This document shows positions 1 to 64,000 of a stretch of 64,000 bases of DNA, piece after piece. The DNA is taken from contig NZ_JAGFBV010000001.1 in the NCBI RefSeq assembly GCF_017948595.1, positions 62,001 to 126,000 of the forward strand, in the 5' to 3' direction. Position numbers and translations under genes: made by a program. The notes below the pieces were generated by a model that was given only the letters and a program-made list of their open reading frames with translations, did no database searches and was not told the DNA's origin. Numbering within the stretch: position 1 is the stretch's first letter; each line of letters begins with the position of its first letter. This DNA comes from Flavobacterium geliluteum. GTDB lineage: Bacteria; Bacteroidota; Bacteroidia; Flavobacteriales; Flavobacteriaceae.

Positions 1-111
1 TCTTTTGGTCTTGCCCAAAGATCGCTCAACATCTTGCGCTGATGTTTGGTATATTTTTTTCTGAACAGCATCCCAATTATACTGATCAAAAACCCACTTG
101 AATGTTTTCAT
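1..111 (-). CDS. thiH: 2-iminoacetate synthase ThiH, N-terminal fragment (runs off the window)
   Basis: The first 37 codons are present, reading leftward from an ATG at 111; the rest lies outside the window. The fragment begins MKTFKWVFDQYNWDAVQ and continues with a DVERSL segment, which resembles the N-terminus of ThiH as I know it from E. coli. ThiH is a radical-SAM enzyme that cleaves tyrosine to dehydroglycine for thiazole synthesis. It works with ThiG, which lies directly upstream with a 53-base gap, so it is the distal gene of the thi operon. The radical-SAM CxxxCxxC motif is not in the visible part. The identification rests on the short match plus context. Confidence 0.85.
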   Translation of the reverse strand, partial: MKTFKWVFDQYNWDAVQKKIYQTSAQDVERSLGKTKR

Positions 112-164
112 TTTTTTTATTTTCGTGCTAGTATTTTTAAAAGTCACATGCTATTTTAAAAGTT

Positions 165-941
165 TTATTCATACAAAAATGCCGTCAATGGACTAGAAGC
201 GATAGCGTGATTTTGCTGATTTGCCAGTTTAGCTTCAAATGCTTTTCTGCCAGCAATCACCGCTTCTTTAAACGCTTCTGCCATAAGTTTTGGATTCCCG
301 GCAATGGCAATGGCGGTATTTACCAAAACGGCATCAGCACCTATTTCCATTGCTTTTGCAGCATCAGAAGGAGCGCCAATTCCCGCATCTACAATCACAG
401 GAACTTTACTTTGTTCGATAATAATTTCTAAAAAATCTAATGTTTTTAGACCTTTGTTACTGCCAATAGGAGATCCTAATGGCATTACGGCCGTTGTTCC
501 TGCATTTTCTAAATGTTTGCATAAAACAGGATCTGCATGAACATAAGGCAATACAAAAAAACCTAGTTTGGCCAGTTCTTCTGTGGCTTTTAGGGTTTCT
601 ATAGGGTCAGGCATTAAATATTTTGGGTCAGGATGAATCTCCAGTTTTACCCAGTTGGTTTCGAGTGCCTCGCGTGCTAATTGTGCTGCAAAAACAGCGT
701 CTTTAGCATTTCTTGCACCAGAAGTATTGGGCAATAAATGAATATTTGGATGTTGCAAATGTGATAAGAGAACATCTGTTTCGGTTTCAAGATCGATTCG
801 TTTTAGGGCCACCGTTACCAACTCACTTCCCGAGGCCAAAATAGATTGCTCCATTTCTTTATTCGAACCAAATTTTCCTGTTCCTAAAAATAGGCGAGAG
901 GTTAAGGTTTTGTCTCCAATATTAAACAATGATGTTTGCAT
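165..941 (-). CDS. thiG: Thiazole synthase ThiG
   Basis: ThiG condenses 1-deoxyxylulose 5-phosphate, dehydroglycine and the ThiS thiocarboxylate into the thiazole phosphate half of thiamine. The 258-residue length is normal for the family. The N-terminal LFLGTGKF segment, the LPNTSGA segment, the [11 protein letters not shown] phosphate-loop segment and the C-terminal [20 protein letters not shown] barrel segment are all characteristic of this TIM-barrel enzyme. The start overlaps the end of thiE by 20 bases, indicating translation within one operon transcript. It is a cytosolic enzyme that acts with ThiS and ThiH. No irregularities were seen. Confidence 0.97.
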
Positions 942-1560
942 ATAATTTTTCGTTAAGTTGTTGAATCAGTTTTTCTTTTTGAGAGCTTTTTGTAATCATC
1001 CCGGAAACGGCAACACGATGAACTCCTGTAGTAATGAGGCTTTCTATATTTTCTAAAGTAATCCCTCCAATAGCATAAATAGGGATCTGGATATCTTCTG
1101 CTTTCAATTTATTAAAAATATAAGCATAACCTTCAATTCCTAAAATTGGACTCAGTTTTTCCTTGGTTTCTGTAAATTGAAAAGGCCCTAAACCGATATA
1201 ATCGCAACCATTTTGTGTCTGAAAAACGATATCTTCAAAGGTGTTGGCTGTGGCGCCGATAATTTTGGTGGTTCCTAAAAAAGTTCGTGCTTCTGTAATT
1301 TTCATGTCGGTTAAACCCAAATGAACACCATCGGCAGCGATCTGCTGGGCGAGATAAACATCGTCATTGATGATAAAGTGGGCGAGATATTCTTCGCACA
1401 AAAATTTTACTGATTCTGCTAAAGCAAAAGTGTTTTTTTCGGTTTGATTTTTAAACCGCATTTGTATCCATTCACAGCCAGCGTCCAGTGCTTGATGAAT
1501 ATTATACAATTGTTCTTCGATTGTTTTTCCTTGCGAGATGTATTGCAGTTTAGGGTACAT
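922..1560 (-). CDS. thiE: Thiamine phosphate synthase ThiE
   Basis: This enzyme joins HMP pyrophosphate and thiazole phosphate to give thiamine monophosphate. The 212-residue product has the family's landmark segments in order: the IINDDVYLA strand, [18 protein letters not shown], a [11 protein letters not shown] phosphate/substrate loop, and a C-terminal YAIGGIT followed by VAVSGMI. It overlaps thiD by 11 bases and thiG by 20 bases, so it is translationally packed in the operon. It is the more canonical of two ThiE-like proteins here and is the likely catalytic synthase; the other copy is at 2272-2862. Confidence 0.95.
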
Positions 1561-2305
1561 AATGATATCCGATTAAAGTTGTGGAGGAATTCAGGTATTT
1601 TTCGATATAAATTTTGGCATTTTTACAAGCTTTTTCAACAGATTGACCGAGTGCTAAATTGGCTGTGATAGCGGAAGAAAGTACACAGCCTGAACCGTGT
1701 TTCTCGTAACAAATAGTAGCAGAGGGCAGGAGTTTATGGGTTTCATTTTGTAGATACAAATAATCGGTTCCAACTTCTTCAGCATTGTGTCCTCCTTTTA
1801 ATAAAATTGGGGTAGTACTATCTTTTTTTGCCTCAAAATTACCCGAAAGGAAGTCAGGAAAAAGTTGTCTTATTTCGTTATAATTTGGTGTTATCAAATC
1901 TATTTTGGATAAAATGGCTTCTAATAATTCTTGGTTTTTAATCGAAATAAAATCAAATTCAGTAGAGGATTTTAAGACCGTATCCCATACGATTTTTGTG
2001 TTTGGCGAAAGCTGTTTTATTGTCGAAACAATGGAGTTGAGATAAGACAACGAAGGGATGATCCCAATTTTTACAGTTTCAATTTTATAGTTTTCGAATA
2101 AAGTTTCGATCGAACGAATTACAAAATCCAAGTCAGTCCATAGAATTTCATAAAAGCGACTTTCGGTCTGAATTGTGTTGGCGGTCGAAATGGCAAAACC
2201 GGTCACTTGAAGTTGCTCAAATGTTTTGACATCAGCCAAAATACCGGCGCCTCCCGAAGGATCAAGACCTGCTATTGAGAGTACGAATGGACGATTTTTT
2301 GACAT
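1550..2305 (-). CDS. thiD: Hydroxymethylpyrimidine/phosphomethylpyrimidine kinase ThiD
   Basis: ThiD phosphorylates hydroxymethylpyrimidine twice, giving the pyrophosphate used by ThiE. The 251-residue protein has the ribokinase-like N-terminal segment SIAGLDPSGGAGILADVKTF, a LLKGGHNAEE segment before the C-terminal third, and a GSGCVLSSAITANLALG anion-hole segment (family consensus GTGC). The ATG at 2305 lies inside the end of the preceding thiE-like gene (34-base overlap). It is cytosolic. Its position directly before thiE fits the pathway order. Confidence 0.95.
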   Translation of the reverse strand: MSKNRPFVLSIAGLDPSGGAGILADVKTFEQLQVTGFAISTANTIQTESRFYEILWTDLDFVIRSIETLFENYKIETVKIGIIPSLSYLNSIVSTIKQLSPNTKIVWDTVLKSSTEFDFISIKNQELLEAILSKIDLITPNYNEIRQLFPDFLSGNFEAKKDSTTPILLKGGHNAEEVGTDYLYLQNETHKLLPSATICYEKHGSGCVLSSAITANLALGQSVEKACKNAKIYIEKYLNSSTTLIGYHYVP

Positions 2306-2862
2306 AATTTGAATTGTTTTAAAAGGTTTTCATTATTCCAGATAGTTCCCAATAGCGCAATATCATCAAAACCATTTTGAAGCGTTTCGGTAATGTTATC
2401 AGCTTGTATTCCGCCCAGACCGATGACTTTAGTTTTAAAGTTGGTTCGTAATTTCAGAGCTTCAAAAAGATCGATTTCAGGTAGATAGTTTTCTTTCGAA
2501 ATACTTTTAAAAACAGGGCTTAAAAAAGCATATTCAAAAGTAGTATCCAAAGCATTAAAATCTTCGATAGCATGTGTTGATGTCGAAATTATCTTTTTTT
2601 GAAAATTATTTCCAATACCATTATTGCGCTCTCTTTCTGAAAAATGAATACGATTGATTCCAAACTCATCTGCTAATTCATGATGATGATGCAACGCCAA
2701 TTTTCCCCACCAATCTGGATGTATTTGCTCAATAAATTGCTTCATTTCTACTAAAGAATAGCCGGGTTTTCGAATATGAAACAGATTCAAACCATTCTCA
2801 AAAAGAGAATGTATAATTTCTGTTTCATTTTGCAACGCTACTGGATTAGAGAATACGATCAT
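2272..2862 (-). CDS. Second ThiE/TenI-like protein
   Basis: This 196-residue protein has the ThiE/TenI barrel pattern: GLNLFHIRKPGYS near the N-terminus, the AFLSPVFKS segment that corresponds to the family's phosphate loop, and a C-terminal VIGLGGIQADNI. The usual HLG segment is replaced by IHFSE, and the catalytic region is more divergent than in the canonical ThiE at 922-1560. Its place between thiC and thiD suggests a thiamine role. It could be a TenI-type thiazole tautomerase or a second synthase; I cannot choose from sequence alone. The longer frame back to 2904 begins with TTG inside an inverted repeat, so I chose the ATG at 2862 (MIVFSNPV). Confidence 0.8.
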   Translation of the reverse strand: MIVFSNPVALQNETEIIHSLFENGLNLFHIRKPGYSLVEMKQFIEQIHPDWWGKLALHHHHELADEFGINRIHFSERERNNGIGNNFQKKIISTSTHAIEDFNALDTTFEYAFLSPVFKSISKENYLPEIDLFEALKLRTNFKTKVIGLGGIQADNITETLQNGFDDIALLGTIWNNENLLKQFKLCQKIVHSYSQ

Positions 2863-2878
2863 TTTTTTGAATGTATAT

Positions 2879-2924
2879 TGTGAATTGTAAAATGTGTGAT
2901 GCAAAACAATTCACATTTTACAAT
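2879..2924. repeat. Overlapping inverted repeats in the thiC - thiE-like spacer
   Basis: A 13-base arm at 2884-2896 (ATTGTAAAATGTG) is perfectly complementary to 2912-2924. A second pairing, 2879-2888 with 2906-2915 (TGTGAATTGT), competes for the same bases. In the transcript this spacer could form either hairpin. No U-run follows, so it is not an intrinsic terminator. It may be a small intergenic repeat or an mRNA processing/stability element inside the operon. Confidence 0.7.
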
Positions 2925-2934
2925 CCACATCTCA

Positions 2935-4839
<1,905 letters not shown>

Positions 4840-4914
4840 TCAGAATGTTTTTATAATTGTAATTTGATTTTTTTTTTCTGCTAGGGATAGAAGTGGAAAG
4901 CCCGTAAAGGAGAA

Positions 4915-4981
4915 AACCTTAAAAAAACAAAGAACAAATAAGCGACCAGCGGAAGCTTTTTTGTTCTTTGTTTTTTTGGTT
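4915..4981. repeat. Long perfect hairpin with GC-rich loop between thiS and thiC
   Basis: Bases 4921-4938 pair perfectly with 4960-4977 (18 bp, AAAAAAACAAAGAACAAA type). After one T-T mismatch a further 4 bp (4940-4943 with 4955-4958) close an 11-base loop, GACCAGCGGAA. Outside, 4915-4918 (AACC) pairs with 4978-4981 (GGTT) across a two-base bulge. On the minus (transcribed) strand the 44 bases upstream of it, at 4982-5025, are unusually GC-rich for this genome and contain a GCTCGAGC palindrome. The overlapping open frames look accidental. From memory, similar sequence with a translated RAGYPF frame recurs between genes in other Flavobacteriaceae, but I could not check this. A structured RNA or dispersed repeat is likely. 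Confidence 0.75.
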
Positions 4982-5025
4982 GCCGACTGCGGACTTGGAA
5001 CGGATAGCCCGCTCGAGCAGCCCAA

Positions 5026-5232
5026 TTATCCTCCTTGCGTGGCAGAAATAATGAGTATTTCGTCAGTTTCTTGTACGAGATGCTGGTTCCAATTGATTTT
5101 TGGAACAACGGTATTGTTGATGGCAACAGCGATTCCGGTTTGTTTGCTGGGAATTTCGAGATCAAGCAATGACTGCACGCTGAGCGTTTCGGCACTGAAT
5201 TGTTTGATTTGGTGGTTGATTTTTAGTTCCAT
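5026..5232 (-). CDS. thiS: Sulfur carrier protein ThiS
   Basis: ThiS is a small ubiquitin-fold protein whose C-terminal glycine is adenylated and thiocarboxylated to donate sulfur to ThiG. The 68-residue product ends ISATQGG, carrying the required Gly-Gly tail, and has an [12 protein letters not shown] core. I place the start at the ATG at 5232 ([12 protein letters not shown]), because the longer frame to 5310 adds unrelated residues inside the riboswitch region. It is the first gene after the riboswitch. No thiF-type activating enzyme is visible in the window; it may lie beyond thiH. Confidence 0.93.
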
Positions 5233-5332
5233 TCCTTTATAAATTTTAAATTTATTTAAAGATTCACGATTATAAATCTTTACCTTAGGAATGGCTACAA
5301 CTACGCACAAAAATGCGATCGGAAGTCATCTT

Positions 5333-5412
5333 ACTTTTCCCTACGCTAGTATGAACTAGATCAGGTTCAGAGGGTAAAATCTCAGCCTACAAATTGTAGA
5401 CACCCCTAAAGT
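5333..5412 (-). promoter_or_regulatory. TPP riboswitch (THI box) controlling the thi operon
   Basis: Read on the minus strand, the sequence contains the hallmarks of the thiamine pyrophosphate riboswitch in order: AGGGGTG, GGCTGAGA, ACCC, TGAACCTGATC, and GCGTAGGGAA. The closing stem pairs ACTTT (minus-strand copy of 5408-5412) with AAAGT (copy of 5333-5337). It sits about 100 bases upstream of the thiS ATG. A short CGCA/TGCG hairpin follows near 5304-5318, but there is no U-run. Control may therefore be at translation of thiS rather than by an intrinsic terminator; the mechanism is my inference. Confidence 0.95.
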
Positions 5413-5418
5413 GTGAAG

Positions 5419-5426
5419 CAAATGTA
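5419..5426 (-). promoter_or_regulatory. -7 promoter element of the thi operon
   Basis: The minus strand reads TACATTTG, matching the flavobacterial -7 element TAnnTTTG. It would start transcription about 7 bases downstream, right at the 5' end of the riboswitch. I see no good -33 TTTG partner at 17-23 bases. Confidence 0.6.
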
Positions 5427-5447
5427 AGTAAAAAATATTTGAAAGTT

Positions 5448-5480
5448 AAAAAAAATCCAGTTTTAGGATTTGGAAAACTG
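5448..5480 (-). terminator. Intrinsic terminator after tag
   Basis: CAGTTTT at 5458-5464 pairs with AAAACTG at 5474-5480. On the minus strand the hairpin is followed by a run of T (complement of 5448-5455). It separates tag from the thi promoter just downstream. Confidence 0.7.
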
Positions 5481-5494
5481 AAAATCACGAATGT

Positions 5495-6055
5495 TTATAG
5501 TGTTCTTGTCCAGCAATCTTCGACATGATCGTTGACCATTCCCGTTGCTTGCATGTGCGCGTAAATGACGGTTGACCCCACAAATTTGAAGCCTCTTTTT
5601 TTTAAATCTTTGCTAATTTCGTCAGAAAGGGCGGTGGTGGCGGGAACGTCTTTTAGCGTTTTTGGTTTATTGTCTATCGGTTTTCCGTTGGTAAATTTCC
5701 AGATGTAATTGGAGAAACTGCCAAACTCTTCCTGTATTTTTATAAAAGCCTGAGCATTGGTTACAGCCGATCTTATTTTGAGTTTGTTGCGAATAATTCC
5801 GGTGTCTTGTAATAAAGTCTCTATTTTTTCTTCGGAATATTGTGCTATTTTTTTGTAATCGAAAGCATCAAAAGAAGCCCTAAAATTTTCTCTTTTATTT
5901 AAAATGGTAATCCAGCTTAGGCCTGCCTGAAAGGTTTCGAGGATGAGGAATTCAAATAGCGAGGCATCATCATAGACAGGAACCCCCCATTCGTGGTCGT
6001 GGTATTTTTTGTATAAATCGCTTGCTGAGCACCAGCCACATCGGTTGAGTTCCAT
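5495..6055 (-). CDS. tag: DNA-3-methyladenine glycosylase I
   Basis: Tag removes N3-methyladenine from alkylated DNA, starting base-excision repair. The 186-residue length is typical. The N-terminal CGWCSASDLYKKYHDHEWG segment, with DHEWG, and the C-terminal GSTVIYAHMQATGMVNDH followed by a Cys carry the family's zinc-binding Cys/His residues (HhH-type fold). The catalytic-region segment FQAGLSWITILNKRENFR is present. A TATATTTG -7 element on the minus strand at 6066-6073 lies only about 11 bases upstream of the ATG, so the mRNA may be nearly leaderless. That element abuts the first copy of the duplicated terminator (6073-6115). Confidence 0.95.
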   Translation of the reverse strand: MELNRCGWCSASDLYKKYHDHEWGVPVYDDASLFEFLILETFQAGLSWITILNKRENFRASFDAFDYKKIAQYSEEKIETLLQDTGIIRNKLKIRSAVTNAQAFIKIQEEFGSFSNYIWKFTNGKPIDNKPKTLKDVPATTALSDEISKDLKKRGFKFVGSTVIYAHMQATGMVNDHVEDCWTRTL

Positions 6056-6072
6056 TTTTTTATTTCAAATAT

Positions 6073-6115
6073 ATAAAAAAACCTCAAATGGTTTAGGTTT
6101 GAGGTTTTGCAGGTT
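6073..6115 (-). terminator. Intrinsic terminator, first of two identical 43-bp copies
   Basis: AAAACCTCAAA at 6078-6088 pairs with TTTGAGGTTTT at 6098-6108 around a 9-base loop, with an A-run on one side and T on the other, so it can work in both directions. Here it terminates the unknown gene at 6135-6515. The same 43 bases recur exactly at 7361-7403. Confidence 0.85.
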
Positions 6116-6134
6116 GTTTTTTGTTTTAATGAAT

Positions 6135-6515
6135 TTATTTCATCATTGCTATAAATTGTAGTTTGAAACTTTCTAATTTAATTAAATAAAATATAGTAAA
6201 TAATAAAACCCAACCAATAAAAATCAAAAGTAAACTTGTATAGTTTTGATTTATAAATTCAGCATATTGGCAAAAAAAACCAAAAAAGATAAGTAAGAAA
6301 AAATTGTAAAGTACTGCGTTTTTAAGGCTCATTTTGATAGCACCTGTTAAAAAATTCCAGTTTACAAGTTGATCAGTTATTACGGTTTTTTGAGGACTCG
6401 ATAAATCAATTATTATATTTTGACAAAACTCAAGATTAACAATTATTACGTCATTCTTTAAATTATATTTATAATTATTCTCTTCGAGAATTTTAAGGAT
6501 TTCGTCTCTTCTCAT
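6135..6515 (-). CDS. Small two-TM membrane protein, unknown function
   Basis: I do not recognise this 126-residue protein. The first 60 residues are soluble, beginning MRRDEILKILEENNYKY, and contain a VIIVNLEFCQNIIIDL strand-like stretch. Two hydrophobic segments follow, at roughly residues 63-82 and 93-112, with a short charged tail. It starts 7 bases after the lipoprotein gene at 6523-7281 and is certainly co-transcribed with it. The pair lies between two identical terminator copies. An immunity or partner protein for the upstream lipoprotein is one possibility, from gene order only. Confidence 0.65.
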   Translation of the reverse strand: MRRDEILKILEENNYKYNLKNDVIIVNLEFCQNIIIDLSSPQKTVITDQLVNWNFLTGAIKMSLKNAVLYNFFLLIFFGFFCQYAEFINQNYTSLLLIFIGWVLLFTIFYLIKLESFKLQFIAMMK

Positions 6516-6522
6516 TTTTATA

Positions 6523-7281
6523 TTATTCTATTGTTGGTGTGAGGATTTCTGGATTTTCTGGTTCTAATGGTGCGACTTCATAAGGAGGTAAAGCTTCATT
6601 AACAAATAGTGACGAAATACCACCTGCAATTATTGCTCCAGGTCCGCTATATGCAAAAATAAGTGCTCCCAAAGTGTCAGCGACTATTACTTTACTACCT
6701 GGCTTACTGTTAGATTTGTTTGTTGAATTATGTGTAGAACTCCAATATTCGTTAGAACTTTTTAAAACACTTTCGAAAACAACTAGTTTGTTTTGTTCTT
6801 CTAAATTTAATGAATTACTTTTTTTAAAATTTTCAATTTCTACCACATACTGATCATATTCCATATCTTTTTTCAATATTGCATCAACAAAACTACCCAA
6901 TTTTCTTGATAATTTATTTGATCTGTATAATTCTTCTTTTTTTGAATTCCAAAATAAAGCGATATCAAAATTTCTAGGATCAATATCTTTAAAAGCCTCT
7001 TTTATATCGCTAACATCAACGTTTTTAAATTTTTCGGGATATTTTGCTGTAAGATCAGCAGTCATTTCATCAATTATTATATTAGTTGTTTTCTGATTTA
7101 CTCCATTTTGATTTTTGTAATATAATGCTAATGCTTCATTGTGATAAAAACCATAATCTGCTAAAGGAATTACATCTCTTCCTGTGATAGATTGTTGTTC
7201 CTCCGATTGTTCTTTAGTACAGCTTATATATGCTACACTTGTTACAACTAATAATAAAATTGCTAATAATACTTTTTTCAT
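6523..7281 (-). CDS. Predicted lipoprotein with glycine-rich hydrophobic C-terminal segment, unknown function
   Basis: This 252-residue protein has a lipoprotein signal (MKKVLLAILLLVVTSVAYIS then Cys21), so it is probably anchored in the cell envelope. The middle is charged and helical-looking. Residues about 203-230 form a Gly/Ala-rich hydrophobic segment (TLGALIFAYSGPGAIIAGG) resembling the glycine-zipper stretches of membrane-active peptides and some bacteriocin-like proteins. The tail is rich in Pro and Glu. No enzyme motif is visible. Its own -7 element TATTTTTG lies on the minus strand at 7308-7315, about 27 bases upstream of the ATG, so with the terminators it forms an autonomous unit with the 6135-6515 gene. 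The function is unknown. Confidence 0.75.
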   Translation of the reverse strand: MKKVLLAILLLVVTSVAYISCTKEQSEEQQSITGRDVIPLADYGFYHNEALALYYKNQNGVNQKTTNIIIDEMTADLTAKYPEKFKNVDVSDIKEAFKDIDPRNFDIALFWNSKKEELYRSNKLSRKLGSFVDAILKKDMEYDQYVVEIENFKKSNSLNLEEQNKLVVFESVLKSSNEYWSSTHNSTNKSNSKPGSKVIVADTLGALIFAYSGPGAIIAGGISSLFVNEALPPYEVAPLEPENPEILTPTIE

Positions 7282-7360
7282 AATTATAAATTTTTGGTTT
7301 AAAATTACAAAAATATAAGTTTTTTATTAATAAAAAAATGAAAATTATAAAAAATAATAC

Positions 7361-7403
7361 ATAAAAAAACCTCAAATGGTTTAGGTTTGAGGTTTTGCAG
7401 GTT
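7361..7403 (-). terminator. Intrinsic terminator, second of two identical 43-bp copies
   Basis: This is identical over 43 bases to 6073-6115, with the same 11-bp hairpin. It lies 19 bases after the stop of the queuosine-precursor transporter gene and ends that transcript. Identical copies on both sides of two unknown genes suggest duplication of the terminator by an insertion. Confidence 0.85.
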
Positions 7404-7421
7404 ATTTATTTATCGTCAAAT

Positions 7422-8084
7422 TTAATCTTTATCCGAATTGTTTTCATCTAAATATTTTTTAATGAGATGGTGTCCGACATAAATTAACGGAGTTAGTAAA
7501 ACGGCCACCGAAAGTTTAAAAACATAGCCTGTCAATGCAGAGGATATAAAGGTGTCGAAATTTATTTTTCCCGGAAGCCAAAATGCAATTCCGAGAACAA
7601 TAAACGAATCAAAAAGTTGCGAAATTACAGTAGAACCAGTTGTTCTCAACCATATTTTTTTGTCGCCTGTTTTGTTTTTAAAGAACCAAAAAACGCTGAC
7701 GTCAATCAATTGAGAGACCATAAATGCAATGATACTACCAACAATGATCCACATACTTTGGCCAAACACGGCTTGAAATTGTTCGTCATTTACCGGGCTA
7801 ATTCCTTTTGCGGCGGGCACTATCATCGCCATGATTAAAATGACAAAAGCATAGGCAATCAGGCACGCTGTTATAAAAGAAAGTTTTCTAACCCCTTTTT
7901 CTCCAAAATATTCATTGATCAAATCGGTAGTTAGAAATACAACCGGCCAAGGCAAGATACCGATACTCATGACAAAAGGGCCAACCTGAATTAATTTTCC
8001 TCCAATGAGTTCTGCCACTACAGCATTGGTTATAAAGATACCAGCAAGGACTACAAAAACAATTTCTTTCTTGGTTTTGAACAT
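7422..8084 (-). CDS. Queuosine precursor transporter (YhhQ family)
   Basis: This family imports preQ0/preQ1-type queuosine precursors across the inner membrane. The 220-residue protein is almost wholly hydrophobic with about six membrane segments. It has the family features GPFVMSIGILPWPVVFLTTD followed by LINEYFGEKGVRK near the N-terminus, and a later SQLIDVSVFWFFKNKTG segment. The epoxyqueuosine reductase gene queG is also in this window (49235-50173), consistent with a cell that makes or salvages queuosine for tRNA. The gene stands alone and is followed by the terminator at 7361-7403. Confidence 0.9.
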   Translation of the reverse strand: MFKTKKEIVFVVLAGIFITNAVVAELIGGKLIQVGPFVMSIGILPWPVVFLTTDLINEYFGEKGVRKLSFITACLIAYAFVILIMAMIVPAAKGISPVNDEQFQAVFGQSMWIIVGSIIAFMVSQLIDVSVFWFFKNKTGDKKIWLRTTGSTVISQLFDSFIVLGIAFWLPGKINFDTFISSALTGYVFKLSVAVLLTPLIYVGHHLIKKYLDENNSDKD

Positions 8085-8136
8085 ATAATCTGTTAATTAT
8101 TTTTAAGTGTTAAAGTTAATTAATCTTACTGGAGTT

Positions 8137-11100
8137 TTAAAATCCAAAATCGATATTGTTTTCTTTATTGTTTTTTACTTTTACAAAGCTCGCTCTCGGA
8201 TGATGGTCGTTGAGAGATTGATTGATAATTAACTGATATTCGTCTTCCAGGCTTTCGTCCTCAACCATTTCTTTTAGTGATAATGCAGCATAAGCCAGCG
8301 GATTAATCCTGTTGTTTTGGTTAATAAAAGCGATGGCGGACAATTGTTTTTTAGTGATTTCAGAATCTTTGTCTTTTTTTGATATTTGATAAAAGTAATA
8401 GGTAATTTGTTTTCCGTTATTTTCAACGATTTTTTTGTGCAGCAACTGAATAGAATCTTTTTGTGCAGGATTGATAAAATTAAGTACTGCCGATTCTGCG
8501 ATTTCATCATCAGAAAAAAGAATTAACTCTCTTTTTCCTGCATTCAGTAACAAATTGATCGTAAGGAATCTTGTTTTAGGATTGTCTAAAGAGGCTTTGA
8601 TTTCCTCCTGTGACACGGTATTTTGTATGATTCCGAGTCGCATTAATTCGACATTAAGTTCAAGGATATCTAATTTTTTAATTTTATCAAATAACTCCTT
8701 TGTGGTACTGTCATTGTTGCCAAAATTAGAAAGCAAATCAATATAATTGATGATGTTTTCTAATGAATTTGTCACTTCATAATCGTTATACATTTCTATA
8801 GAATCTTCACCATCTTCTGAATCTATTTTCTTTTTCTGGTTCCAGCTTAAAACCCTTTTGTATTCTAATTTAGCGTTGGTCAAAATGATTTTCTTAAATG
8901 CATTTAGCTTCTTGGCCGGAATGAGGTTTTTCTCTAATAAGTCATTTGTAAAATCTAAAATAGGCTTATTGTATTCTGTAATGCTGTAATATTGAAAAAT
9001 ATCGGGAAACAAATCTTTACTGTTTGTTGCATCATTTTGAAAGGTGTAAAAAAGACCGGTTATCTCATACTGATTGTCCGGAAGTGGTAAATCAAAATCA
9101 AGTAATTCGTTTATTTTTTTGTAACCGTTTTTAGATTTTTGCTTAGAAAGTGCTTTTAGAATACTAATTCTTACGGTTGTTTTGGTGTTTTCGTTTTTGT
9201 AAAAGCGATCCAGAAACGGAATCACTTTTGGATCTTCAATACTGCCTACTTTTTCAAGTAAGGTCGAGATAGCATCTGTTTCGTTATCTTTAAAATTAAA
9301 AGTATTCAGAAAGTTGGTTACTTGATCTAAATCCTTTTTTTCTATTTTTAATGCCCCAACAGATTTAAGTGCAGAGTAGCGAATAGTGTCTTTTTCACTT
9401 TTAGCATCTTCGATAAAAAGAGATACTTTATCTTCAGTCAACTCTTTTTTCTGTGTTTCTTTCAAACGCAATGTTTGATATGTTTTTTCTATAAAAGTAT
9501 CTTTATCAGGATTGTTTTTTTCTACCAGGCTGCTCAATAAATAATAAGAGTTGTCATGATAAATCATTTTATACTTTACAGATTGAGAAGTGTTTGGTCT
9601 GGAGACTAAAGCGTCATAAGTATAGATGTTTTTGTCCTTATCAAACGAAGTGGTCTCTTTTACAAATTCATAATCATTATTTTTATCTTGTAAATTTTTA
9701 TTCCATGACGATTTTGAAAATCCCTTTTTCGAATATAAAGCACTGTTCAATAGAGAAGTAGTGTTGCCTTGGTTTTCTGAATAGTCTTCGTTAAACTCTT
9801 CATCATCAAAGTCCTCTTCTCTATTGTCTCTAAAATTTAGGAATGTTTTTTTAAATCTGGCATACACAGTATCATTGCTAACGGTGCTCTCGTACTTGGA
9901 GTATTTATAATATTGCATATCCACAGTTTTTTTCGATTCAGAATCAAAAGAGTAAAACTTGCTGGAATCTTCAAACGTGTTTTTAGAAGTTATTTTGTCT
10001 TTTTTAATGTTTAAAAAAAGTTTTTCATTTTGTTTTTCGGGAATTTCAATACTAAAACCTGCCAGACTATCAGTAAGTATTCTGGTTTTTGACTGATACA
10101 GATAAGGTGCTGCAGAAAATGAATTAAAAAAACGTTGCGAGTTGGCGCCCGAAGCATTAATAGAGCCAAGCAGGTAATATTTGTTGCCTACGATATACGA
10201 TTTAAGATTTATTTCTTTTTGGCCTAATTTTGAGGCAGAAGCATACGAGTTTTTGTCTTTATCAAGCTTTGTCTGTGTAGAATCAATATCATGTTGCAGA
10301 TAAAACTGATAATGAATTTGCTTGTGCTCGTATTCTGAATTTTCTAGAATATTGGTGTCGTTTACCGTTTTTTCGGTTAGAAAATAGTATCCTTTTTCCT
10401 GATGATCGTACGCTTGCATTTCAATATCATTCGGTTTTTCGGGAGTATTTCCGGAAACAAAATTAAAAGCTGGCAATTCTATTTCGAACCCACCTTTTTT
10501 GGGTTTAATTTTTTCCCAATTTGTTTTAAATGATTTTATTTTAATGTTTTCGAAAACTTCGCTTTCATATTGACGCACATAATTTGTCGGACCCGTCATC
10601 GAAATAGAGATAATTTCTAAAGGCGTTATGTAAAATCTCGAACGTTGATTGTTGCCGGTTTTTGTGATGTTTTTAATGTCGTAACCCGAGAAATTCTCTT
10701 GTTCAAAATATTTCTTCTGAATAATGTCACCTGCAATTTTTTCAAAAAACAGGCTGTCCAGCGATGTCGCTTTATAAACTTCATTATCTTTTTTTAGAAA
10801 TTGATTGAGAGGAATTCTTTTGATATTGATCGCCCCGCCATTGGTAAAATCAGGCGATCCTACGTTTTGATTTTCTTCAATGGTTTTTTTGTACAACGGA
10901 AGCGTTACCATTCCATCGCTGGTGCTTGCAGTGACAAAATTAGGATAAGGAAAATAGGCCTCGATGTCTTTTTTTTGGTTTTTTCCTTTCTCTGTAAATA
11001 CATCAATCAAAGGTTTTACAGTGTATCCTTTTTGTCTCAGCAATTCTATTATACCTTCTTTTCCCGCTAAGTGCGCTGCGCCCACGGCAGAGAATAAACT

Positions 11101-11844
11101 ACCCGTTTTTGCAATAGAATCAATGCTTTTGGTCATTATTTTATTGCGGTTGACAATTAATAAATCATGTGCTTGTTTTGAAAACATCAATTTATAAATG
11201 GAGTCCAGCATCACGATGTCTTTTTCTCTGTAAAATTCTTTCATGACCTCGGTTGGATTTCTGTTTTTGACGATTTTCATCAAAAGAAGACGATTTTCCT
11301 CTTTCGGTTTGGCGCCATCATCCATTATTTGAAGTAACGAAAGCATCGATTCTTTTGCGTCTTCAAGGCCTGTTATTCTTTTTTTATATTTTCTTCCTGT
11401 TTGGTAGATAAACATGTCCAAAACCGTGTTTTCCTGAAAGTCAGCTTGATCGCCCTCAACACCCGAAAGCATATTTCTAAAAAAACTATTATCATTTACA
11501 AATATTGTTTTAATCGTTTCTTTATCAGTAGGGAACAAGTAAAAATCTGAGTATTGGCTATTGTTTTTGTAATTTAAATACGTGTTATCGTAATTGTTTT
11601 TCATTAAATCATTCAAGTCACTCCAGGTTTCGGGATTGCTCTCATTTGCGACAATATCTGAGGCTAAGAGATTTTTAAAAAACAAATCGGATAAGTGAAA
11701 AGAGACTTTCTCACTAACGTGCATTGTGCCGTATAAGTAGGAATTTTTGGCTAGGCCATTTCCGGATATTTCCCAAAATAAACTATTGTCTTGTGCTTGC
11801 AAAAAGGAAGTTATAAAAAACAATATAAAAAGTAATTTTTTCAA
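8137..11844 (-). CDS. Very large exported TraB/GumN-like protein with HEAT-like C-terminal region
   Basis: From the chosen start the product has 1235 residues. The N-terminal signal (KKLLFILFFITSFLQAQ) indicates export. Residues about 20-290 match the TraB/GumN pattern: LFWEISGNG, then YLYGTMHVSE, an ANES segment, and the second histidine loop SAVGAAHLAGKEGI. The remaining roughly 900 residues have no domain I can name, although about 850-980 show helical repeats of HEAT type (SALKSVGAL, TTVRISILKALSKQ). The frame stays open to 11895, but TATATTTG (minus, 11871-11878) falls inside it, so I chose the TTG at 11844 just before the signal peptide. TraB-type domains are proposed to be peptidase-like or heme/pheromone-related; the function here is unknown. 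Confidence 0.75.
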   Translation of the reverse strand: MKKLLFILFFITSFLQAQDNSLFWEISGNGLAKNSYLYGTMHVSEKVSFHLSDLFFKNLLASDIVANESNPETWSDLNDLMKNNYDNTYLNYKNNSQYSDFYLFPTDKETIKTIFVNDNSFFRNMLSGVEGDQADFQENTVLDMFIYQTGRKYKKRITGLEDAKESMLSLLQIMDDGAKPKEENRLLLMKIVKNRNPTEVMKEFYREKDIVMLDSIYKLMFSKQAHDLLIVNRNKIMTKSIDSIAKTGSLFSAVGAAHLAGKEGIIELLRQKGYTVKPLIDVFTEKGKNQKKDIEAYFPYPNFVTASTSDGMVTLPLYKKTIEENQNVGSPDFTNGGAINIKRIPLNQFLKKDNEVYKATSLDSLFFEKIAGDIIQKKYFEQENFSGYDIKNITKTGNNQRSRFYITPLEIISISMTGPTNYVRQYESEVFENIKIKSFKTNWEKIKPKKGGFEIELPAFNFVSGNTPEKPNDIEMQAYDHQEKGYYFLTEKTVNDTNILENSEYEHKQIHYQFYLQHDIDSTQTKLDKDKNSYASASKLGQKEINLKSYIVGNKYYLLGSINASGANSQRFFNSFSAAPYLYQSKTRILTDSLAGFSIEIPEKQNEKLFLNIKKDKITSKNTFEDSSKFYSFDSESKKTVDMQYYKYSKYESTVSNDTVYARFKKTFLNFRDNREEDFDDEEFNEDYSENQGNTTSLLNSALYSKKGFSKSSWNKNLQDKNNDYEFVKETTSFDKDKNIYTYDALVSRPNTSQSVKYKMIYHDNSYYLLSSLVEKNNPDKDTFIEKTYQTLRLKETQKKELTEDKVSLFIEDAKSEKDTIRYSALKSVGALKIEKKDLDQVTNFLNTFNFKDNETDAISTLLEKVGSIEDPKVIPFLDRFYKNENTKTTVRISILKALSKQKSKNGYKKINELLDFDLPLPDNQYEITGLFYTFQNDATNSKDLFPDIFQYYSITEYNKPILDFTNDLLEKNLIPAKKLNAFKKIILTNAKLEYKRVLSWNQKKKIDSEDGEDSIEMYNDYEVTNSLENIINYIDLLSNFGNNDSTTKELFDKIKKLDILELNVELMRLGIIQNTVSQEEIKASLDNPKTRFLTINLLLNAGKRELILFSDDEIAESAVLNFINPAQKDSIQLLHKKIVENNGKQITYYFYQISKKDKDSEITKKQLSAIAFINQNNRINPLAYAALSLKEMVEDESLEDEYQLIINQSLNDHHPRASFVKVKNNKENNIDFGF

Positions 11845-11870
11845 AGGATTAGGTTTTTGGATTGGATAAA

Positions 11871-11878
11871 CAAATATA
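11871..11878 (-). promoter_or_regulatory. -7 promoter element of the TraB-like gene
   Basis: The minus strand reads TATATTTG, a full match to TAnnTTTG. It lies inside the upstream part of the open frame and implies a start of transcription near 11864, supporting translation from the TTG at 11844. Confidence 0.55.
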
Positions 11879-12087
11879 GAATAGAAATTAATCAATCCGT
11901 TGAGGATTTTTAGTTTTTCTAAAATTTATTATAAAGGATTTTCTTAAGAATAGTAAATTAGCTTTAAATGATGTGAAATTGGAGCTTTTGTTGCTTTTTA
12001 TGCAAATCGTAGTAGGGTTAAATTTGTCTTTTTTGGTTACTTTTACAGAATAACAAATTTAATTGATCATTAAATCAAATTACTAAT

Positions 12088-14199
12088 ATGAAGAAATTAA
12101 TAACGATTTTTATCATGAGCACAACAATTTTTGCGGCAAATGCGCAAACCAATGCAGATAACCCTTTGCTCAAAAAATGGGAAGGTCCTTATGGCGGTGT
12201 TCCTGCTTTTGACGCCTATAAAGTTTCGGATTTTAAACCAGCGATTGAGTTTGCGATTCAGGAGAAATTAAGCGAAATAGATGCGATTGCCAATAATTCG
12301 AAAACACCAACTTTTGATAATACCATTGCCGCGCTTGAGCTTTCAGGTAAAACGATTTCGAAAATTTTTACAGTTTATGGTATTTACAGATCCAATTTGA
12401 GTAGTCCAGAATTTAATAAAATTGACACTGAGATGTCTCCGAAATTGTCTGCTTTTAATGATAAAATCAATCAAAACAGAAAGCTTTTTGCTCGAATTGA
12501 AACTTTGTATAATGCTAAAGAAAGCAAAAAACTAACCAGCGAGCAACAACGTTTAATTTGGTTGTATTATACGCGTTTGGTTCGTGAAGGAGCAAAATTA
12601 GATGATGCTACAAAGTCTAAAGTAAGTACCATTAATCAGGAATTAGCTTCTCTATTTACCAAATTCAGTCAAAATTTATTAGCCGAAGAGCATAACCAAT
12701 ATGTTGCGTTAACAACAGAAGCAGATTTTGCAGGATTGCCAAACGAAGTAAAAAATGCCGCTATCGCTGAAGCAAAAACCAGAAAATTGGATGTTTTAGG
12801 TTGTGTGGCGAACACGCGTTCGTCTATTGAGCCATTTTTAACCTTTTCTACCCGTAGAGATTTAAGAGAAAAAGCTTTTGATATTTTTGTAAAACGTGGC
12901 GATAACGGTAACGCAAATGATAATAATGCAACGTTGGTAAAGATTTTACAATTGCGTCAGGAAAAAGCAAAATTACTTGGTTTCCCTACATTTGCACATT
13001 GGAATTTATCTAATAAAATGGCAAAAGATCCACAAAAGACACTAGATTTAATGGAGTCTGTTTGGGAACCGGCAGTTGCAAAAGTGAAGGAAGATGTTGC
13101 AGAAATGCAAAAAATCGTAGATGCCGAAGGAGGAAAATTTAAAATTGAGCCTTGGGATTACCGTTATTATGCTGAAAAAGTTAGAAAAGCAAAATACGAC
13201 TTAGATCAGAATGAAGTAAAACAATATTTGCAGCTGGAAAAACTGCGTGAGGGAATGTTTTGGGTTGCTGGCGAATTGTTTGATTTAAATTTCAAACAAA
13301 TTACCAATGTTCCGGTTTATCATCCTGATGTACGTGTTTGGGAAGTAAGTAATAAAGTAACAGGAAAACTGGTTGGTCTTTGGTATTTTGATCCTTATGC
13401 ACGTGCAGGAAAACGTTCTGGCGCTTGGATGAATTCGTACAGAGAGCAACAAAAATTAGATGGAGATGTACTTACAATTGTGTCTAATAACTGTAATTTT
13501 ATCAAAGGAGCAGATAATGAGCCTATTTTAATTTCTTGGGAAGATGCCTCGACTTTGTTTCACGAGTTTGGTCACGCGCTTCACGGTTTGTGTTCAAATG
13601 TTACCTATCCTACTTTGGCAGGAACGGCTGTTGCAAGAGATTATGTTGAGTTTCCGTCGCAATTGTTAGAGCATTGGCTGGCAACTCCAGAGGTTTTAAA
13701 CAAATTTGCTTTGCATTATAAAACCAATGAACCTTTGCCAAAGACTTTGGTAGAAAGAATTGAAAGAGCAGGTAATTTTGGAGAAGGTTTTGCTACTGTA
13801 GAAACAATTTCTAGCTCTTTAATTGATATGAAATTGCATTTGACTACGGAGACTATTGATCCGCATAAATTTGAAAAAGAGACTTTAGATAAATTACACA
13901 TGCCATCAGAAATTGTAATGCGTCACAGAATTCCTCAATTTGGGCACATTTTCTCAAGTGATGGTTATGCGGCAGGTTATTACAGTTACTTATGGGCAGA
14001 TGCGATCAATGCAGATGCCTATGAAGCTTTTACAGAAGGAAAAGGCCCTTATGATAAAGAGATAGCAAAACGTTTGTATGAAACTGTTTTTAGTGTAGGT
14101 AATACTATCGATCAGGAAAAAGCGTATGAAAATTTTAGAGGAAGAGCTCCTAAATCTGATGCGTTAATGCGTGCTAGAAATTTTCCGATAAAAAAATAA
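12088..14199 (+). CDS. M3-family peptidyl-dipeptidase (Dcp-like), exported
   Basis: This zinc metallopeptidase of the thimet-oligopeptidase family removes dipeptides from, or cleaves, short peptides. The 703-residue length is normal for the Dcp group. A signal peptide (MKKLITIFIMSTTIFAANAQ) places it in the periplasm or envelope. The HEFGH zinc motif is at residues 492-496, preceded by WEDASTLF, and the downstream family segments EFPSQLLEHW and GYAAGYYSYLWADAINADAYEAF are present. TAAATTTG at 12019-12026 is a probable -7 element. It is convergent with tsf and shares the terminator at 14219-14254. Confidence 0.93.
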   Translation: MKKLITIFIMSTTIFAANAQTNADNPLLKKWEGPYGGVPAFDAYKVSDFKPAIEFAIQEKLSEIDAIANNSKTPTFDNTIAALELSGKTISKIFTVYGIYRSNLSSPEFNKIDTEMSPKLSAFNDKINQNRKLFARIETLYNAKESKKLTSEQQRLIWLYYTRLVREGAKLDDATKSKVSTINQELASLFTKFSQNLLAEEHNQYVALTTEADFAGLPNEVKNAAIAEAKTRKLDVLGCVANTRSSIEPFLTFSTRRDLREKAFDIFVKRGDNGNANDNNATLVKILQLRQEKAKLLGFPTFAHWNLSNKMAKDPQKTLDLMESVWEPAVAKVKEDVAEMQKIVDAEGGKFKIEPWDYRYYAEKVRKAKYDLDQNEVKQYLQLEKLREGMFWVAGELFDLNFKQITNVPVYHPDVRVWEVSNKVTGKLVGLWYFDPYARAGKRSGAWMNSYREQQKLDGDVLTIVSNNCNFIKGADNEPILISWEDASTLFHEFGHALHGLCSNVTYPTLAGTAVARDYVEFPSQLLEHWLATPEVLNKFALHYKTNEPLPKTLVERIERAGNFGEGFATVETISSSLIDMKLHLTTETIDPHKFEKETLDKLHMPSEIVMRHRIPQFGHIFSSDGYAAGYYSYLWADAINADAYEAFTEGKGPYDKEIAKRLYETVFSVGNTIDQEKAYENFRGRAPKSDALMRARNFPIKK

Positions 14200-14218
14200 A
14201 AGCAGTACTACTGGAAAT

Positions 14219-14254
14219 AAAAAAGCCCGAATAAATAAATATTCGGGCTTTTTA
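14219..14254. terminator. Bidirectional terminator between the M3 peptidase and tsf
   Basis: AAAAAGCCCGAAT (14220-14232) pairs with ATTCGGGCTTTTT (14241-14253) around an 8-base loop. The A- and T-runs make it usable by both convergent genes. Confidence 0.9.
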
Positions 14255-14269
14255 TATTGAAATAATATA

Positions 14270-15232
14270 TTAACCTAAAGTAACTCTTTTGAAACCTGAA
14301 ATTTCAACGTTGAATCCTTTAACATAATCACCAACTTTTTTACTATCATCTTTGATAAAGTTTTGATCTAATAAAGCTTTCTCTTGATCTAAAGTAGTAT
14401 TGTCAGAGATGAAACGTTGCACTTTTCCTGGAATAATTTTATCCCAAATTTGTTCTGGTTTACCTTCCGCTTTTAATTCAGCTTTAGCATCCTCTTCAGC
14501 TTGTTTTAAAACTTCTTCAGTCAATTGAGAGAAAGAAATATATTTAGGAACATTTTTTAAAGTTTTTCCTAAACGTTTTGCTTCTTCATTATCTTTTTCG
14601 ATTACAGCAATACGAGCAGCAAGTTCAGATTCAACAAAAGCAGGATCAAAATCTTTGTAAGATAATGTATCAGCTCCCATAGAAGCAACTTGCATAGAAA
14701 CATCTTTAGTTAAAACGTCAGCGTTAGGAATTGCAGCAGAAATTGCTGTTAATGCAGCAATTTTGTTAACGTGAACATAAGATCCAACAAAAGCACCTTC
14801 TAAAATTTCAAAACCACCGATTTCGATTTTTTCACCGATAACACCAGTTTGCTCGATCAATTTTTCAGCAACAGTAATTCCGTTGAAGTCTGACGCTAAG
14901 AATTCTTCTTTAGAAGAGAAATTGATAGCTTTTTCTACTAATTCTTTAGCTAAAGTTACGAAAGCCTCATTTTTACCTACGAAATCAGTTTCGCAGTTTA
15001 AAGTGATGATAGCTCCTTTAGTATTGTCAGCATTGATAAAAGAAACAGCAGCTCCTTCAGAAGACTCACGGTCAGAACGGTTAGCAGCAACTTTTTGGCC
15101 TTTTTCTCTAAGGACTTGTATAGCTTTATCGAAATCTCCTTCAGCTTCAACTAAAGCTTTTTTACAGTCCATCATTCCGGCACCTGTAGTTTGTCTTAAT
15201 TTATTTACGTCTGCAGCAGTAATTGTTGCCAT
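14270..15232 (-). CDS. tsf: Translation elongation factor Ts
   Basis: EF-Ts is the nucleotide exchange factor that regenerates EF-Tu-GTP. The 320-residue protein starts with the UBA-like segment VNKLRQTTGAGMMDCKKAL and has the core TDFVGKNEAF segment that contacts EF-Tu. It carries several charged stretches in the C-terminal half. It is the last gene of rplM-rpsI-rpsB-tsf on the minus strand, separated from rpsB by 137 bases of AT-rich repeat-bearing spacer. Confidence 0.97.
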   Translation of the reverse strand: MATITAADVNKLRQTTGAGMMDCKKALVEAEGDFDKAIQVLREKGQKVAANRSDRESSEGAAVSFINADNTKGAIITLNCETDFVGKNEAFVTLAKELVEKAINFSSKEEFLASDFNGITVAEKLIEQTGVIGEKIEIGGFEILEGAFVGSYVHVNKIAALTAISAAIPNADVLTKDVSMQVASMGADTLSYKDFDPAFVESELAARIAVIEKDNEEAKRLGKTLKNVPKYISFSQLTEEVLKQAEEDAKAELKAEGKPEQIWDKIIPGKVQRFISDNTTLDQEKALLDQNFIKDDSKKVGDYVKGFNVEISGFKRVTLG

Positions 15233-15248
15233 AATATTTTGAATTTTA

Positions 15249-15365
15249 ATGTTAAAAGTAAAAATTCCAACTCTTAAATCCCAAACTCCAATTTTAATAA
15301 ATTATCAACATTATGTTTTTAATTATTCTTGGATTTTGGAATTTAAAATTTGGAATTTAAATTAT
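15249..15365. repeat. AT-rich spacer between rpsB and tsf with short repeated words
   Basis: The spacer contains two close copies of TTTGGAATTTAAA (about 15336-15361) and opposite-strand versions of the same word (AATTCCAA, CCAAACTCCAA) about 60-80 bases to the left, so the two halves can fold back on each other. There is no T-run and no promoter match. It looks like a small intergenic repeat within an operon. Confidence 0.4.
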
Positions 15366-15369
15366 TTAT

Positions 15370-16170
15370 TTATTCTTCAGTTGCAGGAGCAGCAGCAGCT
15401 TCAGCAGCTGGTGCAGCCTCTACAGCAGGAGCAGCTTCAGCAGCAGCTTCTTCTGTAAATACTTCAGTTTCTTTGTCAGAACCTCTGTCAGAAAGACCGT
15501 CGATTACAGCAGCAGTAACTAAAGATAAAATTTTGTCAATTGATTTAGAAGCATCATCATTTGCAGGAATAACGTAATCAACCTCTCTTGGGTCAGAATT
15601 CGTATCAACCATTGCGAAAACTGGAATGTTTAATTTTTGTGCTTCTTTTATTGCGATATGTTCAGCTTTGATATCTACTACGAACAATGCAGCTGGTAGT
15701 CTAGACATGTCAGCGATTGAACCTAAGTTTTTCTCTAATTTAGCACGTAGACGATCAACTTGCAAACGCTCTTTTTTAGATAACGTCATGAAAGTACCAT
15801 CTTTCTTCATTTTATCAATAGAAGACATTTTTTTAACGGCTTTTCTGATAGTTACAAAGTTAGTTAGCATTCCACCAGGCCATCTTTCAGTGATGTAAGG
15901 CATGTTTGCAGCTTTTGCTTTTTCAGCAACGATGTCTTTCGCTTGTTTTTTGGTAGCTACGAATAAGATTTTTCTACCTGATGCAGCGATTTTTTTCAAA
16001 GCTTCATTAGCTTCTTCAATTTTTGCTGCAGTTTTATATAGATTGATAATGTGAATACCATTACGCTCCATATAAATGTAAGGGGCCATATTTGGATCCC
16101 ATTTTCTAGTCATGTGTCCAAAGTGAACACCTGCTTCTAGTAAGTCTTTTACTTCTATTTTGTTTGCCAT
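15370..16170 (-). CDS. rpsB: 30S ribosomal protein S2
   Basis: S2 is a structural protein of the small ribosomal subunit. The 266-residue product has VKDLLEAGVHFGHMTRKWDP at the N-terminus and the RWPGGMLTNF segment typical of S2. It carries an extra C-terminal tail of about 30 residues made mostly of Ala and Glu (EEAAAEAAPAVEAAP), encoded by a GCA/GCT-rich stretch at 15373-15460. It is preceded by a structured 173-base leader and followed by tsf. Confidence 0.98.
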   Translation of the reverse strand: MANKIEVKDLLEAGVHFGHMTRKWDPNMAPYIYMERNGIHIINLYKTAAKIEEANEALKKIAASGRKILFVATKKQAKDIVAEKAKAANMPYITERWPGGMLTNFVTIRKAVKKMSSIDKMKKDGTFMTLSKKERLQVDRLRAKLEKNLGSIADMSRLPAALFVVDIKAEHIAIKEAQKLNIPVFAMVDTNSDPREVDYVIPANDDASKSIDKILSLVTAAVIDGLSDRGSDKETEVFTEEAAAEAAPAVEAAPAAEAAAAPATEE

Positions 16171-16201
16171 TTTTGTACTAGTTTACGTTCTGTTGATTAG
16201 C

Positions 16202-16335
16202 AATGTATAAATGGCGGTTTCCCAGGCTTTATACATTTAGATGCTAAACTATTTCCTACCTCGGTAGGAGAGCAACAACAACTGTGTTTTTTAATTTCAA
16301 TAAATTGATGATGTCTTGTACCATGTGCACAAGAC
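16202..16335 (-). promoter_or_regulatory. Structured leader between rpsI and rpsB
   Basis: Three hairpins lie in the 173-base spacer: AATGTATAAA 16202-16211 with 16228-16237 (10 bp), CCTAC 16255-16259 with 16264-16268 around a 4-base loop, and GTCTTGT 16313-16319 with 16329-16335 (7 bp). None has a terminator T-run, and I found no TAnnTTTG promoter. They are therefore probably in a transcript reading through from rpsI. S2 is known to bind its own mRNA leader in other bacteria; a similar autoregulatory role here is an inference. Confidence 0.55.
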
Positions 16336-16343
16336 AGGTAATA

Positions 16344-16730
16344 TTAACGTTTAGAGAATTGGAATCTCTTACGAGCTTTCTTCTGACCGAATTTCTTACG
16401 CTCAACCATTCTTGGATCTCTTGTTAATAAACCTTCTGGTTTAAGGATTGCTCTGTTTTCAGCATTTACTTCACACATAACGCGTGCCAATGCCATTCTT
16501 ACAGCTTCTGCCTGACCAGTTGAACCACCTCCGTAAACGTTTACTTTTACATCAAAGTTGTTTACATTTTCTGTCATAGACATTGGTTGTAAAACTTTGT
16601 ATTGTAAAGTTGCAGTTGGAAAGTAAGTTGCGAATTCTTTTTTGTTTACAGTGATTTTTCCTGTTCCTTCAGAAACATATACACGTGCAACAGCGGTTTT
16701 TCTTCTACCGATTTTGTGAATAACTCCCAT
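16344..16730 (-). CDS. rpsI: 30S ribosomal protein S9
   Basis: S9 is a small-subunit protein whose C-terminal tail reaches the P-site tRNA. The 128-residue product starts with the typical HKIGRRKTAVARVYVSEG and ends KKARKRFQFSKR, the conserved basic tail. Its ATG overlaps the rplM stop by one base (16730), as is common for the rplM-rpsI pair. Confidence 0.98.
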   Translation of the reverse strand: MGVIHKIGRRKTAVARVYVSEGTGKITVNKKEFATYFPTATLQYKVLQPMSMTENVNNFDVKVNVYGGGSTGQAEAVRMALARVMCEVNAENRAILKPEGLLTRDPRMVERKKFGQKKARKRFQFSKR

Positions 16731-17185
16731 TACTTAAGATCGTTTAGGTTAACAGTTCTAGGTTTTTGAGCTCCTTGTTTGTGCTCAGATCCTACAACAA
16801 CATTTAGATTTCTAAAAAGTTCAGCTCCTAATTTATTTTTAGGTAACATTCCTTTTACAGCTTTCTCTACTAATAATGCAGGGTTTTTAGATTGCAATAC
16901 TTTAGCAGTTAAAGTTCTTTGTCCTCCTGGGTAACCTGTATGACGCATGTAAATTTTGTCATTCATTTTTGTACCTGTAAGGTTAATTTTTTCTGAGTTG
17001 ATAACAATTACGTTATCTCCACAGTCAACGTGCGGTGTGTAACTTGGTTTGTACTTACCTCTTAAGATCATTGCAACCTTTGAAGCAAGACGACCTAAGT
17101 TATGACCTTCAGCGTCTACAACGATCCACTCTTTCGTTACAGTGGCTTTGCTAGCTGAAATTGTCTTGTAGCTTAATGCGTCCAT
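16730..17185 (-). CDS. rplM: 50S ribosomal protein L13
   Basis: L13 is an early-assembly protein of the large ribosomal subunit. The 151-residue product contains WIVVDAEGHNLGRLASKVA, the GKYKPSYTPHVDCGD segment and GMLPKNKLGAELFRNLNV, all diagnostic. It is the first gene of the rplM-rpsI-rpsB-tsf operon and has a good promoter and a 5'-terminal hairpin upstream (17209-17259). Confidence 0.98.
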   Translation of the reverse strand: MDALSYKTISASKATVTKEWIVVDAEGHNLGRLASKVAMILRGKYKPSYTPHVDCGDNVIVINSEKINLTGTKMNDKIYMRHTGYPGGQRTLTAKVLQSKNPALLVEKAVKGMLPKNKLGAELFRNLNVVVGSEHKQGAQKPRTVNLNDLK

Positions 17186-17208
17186 AATATTATTTTAATT
17201 AAACATTC

Positions 17209-17259
17209 CATCCCCAATAAAGGGGATGCAAAAGTACAATTAATTATTTTAAAACCAAA
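17209..17259 (-). promoter_or_regulatory. rplM promoter with a hairpin at the expected 5' end of the mRNA
   Basis: On the minus strand, TTTG (17256-17259), a 19-base gap and TACTTTTG (17229-17236) fit the flavobacterial promoter consensus. Transcription would begin about 17222-17228. There the mRNA would immediately form CATCCCC-TTTATT-GGGGATG (17209-17228). A 5'-terminal stem could protect the message or take part in L13 feedback; this is inferred from position only. The rest of the spacer up to 17416 shows no gene. Confidence 0.7.
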
Positions 17260-17416
17260 TACCTTAAAGATTATTTTATAAGCTGAAAATCAGCACATCA
17301 GTTTTTTATTTAAAACAATAAAAAAAATTACCTTCACAATAAAGCAAAGTACGTTTAGTTATTTAGTAATATTGATTTTAGAAAACAATTCAGTGTAGGG
17401 TAACTTTCAAAATTAT

Positions 17417-17428
17417 GAAAACGTTTTC
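17417..17428. promoter_or_regulatory. Candidate LacI-family operator
   Basis: GAAAACGTTTTC is a perfect 12-base palindrome with the central CG step typical of LacI-family operators. It lies 18 bases upstream of the -33 element of the adjacent LacI-type regulator gene, so autoregulation is plausible. Confidence 0.6.
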
Positions 17429-17446
17429 GACTACCTGCGCTACATT

Positions 17447-17479
17447 TTTGTTTTATTATCACTAATTCTACTATATTTG
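17447..17479 (+). promoter_or_regulatory. Promoter of the LacI-type regulator gene
   Basis: TTTG at 17447-17450, a 21-base gap and TATATTTG at 17472-17479 match the consensus. The ATG follows 27 bases downstream. Confidence 0.7.
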
Positions 17480-17506
17480 TATTAATTAGATAAAAAATAT
17501 TTTTAA

Positions 17507-18532
17507 ATGAAAGCAAAAGCAACTCTAAAGCAAATTGCGAAAGAACTTAACGTTTCTGTATCTACAGTGTCTAAGGCACTGAATGATAGCCCAGAAATTA
17601 GTGAGCAAACAAAGGTGAAGATTAAAGAGTATGCTAAACTCAAGAATTACAAACCGAATGTTATTGGTTTGAATTTGAAAAATCGTAAAACCAAAACGAT
17701 TGGAGTTATTATACCTAATATATTAAACTCATTTTTTGCCAAAGTTTTTAGTGGTATCGAAAAAGTAGCCGATAAAAAAGGGTATAATGTGATCACTTGT
17801 ATTTCGAATGAATCTTTAGAAAAAGAAATTCATACACTCGAAATGTTAAGTAACGGAACCATTGACGGATTTATTCTTTCGGTTTCAGAAGAGGCGCAGA
17901 AGCTTCAGGATTACAGCCATTTTTCGGCAATTATAAACGATGGAACACCAATCGTAATGTTTGATCGTATTGCTGACGAAGTAGAATGTGACAAAGTGGT
18001 TGTGGATGATTTTGATTCGGCACTTAACTCTACGCAGCATTTAATTGATTTAGGATGTAAAAATATAGCCCTAATTTCTTCTGTAGATAATCTGAGTGTT
18101 GGAAAACTTAGAGCCGATGGTTATTTGAAAGCACTTAAAGATAATAACATCTCGGTAAACGACAACATCATCATTCGTACGGATTCTGAAGAAGATATGA
18201 AAAGTAAAATTGATGGTATTTTTGATCATAAAATTGATGGTATTTTTGCTTTGGAGGAAAATGACTCTGTTGCAGCATTGCGAATGAGTTTGAAAAAAGG
18301 ATTCAAAGTACCCGAAGATATTTCTATTATTGGTTTTGCAGATGGAATTTTAGCTTCAAGACGTTTATCACCAAGTTTAACCACTGTAAGTCAGCACGGA
18401 ATTGAAATTGGAGAAGTAGCTGCCAAAAAATTAATCGAAAGGCTGGAAGAAACAGAAGAAGAAACTTCGAATTACGAAACCATCGTCATTAAAACAAAAC
18501 TGAAAGAACGAGAATCGACTCGTAAAAAATAA
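17507..18532 (+). CDS. LacI-family transcriptional regulator
   Basis: This 341-residue DNA-binding repressor or activator should respond to a sugar-type ligand. Residues about 6-52 form the LacI helix-turn-helix and hinge (TLKQIAKELNVSVSTVSKAL ... NYKPN). The rest is a periplasmic-binding-protein-like effector domain with KTIGVIIPNILNSFFAKV and the C-terminal SIIGFADGILASRRLSPSLT segment. No sugar-use genes adjoin it, so its target is not evident; such regulators in Bacteroidota often sit by polysaccharide loci. A palindromic operator-like site lies just upstream. It is convergent with polA. Confidence 0.93.
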   Translation: MKAKATLKQIAKELNVSVSTVSKALNDSPEISEQTKVKIKEYAKLKNYKPNVIGLNLKNRKTKTIGVIIPNILNSFFAKVFSGIEKVADKKGYNVITCISNESLEKEIHTLEMLSNGTIDGFILSVSEEAQKLQDYSHFSAIINDGTPIVMFDRIADEVECDKVVVDDFDSALNSTQHLIDLGCKNIALISSVDNLSVGKLRADGYLKALKDNNISVNDNIIIRTDSEEDMKSKIDGIFDHKIDGIFALEENDSVAALRMSLKKGFKVPEDISIIGFADGILASRRLSPSLTTVSQHGIEIGEVAAKKLIERLEETEEETSNYETIVIKTKLKERESTRKK

Positions 18533-18540
18533 AAAAACTA

Positions 18541-18574
18541 AAAACCTCGAATTTTACTTCGAGGTTTTTTTATT
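18541..18574. terminator. Bidirectional terminator between the LacI gene and polA
   Basis: AAAACCTCGAA (18541-18551) pairs with TTCGAGGTTTT (18558-18568) around a 6-base loop, followed by a T-run. It serves both convergent genes. Confidence 0.9.
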
Positions 18575-18622
18575 TTTTAGTATCGACAAATCTAAAATCT
18601 AAACTCAAAAATCTAAAATTGC

Positions 18623-21466
18623 TTAATGCGCTTCTAGCCAATCTTTACCCAAACCAAGTTCAACATCCAGAGGAACACTCATCATAAAGGCATTTTCCAT
18701 TTCGTGTTTGATCATCGGCTGAATTTTTTCTAATTCGTCGTTGTGCACATCAAACACAAGCTCATCATGTACCTGCAGCAACATTTTAGATTTCCAGTTT
18801 TCTTCTTTTAATTTTTTATGAATGTTGATCATGGCAATCTTAATTACATCGGCAGCACTTCCCTGAATTGGAGCATTTACAGCATTTCTTTCTGCGGCGC
18901 TACGAACCACTGCATTTGCCGAGTTGATATCTTTCAAATAACGTCGACGACCCAAAATGGTCTGCACATATCCTTTTTCGCGTGCAAACTCAATTTGTTC
19001 CTGAATGTACGATTTCAATCTCGGATACGTTTTGTAATATGCCTCGATCAAAGCGGCACTTTCACTGCGTGACATCGAGGTTTGATTGCTCAATCCAAAA
19101 GCCGAAACACCGTAGATGATACCGAAATTTACAGTTTTTGCATTGCTTCTTTGTTCTCTAGAAACTTCTTCCAACGGAACATCAAAAACTTTTGCGGCAG
19201 TTGCTTTGTGAATGTCTTCTCCGTTTTTGAAGGCGGCAATCATATTTTCTTCTCCGCTTAAAGCGGCAATAATTCTTAATTCTATTTGCGAGTAATCGGC
19301 AGAAATTAAGGTATGGTTTTCATCACGAGCAACAAAAGCTTTACGAATCTGACGTCCTCTTTCGGTACGAATCGGAATATTTTGCAAGTTCGGATTATTC
19401 GAACTCAAACGTCCTGTTGCAGCAACAGTTTGCATGTAATCAGTATGAACGCGCAATGTTTTTTTGTCTACTTGTTCTGGCAAAGCCAAAATATAAGTGC
19501 TCTGCAATTTTACCATTTGGCGCCAATCGAGAATTTCTTTCACAATCGGATGGTCGTTGGCTAAATACGATAAAATTTCTTCCCCAGTAGCATATTGGCC
19601 AGTTTTGGTTTTCTTTTGCTTTGCTCCACCAATTTTTAGTTTATCAAATAAAATATCTCCAAGCTGTTTTGGAGAGGCCAAATTAAATTTCTCTCCAGCA
19701 GTTTCGTATATTTTTTGTTCTAAAGATTTAATCTCGACATCAATTTCTGTTGACATCTGTTTTAAGAAGTCAACATCTAGTCTGATTCCCTCAGTTTCCA
19801 TGTCGGCCAAAACACTTACCAGCGGAATTTCAATTTCATCAAATAGTTTTTTAGTCTCGGTTTTGTCTAATTCTGTGGTAAAAATTTCTTTTAATTGTAG
19901 TGTTACATCAGCGTCTTCGGCGGCATATTCCTTGATTTCTTCTAATGCGACGTCACGCATCGTCATTTGGTTTTTACCTTTTTTCCCAATTAAAGTTTCA
20001 ATAGATTTCGGAGAATATTTCAAATATGTTTCTGCTAAAATATCCATATTATGACGCATATCTGGATTGATCAAATAATGCGCAATCATGGTGTCAAAAA
20101 GTTTTCCTTTTACAGTAACGCCATAATTAGAAAGAATTTTCAAATCATACTTTAAATTCTGACCCACTTTTTCGATGTTTTCATTCTCAAAAAACGGAAG
20201 AAATTTGTTGATCAAAACCTGAGCTTCTTCCTGACTTTCCGGAAACGGAACATAATATCCTTTTCCTTTTTCATAAGAGAAAGAAATCCCAACCAACTCA
20301 GCATGTAAAGCATCTAAGCCGGTCGTTTCGGTATCAAAGCAAACAGAGGTTTGTTTTTGTAAATTTTGCAGCAGCAATTTTATGCCTAAGTCACCTTCTA
20401 CAGCTTGATAGGAGTGTGGTGTGTTTTCTAAAGTATTGTAAAATGAAGTTCTAGCAACATCAGGGTTTTCATCTGAAGATCCTCCTCCGAAAAGGTCAAA
20501 TTGATCTTCGTTTTTAGGTTGTGGTTTTTTGTACAATTTGGCATCAGCAGTTTCTGTTGTACTTGCAGTTGGTACTTTGTCCGGGTTGAATAGATTATCA
20601 AATTGTTCGGCCATCCTTCTAAACTCTAATTCATTAAAAAGGGCATCGGTTTTCTCGATATCAGGACGTGTTAATTCGTAGTCAGTTTCGTTAAAAGTTA
20701 CTGGACAGTCTAATAGGATAGTGGCGAGTGTTTTAGATAGAATCCCTTTTTCTTTATTGGCCTCGATATTTTCTTTCATTTTTCCTTTCAGCTTATCGGT
20801 ATTTGCCAGAAGGTTTTCCATGGAGCCAAACTCTTTCAGTAATTTTTTTGCCGTTACTTCTCCCACACCGGGAAGTCCCGGGATGTTATCGGCGGCATCA
20901 CCCATCATTCCAAGAAAATCAATTACTTGTTCAGGTCTTTCGATTTCAAATTTTGCCAGCACTTCTGGTACACCCCAAATTTCTATTCCATTACCCATTC
21001 GGGCTGGTTTGTACATAAATATGTTTTCAGAAACCAATTGCGCAAAATCTTTATCGGGCGTTACCATAAACACTTTATAATTCTCTTTTTCGGCTTGTTT
21101 GGCAATAGTTCCAATTAAGTCATCGGCTTCAAAACCGGCCACTTCTATAATAGGAATATGCATTGCCTTTAATAATTCGCAGATATAAGGAACTGCAATT
21201 TTTATTGCCTCTGGCGTTTCATCACGGTTGGCCTTGTATTCGGGAAATATTTCGTTACGCAATTGACTTCCGCCTTTGTCGAAGGCTACTGCCAAGTGAT
21301 CCGGTCTTTCGCGTTTAATAACATCTAAAAGCGAATTCATGAAACCCATAATCGCAGAGGTATCCATTCCTTTAGAATTGATTCTTGGGTTTTTTATAAA
21401 AGCATAATAACCACGAAAAATTAAGGCGTAGGCATCAAGAAGAAAAAGACGTTTTTGAGTAGACAT
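18623..21466 (-). CDS. polA: DNA polymerase I
   Basis: PolA fills gaps and removes RNA primers during replication and repair. The 947-residue protein has a 5'-nuclease domain (residues 1 to about 290, with VAFDKGG, FEADDLIGT and DKDFAQLV). The 3'-5' exonuclease domain starts near residue 378 and keeps the DxE motif (FDTETTGLD), so proofreading is probably active. The polymerase domain has DYSQIELR near 724, RSNAKTVNFGIIYG, and QVHDELVFDV near 895. Length and motif set are normal. The spacer to the divergent metallophosphoesterase gene is 197 bases. Confidence 0.98.
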   Translation of the reverse strand: MSTQKRLFLLDAYALIFRGYYAFIKNPRINSKGMDTSAIMGFMNSLLDVIKRERPDHLAVAFDKGGSQLRNEIFPEYKANRDETPEAIKIAVPYICELLKAMHIPIIEVAGFEADDLIGTIAKQAEKENYKVFMVTPDKDFAQLVSENIFMYKPARMGNGIEIWGVPEVLAKFEIERPEQVIDFLGMMGDAADNIPGLPGVGEVTAKKLLKEFGSMENLLANTDKLKGKMKENIEANKEKGILSKTLATILLDCPVTFNETDYELTRPDIEKTDALFNELEFRRMAEQFDNLFNPDKVPTASTTETADAKLYKKPQPKNEDQFDLFGGGSSDENPDVARTSFYNTLENTPHSYQAVEGDLGIKLLLQNLQKQTSVCFDTETTGLDALHAELVGISFSYEKGKGYYVPFPESQEEAQVLINKFLPFFENENIEKVGQNLKYDLKILSNYGVTVKGKLFDTMIAHYLINPDMRHNMDILAETYLKYSPKSIETLIGKKGKNQMTMRDVALEEIKEYAAEDADVTLQLKEIFTTELDKTETKKLFDEIEIPLVSVLADMETEGIRLDVDFLKQMSTEIDVEIKSLEQKIYETAGEKFNLASPKQLGDILFDKLKIGGAKQKKTKTGQYATGEEILSYLANDHPIVKEILDWRQMVKLQSTYILALPEQVDKKTLRVHTDYMQTVAATGRLSSNNPNLQNIPIRTERGRQIRKAFVARDENHTLISADYSQIELRIIAALSGEENMIAAFKNGEDIHKATAAKVFDVPLEEVSREQRSNAKTVNFGIIYGVSAFGLSNQTSMSRSESAALIEAYYKTYPRLKSYIQEQIEFAREKGYVQTILGRRRYLKDINSANAVVRSAAERNAVNAPIQGSAADVIKIAMINIHKKLKEENWKSKMLLQVHDELVFDVHNDELEKIQPMIKHEMENAFMMSVPLDVELGLGKDWLEAH

Positions 21467-21663
21467 AAAAAAAATATTAGTCGGTAAAAATAAACAATTG
21501 GGTTTTAAAAACTAATTTCTTGTTTGAAATTATCTAGCACTTTAGGGTTAATTCAAAAACCAATTTGAATTTACCAAAAAATGCATGATTTCTAGTTAAA
21601 ATTTTGATAATAAAAAGCGATAAAATTTTCATTCTTTGTTACTTTGTTCAAAATTTTTAACAC

Positions 21664-22899
21664 ATGATCTTTCGTTTTCTAATTCTTTGTGCTCTTTTTT
21701 TATTCGTAGAAATATATTCTTATCAGGCTCTTCGAACTTTAATCAAAATTAGATGGGTTTTGGTTAGTTATCAAGTGATAAGCTTGCTTGTTTTAATTTT
21801 TATTGTTTATTCTTTTACGCAATTCGATCGTTCTATTGGTCAAACAAAACAAACCATGTTTACGATGGGTATGATGCTGTTGGTGTATGTTCCTAAAATT
21901 GTAATCGCAGTTATTTTACTTGGCGAAGATGTCTTTAGAATAGGAGCCAGCATTCTAAATTATTTGATGTACAATGCGCCTCGTAAAGAGATGATGCCGG
22001 ACAGACGAAAGTTTATCAGTCAAATAGCGTTAGGATTGGCTGCAGTGCCGTTTTTGTCTTTAATTTATGGAATTTTTGAAGGGAAGTACAATTATAAAGT
22101 GATTAAACAAACCATATTTTTTCCAGATTTGCCAGACGCTTTTGACGGATTTAAAATTACTCAGATTTCTGATGTGCACAGCGGTAGTTTTGATAACCCC
22201 GAAAAAATCAATTATGCCATAGATTTGATAAACGAGCAGGAAGCGGATATGATTTTGTTTACAGGAGATATTGTCAACACACATGCCAAAGAAATGCATC
22301 CGTGGCTGACGACTTTTAAAAGAATAAAAAATTACAAATACGGAAAATTTTCGGTGCTTGGTAATCATGATTATGGTGAATATGTGACTTGGCCATCTGA
22401 AAAGGAAAAAGATGAAAATTTTCAGGAAATCAAAAAATTATACAGTCAAATTGGTTTCAATCTTATGCTAAATGAGCATACTTATATTCAAAAAGGGGAA
22501 GATAAAATAGCCTTGGTTGGTGTAGAAAATTGGGGGCAAAATTTTAAAAAAGCGGGAGATTTGAATAAAGCCTCTCAAAATCTGGCTCCAGACGATTTTA
22601 AGATTGTAATGAGCCACGATCCAAGTCATTGGGAGTATGAAATAAAGGAGCATCCTAAAAACTTTCATTTGACACTTTCGGGTCATACCCACGGAATGCA
22701 GTTTGGAATAGAAATTCCGGGCTATTTCAAGTGGAGCTTGGCGCAATATATTTATAAACAATGGGCAGGATTGTACGAGAACGCTGGTCGCTATGTGTAT
22801 GTAAATCGTGGTTTTGGTTTTCACGCCTATCCTGGTCGTGTGGGAATTATGCCAGAAATAACGGTGATTGAACTAAAAAAAGGGAACAATGTGGCTTAA
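21664..22899 (+). CDS. Membrane-anchored metallophosphoesterase (YkuE/YaeI-like)
   Basis: The 411-residue protein has three or four hydrophobic segments in the first 140 residues, then a calcineurin-like phosphoesterase domain. Metal-ligand motifs are in the right order: QISDVHSG, LFTGDIVN, VLGNHDYG, MSHDP and LSGHTHGMQFG. Such proteins hydrolyse phosphodiesters or pyrophosphate bonds, often in envelope lipid metabolism; the substrate here is unknown. It has its own transcription start and is followed 74 bases later by a thioredoxin-fold gene. Confidence 0.9.
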   Translation: MIFRFLILCALFLFVEIYSYQALRTLIKIRWVLVSYQVISLLVLIFIVYSFTQFDRSIGQTKQTMFTMGMMLLVYVPKIVIAVILLGEDVFRIGASILNYLMYNAPRKEMMPDRRKFISQIALGLAAVPFLSLIYGIFEGKYNYKVIKQTIFFPDLPDAFDGFKITQISDVHSGSFDNPEKINYAIDLINEQEADMILFTGDIVNTHAKEMHPWLTTFKRIKNYKYGKFSVLGNHDYGEYVTWPSEKEKDENFQEIKKLYSQIGFNLMLNEHTYIQKGEDKIALVGVENWGQNFKKAGDLNKASQNLAPDDFKIVMSHDPSHWEYEIKEHPKNFHLTLSGHTHGMQFGIEIPGYFKWSLAQYIYKQWAGLYENAGRYVYVNRGFGFHAYPGRVGIMPEITVIELKKGNNVA

Positions 22900-22973
22900 T
22901 TCGGTAAAAATGCTACATTTGTAGAATATTTATCTCTTTTAGTAGATTTAAAAAAATTTAAATTTTTGGTTTT

Positions 22974-23270
22974 ATGTCAAAATTTGGAGAATTAATAAAT
23001 GCCCAAGTTCCTGTGTTAATAGATTTTTACACAGACTGGAATGAATCGTCAATATCTATGCATCCTGTTATTAAGGATGTTGCCGCTGCGCTTGGTGATA
23101 AAGCAAAAGTCATTAAAATTGATGTAGATAAAAATCAAGAACTGGCTGATGCACTTAGAATCAAAGGTCTTCCTACGCTAATGATTTATAAAGAAGGACA
23201 AATGATCTGGAGACAATCTGGAGAACTTGATGCAAATACTATTATCGGAATCGTTCAGGAACAGTTTTAA
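22974..23270 (+). CDS. Thioredoxin-fold protein lacking the CxxC active site
   Basis: This 98-residue protein has the thioredoxin size and core: PVLIDFYTDWNESSISMHPV, then KVIKIDVDKNQELADALRIKGLPTLMIYKEG, including the cis-proline loop GLPT. The active-site position normally reading WCGPC reads WNESS, so both catalytic cysteines are absent, and the protein contains no cysteine at all. It cannot be a disulfide reductase of the classic kind and may be a binding or chaperone-like relative. TACATTTG at 22914-22921 is a probable -7 element. The stop lies 3 bases from the end of the convergent deacetylase gene. Confidence 0.9.
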   Translation: MSKFGELINAQVPVLIDFYTDWNESSISMHPVIKDVAAALGDKAKVIKIDVDKNQELADALRIKGLPTLMIYKEGQMIWRQSGELDANTIIGIVQEQF

Positions 23271-23273
23271 AGT

Positions 23274-23912
23274 TTACTGAATACTTTCAAAAACAAATCC
23301 TTTTTCTTTTAAATAATGTAAGGTCCTAGGCAAAGCAAACTTTAAATTTTGTGCTGCTTTTTTACTGTCATGAAAGACGATAACGCTTCCTGATTTTACA
23401 TTTTTCACCACATTTTCAAGACATTTTTGAGGTGTTATATTTTGGTCAAAATCGGCACTTAAAACGTCCCACATGATGATTTTGTAGCCTAGATTTCGCA
23501 AAATTCTAGATTGCCCTTTTTTTATTTTTCCATAAGGAGGACGAAATAACAGAGGTGTCGTGTTTTTTTTTGCTTTTAAAATTTCAGCACAATCTTCAAT
23601 ATTTTTCACATAGTCTTTAGTATCACTTTTCCAACCGTTAAGATGGTTGAAGGTGTGGTTTCCGATAGAATGATTCTCACTCTTTATTTTTGAAAATAAT
23701 TCGGGATTGGAGTTGATGTTCTTTCCGATGCAAAAGAAAGTAGCTTTTGCTTCGTATTTTTTTAATTCATCGAGAACCCAATTGGTTACTTCAGGAGTTG
23801 GTCCATCATCAAAAGTTAAGTATATTTTCTTTTCATTGTTAGGAATGTCCCAGCAATATTTAGAAAATACCCTTTTGATGAATGCGTTTGTTTTTATCCA
23901 GTAGAAACTCAT
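23274..23912 (-). CDS. Polysaccharide deacetylase (NodB homology domain)
   Basis: The 212-residue protein is a carbohydrate esterase family 4 type enzyme that removes N-acetyl or similar groups from polysaccharides such as peptidoglycan or chitin-like polymers. Motif 1 LTFDDGPTP carries the catalytic/metal Asp pair, motif 2 HSIGNHTFNH the metal histidines, motif 3 RPPYG, and the C-terminal VIVFHDS the last His. All catalytic motifs look intact. No clear signal peptide is visible; a weakly hydrophobic N-terminus may act as an anchor. The substrate is unknown. Confidence 0.93.
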   Translation of the reverse strand: MSFYWIKTNAFIKRVFSKYCWDIPNNEKKIYLTFDDGPTPEVTNWVLDELKKYEAKATFFCIGKNINSNPELFSKIKSENHSIGNHTFNHLNGWKSDTKDYVKNIEDCAEILKAKKNTTPLLFRPPYGKIKKGQSRILRNLGYKIIMWDVLSADFDQNITPQKCLENVVKNVKSGSVIVFHDSKKAAQNLKFALPRTLHYLKEKGFVFESIQ

Positions 23913-24083
23913 TTTGATTTTTTTTTGAATAATTTAAATACATTTGACTTAATTAAAGTTACGATTTTTTTTATTTATTCGAAAGAGAAAATTCAAAAAT
24001 AAAGGATATATGTTGTAGCTTTTTTGATAAAAGAGAAATGAAAAGGTGTTTTGCAGTCTCTTAACCAAAAGAAATAGGAGATA

Positions 24084-24119
24084 AAAAAATAGCGCTATCC
24101 ATTGGTAGCGCTATTTTTT
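24084..24119 (-). terminator. Intrinsic terminator after the GT117-type gene
   Basis: AAAAAATAGCGCTA (24084-24097) pairs with TAGCGCTATTTTTT (24106-24119) around an 8-base loop, 21 bases past the stop of the minus-strand gene at 24140. Confidence 0.9.
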
Positions 24120-24139
24120 ATTGTTATTTATTCAAAAAA

Positions 24140-27100
24140 TTATTCTTTTTCTCTGCCAAATCGTTCAAAAACATTCACGTAAGTGTTAAATGTTGTTTTT
24201 TGATTCTCATAGAATGCTTGGTCATGATTGTCTTTCATAACTTGTAAAAGACTTCTGTAACGCTCGATATCGGTAATGATATCCATTGCCAGATCAGATT
24301 GGTCTCCAGAGGTTAATTTGCTGTAATAATTTAGGTTCTCTGTGTATTTTTTGACCAATTTTTTTAGCAAATCCTGCGCTTTTGCTTTTTCACCAACTTT
24401 ATAATAGCCGTCTGCAAAAGACTCAACTAATGAGTAATAACCATATTTGTCAAGAGGTAATTTTGTCATTGCCAGATTGATCACATTTTTGGCTTTATCT
24501 ATTTTTCCTTCTGCAATTAATTGATTCATCAATCGAGAAAGATTGGTACGGTAAGTAATACTGTTTCTTCTGGTTTCTGGATCATGATAAATGTCTCCAT
24601 TGCTGTTGCCCCAGTCCCATTTCATGACAATGTCATACATTTTATCGGCATCAATCTGCCCCATATCCATTGGTCCGCCATCTTTAGAAGGTGTATTTTT
24701 AATCGGAACCAATTTGTAAACCATTCCGTCCAATTGCAAATAATCTTTCAGCCAAAGATAATCTTCGTCATCAAAAGCTCCTCCGCTAAAATAGATTGGT
24801 CTTTTCCAGTCATTATTGGCTAGGATATCAAGCATCATCAGGCGGTTTTTGTACAAAGCGCTGCCTTTGATATTGATATCCATATAAGGAACAATAGAAT
24901 CATTGTATTTAGGATTGACTACCTTGTTTTGGATGATCTTGTTTTTATCGATGGTTAGCCTAATTTTATTTGTTGGATAAAAATGAATGGTTTGCCCGTT
25001 TTGCAGACCAACTGTAGATTTTGGATGCTTGATAAATTTCAAGAAATCATTAATGTCCCAACGTGTTTCTACTTTAGGAATATAGGCTACATAATCTAAT
25101 TTATCTCCAACATAATCAGCATGTGTAAAAGAGATTGGTAAAGGCTCAGATTCGTATGATTTGGCTTTCATTTGGTCAATATACCAATCAGTCATGAAAA
25201 GACTCGTATTGACAATTTTTACGTCTGTACGAATGTGTTCAATTTCTTGAGCATACCAAAGAGGGAAAGTATCATTATCTCCAATAGTGAATAAAATAGC
25301 ATTTTTATCGCAAGAATTCAGATATGCTTTTGCCATTGCAACAGCAGTATATTTGTTGGATCTGTCATGATCATCCCAGTTCTGAGAAGCCATTAAAACA
25401 GGAGCAGCCAATAAACTTGCGACAATAATAACGGGTCCTGCAATTTTTGGAGTGATGTATTTTTGAATGGTTTCGTAAAGCGAATAAACGCCAAAACCAA
25501 TCCAGATGGCGAACACATAAAACGATCCTACTAGCGCATAATCTCTTTCGCGAGGCTCAAATGGTCTTTCGTTTAAGTATATTTTTAAGGCAATTCCGGT
25601 GAATAAAAACAAGACCAATAATACATAAAAACTTTTAAGATCTTTATTTGCATGCCACATCAAACCGATTAGTCCTAAGATGAAAGGCAGGAAAAAATAA
25701 ACATTTCGTCCTTTATTATTCAAAACATCGGTTGGTAAATTGTCTTGAGAACCGAGGTGTAGCGAATCCATAAATTTGATTCCACTGATCCAGTTACCGT
25801 CCAAGTTGTCGTATTTTCCTTGAATGTCGTTTTGGCGTCCTACAAAATTCCACATCAAATACCTCCAGTACATATATCCAAACTGATATTCGAACATAAA
25901 ACTAAAATTGTCTACAGTTGTTGGTTTTTCTATGATTAAATAGTCGCCGTAACTTTTTAAGAATTTTACATAACCTTCGTTGTCAATTTGTTTTTGCGCA
26001 TAAGCTTGTCTAAATTGAGAAACTACTTTTTCGATCTCGTTGCGTACCTGAGCGGTTGCTGCTGCGTACTCTTCCTCACTTAGTTGTGTCGGATCAATTC
26101 CGTATTTGGCCAAATCATCATCATAATTATAATTCGGATTTATCTTAAACTGAGGAGGATTAGAAAAATTGATATAGTTTTCGATGTGTCCCGATTCGGT
26201 ACTCCACATTCTAGGCAGAATCGTTTTTTGGTTATCATCAGAATTTTGTTCTGCGTTTTTATAATTGTTGGTAATAATATATTTACCGGTTTTATAATCT
26301 CTTTCGTAGTTAGGATTTTTGTCTAAATAAGGAGTTTTAGCATCTAGTCCTGCAAATACTTCTGTGTATTGAGGTCCGTAAAACAATGGGTTTACACCAT
26401 ATTGCTCACGATTGTAATAGGCTAAAACCTCGGCAGCATCCGATGGTTTGTTCTCGTTGATTACGGTATTGGCGTTCGCGCGCACAGGCAACATAAACCA
26501 GGTCGAGAAACCAATTAAAATAAATAACACACAAAGAATGATAGTGTTGTAGAAAACGAGTCCTTTTTGTTTGGTATATTTTAATCCAAAATAAAAGAAA
26601 GCAATCAGTACCAAGGCAACAAAAATAGTTCCTGAATTAAAAGGAAGTCCCATACTGTTTACCATAAAAACTTCTGTTTTTCCAAAAGAAGCCATCGTTA
26701 GTGGTAGCAGCAATTTAAAGATAAACAATAAAATAGAGATTACTACAACATTGGCAATGATGAAGTTTTTTATCGTTACTTTTTCGTAATGTTTAAAATA
26801 ATACAAGAATCCAATGGCAGGAATTGTTAATAATGCCATGAAGTGAACACCAAATGAGAGTCCGATCACGAGCGAAATAATCAACAACCATCTGTTTCCT
26901 TTAGGTGTATCCATGTCTTGTTCCCAACGAAGTCCAAGCCAAAAAAGCAATGCAATTAATAGAGAGGCCATCGCGTATACTTCGGCTTCTACGGCATTAA
27001 ACCAAAAACTGTCTGAGAAAGTATAAGCAAGCGCGCCAACTAAAGAGCTTCCTAGTATTACAATCGAATTATTTTGGTCAATTTCTGAAAAGCGAGCTAC

Positions 27101-27418
27101 GATTTTTTTCAAAACCATAGAAGAAGACCAGAACAAAAATAGAATGGTAAATGCGCTAGAAAAAACAGACATCATGTTTACCATTAAGGCAATATGTTGG
27201 TCATCTATGGCAAACATAGCAAAAAAGGCACCCATCATTTGGTACAAAGGAGCTCCCGGGGGATGTCCTACTTCAAGTTTGGCTGCTGTGGCAATGTATT
27301 CGCCACAATCCCAAAAACTCATGGTGGGTTCAACAGTTAGTGTGTAAGTAATTAAAGCGATTGCAAATGCAAACCAACCAATAATTGTATTCCATTTATT
27401 GAAATTGAATTGTGCCAT
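24140..27418 (-). CDS. Multi-pass membrane glycosyltransferase, DUF2723/GT117 type
   Basis: This 1092-residue protein is conserved in Bacteroidota. The N-terminal third and the middle hold about a dozen membrane segments with the DUF2723 signature TLTVEPTMSFWDCGEYIATA and VGHPPGAPLYQM. The PxxxxDxGE-like acidic loop resembles the catalytic loop of PMT-type mannosyltransferases. The C-terminal part is a periplasmic domain with helical (TPR-like) character near residues 985-1080. The family is thought to use polyprenyl-phosphate sugars to glycosylate exported proteins; this is family knowledge, not shown here. It has its own terminator and stands alone. Confidence 0.88.
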   Translation of the reverse strand: MAQFNFNKWNTIIGWFAFAIALITYTLTVEPTMSFWDCGEYIATAAKLEVGHPPGAPLYQMMGAFFAMFAIDDQHIALMVNMMSVFSSAFTILFLFWSSSMVLKKIVARFSEIDQNNSIVILGSSLVGALAYTFSDSFWFNAVEAEVYAMASLLIALLFWLGLRWEQDMDTPKGNRWLLIISLVIGLSFGVHFMALLTIPAIGFLYYFKHYEKVTIKNFIIANVVVISILLFIFKLLLPLTMASFGKTEVFMVNSMGLPFNSGTIFVALVLIAFFYFGLKYTKQKGLVFYNTIILCVLFILIGFSTWFMLPVRANANTVINENKPSDAAEVLAYYNREQYGVNPLFYGPQYTEVFAGLDAKTPYLDKNPNYERDYKTGKYIITNNYKNAEQNSDDNQKTILPRMWSTESGHIENYINFSNPPQFKINPNYNYDDDLAKYGIDPTQLSEEEYAAATAQVRNEIEKVVSQFRQAYAQKQIDNEGYVKFLKSYGDYLIIEKPTTVDNFSFMFEYQFGYMYWRYLMWNFVGRQNDIQGKYDNLDGNWISGIKFMDSLHLGSQDNLPTDVLNNKGRNVYFFLPFILGLIGLMWHANKDLKSFYVLLVLFLFTGIALKIYLNERPFEPRERDYALVGSFYVFAIWIGFGVYSLYETIQKYITPKIAGPVIIVASLLAAPVLMASQNWDDHDRSNKYTAVAMAKAYLNSCDKNAILFTIGDNDTFPLWYAQEIEHIRTDVKIVNTSLFMTDWYIDQMKAKSYESEPLPISFTHADYVGDKLDYVAYIPKVETRWDINDFLKFIKHPKSTVGLQNGQTIHFYPTNKIRLTIDKNKIIQNKVVNPKYNDSIVPYMDINIKGSALYKNRLMMLDILANNDWKRPIYFSGGAFDDEDYLWLKDYLQLDGMVYKLVPIKNTPSKDGGPMDMGQIDADKMYDIVMKWDWGNSNGDIYHDPETRRNSITYRTNLSRLMNQLIAEGKIDKAKNVINLAMTKLPLDKYGYYSLVESFADGYYKVGEKAKAQDLLKKLVKKYTENLNYYSKLTSGDQSDLAMDIITDIERYRSLLQVMKDNHDQAFYENQKTTFNTYVNVFERFGREKE

Positions 27419-27612
27419 ATTTTGGTGTTAAAATTTTGTATGTTTTCTATCCTACAAAGAAAATGTTTTTTTGTTTAAAGAAACGAGCATTAACAAAAAA
27501 TTCTATAAAACTATTTGATAAAAGTAATGTATTGTTTGTGAAATACTTGCGAAGATATTGGAGGTTGAGAAGAAGAAAAATTAAAAAAAAATCAAATTTT
27601 TTTATCAAAAAG

Positions 27613-27643
27613 TTTGCGCAAACTAAAAAAAGCTTTAAATTTG
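27613..27643 (+). promoter_or_regulatory. Promoter of tRNA-Gln
   Basis: TTTG (27613-27616), a 19-base gap and TAAATTTG (27636-27643) match the flavobacterial consensus, 21 bases before the mature tRNA start. Confidence 0.8.
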
Positions 27644-27663
27644 CACTCGCTTAACCGCACTGA

Positions 27664-27734
27664 TGGTCTATGGTGTAATGGTAACACAACTGTTTTTGGT
27701 GCAGTCTTTCAAGGTTCGAGTCCTTGTAGACCAA
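27664..27734 (+). tRNA. tRNA-Gln (anticodon TTG)
   Basis: The acceptor arm TGGTCTA (27664-27670) pairs with TAGACCA (27727-27733), with discriminator A at 27734. The anticodon stem ACTGT/GCAGT encloses the loop TTTTGGT, giving anticodon TTG, which reads CAA. The T-arm GGTTCGAGTCC is canonical. The terminal CCA is not encoded (the next bases are CAT), so it must be added by the CCA-adding enzyme. A strong hairpin terminator follows at once. Confidence 0.95.
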
Positions 27735-27737
27735 CAT

Positions 27738-27767
27738 AAAAGCCTCTCAATTGAGAGGCTTTTTTTT
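27738..27767 (+). terminator. Intrinsic terminator after tRNA-Gln
   Basis: AAAAGCCTCTCAA (27738-27750) and TTGAGAGGCTTTT (27751-27763) form a perfect 13-base palindromic stem followed by more T. Confidence 0.9.
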
Positions 27768-27812
27768 ATGCAATAAATTTTCGATAATTAGAAAATCAAA
27801 AATTTGTTCTAT

Positions 27813-28637
27813 TTAAATTTTGAAAGTAATAACGGGTCTTACAGCATGATTTACCAGTCCTTCGCTAATGCTTCCGTTAAAAAAATGTGCAAAACCGGTT
27901 CTTCCGTGTGTGGACATCCCGATTATATCTGCATTGATGCTGTTCGAAAAGTTTAAAATTCCTTTTTCGATATTGGTATCGTTATAGATTTGCGTTGAAT
28001 AATTGGTTAAATTAAATTCTGAAACAAAATCACTCATTGCTTTCTCTGCCACATGTGTTGGTTTGAAGCTGTTAGGTGTGCAAATCATCACTAAATGTAG
28101 TTTTGTATCGAATAATTTTGTGAATTTTAATAGTTTTTCAAATGGTTTTTTGGTTTCTTCTGTAAAATCAGATGCGAAAACAACATTCTTTGGATCAAAG
28201 TTTGCGATGTCTTTTTTGATCACTAGAACAGGTATATCTGAATTTCGAACTACTTTCTCAGTATTCGATCCGATGAGTAATTCTTCAAGTCCAGAAGAGC
28301 CGTGAGATCCCATTACAATCAAATCTATATTGTGTTCTTTGCTAATTTGAGTGATTCCATGAATAGGTTTGTCTATTTTTGCAATTTCTGTTACAGGAAT
28401 GCCGTCTAAGAATGATTTGGATGCAATTTCGTCCAGCGTTTCGTTGGCTTTTTTCATAAAAAGCATGGTTTCCGGAATACTTGCGCCACCCAGGATTGCA
28501 TCGCTCATTTGACTTGGTAATTCAAGAATGTGTAAAATAACGATTTCTGCATCGTTTTTTTTTGCAATTTGTGCGGCTACTTTTAAAGCGTCTTCTGCGT
28601 GTTTAGAGAAGTCAGTGGGTACTAGAATTCGTTTCAT
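27813..28637 (-). CDS. Universal stress protein with two Usp domains
   Basis: The 274-residue protein contains two tandem Usp folds. The first (about residues 1-143) starts KRILVPTDFSKHAEDALKVA and keeps the ATP-binding pattern GSHGSSGLEELLIGSNTEKV. The second (about 150-274) has FASDFTEETKKPF and GMSTHGRTGFAHFFNGSISE, also close to the nucleotide-binding consensus. Such cytosolic proteins help survival under stress; the exact role is unknown. It is a single gene divergent from rimP. Confidence 0.92.
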   Translation of the reverse strand: MKRILVPTDFSKHAEDALKVAAQIAKKNDAEIVILHILELPSQMSDAILGGASIPETMLFMKKANETLDEIASKSFLDGIPVTEIAKIDKPIHGITQISKEHNIDLIVMGSHGSSGLEELLIGSNTEKVVRNSDIPVLVIKKDIANFDPKNVVFASDFTEETKKPFEKLLKFTKLFDTKLHLVMICTPNSFKPTHVAEKAMSDFVSEFNLTNYSTQIYNDTNIEKGILNFSNSINADIIGMSTHGRTGFAHFFNGSISEGLVNHAVRPVITFKI

Positions 28638-28720
28638 GGTTTTTGGGGTTAAATAATAAAAAATCTTTTGTTTTAATGCTACTATAAAGATAAGAAATAT
28701 TTTTAGAGCAATCTATTTAT

Positions 28721-28749
28721 TTTGATTTATAAAAAAAACACTATATTTG
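28721..28749 (+). promoter_or_regulatory. Promoter of the rimP-nusA-infB operon
   Basis: TTTG at 28721-28724, a 17-base gap and TATATTTG at 28742-28749 match the consensus closely. Transcription would begin near 28756, leaving a leader of roughly 55 bases before rimP. Confidence 0.8.
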
Positions 28750-28777
28750 CACCGTTATTTATTAAAATCTAAATAAT

Positions 28778-28803
28778 GAGGGGACTAAGTGTCCCCTCTT
28801 TTT
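28778..28803 (+). terminator. Terminator-like hairpin in the rimP-nusA-infB leader (candidate attenuator)
   Basis: GAGGGGAC (28778-28785) pairs perfectly with GTCCCCTC (28791-28798) around a 5-base loop and is followed directly by TTTTT (28799-28803). It has the full form of an intrinsic terminator. It lies between the promoter and the first gene, about 9 bases before the rimP ATG, so the operon can only be expressed by read-through or if the hairpin is controlled. NusA, encoded here, is a known termination factor, so feedback is an attractive but untested idea. Confidence 0.75.
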
Positions 28804-28811
28804 ATAAAATT

Positions 28812-29276
28812 ATGACATTTAAAGAAAAAGTAAACACATTAATAACTGAGGCTCTTTTAGAAAAGCCATCGATCTTTTTGATTGATTTGAGTATTTCAGA
28901 CTCATTCAAGATCAGTGTGGGGTTAGACGGAGATGAAGGAGTGGCGTTGCAGGATTGCATTGACATCAGTCGTGCCATCGAGAATAATCTGGATCGTGAA
29001 GAGCAGGATTTTTCTCTTGAAGTAGCATCTGTTGGAGTAGGGTCTCCATTGAAATTTACAAGACAATACATCAAAAATATTGGTAGAACATTGATTGTTA
29101 CTACAAATAGTGAAAAAATTGAAGCAGAATTGGTAGAAGCTAACGATGTTTTTATAATTTTGTCTTGGGAAGCAAGAGAACCGAAAAAAGTTGGAAAAGG
29201 AAAAGAAACAGTTCAAAAAAAGCAACAAATACCTTATACAGAAATTAAAGAGGCAATTGTTACAGTAACATTTTAA
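28812..29276 (+). CDS. rimP: Ribosome maturation factor RimP
   Basis: RimP assists late assembly of the 30S subunit. The 154-residue product has [25 protein letters not shown], then SRAIENNL and the [15 protein letters not shown] segment typical of the RimP N-terminal domain, and a C-terminal SH3-like part. An open frame extends up to 28776, but it runs through the leader hairpin, so I chose the ATG at 28812 ([10 protein letters not shown]). It is followed by nusA after 13 bases, the classic rimP-nusA-infB order. Confidence 0.95.
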
Positions 29277-29289
29277 TTAAAGAATTCGC

Positions 29290-30537
29290 ATGGAAAATTT
29301 AGCATTAATCGATTCATTCTCAGAGTTTAAGGATAATAAACTTATTGATCGTGTAACGCTTATGGCAATTTTAGAGGACGTGTTTAGAAATGCATTAAAG
29401 AAAAAATACGGTTCTGATGATAACTTCGATATTATCATAAATCCTGATAAAGGAGATATGGAGATTTGGAGACGAAGAGTAATCGTTGCTGACGAAGATC
29501 TTGATTTTGAAAATGAAGAAATTACTTTAACAGAGGCAAGAATGATCGAAGCTGATTTTGAAATCGGTGAAGAAGTTTCTGAAGAGGTAAAATTGATTGA
29601 TTTAGGAAGAAGAGCTATTTTGGCTTTGCGTCAAAACTTAATATCTAAAATTCACGAACACGATAACACCAATCTTTACAAACAATTTAAAGACATTATC
29701 GGTGATATTTATACTGCCGAAGTACACCACGTACGTCCTAGAGTAGTTATCTTGGTAGATGATGAAGGAAACGAAATTGTGCTTCCAAAGGAGAAACAAA
29801 TTCCATCTGACTTTTTCCGTAAAGGAGATAACGTTCGCGGAATCATCGAAAGCGTAGAGTTAAAAGGAAACAAACCTCAGATTATTATGTCTAGAACTTC
29901 AGAAAAGTTCTTAGAGAAATTATTTGAACAAGAAATCCCGGAAGTATTTGACGGTTTGATTACTGTAAAAAATGTAGTGCGTATTCCTGGCGAAAAAGCA
30001 AAAGTAGCAGTCGATTCTTACGATGATAGAATTGATCCTGTTGGAGCTTGTGTAGGTATGAAAGGATCACGTATTCACGGAATTGTTCGTGAGTTAGGAA
30101 ACGAAAATATCGATGTCATCAATTATACCAGCAATATTCAATTGTTTATTACAAGAGCGTTAAGCCCTGCCAAAGTTTCTTCAATCAAAATTGATGAGGA
30201 AAATAAAAGAGCGGAAGTTTTCTTGAAATTAGAAGAAGTTTCTAAAGCAATTGGTAGAGGAGGTCACAATATCAAATTAGCGGGTCAGCTAACAGGTTAC
30301 GAGTTAGATGTTATCAGAGAAGGTGATGTTGCTAGTGGCGAGGACGACGACGTTGAATTAACTGAGTTTTCTGATGAAATTGAAGGCTGGGTGATCGAAG
30401 AGTTTGCAAAAATAGGTTTGGATACAGCTAGAAGTATCCTAAAACAAGAAGTAGAAGATTTAGTAAGAAGAACAGATTTAGAAGAGGAAACAATTCTTGA
30501 TGTTATGAAAATACTAAAAGAAGAGTTTGATAGCTAG
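29290..30537 (+). CDS. nusA: Transcription termination/antitermination factor NusA
   Basis: NusA binds RNA polymerase and nascent RNA, controlling pausing and termination. The 415-residue protein has the N-terminal polymerase-binding domain (VTLMAILEDVFRNALKKKYG), an S1-like region, a KH1 region with DPVGACVGMKGSRIHGIVRE, and a KH2 region with IGRGGHNIKLAGQLTGY. It ends soon after, without the C-terminal acidic repeats of E. coli NusA, the short form expected for this phylum. It lies in an operon with rimP and infB whose leader carries a terminator-like hairpin. Confidence 0.97.
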   Translation: MENLALIDSFSEFKDNKLIDRVTLMAILEDVFRNALKKKYGSDDNFDIIINPDKGDMEIWRRRVIVADEDLDFENEEITLTEARMIEADFEIGEEVSEEVKLIDLGRRAILALRQNLISKIHEHDNTNLYKQFKDIIGDIYTAEVHHVRPRVVILVDDEGNEIVLPKEKQIPSDFFRKGDNVRGIIESVELKGNKPQIIMSRTSEKFLEKLFEQEIPEVFDGLITVKNVVRIPGEKAKVAVDSYDDRIDPVGACVGMKGSRIHGIVRELGNENIDVINYTSNIQLFITRALSPAKVSSIKIDEENKRAEVFLKLEEVSKAIGRGGHNIKLAGQLTGYELDVIREGDVASGEDDDVELTEFSDEIEGWVIEEFAKIGLDTARSILKQEVEDLVRRTDLEEETILDVMKILKEEFDS

Positions 30538-30585
30538 TTATCTGCTCTAACAACACAACGAAAAAGGTAATAATAAAAAGGTTAT

Positions 30586-33450
30586 ATGTCTGAAGAGAGA
30601 GTAATAAGAATAAACAAGGTTTTAAGGGAATTAAATATTTCGTTAGAAAGAGCTGTTGATTATCTAAAAGATAAGGGAATTGCTATTGACGCAAATCCAA
30701 ATGCAAAAATTTCTGATAGCGAATTTAATATCCTACAAAGCCAATTTGCGGGCGATAAGGGGAATAAGGAAGCTTCTAAAGAAGTTGGAGAAGAGAAGAG
30801 AAAAGAGAAAGAAGCATTACGTGTTGAACGTGAGAAAGAAATTGAGGACAAACGCAGACAAGACGAAGAACGTCAGAAGCAGCAAGAAGTTATAAAAGCG
30901 AGAGCCGTTGTAACAGGACCTGTTCAAGTAGGTAAGATTGATCTAAATCCAAAAAAACCTGCAGTTGCTGTTGCGGCTGCCCAAGAACCAGCCAAGGTTG
31001 AAGAACCAAAAGTTGTGATTCAGCCAGAAGTCGAAAAGCCTGTTCAAAAAGAAGAGGTAAAAGCAGAAGTTCCTGCGACTCCTCAAGACAAAGTAGAAAA
31101 ACCTATTATTACTGAGAAAAAAGAAGTAAAAGTGGCGTCTCCAAAAGTAGCTCCTGAACCAGTTGTGTCAACTGATCCAGGAACTGCAGAAGAAACGATT
31201 ACTACGCAATATCAAAAATTATCTGGAACTACTCTTACGGGTCAAACAATTGATTTATCTCAATTTAATAAACCTAAGAAAAAGAAAGAAGATCCAAAGA
31301 TAACTCCAAATAAACTTGGAGCACAAGGTGCAAACAATAACGCTAACAAAAATAAGCGTAAAAGAATTGCTCCTAAGCCAGGCGCTCCGGGTGCGCCAAA
31401 ACCTGCGACAGCAAATGCGCCGGGAACTCCAAACCCAAATAAAATTACACCAAATACAGGTGGAGGTGGTTTTAATGCGAATAGAAGTGCAAGACCTGGT
31501 TTTGTAAAAGGAAACCGTCCTGCAATTGTTGCAAAAGTAGAGCCTACCGAAGAGGAAGTAAAAAACCAAATTAGAGAAACTCTTGAAAAACTTCAAGGTA
31601 AAGGCGGTAAATCAAAAGCGGCCAAATACAGAAGAGATAAAAGAGATACGCACCGTCAGAAATCTGATGAAGAGCAAAGAGCACTTGATGAAGGAAGTAA
31701 AACTATTAAAGTTACAGAATTTGTTACAGTAGGTGAAATCGCTATCATGATGGATGTGCCAATTACGAAAGTGATTGGAACTTGTATGTCACTTGGAATC
31801 ATGGTTACCATGAACCAACGTTTGGATGCAGAAACGTTAACTATTGTAGCGGATGAATTTGGTTACGAAGTTGAGTTTATAACTGTAGATATCGAAGAAG
31901 CTATCGAAGTTGTTGCTGATAAAGAAGAAGATTTAGTATTTAGAGCGCCAATTGTTACTGTAATGGGTCACGTCGATCACGGTAAAACATCTTTACTGGA
32001 TTATATTCGTAAAGAAAATGTTATCGCAGGTGAGTCGGGAGGTATTACACAGCACATTGGAGCTTACGGAGTAACTTTGGATAACGGTCAAAAAATAGCA
32101 TTTTTAGATACACCGGGTCACGAAGCGTTTACAGCGATGCGTGCACGTGGAGCACAAGTTACCGATATTGCCATTATTGTAATTGCTGCGGATGATGATA
32201 TCATGCCACAAACAAAAGAGGCAATTAGCCATGCTCAAGCAGCTGGTGTTCCAATTATTTTTGCCATCAATAAAATTGATAAACCAAACTCTAACGTTGA
32301 AAAGATAAAAGAGAAATTGGCAGGTATGAATTTACTTGTTGAGGATTGGGGTGGAAAAATTCAATCGCATGATATTTCTGCAAAAGTAGGAACAGGTGTG
32401 AAAGAATTATTAGAAAAAGTATTATTAGAAGCTGAAATTTTAGATTTAAAATCGAATCCAAATAAAGCGGCTCAAGGAACAGTTGTTGAGGCTTTCTTGG
32501 ATAAAGGAAAAGGATATGTGTCTACTATTTTAGTACAACATGGTACTTTAAAAGTTGGAGATTACATGTTGGCAGGGAAACATCATGGTAAGATCAAAGC
32601 AATGCATGACGAAAGAGGGCATATAGTTCTTCAAGCTGGTCCTTCGACTCCGGTATCTGTTTTAGGTTTAGATGGTGCTGCAACAGCGGGAGATAAATTT
32701 AATGTTTTTGAAGACGAAAAAGAAGCGAAACAAATTGCATCTAAACGTTCTCAATTAATGCGTGAGCAATCTGTACGTACACAACGTCATATTACGCTTG
32801 ACGAAATTGGTCGTCGTATTGCACTTGGTCAGTTTAAAGAGTTGAACGTAATCCTTAAAGGAGACGTTGATGGATCTGTAGAAGCATTATCAGATTCGTT
32901 CTCTAAACTTTCTACAGAAGAAATTCAAATTAATATCATACACAAAGGTGTTGGAGCAATTACAGAGACTGACGTTATGTTGGCTTCTGCCTCTGATGCG
33001 ATTATTATCGGATTTAACGTTCGTCCAGCCGGAAATGCCAGACAATTGGCAGATAAGGAAGAAATCGATATCCGTTATTATTCTATTATATACGCAGCTA
33101 TCGATGACTTAAAAGATGCGATGGAAGGAATGTTAGCTCCGGAGATGAAAGAAGAAATTCTTGGAACTGCTGAAATTCGTGAGATTTTCAAAATTTCTAA
33201 AGTAGGTTCTATTGCCGGATGTATGGTGATGGATGGTAAGATTATGAGAACTTCTAAAATTAGAGTTATTAGAGAAGGAGTTGTAGTGCATACTGGAGAC
33301 CTTATCGCTTTAAAACGTTTCAAAGACGACGTAAAAGAAGTTTCTAAAGGTTACGATTGTGGTATTCAAATAAAAGGTTATAACGACATCGAAGAAAGAG
33401 ATGTTATTGAAGCTTATCACGAAGTTGCTATCAAAAAGAAATTGAAATAA
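30586..33450 (+). CDS. infB: Translation initiation factor IF-2
   Basis: IF-2 is the GTPase that positions initiator tRNA on the ribosome. The 954-residue protein begins with an IF2_N fold ([20 protein letters not shown]). It then has a long low-complexity linker (residues about 60-330) rich in Lys, Glu, Ala and Pro, and the G domain with [18 protein letters not shown] near 460, [18 protein letters not shown], and INKIDKP. The C-terminal domains end in the standard [18 protein letters not shown] region. A terminator follows at 33470. Confidence 0.98.
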
Positions 33451-33469
33451 AATTCAATATTTATATTTT

Positions 33470-33499
33470 AAAGTCCCATCGAAAGTTGGGACTTTTTTT
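33470..33499 (+). terminator. Intrinsic terminator after infB
   Basis: AAAGTCCCA (33470-33478) pairs with TGGGACTTT (33487-33495), followed by T residues, 20 bases past the infB stop. Confidence 0.88.
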
Positions 33500-33604
33500 A
33501 TTGGGATACACGATAAAAATTTCAGTTTCCTTTGTTGATTGTGGTTGAAATAATATGTTATTTGTTTTAAATTTTATATTATTTTTGATAAAAAATATTT
33601 GTTT

Positions 33605-34117
33605 ATGAAACCATTCCTATACTCAGTTCTTTTGTCGATCTGTATGTCAACTGTTTCCTTCTCACAAGAAGGTGAAGATATAAAAGTTGCTCCGCCAGCG
33701 GGTAATGCTTTGGTTGGTGATTATTACGGTGCCGATGTTAACAAAGTATCAGAAGAGAAAGCAATCTCTGTCGAAAAATTAGAAAGTAAGTTAGAAAGCA
33801 CCAGTAAAGCAGAAAATGTTGTGGTAAAAGGTCTGGTGACCGATGTTTGTCCTAAGAAAGGATGTTGGCTTACTATTAAGACAGAAGACGGTTCTCCTTT
33901 CTTTGTAAAAATGAAGGATTATGCTTTTTTTGTTCCAACGGCTTTAAAAGGAAAACATGTGGTTTTAGAAGGTGTTGCTGAGAAGAAAATCACCTCTGTT
34001 AAAGAATTGAAACATTATGCAAAAGATGCTAAAAAAACAAAGGCGGAAATAGATGCTATTACGGCTCCAAAAGAAGAAATTAGTTTTCTAGCGGATGGAA
34101 TTAAAGTGGTAAATTAA
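33605..34117 (+). CDS. DUF4920-type exported protein
   Basis: The 170-residue product starts with a signal peptide (MKPFLYSVLLSICMSTVSFS) and continues with a domain I recognise as DUF4920: VKGLVTDVCPKKGCWLTIKT and VFFVKMKDYAFFVP-like residues, an OB-fold-like pattern with a paired Cys (CPKKGC). The function is unknown; a periplasmic location is likely, and the CxxxxC pair could bind metal or form a disulfide. The frame begins at a TTG six bases earlier, but the ATG at 33605 gives a clean signal peptide. TATTTTTG at 33580-33587 is a probable -7 element. Confidence 0.82.
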   Translation: MKPFLYSVLLSICMSTVSFSQEGEDIKVAPPAGNALVGDYYGADVNKVSEEKAISVEKLESKLESTSKAENVVVKGLVTDVCPKKGCWLTIKTEDGSPFFVKMKDYAFFVPTALKGKHVVLEGVAEKKITSVKELKHYAKDAKKTKAEIDAITAPKEEISFLADGIKVVN

Positions 34118-34156
34118 GTTTGCTGAAAATATAGCTGCTTTAAAAATTACAACATG

Positions 34157-34185
34157 AAGTCTCAACAAAAGTTGGGGCTTTTTTT
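34157..34185 (+). terminator. Intrinsic terminator after the DUF4920 gene
   Basis: AAGTCTCAAC pairs with GTTGGGGCTT (10 bp including G-U pairs) around AAAA, followed by T residues. Confidence 0.75.
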
Positions 34186-34296
34186 GCTTTAAAGTAAATC
34201 GATCATTTTCGAAGTTTAGTAATTCCATCGATTTATGAAATAAGAAAAATGATACAATTAAATGTACATTTGTTTGACTCTTGAATCATATTAAAA

Positions 34297-34682
34297 ATGA
34301 AGAAATTATCTTTTTTGAATTAAAAGAAAGATTAATTCTGTCGTAGATAAAATGATAAAAGAGCAGGATGTTAAATTTAATTATTATAAAAAAATATAAA
34401 TTTATCGTTTTAGTTTTTATTTTAAATTTTTTACAACAGATGAAGAATACTACTCTTTTAGAACCTAAAATCTAGAAGGCGATTCATTTTATATTAAAAC
34501 AGTTGTATTTCCGTATTTGGCAGTTGAGACAGATTATATTGCTATTTAGGATAAAAAAGAAAATAATAGATTTTTATTTAATGATGGATGCAAGACTTCT
34601 GTTTGATTGTGTAGGAAAAGGGAGTGAAAGGTACAAGCGAATACGGAAAGAGCTAAGTAATATAAAAAATAAATTAGTTTAG
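34297..34682 (+). pseudogene. Decayed gene with several stops and a frameshift
   Basis: An intact-looking -7 element (TACATTTG, 34265-34272) and an ATG at 34297 are followed by a broken frame: the ATG frame stops after 8 codons. A second frame then reads protein-like sequence (INSVVDKMIKEQDVKFNYYKKI, then FFTTDEEYYSFRT, NLEGDSFYIKTVVFPYLAVE, DKKENNRFLFNDGCKTSV) interrupted by stop codons. After a further shift near 34595, LFDCVGKGSERYKRIRKELS runs to a stop at 34682. This is the pattern of a recently decayed gene for a small protein. I do not recognise the family. It is followed by a terminator shared with the SPOR gene. Confidence 0.7.
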
Positions 34683-34708
34683 GTTCTAAAAGCTGAAATT
34701 TTGCATAT

Positions 34709-34740
34709 AAAAAATGCCACTCATAAAAGTGGCATTTTTT
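34709..34740. terminator. Bidirectional terminator between the pseudogene and the SPOR gene
   Basis: AAAAAATGCCACT (34709-34721) pairs with AGTGGCATTTTTT (34728-34740) around a 6-base loop. Confidence 0.9.
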
Positions 34741-34756
34741 ATATGTTATGAGGATA

Positions 34757-35146
34757 TTATTTTGAAGGTTTTAGAAGAAAAACACTTTTATATCTTTTTT
34801 TAATTTCGATCAAATTGCGTTCGGCTTCGATTCGGGTTTTAAAATTTCCCACCATAACTTTATAGTTCGGAGTATTAAAAATTATTGTTCCATCGATATC
34901 GCTAAATTCTCTTTTAAAGTCTGCTAACGTTTTTTTTGCTTCCTCGCTTTTGCCACTAAATATTTGAATTTTATATGTTTCATTTGTATTTATTGACGTG
35001 TTAATTTTGCGTTTATCATTCAATAATTGTTCAAATTTAGGATCTTGGTTTACTGTTAAATTTTGGTCTTGTGCATTAATATTGTATGCTAAAGTGAACA
35101 TTGTTAATGTAAAGAAAACTCTGCTAGATGGGGTTAAAATTCTCAT
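34757..35146 (-). CDS. Exported SPOR-domain protein
   Basis: The 129-residue product has a signal peptide (MRILTPSSRVFFTLTMFTLA then YNINAQ) and a C-terminal SPOR domain (about residues 55-128: YKIQIFSGKSEEAKKTLADF, then YKVMVGNFKTRIEAE). SPOR domains bind denuded glycan strands of peptidoglycan, often at division sites. The longer frame to 35167 starts at a TTG that lies inside TATTTTTG (minus strand, 35165-35172), which is the probable -7 element, so I chose the ATG at 35146. It is divergent from the act-cox cluster. Confidence 0.9.
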   Translation of the reverse strand: MRILTPSSRVFFTLTMFTLAYNINAQDQNLTVNQDPKFEQLLNDKRKINTSINTNETYKIQIFSGKSEEAKKTLADFKREFSDIDGTIIFNTPNYKVMVGNFKTRIEAERNLIEIKKRYKSVFLLKPSK

Positions 35147-35364
35147 AATGTGATGGTTTTTGTGCAAAAATAGTATTTAAAGTCTGTTTGTAAAATTTTA
35201 ATATTATTTAGAATTAATATAAATTGATATTTAAGAGTATTTTAAGGTTTTAAGAATAGTTCATAAGTCGTATTTTTGTCCAAGTTTTAAAAGAAGGTAT
35301 TGTTTTTTTGTTCATTTGTTACAGAAAAAATCATACCAAAAATTAGTAGATAATTTTATACTAT

Positions 35365-36690
35365 ATGAAAAAGGTGGGTAACCATAATTCGATCTCAAGA
35401 AAATTGCTGTTTAGCTTATCGCTAACGTTTATTTTCTCCCTAACTTCATTTGCTCAAGAAGCTGCTGCTCCGGCAGCCCCTGATGCTGCTGCTCCTGCTG
35501 CAACTACAGGTGGTGATCCAGTAAAAGGGAAAGAACTTTTTAATGCAAATTGCGCTGCATGTCACAAATTAGATGCCAAATCAACGGGTCCTGCTTTAAG
35601 AGGAGTTGCTGCTAAGCATGATATGGCGTGGATCTACAAGTGGGTTCACAACAGCTCTGAAATGATTAAGTCAGGAGACGCTGTTGCAGTAAAATTGTTT
35701 GAGGAATATAACAAGTCTGTCATGACTGCTTTTCCTCAATTGTCAGAAGGTGATATTGATAATATTATCGCTTATACTTCAGAAGTTAAAGCTGAGCCTG
35801 TTGCAATGACTTCGGCTACTCCTCCAGATACTAAAGTTCAAGGTGGAGGTGTTTCGAATAATATTATTTTAGGTGCTCTAGCGCTTGTGATGGCTATTTT
35901 GGTTGTGATGTTGTTCATGGTGAACAAAGTTTTAACCAAGGTTGCGAGTAAAAATGGTATTGAGGTTGCTCCCAAAGCACCTACAACTCCAATTTGGAAA
36001 GCTTTTGCTAGAAATCAATTTTTAGTACTGGTAACATCTATATTTTTGCTTCTTGCTAGTGGATATTTTGTTTATGGATACTTGATGCAAGTGGGTGTGG
36101 ATCAAAACTATGAGCCAATTCAGCCAATTCATTATTCTCACAAGATTCACGCTGGAGACAACGAGATCAATTGTAAGTATTGTCACTCTGCTGCTCGTGT
36201 TAGTAAAAATGCTGGTATTCCTTCTTTAAATATTTGTATGAACTGTCATAAAAACATTGCTGAGGTTGCTGAAACTACTGCTACTCCTGAGTACAGTAAA
36301 GCATTCTATGATGGTGAAATTCAAAAATTATATGATGCTGTTGGATGGGATAAGGCAACACAAACTTATACCGGAAAAACACAGCCTGTAAAATGGGTTC
36401 GTATTCATAATTTGCCTGATTTCGTATATTTTAACCACTCACAACACGTATCTGTTGCAGGTGTTGAATGTCAGACTTGTCACGGTCCGGTTGAAGAGTT
36501 TGAAATCATGAAGCAATATTCTAAATTAACAATGGGATGGTGTATTGATTGCCATAGAAAAACCGATGTTAAGATGGAAGGAAATGCATACTATGATAAA
36601 ATTCATGCTGAACTTTCTAAAAAATACGGTGTAGAAAAATTGACTGCAGCGCAAATGGGAGGTTTAGAATGCGGCAAATGCCACTATTAA
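35365..36690 (+). CDS. actA: Alternative complex III subunit ActA with an N-terminal cytochrome c domain
   Basis: ActA is the multiheme cytochrome c subunit of alternative complex III, which passes electrons from quinol toward the oxidase. This 441-residue form has a hydrophobic N-terminal signal or anchor (residues 12-31) and a mono-heme cytochrome c domain with CAACH at 63-67. Two membrane segments lie near 168-187 and 219-238. The C-terminal pentaheme region has CKYCH (270-274), CMNCH (291-295), CQTCH, CIDCH and CGKCH at the end, giving six heme sites in all. TATTTTTG at 35271-35278 is the likely -7 element of the whole act-cox cluster. Confidence 0.92.
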   Translation: MKKVGNHNSISRKLLFSLSLTFIFSLTSFAQEAAAPAAPDAAAPAATTGGDPVKGKELFNANCAACHKLDAKSTGPALRGVAAKHDMAWIYKWVHNSSEMIKSGDAVAVKLFEEYNKSVMTAFPQLSEGDIDNIIAYTSEVKAEPVAMTSATPPDTKVQGGGVSNNIILGALALVMAILVVMLFMVNKVLTKVASKNGIEVAPKAPTTPIWKAFARNQFLVLVTSIFLLLASGYFVYGYLMQVGVDQNYEPIQPIHYSHKIHAGDNEINCKYCHSAARVSKNAGIPSLNICMNCHKNIAEVAETTATPEYSKAFYDGEIQKLYDAVGWDKATQTYTGKTQPVKWVRIHNLPDFVYFNHSQHVSVAGVECQTCHGPVEEFEIMKQYSKLTMGWCIDCHRKTDVKMEGNAYYDKIHAELSKKYGVEKLTAAQMGGLECGKCHY

Positions 36691-36722
36691 TCGAATTATT
36701 AAGATTTTAATATTTATATAAA

Positions 36723-39700
36723 ATGTCATCAAACAAAAAATACTGGAAAAGTGTTGAAGAACTAGAAAATAGTTCTATTGTTGAGGCGCTTAGAAATAAC
36801 GAATTTGTTGAAGAAATTCCTACTGATGAATTCTTAGGGAATGCAGATGCTTTAGCTACATCTGGAACTTCACGTCGTGACTTTTTAAAGTACGTAGGAT
36901 TTAGTACTGCGGCCGTAACTCTTGCTGCTTGCGAAGGTCCTGTTCACAAGTCGATACCTTATGTGTTGCAACCAGAACAAATCATTCCTGGTGTTGCAGA
37001 TTATTATGCAACTACTGTTTTTGATGGTTTTGATTTTGCCAACCTTTTGGTAAAAACTCGCGAAGGTCGTCCAATTAAAATTGATAACAATACTATTTCT
37101 GGAGCTAAGTTTTCTGCCAATGCTAGAATTCATGCGTCTATCCTGTCATTATACGATAGTATGCGTTTGAAAGAACCTAAGTTGGAAGGAAAAGATACTA
37201 CTTGGTCTGCAGTTGATTTGAAAATTAAATCAAGTATTGCTGATGCAAAAGCAAAAGGAGGACAAGTTGTATTGTTGACTAATACTTTGGCAAGTCCATC
37301 AACTGAGAAATTAATTGGTGAATTTATTGCTAAAAATCCAAATGCAAAACATGTCGTTTACGATGCTGTTTCTTCTTCGGAAGCTTTAGATGCATTCGAA
37401 ACTGTTTACGGAGAAAGAGCTTTGGTTGATTATGATTTTTCAAAAGCTTCTTTAATTGTTTCTGTTGGAGCTGATTTCTTAGGAGATTGGCAAGGTGGTG
37501 GATACGATGCTGGTTATGCTAAAGGACGTATTCCTCAAAACGGAAAAATGTCTCGTCATTTTCAGTTCGAATCAAATATGACATTATCTGGAGCTGCTGC
37601 TGATAAGCGTGTTCCAATGACTATAGCTAATCAAAAGCAAGCTCTAGTTCAAATATATAATATAGTTGTAGGTGCTAATGTTGCTGTCTCTTTAGAGGCT
37701 GCCTTTAAAAACGAAGTTGTAAAAGCTGCTCAACAGCTTAAAGCTGCCGGTTCTAAAGGAGTTTTAGTATCGGGCTTAGAAGATAAAAATGCACAATTAT
37801 TAGTTTTGGCTATCAATCAGGTATTGTCTAGCGAAGCTTTTAATACTGCTGGTACAAGACAAATTAGAAAAGGTTCTAACGCTACAGTTGCACAACTATT
37901 AAAAGACATGAACGCAGGAAGTGTTCATACTTTAATTATGAGTGGAGTTAATCCAGTGTATACTTTGGCAGATGCCCCTTCTTTTGAAGCTGGATTGAAA
38001 AAAGTAAAAACTTCTGTTGCATTTTCTTTAAAAGAAGATGAGACAGCTTTACTTACTACTATTGCTGCTCCAGCTCCTCATTATTTAGAAGCTTGGGGTG
38101 ATGTTATGATTACAAAAGGAACTTATAGCTTGACTCAGCCAACCATTCGTCCTATTTTCAATACAAAACAATTTCAAGATGTTTTACTATCATTAAACGG
38201 AACTCCTGGAACTTTTTACGATTATATCAAAGCCAATTCGGGTGGTATTATTGCAGGTTCTTCTTGGAATCAAGTTTTGCATGATGGTGTTTTTGTGTTA
38301 GGATCTACAGCTTTAACAGGAGGTTCTTATGACTATTCTGCAGCTGCTGGTGCCTTGTCTAAATCAAAATCTATTGGTGATTTTGAGTTAGTATTGTACA
38401 CAAAAACTGGTTTAGGTGACGGGCAACAAGCAAACAATCCTTGGTTGCAAGAGTTTCCAGATCCAATTACAAGAGTTTCTTGGGATAATTACGTAACCGT
38501 TTCGAATGCAGATGCCAAAAAACTTGGATTATCTAATGAAATTGTTGCAAACGGTGGTTTAAACGGAAGCTATGCTACAATTACTACTGCTGATGGTTTA
38601 AAACTTGAAAAAGTACCTGTAATTGTTCAACCAGGACAAGCTGTTGGTACACTAGGTTTAGCTGTTGGTTATGGTCGTAAGGCTGCTTTAAAAGACGAAA
38701 TGCAGGTAGGTTTAAACGCTTACGCTTTATATAAAAATTTCAATAGTGTTCAATCTGTTTCTATTGCGAAAGCAAATGGAGAGCATGAGTTTGCTTGTGT
38801 TCAAGGTCAGAAAACATTAATGGGCAGAGGAGATATTATTAAAGAAACTACTCTTAAGATTTTCAATGAAGAGGATGCTGAATATTGGAACGAACAACCA
38901 ATGGTATCTTTAGATCACGAAGAAGTTAAGGCTACAACAGTTGATTTATGGGAATCATTTGATCGTTCTACAGGACATCACTTTAATCTTTCTATAGATT
39001 TGAACGCTTGTACAGGTTGTGGAGCATGTGTTATTGCTTGTCATGCTGAGAACAATGTTCCTGTTGTTGGAAAAGCAGAGGTAAGAAGAAGTCGTGATAT
39101 GCACTGGTTGCGTATTGACAGATATTACTCTTCAGAAAGTACTTTTGAAGGGGATAATGAAAGAAAAGAGAATATTGCTGGTTTATCTAGTTCATTGTCT
39201 ACTTTTAATGAGATGGAAAAAGCAGGAGATAATCCTCAAGTTGCTTTCCAGCCTGTAATGTGTCAACATTGTAACCACGCACCATGTGAAACTGTTTGTC
39301 CTGTTGCTGCAACATCTCACAGTCGTCAAGGTCAAAACCACATGGCATACAACAGATGTGTAGGTACTCGTTATTGTGCCAACAACTGTCCTTATAAAGT
39401 ACGTCGTTTTAACTGGTTCTTGTACAACAAAAACAGTGAATTTGATTATCACATGAATGATGATTTAGGTCGCATGGTATTAAACCCAGACGTAAACGTT
39501 CGTTCTCGTGGAGTTATGGAGAAATGTTCTATGTGTATTCAAATGACACAAGCTACTATATTAAAAGCTAAAAAAGAAGGTCGCCCAGTTGTTGACGGAG
39601 AATTCCAAACAGCATGTTCAAGTGCTTGTTCTTCTGGAGCGATGATATTTGGTGATGTTAATGATAAAGAAAGTAAAGTTGCCAAGTTGGCTGCTGACGA

Positions 39701-39776
39701 AAGATCATATCACTTGTTGGAGCATGTTGGAACAAAACCTAATGTGGTTTACCATGTTAAAGTTAGAAATACGTAG
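36723..39776 (+). CDS. actB: Alternative complex III iron-sulfur subunit ActB
   Basis: ActB combines a molybdopterin-oxidoreductase-like domain, thought to lack the cofactor in this family, with a ferredoxin-like domain. The 1017-residue protein has a twin-arginine-type signal (SRRDFLKYVGFS, residues 50-61) and LAAC at 67-70, which may be lipidated, so it probably sits on the periplasmic face. The C-terminal cluster ligands are CTGCGACVIAC from residue 763, CQHCNHAPCETVC near 846, CVGTRYCANNCP near 879 and CSMC near 936, enough for four Fe-S clusters. It follows actA after 32 bases. Confidence 0.95.
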   Translation: MSSNKKYWKSVEELENSSIVEALRNNEFVEEIPTDEFLGNADALATSGTSRRDFLKYVGFSTAAVTLAACEGPVHKSIPYVLQPEQIIPGVADYYATTVFDGFDFANLLVKTREGRPIKIDNNTISGAKFSANARIHASILSLYDSMRLKEPKLEGKDTTWSAVDLKIKSSIADAKAKGGQVVLLTNTLASPSTEKLIGEFIAKNPNAKHVVYDAVSSSEALDAFETVYGERALVDYDFSKASLIVSVGADFLGDWQGGGYDAGYAKGRIPQNGKMSRHFQFESNMTLSGAAADKRVPMTIANQKQALVQIYNIVVGANVAVSLEAAFKNEVVKAAQQLKAAGSKGVLVSGLEDKNAQLLVLAINQVLSSEAFNTAGTRQIRKGSNATVAQLLKDMNAGSVHTLIMSGVNPVYTLADAPSFEAGLKKVKTSVAFSLKEDETALLTTIAAPAPHYLEAWGDVMITKGTYSLTQPTIRPIFNTKQFQDVLLSLNGTPGTFYDYIKANSGGIIAGSSWNQVLHDGVFVLGSTALTGGSYDYSAAAGALSKSKSIGDFELVLYTKTGLGDGQQANNPWLQEFPDPITRVSWDNYVTVSNADAKKLGLSNEIVANGGLNGSYATITTADGLKLEKVPVIVQPGQAVGTLGLAVGYGRKAALKDEMQVGLNAYALYKNFNSVQSVSIAKANGEHEFACVQGQKTLMGRGDIIKETTLKIFNEEDAEYWNEQPMVSLDHEEVKATTVDLWESFDRSTGHHFNLSIDLNACTGCGACVIACHAENNVPVVGKAEVRRSRDMHWLRIDRYYSSESTFEGDNERKENIAGLSSSLSTFNEMEKAGDNPQVAFQPVMCQHCNHAPCETVCPVAATSHSRQGQNHMAYNRCVGTRYCANNCPYKVRRFNWFLYNKNSEFDYHMNDDLGRMVLNPDVNVRSRGVMEKCSMCIQMTQATILKAKKEGRPVVDGEFQTACSSACSSGAMIFGDVNDKESKVAKLAADERSYHLLEHVGTKPNVVYHVKVRNT

Positions 39777-39814
39777 TACAAAAAATTATTAATTAAGAAA
39801 CAATATAAAGGATT

Positions 39815-41215
39815 ATGTCGTCTCATTACGAAGCACCCATTAGAAAACCTTTAGTTATAGGTGATAAATCTTATCACGACGTAACAGTAGATGTAGCTGC
39901 GCCTGTTGAAGGACCTGCAAATAAACATTGGTGGATTGTATTTTCAATCGCATTAATAGCCTTCCTTTGGGGATTAGGCTGTATAATATACACCGTATCT
40001 ACCGGTATCGGAACTTGGGGATTAAATAAAACAGTTGGTTGGGCTTGGGATATCACGAACTTCGTTTGGTGGGTTGGTATTGGTCACGCTGGAACATTGA
40101 TTTCTGCGGTATTATTACTTTTCCGTCAACGTTGGAGAATGGCTATTAACCGTTCTGCAGAAGCAATGACTATTTTCTCAGTAGTTCAGGCTGGTTTATT
40201 TCCAATTATTCACATGGGTCGTCCATGGTTAGCGTATTGGGTTTTACCTATTCCAAATCAGTTTGGATCTCTTTGGGTAAACTTTAACTCGCCATTACTT
40301 TGGGACGTATTCGCAATTTCAACGTATCTTTCGGTATCATTAGTTTTCTGGTGGACTGGTTTACTTCCTGATTTTGCAATGCTACGTGATAGAGCAGTAA
40401 CACCTTTTACAAAAAAAGTATATTCTATCCTTAGTTTTGGATGGAGTGGAAGAGCAAAAGACTGGCAACGTTTTGAAGAAGTATCTTTGGTACTTGCAGG
40501 TTTGGCTACACCACTTGTACTTTCTGTACATACTATTGTATCGATGGACTTTGCTACTTCTGTAATTCCAGGATGGCATACTACCATTTTTCCTCCGTAC
40601 TTCGTTGCTGGAGCGGTATTCTCAGGATTTGCTATGGTAAATACCTTGCTTATTGTCATGAGAAAAGTTTCTAATCTTGAAGCATATATTACTTTACAAC
40701 ATATAGAATTGATGAATATAGTAATCATGATTACTGGTTCTATTGTAGGGGTTGCTTATATTACCGAGTTATTCGTAGCATGGTATTCAGGAGTTGAATA
40801 TGAGCAATACGCTTTCTTAAACAGAGCTACTGGACCTTACTGGTGGGCATATTGGTCAATGATGACCTGTAATGTTTTTTCTCCACAATTTATGTGGTTC
40901 AAAAAACTAAGAACAAGTATCATGTTTTCATTTATTATTTCGATTGTGGTAAACATCGGAATGTGGTTTGAAAGATTCGTAATTATCGTTACTTCTTTAC
41001 ATAGAGATTATCTTCCATCTTCTTGGACAATGTTTTCACCAACATTTGTTGATATTGGAATTTTCATCGGAACAATTGGTTTCTTCTTTGTATTATTTTT
41101 ACTGTACTCAAGAACATTCCCTGTAATTGCTCAGGCAGAGGTAAAAACAATTTTGAAAGGAACAGGAGATAATTACATTAGAGAAAGAGCAAATAAAGAT
41201 TCACATCATGAGTAA
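39815..41215 (+). CDS. actC: Alternative complex III quinol-binding subunit ActC (NrfD-like)
   Basis: The 466-residue membrane protein has about ten hydrophobic segments and belongs to the NrfD/PsrC family, which binds quinol in the membrane. Family segments include FVWWVGIGHAGTLISAVLLL, IHMGRPWLAYW and GWHTTIFPPYFVAGA. In alternative complex III, ActC and ActF are paired NrfD-like subunits. It overlaps actD by 8 bases, so translation is coupled. Confidence 0.95.
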   Translation: MSSHYEAPIRKPLVIGDKSYHDVTVDVAAPVEGPANKHWWIVFSIALIAFLWGLGCIIYTVSTGIGTWGLNKTVGWAWDITNFVWWVGIGHAGTLISAVLLLFRQRWRMAINRSAEAMTIFSVVQAGLFPIIHMGRPWLAYWVLPIPNQFGSLWVNFNSPLLWDVFAISTYLSVSLVFWWTGLLPDFAMLRDRAVTPFTKKVYSILSFGWSGRAKDWQRFEEVSLVLAGLATPLVLSVHTIVSMDFATSVIPGWHTTIFPPYFVAGAVFSGFAMVNTLLIVMRKVSNLEAYITLQHIELMNIVIMITGSIVGVAYITELFVAWYSGVEYEQYAFLNRATGPYWWAYWSMMTCNVFSPQFMWFKKLRTSIMFSFIISIVVNIGMWFERFVIIVTSLHRDYLPSSWTMFSPTFVDIGIFIGTIGFFFVLFLLYSRTFPVIAQAEVKTILKGTGDNYIRERANKDSHHE

Positions 41216-41732
41216 TAAAGTAATATACGCCATTTATAATGACGATGATATTTTGATGGATGCAGTAAAGAAAACCAGAGCTGCGCATCATCATATTGAA
41301 GAAGTTTTTACTCCATTCCCTGTTCACGGTTTGGATAAAGCTATGGGTTTAGCACCAACAAGATTAGCTATTTGTGCTTTCTTATATGGTTGTGTTGGTA
41401 TTTCTGTTGCAACAACTATGATGAGTTATATAATGATTCATGACTGGCCTCAGGATATTGGTGGAAAACCAAGTTTTAGTTTCATTCAGAATATGCCTGC
41501 ATTTGTGCCTATTATGTTTGAGATGACAGTATTTTTTGCTGCCCACTTAATGGTAATAACTTTTTATATGAGAAGTAGATTATGGCCATTTAAAGAAGCT
41601 GAAAATCCTGATGTAAGAACAACAGATGACCATTTTTTAATGGAAGTTGCTGTAAACAATAACGAAGCAGAACTAGTTTCTTTTTTCGAAGGTACAGGAG
41701 CAGTTGAAGTTAAAGTAATTGAAAAGAATTAA
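41208..41732 (+). CDS. actD: Alternative complex III subunit ActD (DUF3341)
   Basis: The 174-residue protein has the DUF3341 layout: a soluble N-terminal part (VIYAIYNDDDILMDAVKKTR, then VFTPFPVHGLDKAMGL) followed by two membrane segments around residues 58-80 and 100-122. It is a small structural membrane subunit of the complex. The start lies in the end of actC; actE follows after 8 bases. Confidence 0.93.
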   Translation: MSNKVIYAIYNDDDILMDAVKKTRAAHHHIEEVFTPFPVHGLDKAMGLAPTRLAICAFLYGCVGISVATTMMSYIMIHDWPQDIGGKPSFSFIQNMPAFVPIMFEMTVFFAAHLMVITFYMRSRLWPFKEAENPDVRTTDDHFLMEVAVNNNEAELVSFFEGTGAVEVKVIEKN

Positions 41733-41740
41733 TTGTAGCT

Positions 41741-42286
41741 ATGAAAAGGATATATAAAATAACACTTTTAGTTGGTATAACTATTTTAGTTTCATCTTGC
41801 CACAATAATTCGGCACCAAACTATCAGTATTTCCCAAATATGTATGAATCTGTAGGGTATGAAACTTATTCAGAAGCAAAAGTATTTAAGGGAGGAAAAG
41901 AAGGACAACTTCCTGCAGAAGGAACTATCAATAGAGGTTTTGTGCCTTATGAATACCCAAATACCACTGAAGGTTATGAATTGGCTAAAGCTAATTTAAT
42001 GTCACCTTTGGCTGCTGCTGAAAGAAATTCTGAAAAAGGTAAAGAACTTTTTGAAATTTATTGTATCAGTTGTCATGGTGCATCTGGAAACGGTAAAGGT
42101 AAATTGGTTGAGAGAGAAAAATTTCTTGGAGTACCTAGTTATAAAGACAGAGTTATTACTGAAGGAAGTGTCTTTCATGTTGTAACTTATGGTTTAAATT
42201 CAATGGGTTCCCATGCAAATCAATTAAGTGCCCACGAACGTTGGTTAGTTGCTGACTATGTTCTAAAACTAAAAAGCCAATTATAA
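41741..42286 (+). CDS. actE: Alternative complex III mono-heme cytochrome c lipoprotein ActE
   Basis: The 181-residue protein has a lipoprotein signal (MKRIYKITLLVGITILVSS, Cys20) and one cytochrome c domain with CISCH at about 108-112 and a distal NSMGSHANQL segment that may supply the axial Met. It probably accepts electrons within the complex and hands them to the oxidase or a soluble carrier. The stop is directly followed by the actF region. Confidence 0.93.
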   Translation: MKRIYKITLLVGITILVSSCHNNSAPNYQYFPNMYESVGYETYSEAKVFKGGKEGQLPAEGTINRGFVPYEYPNTTEGYELAKANLMSPLAAAERNSEKGKELFEIYCISCHGASGNGKGKLVEREKFLGVPSYKDRVITEGSVFHVVTYGLNSMGSHANQLSAHERWLVADYVLKLKSQL

Positions 42287-42313
42287 TTGTTGAACAAACT
42301 GATCGTAATAGAT

Positions 42314-43711
42314 ATGTATACATTTTCAAGTAAATTAAAAACTTTTTCTATCATTCTAATGGCCGTTGGTATATTAGGAATTGGGTATGGTTTTTTAAGT
42401 GCTCCTAAAGATATTCAAGAAGTTGAAAAATTACTAGCTGCAGATGCAAATGGCGGACACGGTGCTGCTCACGGAGAGACAGCAGAGACTTCGCATAAAG
42501 AAGCAGCAGGTCATCACGAAGTTGCTGTTACCGAGCATGAATCACACGAAGGTGGAGAGCACGCAAAATTTGGCGCTAAGGATGAAAACAAAGAACATTT
42601 AACTCACGTTTTACACCAATTACAAAACAAACCTTGGTCTGCGTTGTATGTTGCTTGTATTTTCTTCTTGTTGCTTTCTATGGGTGTTTTGGCATTTTAT
42701 GCTATTCAGCAAGTAGCTCAAGCAGGTTGGTCTCCGGTACTTTTTAGAGTTATGCAGGGTATTACAGCTTATTTGCCTGTTGGTTCTTTGATCTTCTTTA
42801 TTATTCTGGTACTTTGTGGATTACACTTAAATCATATTTTTGTATGGTTGGGTGAAGGAGTTACAGATCCTAAGAGTGAGCATTATGATGCTATTATTGC
42901 TGGTAAAGCGGGTTATTTAAATTTTCCGTTTTGGATCGCTAGAGCTGCAATATTTTTATTAGGATGGAACTTATATCGTTACTATTCTAGAAAAAATTGT
43001 TTGGCTCAGGATGAAGCTAATGACGATTTAAACTATAAAAAGAATTTCAAACAATCTGCTGGATTTTTAGTTTTCTTTATTGTTTCTGAATCTATTATGT
43101 CTTGGGACTGGATTATGTCTTTTGATCCACATTGGTTCAGTACATTATTTGGTTGGTATGTATTTGCTTCTTTCTTTGTAAGTGGTATTACGACAATCGC
43201 TTTGGTTACTATATACTTAAAATCTAAAGGATATTTAGAATATGTAAATACAAGTCACATTCACGATTTAGCTAAATTTATGTTTGGGATTAGTGTATTT
43301 TGGACATATTTATGGTTCTCTCAATTTATGTTGATCTGGTACGCAAATATTCCTGAAGAGGTTACTTATTTTGTCACAAGAATTCAATTATACAACTTGC
43401 CTTTCTTTGGTGCTGTCGTGATGAATTTTGTATTCCCATTATTGATATTAATTAATACAGATTTCAAACGTATTAGTTGGGTTATTGTAATGGCTGGTAT
43501 TGTTATTCTATTAGGTCATTATGTTGATTTCTTTAATATGATTATGCCGGGTACAGTTGGAGATAAATGGTTCATTGGAGTTTCTGAAATTGCATCTATT
43601 CTTTTCTTCCTAGGTTTGTTTATTTTTGTTGTTTTCACAGCATTGACTAAATCTCCTTTGTTGGCAAAAAGAAATCCTTTTATAGAAGAAAGTAAACATT
43701 TTCATTATTAA
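42314..43711 (+). CDS. actF: Alternative complex III quinol-binding subunit ActF (NrfD-like)
   Basis: This is the second NrfD-like membrane subunit of the complex, 465 residues from the ATG at 42314. The open frame begins at TTG codons at 42287 immediately after the actE stop, but MYTFSSKLKTFSIILMAVG is the natural membrane-segment start. After the first segment comes an exposed loop of about 70 residues unusually rich in His (HGAAHGETAETSHKEAAGHH), then about nine more membrane segments, with SWDWIMSFDPHWFSTLFGWY as a recognisable core. The His-rich loop may bind metal. Confidence 0.92.
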   Translation: MYTFSSKLKTFSIILMAVGILGIGYGFLSAPKDIQEVEKLLAADANGGHGAAHGETAETSHKEAAGHHEVAVTEHESHEGGEHAKFGAKDENKEHLTHVLHQLQNKPWSALYVACIFFLLLSMGVLAFYAIQQVAQAGWSPVLFRVMQGITAYLPVGSLIFFIILVLCGLHLNHIFVWLGEGVTDPKSEHYDAIIAGKAGYLNFPFWIARAAIFLLGWNLYRYYSRKNCLAQDEANDDLNYKKNFKQSAGFLVFFIVSESIMSWDWIMSFDPHWFSTLFGWYVFASFFVSGITTIALVTIYLKSKGYLEYVNTSHIHDLAKFMFGISVFWTYLWFSQFMLIWYANIPEEVTYFVTRIQLYNLPFFGAVVMNFVFPLLILINTDFKRISWVIVMAGIVILLGHYVDFFNMIMPGTVGDKWFIGVSEIASILFFLGLFIFVVFTALTKSPLLAKRNPFIEESKHFHY

Positions 43712-43730
43712 TATTTAAAGAAATAAACAG

Positions 43731-44921
43731 ATGACAAGTTTGTTGGTAATTATAGTTTTAGTTTTATTAGCAGTTGCTTTGTGGCAATTGACCAAGATTT
43801 TTGATCTTACTCAAGTAGGATCTTCTTCGGACGATTCACAAGTTGCATCAGATAATGATAATAATGTTCAGGGATATATTATGTTCGGGTTTTTGGCCTT
43901 TATATATATATTTACAATTTATGGTTTATTAAAATGGGGTAATTTAGCACTTCATACTCCAGCTTCAGAGCATGGTTCTTTAGTAGACAGTTTGATGAAT
44001 ATTACTTGGGTATTAATCTTTACAGTTCAAATTATTACGCAAGGTTTACTATATTGGTTTTCTTTTAAATATAAAGGGAATAAAGATAAAAAAGCATTGT
44101 TTTTTGCTGATAGTAATAAATTAGAAGCAATTTGGAGTATTATCCCTTCAGTTGTTTTAGCAGTTTTGATTCTTTACGGGCTATATGCTTGGAATAACAT
44201 TATGTTTGTTGATAAAGATGAAGATGTTATTGAAATCGAATTATACGCACAACAATTTAAATGGACAGCAAGATATGCAGGCCAAGATAACGTATTAGGA
44301 AAAGCAAATGTTCGTTTGATTGAAGGTATCAATACTTTAGGTGTTGATATGTCTGATCCTAACGCTCAGGATGATATTATTGTTTCTGAATTGCATATTC
44401 CGAAAGGAAAAAAAGTACATTTCAAAATGCGTTCTCAAGATGTATTACACTCAGCTTACATGCCTCATTTTAGAGCGCAAATGAACTGTGTTCCTGGTAT
44501 GGTAACTGAATTTGCTTTTATTCCAACTTATACAACTGCAGAATACAGAGAGTTGCCTTTTATGGTTGAAAAAATAGCAAACATCAACAAAATTAGAGCT
44601 GTAAAAAGTGCTGAATTAGTTGCACAAGGCGGAACGGCTTTAGATCCTTATACATTTGATTATTTATTATTATGTAATAAAATTTGTGGTGCATCGCATT
44701 ACAACATGCAAATGAAAATTGTGGTTGATTCTCCGGCAGAATACAAAAAATGGTTGAGCGAGAAAACTACATTATCTCAGGATATCAAAGCTGCAGCAGC
44801 TGCAGAAAAAACAGCTGAAGGAGCTGAATCAACGAAAGATAGTACTAGTGCTGTAAATGATACTGTAAAAGCAGTTATCGATACTGTTAAGGCAGTTGTG
44901 GCTAAAGTAGCGATGAAATAA
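43731..44921 (+). CDS. coxB: Cytochrome c oxidase subunit II
   Basis: Subunit II carries the CuA centre that receives electrons from cytochrome c. The 396-residue protein has an early hydrophobic segment plus membrane segments near 47-67, 87-109 and 136-156. A periplasmic cupredoxin domain follows, with HSAYMPHFRAQMNCVPG and the CuA motif CNKICGASHYNM intact. There is no cytochrome c domain at the C-terminus; instead there is an Ala/Thr/Asp-rich tail (KAAAAAEKTAEG). It is placed directly after the act genes, so alternative complex III probably delivers electrons to this oxidase. Confidence 0.96.
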   Translation: MTSLLVIIVLVLLAVALWQLTKIFDLTQVGSSSDDSQVASDNDNNVQGYIMFGFLAFIYIFTIYGLLKWGNLALHTPASEHGSLVDSLMNITWVLIFTVQIITQGLLYWFSFKYKGNKDKKALFFADSNKLEAIWSIIPSVVLAVLILYGLYAWNNIMFVDKDEDVIEIELYAQQFKWTARYAGQDNVLGKANVRLIEGINTLGVDMSDPNAQDDIIVSELHIPKGKKVHFKMRSQDVLHSAYMPHFRAQMNCVPGMVTEFAFIPTYTTAEYRELPFMVEKIANINKIRAVKSAELVAQGGTALDPYTFDYLLLCNKICGASHYNMQMKIVVDSPAEYKKWLSEKTTLSQDIKAAAAAEKTAEGAESTKDSTSAVNDTVKAVIDTVKAVVAKVAMK

Positions 44922-44952
44922 TATTTATTAAGAAAATTTAAAGTATACATAT

Positions 44953-46749
44953 ATGTCAGCAGAAGCACACGATCACGGACACGATCACGAGCACGAACAT
45001 CATCATAAAGAGACTTTCATTACTAAATATATCTTTAGTATTGATCACAAAATGATTGCTAAACAATACTTGATTACAGGTATTATTATGGGAATCATAG
45101 GTATTGCAATGTCTTTGCTTTTTAGAATGCAATTGGCTTGGCCTGAAGAGTCTTTCAAAATTTTTAATGTATTATTAGGAGATAAATTTGCACCAAATGG
45201 TGTAATGGCCAACGATATTTATTTGGCTTTGGTTACCATACATGGTACCATCATGGTATTCTTTGTATTGACTGCTGGTCTAAGTGGTACTTTTAGTAAT
45301 TTGCTTATTCCTCTTCAAATTGGAGCACGAGATATGGCATCAGGTTTCATGAACATGATTTCATATTGGTTATTTTTCTTATCTGCTGTTATCATGGTGG
45401 CTTCATTGTTTGTCGAAGCAGGACCGGCTTCTGCGGGTTGGACAATTTATCCTCCTTTAAGTGCTTTACCACAAGCAATTCCAGGTTCTGGAACCGGTAT
45501 GACTTTATGGTTAGTTTCGATGGCTATTTTTATTGCATCTTCATTAATGGGATCTTTAAATTACATTGTTACGGTTATCAATTTAAGAACTAAAGGAATG
45601 TCTATGACCAGACTTCCATTAACAATCTGGACGTTTTTTGTAACTGCTATTATTGGTGTTATTTCGTTCCCAGTTTTATTGTCTGCTGCCTTATTATTGA
45701 TTTTTGACAGAAGTTTTGGTACTTCTTTCTTCTTATCTGATATTTATATTGCAGGAGAGGTTTTACACTACCAGGGTGGTTCGCCAGTTTTATTCGAACA
45801 CTTATTTTGGTTCTTAGGACATCCTGAGGTTTATATTGTAATTTTGCCAGCAATGGGTCTAGTTTCTGAGATTATGGCTACGAATTCTCGTAAACCAATT
45901 TTCGGATATAGAGCGATGATCATGTCGGTTCTTGCAATTGCATTTTTATCTACAATTGTTTGGGGTCACCACATGTTTATTTCAGGTATGAATCCTTTCT
46001 TAGGATCTGTATTTACTTTTACTACTTTATTGATTGCAATTCCGTCTGCTGTAAAAGCGTTCAACTGGATCACAACTTTATGGAAGGGTAACCTACAATT
46101 CAATCCTGCTATGTTATTCTCAATCGGAATGGTTTCAACTTTCATCACTGGAGGTTTAACTGGAATCATTTTAGGAGATAGTACTTTAGATATTAATGTT
46201 CATGATACTTATTTTGTAATTGCTCACTTTCACCTTGTAATGGGTATCTCTGCACTTTACGGAATGTTTGGTGGAATTTACCATTGGTTTCCTAAAATGT
46301 ACGGAAGAATGTTGAATAAGAATCTAGGTTATATTCACTTTTGGGTAACAGCAGTTTGTGCTTACGGAGTATTTTTTCCAATGCACTTTATCGGATTAGC
46401 TGGTTTGCCAAGACGTTACTATACCAATACAAACTTCCCATTATTTGATGATTTACAAAATGTGAATGTTTTAATTACTACATTCGCTTTAATAGGTGGA
46501 GCTTTCCAATTAGTATTTTTGTACAACTTTTTCAGTAGTATTTTCTATGGTAAAAAAGCAGTTCAAAATCCTTGGAGATCTACAACTTTAGAATGGACTA
46601 CTCCTGTAGAGCACATTCACGGTAACTGGCCGGGAGAAATTCCTCACGTACACCGTTGGCCTTACGATTATAGTAATCCAAATCATGATGTAGATTTTGT
46701 ACCGCAAAATGTACCAATGAAAGAAGGTGAAGAAGTTTTACATCACTAA
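44953..46749 (+). CDS. coxA: Cytochrome c oxidase subunit I
   Basis: Subunit I is the proton-pumping catalytic core. The 598-residue protein has His97 (VTIHGT) and His427 as probable heme a ligands, and His425 (VIAHFH) for heme a3. His290 with Tyr294 (GHPEVY), His339 and His340 (WGHHMF) are the CuB ligands. The first 20 residues are strikingly His- and Asp-rich (AHDHGHDHEHEHHHKE), which is not part of the usual core. No subunit III gene follows: a terminator at 46760 ends the cluster, so coxC must lie elsewhere. Confidence 0.97.
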   Translation: MSAEAHDHGHDHEHEHHHKETFITKYIFSIDHKMIAKQYLITGIIMGIIGIAMSLLFRMQLAWPEESFKIFNVLLGDKFAPNGVMANDIYLALVTIHGTIMVFFVLTAGLSGTFSNLLIPLQIGARDMASGFMNMISYWLFFLSAVIMVASLFVEAGPASAGWTIYPPLSALPQAIPGSGTGMTLWLVSMAIFIASSLMGSLNYIVTVINLRTKGMSMTRLPLTIWTFFVTAIIGVISFPVLLSAALLLIFDRSFGTSFFLSDIYIAGEVLHYQGGSPVLFEHLFWFLGHPEVYIVILPAMGLVSEIMATNSRKPIFGYRAMIMSVLAIAFLSTIVWGHHMFISGMNPFLGSVFTFTTLLIAIPSAVKAFNWITTLWKGNLQFNPAMLFSIGMVSTFITGGLTGIILGDSTLDINVHDTYFVIAHFHLVMGISALYGMFGGIYHWFPKMYGRMLNKNLGYIHFWVTAVCAYGVFFPMHFIGLAGLPRRYYTNTNFPLFDDLQNVNVLITTFALIGGAFQLVFLYNFFSSIFYGKKAVQNPWRSTTLEWTTPVEHIHGNWPGEIPHVHRWPYDYSNPNHDVDFVPQNVPMKEGEEVLHH

Positions 46750-46759
46750 AAAAATATAG

Positions 46760-46788
46760 AAAAGACTGTCAGTAATGATAGTCTTTTT
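46760..46788 (+). terminator. Intrinsic terminator of the act-cox cluster
   Basis: AAAAGACTGTCA (46760-46771) pairs with TGATAGTCTTTT (46776-46787, one G-U) around a 4-base loop, followed by T. Confidence 0.85.
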
Positions 46789-46827
46789 TGTTTTAGTTAA
46801 AGTTTACGATGTCTAAATTTCATGTTT

Positions 46828-46855
46828 TACAAACTGATTAGTTTGTATATCTTTG
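46828..46855 (+). promoter_or_regulatory. ruvB promoter element with an overlapping inverted repeat
   Basis: TATCTTTG at 46848-46855 is a -7 element only 4 bases before the ruvB ATG, so the message may be nearly leaderless. Directly upstream, TACAAACT (46828-46835) and AGTTTGTA (46840-46847) form an 8+8 inverted repeat with a 4-base centre, lying between the expected -33 and the -7. This is a typical placement for a repressor site; which protein binds is unknown. Confidence 0.6.
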
Positions 46856-46859
46856 TAAG

Positions 46860-47882
46860 ATGAATGAAAATCTAGATCCTACTGCAAAAGGATACAATCC
46901 GGAAGAATTAGATCTCGAAAAAAGATTACGTCCACTATCATTTGATGATTTTGCAGGGCAAGATCAGGTTTTGGAGAATTTGAAAGTTTTTGTAGCAGCA
47001 GCCAATCAACGTGGTGAAGCGCTTGATCACACTTTGTTTCATGGGCCTCCTGGTTTAGGAAAAACCACTTTGGCTAATATTTTGGCCAATGAACTTGAAG
47101 TTGGAATTAAAATTACTTCTGGTCCTGTTTTAGATAAACCCGGTGATTTAGCAGGATTACTGACTAATCTTGAAGAGAGAGATGTATTATTTATAGACGA
47201 GATTCATCGTTTAAGTCCTATTGTAGAAGAATATTTATATTCTGCAATGGAAGATTTTAAAATTGATATTATGATCGAATCTGGGCCTAATGCCAGAACC
47301 GTTCAAATTAACTTAAATCCTTTTACACTTATTGGGGCAACAACTCGTTCGGGATTATTAACTGCTCCTATGCGTGCGCGTTTTGGTATTTCTTCACGTT
47401 TGCAATATTATACTACAGAGCTTCTAACTACAATTGTAGAAAGAAGTGCATCCATACTAAAAATGCCGATTTCACTTGATGCTGCTATCGAAATTGCAGG
47501 ACGCAGCCGTGGAACACCTCGTATTGCTAATGCATTGTTGCGAAGAGTACGTGATTTTGCACAAATTAAAGGAAATGGAACTATAGATATCGAGATTGCA
47601 CGTTATGCTTTAAAAGCGCTTAATGTAGATGCGCACGGTCTTGACGAAATGGATAATAAAATTTTATTAACGATTATTAATAAGTTTAAAGGAGGTCCTG
47701 TTGGACTTTCTACTTTGGCAACAGCAGTTTCTGAGAGTAGCGAGACTATCGAAGAAGTTTATGAACCATTCTTAATTCAGGAGGGATTTATTATGCGAAC
47801 GCCCCGAGGACGCGAAGTTACCGATAAAGCTTATAAACATTTGGGCAAAATAAACACCAATATTCAAGGCGGATTATTTTAA
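46860..47882 (+). CDS. ruvB: Holliday junction branch migration helicase RuvB
   Basis: RuvB is the AAA+ motor that drives branch migration with RuvA. The 340-residue protein has [19 protein letters not shown], Walker [13 protein letters not shown], Walker [10 protein letters not shown], sensor [18 protein letters not shown], and the C-terminal winged-helix region [17 protein letters not shown]. ruvA lies 6 kb downstream (53954-54535), so the two are not in one operon. P450 and queG follow with 9 bases and a 4-base overlap. Confidence 0.98.
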
Positions 47883-47891
47883 TAATTTAGA

Positions 47892-49238
47892 ATGTTAGAA
47901 AATAAAAAATATACGTATCCGCCTAAACTTTCAATAGCTAAATTCTTTTTAGATGCAGAAGGAATTCGTCGTAATCCAATTCCATTTCATAAAAAGTATT
48001 TCGATAAATTGGGTGATTCTTTTTCTATCAAAATAGGGAGAACGAAACATGTAATATTATCAAGAGATAATGATGTTGCCCAATATATTTTACAAAAAAA
48101 TCAAAAAAATTATCAGAAATCTCAAATCCAGACGGTTTATCTTTCAAAATATTTAGGACAAGGGCTTTTGACCGCCAATGGTGACTTCTGGTTAAAACAA
48201 AGACGTTTGATTCAGCCTGCTTTTCATAAACAGAAAATGAATCAGCTAGTCGAAAATATGGAAGTTATCATTGCTAATGAATTAGCATTTTTGACAAAGG
48301 ATGAGCCTGTTGATCTTTTTGTTATAATGAGTCAATTGGCTTTTGATGTTGTGGCAAAGTCTTTATTTAAAATTTCGACAGCAGAAAACAAGTTTGATCG
48401 ATTAAAATTTATTATCGAAGAAGTTCAAAATTTCTTAGTCAAAGAAATACGTCTTCCTCATAAAGCGTGGTGGTTTTCATTAAGTGGTCAGGTAAAAAAA
48501 CATCGTTTACTGGCTTTAGAAAGCAATCAGATTATCAAGGAAATTGTAGAGGAAAGAGTAGCCTCAAAACAAGAAGTAAATGATTTGCTGAATATGCTTT
48601 TAGAAACTCGATATGAAGATACAGGCGAAGGAATGTCGGTAAATCAATTGATTGATGAAATCAAAATTTTGTTTATAGCCGGTCACGAGACAACTGCCAA
48701 TGCGATGACTTTTACACTTTATCTTTTGGCTAAGCATCCGGAAATTCAGCATAAAATTTTACAGGAAATCCATCAAATAGAAGCAGAAACAGATAATGTT
48801 GTCGACAGATTGCAAAAAATGACGTATATAAATGCTGTTTTAAACGAATCTATGAGGCTGTATCCGCCTGCCTGGATTGTGGATAGGGAGAATGTTTCTG
48901 ATGATAGTATTGGAGATTATAATTTATTAAAAGCAACTTTGATTGGTGTTTCTTTTTATGAATTACACAGAAATCCTAAATACTGGAAAAACCCGGAGGA
49001 ATTTAATCCAGAACGATTTTTGGGAGAGCAAAAAAAGGAATCGATGCAATATTTTTATCCTTTTGGTGCGGGTCCCAGAATGTGCATCGGAGTTGGATTT
49101 GCTATTTACGAAATGTGTTTGACACTTTTCTATCTTGTAAAAAATTACGAAATAAAGGCTACAGGAGCCGATCTCCAACTTAATCCTTTGATAACTTTAA
49201 AGCCGGTAGGAGCACAAGTTATATTTTCTAAAAGATGA
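47892..49238 (+). CDS. Cytochrome P450
   Basis: This heme monooxygenase has 448 residues. It has the I-helix [12 protein letters not shown], the ExxR motif ESMRLYPP, and the heme-ligand loop [15 protein letters not shown]-type with the Cys at residue 398. N-terminal substrate-side residues give no clear substrate. There is no long membrane anchor, so it may be soluble. It starts 9 bases after ruvB and its stop overlaps the queG start by 4 bases, so all three are probably on one transcript. That suggests a housekeeping rather than xenobiotic role, but the substrate is unknown. Confidence 0.93.
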
Positions 49239-50173
49239 CCCTCATTTCCCAAAAAAGTGATCATTCAAAATTCATAAAATCCGAGGCAAAAAGGCTTGGT
49301 TTTCTTTCTTGTGGGATATCGAAAGCTGGCTTTTTAGAAGAAGAAGCACCACGTTTAGAAAAATGGCTCAATAATAATTATCACGGCCAAATGACTTACA
49401 TGGAAAATAATTTTGATAAACGTTTAGATCCAACTTTGCTTGTTGATGATGCTAAAAGTGTGGTCTCACTTTTGTTGAATTATTATCCATCAGAGATGCA
49501 AAATGAAGAGAGCTTTAAGATTTCAAAATATGCCTACGGGCAGGATTATCATTTTGTTATCAAAGAAAAATTAAAAGAATTTCTGCATTCTATTAATGAA
49601 AATATTGGTGAAGTTTCTGGGCGTGCTTTTGTTGATTCTGCTCCCGTTTTAGACAAGGCCTGGGCGGCCAAAAGTGGCTTGGGTTGGAGAGGTAAAAACA
49701 GTAATTTATTGACCCAAAAAGTAGGCTCTTTTTATTTTATAGCAGAGCTAATTATAGATTTAGATTTAGAATACGACCATGCTACTACAGATCATTGTGG
49801 TTCCTGCACTGCCTGCATAGACGCATGTCCAACGCAAGCCATTGTAGCTCCGTATGTGGTTGATGGTAGCAAATGCATTTCTTATTTTACGATCGAACTC
49901 AAAGAGAATATTCCCTATGAGATGAAAGGACAATTTGATGACTGGATGTTTGGTTGTGATACCTGTCAGGATGTTTGCCCGTGGAACCGATTTTCAAAAC
50001 CTCATTCAGAACCTTTATTCAATACAAATCAAGATTTGCTCTCCTTTACAAAAAAAGACTGGGAAGAAATTACGGAAGAAACTTTTCGGGCTGTTTTTAA
50101 AAATTCTCCCATCAAAAGAACCAAATATGAGGGACTGAAACGCAATATTACATTTTTGAAATCTACTTTTTAA
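49235..50173 (+). CDS. queG: Epoxyqueuosine reductase QueG
   Basis: QueG performs the last step of queuosine synthesis in tRNA, reducing epoxyqueuosine with a cobalamin and iron-sulfur dependent mechanism. The 312-residue product has [19 protein letters not shown] with the catalytic Asp region, then two 4Fe-4S motifs, [15 protein letters not shown] and [11 protein letters not shown]. The length is close to short-form QueG without the HEAT tail. The start overlaps the P450 stop (ATGA). The precursor transporter at 7422-8084 belongs to the same pathway. Confidence 0.95.
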
Positions 50174-50997
50174 GATATTAGTTTAATATTTTTTCATTAC
50201 TTTAAATATGTTATCTCATCATTTAAATTAAAAAAGGCGTTAATTTTATATAAAATACATTTTTAATAAGAAATAACACCAAATGATGAGATATTAAGAA
50301 TTTGTAAGACTTTTTTTGGTCATTTGTTAGTGAAAATTTATGTTTTTTCCACAAATACCTGCGTTGTACTCCTTAAAACCTGTAATTCAACGTTTAATTA
50401 GGCTTTTTATCGACTAATGTAGTGATTAGTTAAGTCTTTGTATACTTTAGCACATCCAAAACTACCAAATTTAAGCGTAAGCATAATCTTAGAACCTATA
50501 TACCTATGGTCTACACTTTATATTTTTTTTATATCAATTTCGAAAGCTTCATTTCAGAGCTCTTTATATATCTCTACCTCATTTCGCTCAATTTATTTCT
50601 GCTGATAATTTTCAATTCGAAGCAATCTCTTTACAATAGTGGTATTCCACAAATCAAGGCGGCGTATGCAAAACTTTACTCTTAAAAACGCATTTATTTA
50701 GGTTATTTGTTTCTGCCATGTGGCTGTAATTATGCATCTTAAAAGCTGTCACTAAATCTGGACAAGTAGTTAAGGCATTGTTTGCTTAGTGGTAGTTGTA
50801 AGTAGTATATGTTTTAGAAAAAAGTCAAAAAGTCTGAGATTTCATTAAAAAAGCAGTCAAATTTATTTCTTTTGATAAAAGAATGTTTTCTGTCTCTCTA
50901 AAATGATGTATTATATTCAAAAACAACTATTTAATAGTTTTTGGTTGTTTTCTTTATGGTATTTTTCTTAACTTTAGCTTTCTAAAATTTTTCAAAT
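50174..50997. other. 824-base gene-free stretch with one inverted repeat
   Basis: I find no convincing reading frame here on either strand. Near its left end ATCTCATCATTT (50213-50224) and AAATGATGAGAT (50281-50292) form a perfect 12-bp inverted repeat with 56 bases between; inside it GGCGTTA and TAACACC pair imperfectly, so an extended hairpin of about 80 bases is possible. The rest is AT-rich with no recognisable RNA gene or strong terminator. It could hold regulation of the CBS gene, an unknown small RNA, or a fully decayed gene. Confidence 0.5.
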
Positions 50998-51423
50998 ATG
51001 ACTGTAAATCAAATATTAAGCACAAAAGGAAGAGATGTTTTTTCGGTACTGCCAACGACAACTGTATATGAAGCCTTGAAGGTGATGGGAGAAAAGAATA
51101 TTGGAGCCATATTAGTAATAGAAGGTACTGATCTAAAAGGAATATTATCGGAAAGAGATTATGCTCGAAAAATTGTTTTGAAAGACAAATCATCAAAGGA
51201 AACTTTGGTGAGTGAAATCATGGAAAGCAATGTTTTTACCATAAAATCTACGGATAATATTGATACTTGCATGGAAATTATGAGTACAAAAAGAATTCGA
51301 CATTTGCCCGTAAAAGATGAAGAAACCGTAGTCGGAATCATCTCGATAAGTGATGTGGTAAAAGCGATCATCGAAATTCAAAAAGATACCATAAACCATC
51401 TAAACTCTTATATTTCGCAATAA
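50998..51423 (+). CDS. Protein of two CBS domains
   Basis: The 141-residue protein consists of a CBS pair (Bateman module): the first with VYEALKVMGEKNIGAILVIE and GILSERDYARKI, the second with TCMEIMSTKRIRHLPVKD and GIISISDVVKAIIE. Such modules bind adenosine nucleotides and act as cytosolic energy sensors, usually on another protein. No partner domain is fused to it. The target is unknown. A terminator follows, so it is monocistronic. Confidence 0.9.
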   Translation: MTVNQILSTKGRDVFSVLPTTTVYEALKVMGEKNIGAILVIEGTDLKGILSERDYARKIVLKDKSSKETLVSEIMESNVFTIKSTDNIDTCMEIMSTKRIRHLPVKDEETVVGIISISDVVKAIIEIQKDTINHLNSYISQ

Positions 51424-51447
51424 ATTAAAGTAAAAATAAAATGTATA

Positions 51448-51480
51448 AAATAGTCTAAAATATGTTGGGCTATTTTTTTT
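51448..51480 (+). terminator. Intrinsic terminator after the CBS gene
   Basis: AAATAGTCTAA (51448-51458) pairs with TTGGGCTATTT (51465-51475, with two G-U pairs), followed by T residues. Confidence 0.75.
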
Positions 51481-51550
51481 GCTCGTTTGTTAAAAAGTTA
51501 TTTTTGAGAAAAGAAATGTATAAAATCATGTCATTTTAAACCAAGACTTC

Positions 51551-51558
51551 TATCTTTG
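51551..51558 (+). promoter_or_regulatory. -7 promoter element of the malic enzyme gene
   Basis: TATCTTTG fits TAnnTTTG, 26 bases before the ATG. No good -33 element is visible. Confidence 0.55.
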
Positions 51559-51584
51559 TAAGCTAGAATAAAAGCTAAAAACGA

Positions 51585-53876
51585 ATGAGTAAAGACAATA
51601 AAAAAAGAGAAGCGTTACTGTATCATTCAGAACCAACTCCAGGGAAAATTCAGGTAGTTCCAACAAAAAAATACGCAACCCAAAGAGACTTATCATTGGC
51701 TTATTCGCCAGGTGTTGCAGAGCCATGTTTAGAGATTGCAAAAAACATTGATGATGTTTACAAATATACAGCCAAAGGCAATTTGGTTGCCGTAATTTCA
51801 AACGGTACAGCAGTGTTAGGACTTGGTGATATTGGTCCTGAAGCTTCTAAACCAGTGATGGAAGGAAAAGGCTTGTTGTTTAAAATTTTCTCTGATATAG
51901 ATGTTTTTGATATCGAAATAAATACCAAAGATGTTGAAGAATTTATTCAAACAGTAAAAAATATTGCACCTACTTTTGGAGGTATTAATCTGGAGGATAT
52001 CAAAGCTCCGGAATCTTTTGAAATTGAAAGAAGACTGGTAGAAGAACTGGATATTCCGGTGATGCATGACGATCAACATGGTACGGCAATTATTTCTTCG
52101 GCAGCTTTAATAAACGCTCTTGAATTGGCCGGTAAAAAAGCCGAAGACGTAAAAATGGTGGTTTCCGGTGCAGGTTCGGCTGCTTTGGCTTGTGCTGATT
52201 TGTATGTGTTATTAGGCGTAAAAGTTGAAAATATTTTAATGTTTAACAGCAAAGGACTTTTGACAAAAAATAATCCTTCGCTGTCAGAAATGCAGTTAAA
52301 ATATGCTGTTGATATTCCTTCGGTTGATTTGAAAGAAGCATTAAAAGGCGCAGATATTTTCTTAGGATTATCTTCTGGAGATATCATGTCTGCAGAAATG
52401 TTATTAGGTATGGCGGATAATCCTATTGTTTTTGCAATGGCCAATCCAAATCCTGAAATCGATTATAATCTGGCCATAGCGACTCGTGATGACGTTATTA
52501 TGGCTACAGGCCGTTCTGATTATCCTAATCAGGTGAATAACGTTCTGGGTTTTCCATATATTTTTAGAGGTGCGTTAGATGTTAGAGCGACAAAAATTAA
52601 CGAAGCTATGAAAATGGCTGCGGTAAAAGCTTTGGCAATTTTAGCAAAAGAACCAGTTCCGGAGCAAGTAAATGTGGCGTATGGAGCAACAAAATTAGGT
52701 TTCGGAAGACAATACATTATTCCAAAACCATTTGATCCAAGATTGATTACGGTAGTAGCGCCTGCAGTTGCAAAAGCAGCTATGGATTCCGGAGTTGCAA
52801 AAAATCCTATTACAGATTGGGCAGCTTACGAAGACAAGCTTTTGGAGCGTTTAGGAAACGATAATAAAATGGTTCGATTGATTACAAATCGTGCAAAAAT
52901 GGATCCTAAGAAAATTGTTTTTGCTGAGGCCGATCATTTGAATGTATTGAAAGCAGCTCAAATTGTGTATGAAGAAGGTATCGGATTCCCTATTTTATTA
53001 GGAAATAAAGAAATCATTCTGGAGCTTAAAGAAGAGTTAGGTTTTGAGGCCGATATTGAGATTATTGATCCTAAAACTAAAGAAGAAGAAGGTAGAAGAA
53101 ACAGATTTGCCAATTCATACTGGAAAACAAGAGAAAGACGCGGAATTTCGTTGCTTGACTCACAAAAGATAATGCGTGAGCGTAATTATTTTGCAGCGAT
53201 GATGGTAAACGAAGGAGAAGCGGATGCATTGGTTACAGGGCATTCCAGAAGTTATCCTTCGGTAGTAAAACCAATGTTGCAGCTGATAGAGAAAGCAAGT
53301 GGAGCTTCAATTGTTGCCACAGCAAATATGATGATGACGGCCAGAGGACCAATGTTTTTATCAGATACTGCAATCAATATTAATCCATCTTCACAAGAGT
53401 TGGTCAATATTGCTTTGATGACCGCTAAAACAGCTAAAATGTTTGGTGTTGAACCTGTAATGGCGATGGTTTCTTTTTCTAATTTTGGATCTTCAACACA
53501 CGAAGGAGCGGCAAAAGTAAGAGAAGCAGTATCTTATTTACATAAAAATCATCCCGAACTGATTGTTGATGGAGAAATTCAGGCAGATTTTGCTTTGAAT
53601 CCAGAGATGTTACAAGAAAAATTCCCTTTTTCTAAATTGGCAGGAAAAAAAGTAAATACATTGATTTTTCCTAATTTAGAGTCTGCAAATATTACTTATA
53701 AATTGCTAAAAGAGCTTTATAAAGTAGATTCTATCGGACCAATCATGATGGGAATGGGCAAACCAGTTCACGTTTTTCAATTGGGCGCAAGTGTTGAAGA
53801 AATGGTAAATATGGCTGCTATTGCTGTAATTGATGCACAGGAAAAAGAAAGCAAGAGAATTAAAGCAACCAAATAG
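51585..53876 (+). CDS. maeB: NADP-dependent malic enzyme with phosphotransacetylase-like domain (MaeB type)
   Basis: This enzyme oxidatively decarboxylates malate to pyruvate, giving NADPH. The 763-residue protein is a fusion. Residues 1 to about 430 are malic enzyme ([58 protein letters not shown]). The remaining 330 residues are a phosphotransacetylase-like domain ([37 protein letters not shown]). In related MaeB proteins this C-terminal domain binds acetyl-CoA as an allosteric effector rather than acting as an enzyme. It is a single gene with its own -7 element. Confidence 0.95.
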
Positions 53877-53903
53877 GATAGTTCTGCGAAGTATCGGATG
53901 AAA

Positions 53904-53936
53904 TTGTGGTATTATACATCAATTTTATTATATTTG
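53904..53936 (+). promoter_or_regulatory. Promoter of ruvA(-sprA)
   Basis: TTG at 53904-53906, a 22-base gap and TATATTTG at 53929-53936 approximate the consensus. The ruvA ATG is 18 bases further on. Confidence 0.6.
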
Positions 53937-53953
53937 GTACTATAAATTATACT

Positions 53954-54535
53954 ATGATAGCACATTTGCAGGGGAAATTGGTAGAAAAAAATCCCACAGA
54001 AGTTGTAATAGACTGTGGAGGAGTGGGATATCACATAAATATATCTTTACACACCTTTTCCTTAATCCCTAAAACGGATTTTATAAAATTGTATACGCAT
54101 CTTCTAATAAAAGAAGATGCGCATACTTTATTTGGTTTTGTCGAAAAATCTGAAAGAGAGATATTTAGAATGTTACTCTCTGTTTCGGGCATCGGAGCCA
54201 ATATTGCCAGAACGATGTTGTCATCGCTGGAGCCAAAACAAATTATCAACGCCATTGCATCAGGAGATGTAGGTGTAATTCAATCTATCAAAGGCATCGG
54301 CAACAAAACTGCACAGCGAGTTATCCTTGATTTAAAAGAAAAAGTTTTAAAATTATATGATTTAGACGAAGTTTCTGTAGTTCAAAACAATACAAATAGA
54401 GATGAAGCGTTATCTGCTTTAGAAGTTTTAGGATTTATTAGAAAAACTTCTGAAAAAGTGGTAGAGAAAATCGTAAAAGAAGATCCAGAAGCTACGGTTG
54501 AATCTATCATTAAAAAAGCCTTGAAAAGTTTATAA
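53954..54535 (+). CDS. ruvA: Holliday junction DNA helicase subunit RuvA
   Basis: RuvA binds four-way DNA junctions and loads RuvB. The 193-residue product has MIAHLQGKLVEKNPTEVVID, LYTHLLIKEDAHTLFGF, the helix-hairpin-helix segments LLSVSGIGANIARTML and IQSIKGIGNKTAQRVILDLKEK, and a C-terminal RuvB-contacting domain. The open frame extends upstream to a GTG at 53906, but that is in the promoter, so I chose the ATG at 53954. sprA starts 24 bases after its stop and may be co-transcribed. Confidence 0.97.
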   Translation: MIAHLQGKLVEKNPTEVVIDCGGVGYHINISLHTFSLIPKTDFIKLYTHLLIKEDAHTLFGFVEKSEREIFRMLLSVSGIGANIARTMLSSLEPKQIINAIASGDVGVIQSIKGIGNKTAQRVILDLKEKVLKLYDLDEVSVVQNNTNRDEALSALEVLGFIRKTSEKVVEKIVKEDPEATVESIIKKALKSL

Positions 54536-54559
54536 CGATCATTTAGAAACAAAATTTGT

Positions 54560-57500
54560 ATGAATAAAATTTGTATTTGCTTGTTGTTTTTATTTTGTGG
54601 ATTTGCATCGCAGGCACAAGTAAATCAAGCAGCTCAGGATACAACAAAAACAACGTTTTCTGTCGGGAAGATTGAATTGAAAAATCCGGAAAGTGTTCTT
54701 TCGGCATACAAATATGACCCTATCACAGACCGTTATATTTACTCGACGACTGTTGATGGTTTTTCTATAGATTACCCTCTTATTCTAACTCCAAAAGAAT
54801 ATGAAGATTTGGTTTTGAAAGAATCCCGAAGAGATTATTTTAGAAAAAAAGCAGACGCAATCGATGGTAAAAAATTGGCGAGTAAAGACGCGAAAAAAGA
54901 TTTATTGCCACGATATTATATCAATTCCAGCCTTTTTGAAAGTATTTTTGGGAGCAACACTATTGATGTAAAACCTACTGGTTCTGTTGAAATGGATTTA
55001 GGAATGCGTTACACCAAGCAAGACAATCCCGCTTTTTCTCCAAGAAATCGCTCTAGTTTTACTTTTGATTTTGATCAAAGAATCAGTATGAGTTTAATGG
55101 GGAAAGTTGGAACTCGATTGGCAGTAAATGCTAATTATGATACACAATCCACCTTTGCTTTTCAAAACCTTTTTAAATTAGAATATACACCTTCTGAGGA
55201 TGATATTATTCAGAAAGTAGAGGTTGGAAACGTAAGTATGCCTTTGAACAGTACCTTGATTCGAGGCGCACAAAGCTTATTTGGGGTAAAAACCCAGTTG
55301 CAATTTGGCCGAACTACCGTTACAGGAGTATTTTCGGAGCAAAAATCACAGACCAAAAGTGTAGTTGCAGAAGGAGGCGGTACGATTCAGAATTTTGATT
55401 TATTTGCTCTGGATTATGATAATGACCGACACTTTTTCTTATCACAATATTTTAGAAATAAGTACGATGCATCGCTCAAGAATTATCCTTTTATAGACAG
55501 CCGCGTTCAAATTACCAGAATAGAAGTTTGGGTGACCAATAAACAAAATAGGGTAAGTACAACCAGTAATAATTTACGTAATATTATTGCACTTCAGGAT
55601 TTGGGAGAGGCACAATATACTGGAGTTCCAGACGAAGAAGTAGTAGTTATTAATCCGTCTACAGGGTTTTTTAATAAACCGGTTAGTTCTCCTACAGACA
55701 ATTCGAATAATAAATACGACCCTGATTTAATAGGGAATGGAGGTTTTCTGAATGCCAACATTCGAGAAATTGTGACTGCAAAAAGCGGTTTTACAAATGG
55801 TAATGTTAACGAAGGAACCGATTATTCTATCTTAGAAAATGCCAGAAAATTAACTTCAAACGAATTTACTTTTAATCCTCAGTTAGGATATATTTCGCTG
55901 CAACAACGCTTGGCAAATGATGAAATCCTTGCAGTTGCGTATGAATATACTATTGGCGGAGAAGTTTTTCAAGTGGGAGAGTTTGGTAGTGATGGAGTTG
56001 ATGCAACGGTTGTAACAGGAAATACGGCCAATAATAATCAAGCGGTAATTACGCAGAGTTTGATTTTAAAAATGCTTAAAAGCAGTTTGACCAATGTCAA
56101 AAATCCAGTTTGGAATTTGATGATGAAAAATATTTATCAAATCCCGGGAGCGTATCAAATCAAACCTGAAGATTTTAGGTTTAATATTCTTTACAGTGAT
56201 CCCTCTCCTATCAATTACATTAGTCCGGTAGCAGGAAGTCCTTTTCCGGCAAACCCAACGCCAGATAATAAAGTAGAAGAAACGCCCTTATTGAAAGTCT
56301 TTAATTTGGATAAATTAAATTTCAATAACGATCCACAAGTTGGGGGAGACGGTTTCTTTGATTATCTTCCGGGGATCACAGTAGACGCTCAGAATGGGCG
56401 AATTATTTTTACCAGAAAAGAACCTTTTGGAGAGTTGTTATTCGAAAAATTGCAGAACTCCGGAATGGGGGAAAACTACAGCGATCCAACAACCTATAAT
56501 GCTAACCAAAGAAAGTATGTGTTTAGAAACATGTACAAAAACACACAATCTGGAGCGCTGCAGGATAGTGATAAAAATAAATTTTTATTAAGAGGTAAAT
56601 ACAAGTCAACGGGTAGTGACGGGATTCCAATTGGAGCTTTCAACGTGCCACAAGGGTCTGTTGTAGTTACTGCCGGCGGAAGAGTTTTGGTTGAAGGAGT
56701 TGATTATAGCGTAAATTATCAATTAGGAAGAGTTCAGATATTAGATCCTGCACTTCAGGCGTCTAATACTCCTATAGAGGTTTCGTTAGAAAATAATTCT
56801 ATCTTCGGACAACAAACCCGAAGATTTATGGGTTTTAACATCGAACATAAAATTTCTGATAATTTTGTTATTGGGGGTACGTATTTAAAAATGACCGAAA
56901 AACCTTTTACCCAAAAATCAAGTTATGGACAGGAATCTGTAAATAATACTATTTTTGGTTTTAATGGAAATTACTCTACAGAGGTTCCGTTCTTGACAAG
57001 ATTGGTTAATAAATTACCAAATATAGATACAGATGTTCCTTCTAATCTTTCGATAAGAGGAGAAATAGCATTCTTAAAACCTGACGCCCCAAAAGCAGCA
57101 GATTTTCAGGGAGAATCTACTATTTATGTAGATGATTTTGAAGGTTCACAATCGACTATAGACATGCGATCTGCTTTTGCCTGGAGTCTGGCATCAACCC
57201 CTTATATCAATTCTGTTGGAGATAATACTTTTAATGCGCAATCCGAAACTTTAGAGTACGGGTATAAAAGAGCAAAATTGGCTTGGTATTCTATAGATCC
57301 TGTATTTTATACCAGTAAACCATCCGGAATTACAAATGATGACTTGTCATTCAATACAACCAGAAGGGTTTACAGCAGAGAACTATATCCAAATACAGAC
57401 ATTGCACAAGGACAAATACAGGTTATAAATACCCTTGATCTGAGTTATTATCCTTCAGACAGAGGGCCTTATAATGATAATCCTAATTTTGGCAGTGAAA

Positions 57501-60500
57501 CGGCTACTTCAAAATATGGTGGTATTATGAGAGCTTTAAATTCGACTAATTTTGAGCAAAGTAATGTTGAATATATTCAGTTTTGGGTTTTAGATCCTTA
57601 TGTAGGAAACGGTGCTACTGAGCCATCCAATACAGGTAAAATTTATTTTAATTTAGGTGAAGTTTCCGAAGATATTTTAAAAGATGGAAGAAAGCAATAT
57701 GAGAACGGTCTGGGACCCGATCAGTTATTGGTAACGCCTCGGCCACTTTGGGGAGATGTTCCTGCTTCGCAATCTTTAATTTATGCATTTGATAATAATG
57801 CGGGCAACAGATCCAATCAGGATGTCGGACTTGATGGTTTGCCTAATTCTAAAGAAGCAGCTGTTTACGGTAATTATGCCTCTGATCCAGATCCCGCAGG
57901 TGATGATTATACGTATTATTTGAATGCTAACGGAGGAGTTCAGGAGCGCTATAAAAATTATAATGGTCTTGATGGCAACTCTGCTGTAGATATAAATGCG
58001 GCCAACAGAGGTGCAACGACTTTACCTGATGTTGAAGATATTAATCGCGATAATACAATGAATACAATCAATGCGTATTATGAGTATAGTATTGATTTGA
58101 GACCAGGTATGAATGTGGGGCAAAATTATATTACTGATATCAGAGAAGTTTCAGACGTAGAATTGCCTAACGGAAATACCACTACCGCAAGATGGATTCA
58201 ATTTAAGATTCCGGTTTCGCAACCTCAGAATGTCATTGGAAATATATCAGATTTTAGGTCTATTCGATTCATGAGAATGTTTATGACAGGATTTACCGAG
58301 CAGGTAACCGCCCGTTTTGGAGCATTAGATCTGGTAAGAGGCGAGTGGAGAAGATATACTACTGCTCTTGATCCTTCGGATGTAAATCAAGATGATCACG
58401 ACACCGATTTTGATGTACAAGCAGTAAATATTCAGGAGAACAATACAAAATGTCCTGTAAACTATGTTACGCCTCCGGGAGTACAAAGAGAACAATTGTA
58501 TAATAATAACACAATAATCAATCAAAACGAGCAGTCATTGGCCTTGAGAGTTGCCGGAAATGGTCTGCAACCTCAGGATTCCAGAGCAGTTTTTAAAAAT
58601 GTAAGTATTGATATGCGTCAGTACAAAAAACTAAAAATGTTTTTACACGCAGAATCATTAGCAGGAGAAGCTGCTGTTGGTGATAATGAAATGGTCGGTT
58701 TTATTCGTTTTGGTAATGATTTTACACAGAATTTCTATCAAGTCGAAATTCCATTAAAAATGACTTCTACAGGTGGCGCATGTAATATTAGTGCGGAGCA
58801 GGTGTGGCCAGAAGAAAACGAAATAAATTTGCTTTTAGAGTTATTAACCAAAATGAAAATTCAGGCAATGAGTATTGATCCTAGTACACTTCCGCTTGAC
58901 GGAATTTATTATCCAGACGACACAGGATCTGACGGAGATGATAAATTGAGACTGGGTATAAAAGGAAATCCAAATTTTGGTCTGGTTCGAAATTTAATGG
59001 TCGGAATAAAAAGTAATGTAGACCATAAAGATATAAAAGGGGAGGTTTGGTTTAACGAACTTCGTCTGGCCGACATGGAAAACAAAGGCGGTATGGCTGC
59101 TATTTTGAATATCGATACCAATATGGCCGATTTTGCAACTGTTTCTGCTACAGGGAAAAAAAGCACTATTGGTTTCGGATCTTTGGAGCAAGGTGCAAAT
59201 GAAAGAGATCGTGAAGATATTCAACAATACAACATTGTAACCAATATGAATTTAGGAAAATTGCTGCCTCAAAAATGGGGGATCAATTTGCCGTTTAATT
59301 ATGCTATTGGAGAAGAGATTATAACGCCGGAATACGATCCTTTTAATCAGGATATCAAGCTGAAGCAGTTGTTGAGAGAAACTACAGATGAGGCAGAAAA
59401 AGACAACATCAGAACCAGAGCAATTGATTATACCAAACGTAAAAGTATCAATTTTATAGGGGTTAGAAAAGACAGAGCGCCGGAACAAAAACCACATGTT
59501 TACGATGTTGAGAATTTTACTTTTTCGCAATCGTATAACCAGGTAGAGCGTCATGACTATGAAGTAGAAAACTACGAAGACGAGCAATCCAATTCGGCAG
59601 TAAATTATGCATATACGTTTCAGCCAAAAGAAATAGCTCCTTTTAAAGAAACTAAATTCATGAAGAAAAGCGAGTATTGGAAAATGCTGAGTGATTTTAA
59701 TATAAATTATTTGCCTTCAAATATATCATTCAATACAAATATTTTAAGACAAAGCAATCGCCAGCAATTTAGACAGGTTGAAGACGTGCAGGGAATTGGT
59801 CTTGATCCGCTTTACCGCCGAAATTTTGCTTTTAATTATCAGTATGGCTTTGGTTTTAATCTGACTAAATCTTTAAAATTAAACTATACCGCAGCATCAA
59901 ATAATATTGTAAAAAATTATTTGAATGATGATAATACTCCAAAAGAGGATTTTAATATTTGGGATGATTATTGGGATATAGGAACTCCTAATCAGCATAC
60001 CCAACAATTGATTCTGAATTATGAAATTCCAATTAATAAAATTCCAATTTTCAATTTTGTAAAAGCAACCTATTCATATACGGCAGATTATAATTGGCAA
60101 CGATCATCATCAGCTTTATCAGAGTTTGTTGATGAAAATGGAACAGCTTACAACTTAGGGAATACGATTCAGAATGCCAATTCCAATACATTGACAACTA
60201 CTTTAAGTATGAATACGTTGTACAAATATTTGGGCTTGACACCCGGACAGAAAAAAGCGGCAAAACCAAAACCTACTGCACCTCCAAAACCAGGAGAAAA
60301 AGTGGTGAATACAAATAATAATACTGTGGCCAAAAAGAGCCCATTTTATGATGGTGTGATTGGTGTTTTGACCAGTATAAAAAGCATTCAGGTAAATTAT
60401 ACCGAAAATAGCGGAACAGTTTTGCCGGGTTATATCCCGGGTGTAGGTTTTTTAGGGACATCAAAACCTAATTTAGGATTTGTTTTTGGTAGTCAGGACG

Positions 60501-61783
60501 ATGTGCGTTACGAAGCGGCCAAAAATGGCTGGCTGACGAATTATGAAAATTTCAATCAGAATTTTACGCAGGTCAATAATAAGTTGTTAAAAGTAACGAC
60601 CAACATAGATCTGTTTCCGGATTTTAAAGTCGATTTGACGATGGATAGGACGTATTCTCAAAATTCATCTGAGCAATATAGTGTCATAAATGGCGAGTAT
60701 ATTCCGTTATCGCCTTACACATACGGAATGTTTTCTATCTCGACTGTATTGATCAAAACGGCATTTTCTAAAAGTGATGAAATTCAATCGGCGGCATTTG
60801 ATGATTTTAGACAAAATCGCCTAGTAATTGCAAATCGTTTGGCCGAAGATTATTATGGTACGGGTAATCCAATTCCGAGATATGGTGATGCTGCAAACCC
60901 AATTCCAGCAGATCCTGTCGATCCAAATAATGATCCAGATAAAAAGAAAAGAGAGGTTTATTCTTCTAACGAAGGATATCCAGTAGGTTTTGGAAAAAGC
61001 AATCAGGCCGTTTTATTGCCGTCTTTTTTGGCAGCTTATTCGGGAAGTAGCGCTTCTAGTGCTTCAACAGGAATTTTTAAAAGTTTTCCTATTCCTAACT
61101 GGAGTATAAAATACAACGGATTGATGCGTTATAAATTTTTCAAAGATCGATTTAAGCGTTTTTCATTGCAGCACAATTACAGAGCATCCTATACAATTAA
61201 TCAATTTAGGTCTAATTTTGACTATGATGAAAATGTTGGAAAACCAACTAATCAGGACGTAAATTATAATTTTTATAATAAAACAATCATGTCAAATGTC
61301 AATCTGGTAGAACAATTTAGTCCGCTGCTTCGAGTAGATTTGGAGCTAAAAGGTTCTTTAAGAATTTTGACAGAAGTGAAAAAAGACAGAGCTTTATCAA
61401 TGAGTTTTGATAATAATTTATTGACCGAAGTAAAAGGGCTTGAGTATATCGTAGGGCTTGGGTATCGTTTTAAAGATGTGATTTTTTCTTCGCGTTTGGC
61501 AGATAATCCAACTGGAATTATAAAAAGTGATATTAATATAAAAGCTGATTTTTCCTATCGAAATAATCAAACCCTGGTGCGATATTTAGACTATAATAAC
61601 AATCAGTTGGCGGCAGGGCAAAATATTTGGTCACTAAAACTTACGGCAGATTATTCTTTTAGTAAAAATCTAACCGCCATCTTTTATTATGATCATTCGT
61701 TTTCAAAAGCTGTAATCTCAACTTCCTTTCCGTTGACCAACATTCGATCTGGATTTACACTTCGATATAATTTCGGAAATTAA
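54560..61783 (+). CDS. sprA: Type IX secretion system outer-membrane protein SprA
   Basis: SprA (Sov in Porphyromonas) forms the very large outer-membrane channel of the type IX secretion system used for secreted enzymes and gliding adhesins. The 2407-residue length matches the roughly 2400 residues known for Flavobacterium SprA. It begins with a signal peptide (MNKICICLLFLFCGFASQAQ). It lacks cofactor motifs and is full of alternating beta-strand segments rich in Tyr, Asn, Phe and Asp, for example VEMDLGMRYTKQDNPAFSPR, ending in GFTLRYNFGN, a typical outer-membrane beta-signal. In F. johnsoniae sprA is needed for gliding; the same role is expected here. Confidence 0.96.
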   Translation: MNKICICLLFLFCGFASQAQVNQAAQDTTKTTFSVGKIELKNPESVLSAYKYDPITDRYIYSTTVDGFSIDYPLILTPKEYEDLVLKESRRDYFRKKADAIDGKKLASKDAKKDLLPRYYINSSLFESIFGSNTIDVKPTGSVEMDLGMRYTKQDNPAFSPRNRSSFTFDFDQRISMSLMGKVGTRLAVNANYDTQSTFAFQNLFKLEYTPSEDDIIQKVEVGNVSMPLNSTLIRGAQSLFGVKTQLQFGRTTVTGVFSEQKSQTKSVVAEGGGTIQNFDLFALDYDNDRHFFLSQYFRNKYDASLKNYPFIDSRVQITRIEVWVTNKQNRVSTTSNNLRNIIALQDLGEAQYTGVPDEEVVVINPSTGFFNKPVSSPTDNSNNKYDPDLIGNGGFLNANIREIVTAKSGFTNGNVNEGTDYSILENARKLTSNEFTFNPQLGYISLQQRLANDEILAVAYEYTIGGEVFQVGEFGSDGVDATVVTGNTANNNQAVITQSLILKMLKSSLTNVKNPVWNLMMKNIYQIPGAYQIKPEDFRFNILYSDPSPINYISPVAGSPFPANPTPDNKVEETPLLKVFNLDKLNFNNDPQVGGDGFFDYLPGITVDAQNGRIIFTRKEPFGELLFEKLQNSGMGENYSDPTTYNANQRKYVFRNMYKNTQSGALQDSDKNKFLLRGKYKSTGSDGIPIGAFNVPQGSVVVTAGGRVLVEGVDYSVNYQLGRVQILDPALQASNTPIEVSLENNSIFGQQTRRFMGFNIEHKISDNFVIGGTYLKMTEKPFTQKSSYGQESVNNTIFGFNGNYSTEVPFLTRLVNKLPNIDTDVPSNLSIRGEIAFLKPDAPKAADFQGESTIYVDDFEGSQSTIDMRSAFAWSLASTPYINSVGDNTFNAQSETLEYGYKRAKLAWYSIDPVFYTSKPSGITNDDLSFNTTRRVYSRELYPNTDIAQGQIQVINTLDLSYYPSDRGPYNDNPNFGSETATSKYGGIMRALNSTNFEQSNVEYIQFWVLDPYVGNGATEPSNTGKIYFNLGEVSEDILKDGRKQYENGLGPDQLLVTPRPLWGDVPASQSLIYAFDNNAGNRSNQDVGLDGLPNSKEAAVYGNYASDPDPAGDDYTYYLNANGGVQERYKNYNGLDGNSAVDINAANRGATTLPDVEDINRDNTMNTINAYYEYSIDLRPGMNVGQNYITDIREVSDVELPNGNTTTARWIQFKIPVSQPQNVIGNISDFRSIRFMRMFMTGFTEQVTARFGALDLVRGEWRRYTTALDPSDVNQDDHDTDFDVQAVNIQENNTKCPVNYVTPPGVQREQLYNNNTIINQNEQSLALRVAGNGLQPQDSRAVFKNVSIDMRQYKKLKMFLHAESLAGEAAVGDNEMVGFIRFGNDFTQNFYQVEIPLKMTSTGGACNISAEQVWPEENEINLLLELLTKMKIQAMSIDPSTLPLDGIYYPDDTGSDGDDKLRLGIKGNPNFGLVRNLMVGIKSNVDHKDIKGEVWFNELRLADMENKGGMAAILNIDTNMADFATVSATGKKSTIGFGSLEQGANERDREDIQQYNIVTNMNLGKLLPQKWGINLPFNYAIGEEIITPEYDPFNQDIKLKQLLRETTDEAEKDNIRTRAIDYTKRKSINFIGVRKDRAPEQKPHVYDVENFTFSQSYNQVERHDYEVENYEDEQSNSAVNYAYTFQPKEIAPFKETKFMKKSEYWKMLSDFNINYLPSNISFNTNILRQSNRQQFRQVEDVQGIGLDPLYRRNFAFNYQYGFGFNLTKSLKLNYTAASNNIVKNYLNDDNTPKEDFNIWDDYWDIGTPNQHTQQLILNYEIPINKIPIFNFVKATYSYTADYNWQRSSSALSEFVDENGTAYNLGNTIQNANSNTLTTTLSMNTLYKYLGLTPGQKKAAKPKPTAPPKPGEKVVNTNNNTVAKKSPFYDGVIGVLTSIKSIQVNYTENSGTVLPGYIPGVGFLGTSKPNLGFVFGSQDDVRYEAAKNGWLTNYENFNQNFTQVNNKLLKVTTNIDLFPDFKVDLTMDRTYSQNSSEQYSVINGEYIPLSPYTYGMFSISTVLIKTAFSKSDEIQSAAFDDFRQNRLVIANRLAEDYYGTGNPIPRYGDAANPIPADPVDPNNDPDKKKREVYSSNEGYPVGFGKSNQAVLLPSFLAAYSGSSASSASTGIFKSFPIPNWSIKYNGLMRYKFFKDRFKRFSLQHNYRASYTINQFRSNFDYDENVGKPTNQDVNYNFYNKTIMSNVNLVEQFSPLLRVDLELKGSLRILTEVKKDRALSMSFDNNLLTEVKGLEYIVGLGYRFKDVIFSSRLADNPTGIIKSDINIKADFSYRNNQTLVRYLDYNNNQLAAGQNIWSLKLTADYSFSKNLTAIFYYDHSFSKAVISTSFPLTNIRSGFTLRYNFGN

Positions 61784-61868
61784 TTTTGATTTTCTAAAGT
61801 AAATTTCATTAGAAGATTATTACATTTGTGGCTTAAAATTTAAATTATCAATTTTCAAACATACTATT

Positions 61869-62249
61869 ATGAGCATACCATCAAATTTAAAGTACACAAA
61901 AGATCACGAATGGGTTAGCATCGAAGGAGACGTTGCAACTATAGGAATTACTCATTTTGCTCAAAAAGAGTTAGGAGATATAGTATATGTTGAAGTAGAA
62001 ACTTTAGATCAGAAACTTGATAAAGATGAAGTTTTTGGAACAGTTGAAGCTGTAAAAACAGTTTCAGATTTGTTTTTACCTTTAACAGGAGAAATTATTG
62101 CTTTTAATGACAGTTTAGAAAGCGCGCCTGAAACTGTAAATTCTGATCCTTACGGGGCAGGATGGATGATTAAGGTAAAAATTGCAGACGCATCTGAAAT
62201 CGATTCTTTGTTATCTGATGAGGCTTACAAAACGCTAATCGGTGCATAA
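61869..62249 (+). CDS. gcvH: Glycine cleavage system H protein
   Basis: GcvH carries the aminomethyl group between the P, T and L proteins on a lipoyl-lysine. The 126-residue product has [20 protein letters not shown], the lipoylation site [16 protein letters not shown] with Lys63, and the C-terminal [21 protein letters not shown] at 61821-61828 is a good -7 element, giving it its own promoter after sprA. It overlaps the VanZ-like gene by 8 bases. Confidence 0.97.
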
Positions 62250-62619
62250 ATTATTCCTCCTGTGTTGGGCATTAATTGTCTCGGGAGTTATCGCTTATTT
62301 TTGTTTGACAGATTCAAGTAATATTCCTGCGGTTAATATCCCCAGCATTGACAAAATTGTGCATTTTTGTTTTCATTTTGGATTTACAATTTCATGGATT
62401 TTGTTTTTTAAAAAGGAATTAAAAGGCGCTGACGATGCAAAAGCATTTTTGGTTTCGTTTATATTCTCGGTTTTATTTGGGATAACGATCGAAATCATGC
62501 AAGGTGTATACACCACAACAAGAGCTTCAGATGTAACAGATGTTTTGGCGAATACTTTAGGAGCAATGTGTGCTATTTTTGTAGCGATCATTTTCAAAAA
62601 GCAACTAAACAAAATATAA
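62242..62619 (+). CDS. VanZ-like small membrane protein
   Basis: The 125-residue protein has four hydrophobic segments and the VanZ-family features: [20 protein letters not shown], then [29 protein letters not shown]. The conserved HF, IEI.Q and RxxDxxDxxxNxxG residues are present. The function is unknown; VanZ itself gives low-level teicoplanin resistance, but most relatives are uncharacterised. It begins with a GTG inside the end of gcvH, so translation is coupled; the pair is followed by a UUCG-loop terminator. Confidence 0.85.
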
Positions 62620-62626
62620 AACAAAT

Positions 62627-62647
62627 ACCCACTTCGGTGGGTTTTTT
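62627..62647 (+). terminator. Intrinsic terminator with a UUCG loop
   Basis: ACCCAC (62627-62632) and GTGGGT (62637-62642) close a TTCG tetraloop, followed by a T-run. Confidence 0.85.
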
Positions 62648-62696
62648 GTTGGCGTAAATTCTAGTTTTAGAATCGGTGTTTTTACGATTTAAAATG

Positions 62697-62704
62697 TATT
62701 TTTG
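62697..62704 (+). promoter_or_regulatory. -7 promoter element of deoC
   Basis: TATTTTTG matches TAnnTTTG, 26 bases before the ATG at 62731. It overlaps the first (GTG) codon of the longer open frame, which rules out that upstream start. Confidence 0.55.
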
Positions 62705-62730
62705 TGCCAGTTGCATGTAATTTCAAAATC

Positions 62731-63474
62731 ATGAATGTCAAATCATATTTAGATTCAACATACTTAAAAACTGCTTTTCAGGCTGGTCTTACCGAAGCAG
62801 AGAATACCGCTGTTGTGAAGGCTGCTGTTGAGGAGGCTATCAGCGAGGGTTTTAAGTTGATCATGGTTCGGCCTGACAAAGTGACTTTGGCCAAAGAAAT
62901 GATTTTAAAAGCAAATTCATCTGTATTGGTAGGAACTGTAATTGATTTTCCAGAAGGTAAATCTGATCTTCAGACGAAGATCAAAGAAGCTAATGAAGCC
63001 ATCGAAAACGACGCCGATGATCTGGATTTTGTTTGTAATTATGAGGCTTTCAAAAATGGGGATATCGCTTTAGTAAAGCAAGAAATTTTAATTTGTACCC
63101 AAATTGGATTGGCCAGCAATAAGACCGTGAAATGGATTATTGAAGTGGCTGCGTTAACTGATAAAGAAATTATTCAGTTGTCTGCGTTGATCAAAAATGT
63201 AGTAATTTCAAATTTTAAAGAAGAAAATTATGCTTCAGTTTTTGTGAAATCCTCCACTGGATTTTATGAAACTCAAAGTGGAATGCCAAATGGAGCGACT
63301 GTTCCAACGATAATTATGATGTTAGAGAATGCCTCTCCTTTGCCTGTAAAAGCGGCTGGAGGAGTTCGCTCATACGAAGAAGCGATCGGTATGATTCGCC
63401 TTGGAGTAAAACGAATTGGAACTTCTGCGGCAAAAGCAATAGCCAGTGGGGGCAATGCCACAAATACCTATTAA
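62731..63474 (+). CDS. deoC: Deoxyribose-phosphate aldolase
   Basis: DeoC splits 2-deoxyribose 5-phosphate into acetaldehyde and glyceraldehyde 3-phosphate in deoxynucleoside breakdown. The 247-residue product (from the ATG at 62731) has LDSTYLKTA at the N-terminus, VGTVIDFPEGKSDLQTK, DDLDFVCNYEAFKNGD, the Schiff-base lysine region FVKSSTGF, and VKAAGGVRSYEEAI. The family core is intact. It is probably a single gene or the head of a short operon with the following TonB-domain gene, 18 bases downstream. Confidence 0.93.
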   Translation: MNVKSYLDSTYLKTAFQAGLTEAENTAVVKAAVEEAISEGFKLIMVRPDKVTLAKEMILKANSSVLVGTVIDFPEGKSDLQTKIKEANEAIENDADDLDFVCNYEAFKNGDIALVKQEILICTQIGLASNKTVKWIIEVAALTDKEIIQLSALIKNVVISNFKEENYASVFVKSSTGFYETQSGMPNGATVPTIIMMLENASPLPVKAAGGVRSYEEAIGMIRLGVKRIGTSAAKAIASGGNATNTY

Positions 63475-63492
63475 ATAAATACCTATTTTTAC

Positions 63493-64000
63493 ATGAATAA
63501 GATTTTTTTTGCTTCTATTCTGCTACTGTTTGCTGCAGTTACTTTTTCGCAGGAAAAAAATAATACTGCAATACAGCCTGGTTTTACCTCGGAGCAATTT
63601 CCGGTTTTCTCTAATTGCGAGAATTTACAGGCTAAGAATTTGGAAAATTGCTTTTATAAAGAAGTTCAGGATTTTGTATATCATAATTTTCAAATACCTG
63701 ATAATTTAAAACAAGCAGATTATAAAGGAGAAGTAAAAGTGCTTTTTGAGGTCAATGTCAATGGCGAGTTTAAAGTGATTTATGTCAATGCCGCAAATGA
63801 TGCCTTAGCCGAAGAAGGAAAACGTGTTTTTGGAAATTTTCCAAAAATTAAACCTTCTACCTATAACGGAAAACCGACATACTCAAAATATACTATTTCG
63901 ATAGAGTTGCCGCTAAAAAGTGCCGAACAAATTGCGGCAGAAGCGTTGGCTGCTTCTTTGATAGAAAAACCACTCGAGAAACCCATGACAGAATTGGATA
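63493..64000 (+). CDS. Exported protein with TonB C-terminal-like domain (runs off the window)
   Basis: The ATG at 63493 opens a frame still open at the window end (169 complete codons). It starts with a signal peptide (MNKIFFASILLLFAAVTFSQ). Residues about 40-145 match the TonB C-terminal domain pattern common in Bacteroidota: FPVFSNCENLQAKNLENCFY, then KGEVKVLFEVNVNGEFKVIY, and VFGNFPKIKPSTYNGKP followed by alternating strands. Here this domain is near the N-terminus of an exported protein rather than at the end of an inner-membrane TonB, so it is not a classic energy transducer. The rest of the protein cannot be seen. Confidence 0.8.
   Translation, partial: MNKIFFASILLLFAAVTFSQEKNNTAIQPGFTSEQFPVFSNCENLQAKNLENCFYKEVQDFVYHNFQIPDNLKQADYKGEVKVLFEVNVNGEFKVIYVNAANDALAEEGKRVFGNFPKIKPSTYNGKPTYSKYTISIELPLKSAEQIAAEALAASLIEKPLEKPMTELD

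Follow-up and report, generated by a model that had tools for sequence, protein, structure and literature searches.

Organization of the yhhQ-tag locus

The window, a stretch of 64,000 nucleotides of the Flavobacterium geliluteum genome (G000), carries two genes between the core genes yhhQ and tag (Table 1). According to the list of open reading frames, both lie on the minus strand and are separated by 7 bp. As originally predicted, one encodes a putative lipoprotein with a lipobox-like ISC motif and the other a small protein with two hydrophobic stretches, hereafter the TM protein. Within the cassette, the G+C contents are 23% and 29%, compared to 35% for the window. We take the -7 consensus to be TAnnTTTG, and -7-like elements are named here on that basis. 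One of these, TATTTTTG on the minus strand, precedes the lipoprotein gene at the place where a -7 element of the pair had been proposed, and another, TATATTTG, precedes tag.

Table 1. Features of the yhhQ-tag locus (positions refer to the window)
Feature	Position	Strand	Basis
tag, DNA-3-methyladenine glycosylase I, downstream core gene	5495..6055	-	NCBIfam TIGR00624, 247.8 bits (cutoff 232.5); Pfam PF03352
TATATTTG, -7-like element of tag, overlapping the end of the tag-side repeat copy, 10 nt before the tag ATG	6066..6073	-	
Tag-side (resident) copy of the 43-bp putative terminator	6073..6115	-	Repeat scan, genome search, fold; context of hairpin, -7-like element and tag ATG common to B-type relatives and G065
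TM gene, 126-aa protein with two TM segments, proposed immunity protein	6135..6515	-	ORF list, structure model, hydropathy
Lipoprotein gene, 252-aa protein, proposed toxin	6523..7281	-	ORF list, structure model, hydropathy
TATTTTTG, -7-like element assigned to the pair, 26 nt ahead of the lipoprotein ATG	7308..7315	-	
Upstream (second) copy of the 43-bp putative terminator, 18 bp past the yhhQ stop codon, without the tag -7-like element	7361..7403	-	
yhhQ-type queuosine precursor transporter, upstream core gene	7422..8084	-	TIGR00697, 128.4 bits (cutoff 50.95); PF02592

A repeat scan identified a direct repeat of 55 nt (6068-6122 and 7356-7410; 95% identical) whose inner 43 nt are identical and enclose the two genes, in agreement with the original prediction. 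The five other direct-repeat families detected in the window with the same settings are 25-30 nt long and 77-84% identical. When up to 3 mismatches were allowed, the 43-mer was found at exactly two places in the 4.38-Mb genome (0 for the reversed control), and the stem pattern AAACCTCA-N4..20-TGAGGTTTTTT was found genome-wide at the same two places only. The 43-mer is thus not a general genomic repeat, and its presence at many unrelated places, which would have spoken against an insertion, was not observed. Two further matches from an earlier search, one at 82% over about 53 bp (judged by eye) and one at 77% over about 63-70 bp, do not count as copies of the 43-mer. The doubling is that seen in a contig of 373 kb belonging to a draft assembly of 112 contigs.

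In the sense of the genes, an 11-bp hairpin is predicted for each copy (-10.4 kcal/mol, z -4.7, none of 200 shuffles as good), with seven consecutive T at the end of its 3' side, four of them paired in the fold. Each 43-bp copy therefore reads as a putative intrinsic terminator of the minus-strand genes. The upstream copy stops where the tag promoter starts.

On the other side of tag, a TPP riboswitch (RF00059; 5321-5417, minus strand; 73.8 bits, gathering score 54.3) lies upstream of thiS and thiC and adjoins tag; it was the only match of the Rfam scan to reach the gathering score. The gap between thiC and thiS (4876-5018) contains a sub-threshold match to the Flavo-1 RNA and an A/T-rich hairpin (about 4920-4978).

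Occupancy of the yhhQ-tag junction in Flavobacterium

yhhQ was found in 285 of 398 genomes of the genus, each species being represented by one genome. We compared 100 junctions, comprising 99 from the upper part of the yhhQ listing and that of the window; G203 and G413, cut by contig ends, and some others were left out, and G304 was dropped as it has no tag in cis. Gaps were counted between the aligned protein ends, and the states were labelled by hand and then checked with profiles. Thirty junctions are empty, 41 carry a lipoprotein gene called A, 21 carry A followed by a second gene, B, 4 carry B, 2 carry B followed by A, one carries A and a TM gene (G065) and one, that of the window, carries the lipoprotein and TM genes. 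The profile search confirmed the classes of the slot ORFs; it also revealed a B without an open start in G232, a second B-like gene in G197 and an interrupted A in G008. The B protein of G008, the only B protein scanned, is a Lipocalin_4 protein.

In 29 of the 30 empty junctions the gap between yhhQ and tag is -5 to 29 bp, the exception being G291, and yhhQ directly followed by tag is the commonest state outside the large-genome clade. That empty junctions are common is also seen in 16 junctions outside the set of 100: in 15 of these, yhhQ and tag are -7 to 28 bp apart, and in G009 the gap of 552 bp holds another small gene. When present alone, A mostly joins the operon, its stop codon overlapping the tag start or lying within 3 nt of it in 31 of 41 junctions (32 by script minus G338, in which, by eye, an early ATG runs into a stop). 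A search for A in six genomes gave no match in G000 or in G184, which is empty, and a single match, located at the slot, in each of the other four. Mapped on the yhhQ tree, the state of the slot requires at least 34 changes, compared to a mean of 48.9 when states are shuffled; the slot thus turns over, yet related genomes still tend to agree in state.

None of the 99 other junctions holds both genes of the pair, so that their presence here in most relatives, which would have contradicted an insertion, was not found. The original description of the pair as a movable accessory unit in a core region is supported in so far as it is an accessory insert between core genes, three tenths of the junctions are empty, and the pair or the TM gene is found elsewhere in other genomes. 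The TM gene also occurs beside tag in other genomes, intact in G065 and as a fragment in G520, and so the family has occupied the yhhQ-tag slot more than once or for a long time. Separately, G520 carries at a further place an intact TM gene with no lipoprotein match (L224 and L226), the fragment beside its tag lying after A and B.

A mobile element was considered as the identity of the insert and rejected. No recombinase ORF was found between 6135 and 7281 in the ORF list or in family scans, and no integrase or transposase was found among the ORFs of the insert or in the one A and one B protein that were scanned. Relatives of the two proteins could not be confirmed on any viral contig, and no pair of inverted repeats of at least 24 nt bounding the insert was seen.

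Turnover of genes in chromosomal hotspots without mobile elements is described in Oliveira et al. 2017 (PMC5635113). The slot resembles these hotspots, as presented there, in that conserved core genes enclose a changing set of accessory genes with no integrase seen; different accessory genes between the same core genes were found here as seven states in the set, with the changes given above. Unlike the hotspots in that account, the slot carries one to three small genes, in or out of the operon, and a terminator and the tag promoter mostly accompany the inserted unit.

Origin of the doubled terminator

The spacer in front of tag was scanned for a hairpin and a -7-like element, the latter accepted as TAnnTTTG or TAnnTTTA. 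Both were present just before tag in 19 of 100 junctions. All 19 belong to the 27 in which B, TM or the lipoprotein and TM genes lie next to tag; the same scan found the combination in none of the 71 junctions that are empty or carry A only. In the remaining 8 of the 27 the scan did not find one or other of the two elements, or found neither, and in G408, G004 and G298 the arrangement around B is operon-like, the spacers measuring 6-23 bp. B, TM and the lipoprotein and TM genes are mostly separate units with a spacer in front, the T-run of the terminator being fused to the -7-like element of tag in the 19 junctions. In G106 and G229, changes on one side of the stem are matched by changes on the other, so that pairing is preserved (by eye). 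A degenerate hairpin follows A in G239 and, by eye, a piece of a -7-like element follows A in G338. In the two genomes with B then A, the hairpin comes after B. In G252 and G362 (L183, L184), where the order is B-terminator-A, the piece before A resembles by eye the 3' end of yhhQ, as if B had come in with a copied yhhQ 3' end; the repeat scan remained below its threshold there. As the order of hairpin, -7-like element and tag ATG is common to B-type relatives and G065, the tag-side copy in the window is the resident one, its homology being given by its position and surroundings.

Above the threshold of the scan, a direct repeat flanking the insert was found in 0 of the 99 other junctions. Motifs of the exact 43-mer variant of the window were absent from the fetched loci of other genomes, the best other junction matching at 34 of 43 positions, which argues that it was the local copy that was doubled; the exact 43-mer had no match in viral contigs. 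The doubling is thus a local event that, among the junctions sampled, is confined to the lineage of the window. Since the doubled terminator occurs only at the window junction, bracketing by terminators is not a general mechanism of the slot. The original proposal, that the insert entered at a terminator and duplicated it, is upheld in so far as there is an accessory insert and a doubled local terminator, but as an event it is a one-off in the set, the repeat recurring at no other of the 100 junctions.

These comparisons bear on two other explanations of the repeat. In one, the terminators form the ends of a mobile cassette that is moved by recombination of one terminator copy with another; the direct repeats do bracket exactly two genes and the pair does occur at other sites in other genomes. 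However, the flanks of the pair at these other sites carry other hairpins (by eye), no other junction reaches the threshold of the repeat scan and the motifs of the 43-mer are in no fetched locus of another genome. This reading is already disfavoured and we regard it as very improbable. According to the other, the upstream gene and the pair each had a terminator beforehand, and the two were made identical by gene conversion rather than by a duplication at insertion. The similarity of the copies drops abruptly at both ends, other units of the slot have hairpins of the same stem and a T-rich stretch after A in G065, seen by eye and not folded, is maybe another hairpin, all of which would suit conversion. 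Against this, a like terminator directly follows yhhQ in 0 of the 99 other junctions (by eye), and a third copy is absent from the genome; we therefore think conversion rather unlikely and favour a duplication of the local terminator.

Closely related pairs of genomes display the breakpoints. G065 and G345 are 96% identical to the end of A, after which comes a TM unit of about 636 bp, and then tag at 92%. Likewise, G229 and G328, G240 and G257, and G125 and G311 differ by one clean block, B, between the preceding gene and tag. In the yhhQ tree, a starred set (96/85) consists of G000, G201, which carries A only, and the empty G291; G000 is at most 83% identical to any row. G291 has an insert-free spacer of 55 bp that aligns with the tail of the window terminator and the tag promoter, and its own hairpin is weak (z -1.3).

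The original prediction took transporter, terminator and tag as the ancestral order. In contrast, the old state is yhhQ abutting tag, as 29 of 30 empty junctions have neither a hairpin nor a -7-like element according to the scan. The order transporter, terminator and tag may instead be an intermediate state, because the near relative G291 keeps an insert-free, decayed remnant of it. An insertion had been expected to leave strains with a single terminator and no insert; insert-free sites are indeed frequent among the junctions read, but none was found to have an intact terminator and the remnant in G291 is the only trace. Nor was a donor found.

The history could then have run from yhhQ-tag to an insulated unit, through loss of this unit leaving terminator and promoter, to entry of the pair and copying of the terminator. 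This sequence of events fits the tree and the G291 remnant; copying of the terminator is the step we infer. The pair would have entered at or beside a terminator-promoter remnant like that of G291, and recombination or break repair would have copied 43-48 bp. In the window, the doubled local terminator would insulate the pair on both sides. Exchange between species would use homologous recombination within the core genes on either side. Taken together with this entry of the pair and with the toxin and immunity functions considered below, we lean towards the yhhQ-tag junction being a small chromosomal slot in which accessory genes come and go without a recognizable mobile element.

The lipoprotein and its small partners

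Neither protein gave a Pfam or NCBIfam match above cutoff, a PADLOC match, or a PDB sequence below E 0.3; PHROG returned nothing below E 0.03 (E 0.03 or worse for the TM protein). As judged from these searches, the two families match no described family, and a literature search by title gave nothing on the yhhQ-tag locus or the pair. The model of the lipoprotein is helical (mean pLDDT 80) and comprises, after the lipobox-like motif, a helical domain with a GFYHNE motif and a C-terminal Gly-rich helical hairpin (helices 196-208 and 215-230) whose best 19-residue mean hydropathy, 1.57, is only moderate. Foldseek found no match to this fold in the PDB at E 0.001, and the best VIA match (Z 3.5) is a designed protein; the colicin fold is not among the PDB matches, an absence that does not exclude a relation. 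The model of the TM protein is weak (mean pLDDT 69), with a small N-terminal beta region and two long hydrophobic helices.

At E 0.001 or better, counting the window genome and weak hits, the lipoprotein was found in 16 and the TM protein in 24 of 398 genomes of the genus. In G006, G229, G131 and G338, the pair lies in a variable stretch near prfA; G368 has only the lipoprotein there, in a stretch flanked by the genes for release factor 1 and topoisomerase III. The neighbours of the same stretch were also found in F. chilense and in G106 (TM only). In the window genome this stretch holds other genes, and the only matches of the pair are beside tag. The topB-prfA stretch of the window genome (L220; G000:C19:5000-20500) includes, among other accessory genes, one for a ParD-family antitoxin (TIGR02606), adjoined by a 97-aa ORF that is presumably its toxin.

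A small partner ORF starts 3-59 bp after the intact lipoprotein gene at 13 of 14 places (G000, G368, G006, G229, G131, G001, G385, G028, G258, G027, G193, G517, G627 and F. chilense), the exception being G368. A place in Aquimarina, with a partner present, was left out of this count, as were G338 with its frameshift, the G321 remnant and the weak matches in G332, G165 and G104. Judged by eye, these partners fall into several dissimilar types, mostly membrane proteins: the TM kind of the window, a second kind with a beta region and two TM segments, a 107-aa multi-TM protein (G627) and a 112-aa protein (G193) for which a membrane location is not evident. Beside relatives of the lipoprotein, G193 (L046, 2618-3322) and G001 (L056, 1693-2400) encode further secreted proteins with hydrophobic, Gly-rich stretches; in G193 the stretch precedes an HNE-like domain, as if the order of domains had been swapped.

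Fourteen genomes have a clear TM match. An intact lipoprotein gene lies beside TM in six of them (G000, G006, G131, G229, G385 and G028), the lipoprotein gene is frameshifted or a remnant in three (G338, G321 and G080), and none was found in five (G065, G106, G169, G239 and G279), the TM gene of G239 itself having a stop. The tree of TM proteins did not resolve whether the TM genes at the slot in G000 and G065 are sisters. TM without an intact adjacent lipoprotein gene, in 8 of 14 genomes, corresponds to an immunity gene that persists after loss of its toxin and so fits toxin and immunity. The only reverse case is G368, with an intact lipoprotein gene and no TM match; were the protein toxic to its own cell, this state would not be tolerated unless immunity came from elsewhere. 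The moderate hydrophobicity of the hairpin and the lack of a fold or family match gave no support to a pore-forming or bacteriocin function.

The lipoprotein could be a membrane-active antibacterial protein from which the small two-TM protein would protect the producer. It is possible, if doubtful, that lipoproteins with interchangeable small partners are undescribed surface-anchored, membrane-active antibacterial toxins of Bacteroidota with their immunity proteins, TM acting as a shield, and that they are traded at yhhQ-tag and topB-prfA. Quite conceivably, the lipoprotein and TM protein are instead an envelope or signalling pair and not toxin and antidote; the absence of a match to a toxin or bacteriocin family and the intact lipoprotein gene without TM in G368 point in that direction, but the patchy occurrence of both genes in the genus, the swapping of partners and the TM genes without lipoprotein do not.

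For toxin and immunity, precedents of similar layout exist. Pore formers of the colicin type have a helical domain with a hydrophobic helical hairpin, and immunity to them is conferred by a small membrane protein. The pair is alike in its helical domain with a helical hairpin and in its candidate small membrane immunity protein; unlike colicins, the predicted lipoprotein would be lipid-anchored, and the PDB searches gave it no significant match, although a relation may exist all the same. In the report on Cdz of Caulobacter (PMC5380434), a contact-dependent bacteriocin consisting of CdzC (86 aa) and CdzD (84 aa) is served by a type I exporter and a membrane immunity protein, CdzI. In layout only, the pair may be likened to it, since in both a Gly-rich segment belongs to a protein of the cell surface, putatively so for the lipoprotein, and the proposed immunity protein is small and would lie in the inner membrane as CdzI does; unlike Cdz as described there, the lipoprotein has 252 aa and no exporter lies beside it.

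Combined, the results place yhhQ-tag in an ordinary kind of locus, a turnover hotspot without mobile element (PMC5635113), with an unusual local duplication and a pair that matches no described family. The junction offers 100 species-level snapshots with clean breakpoints in close pairs, and thereby a small, countable case of a core operon that is opened, filled, re-insulated and emptied again, in which a terminator fused to the promoter of the next gene travels with most inserted units. The pair itself is a concrete and cheap-to-test candidate for a putative antibacterial toxin-immunity family.
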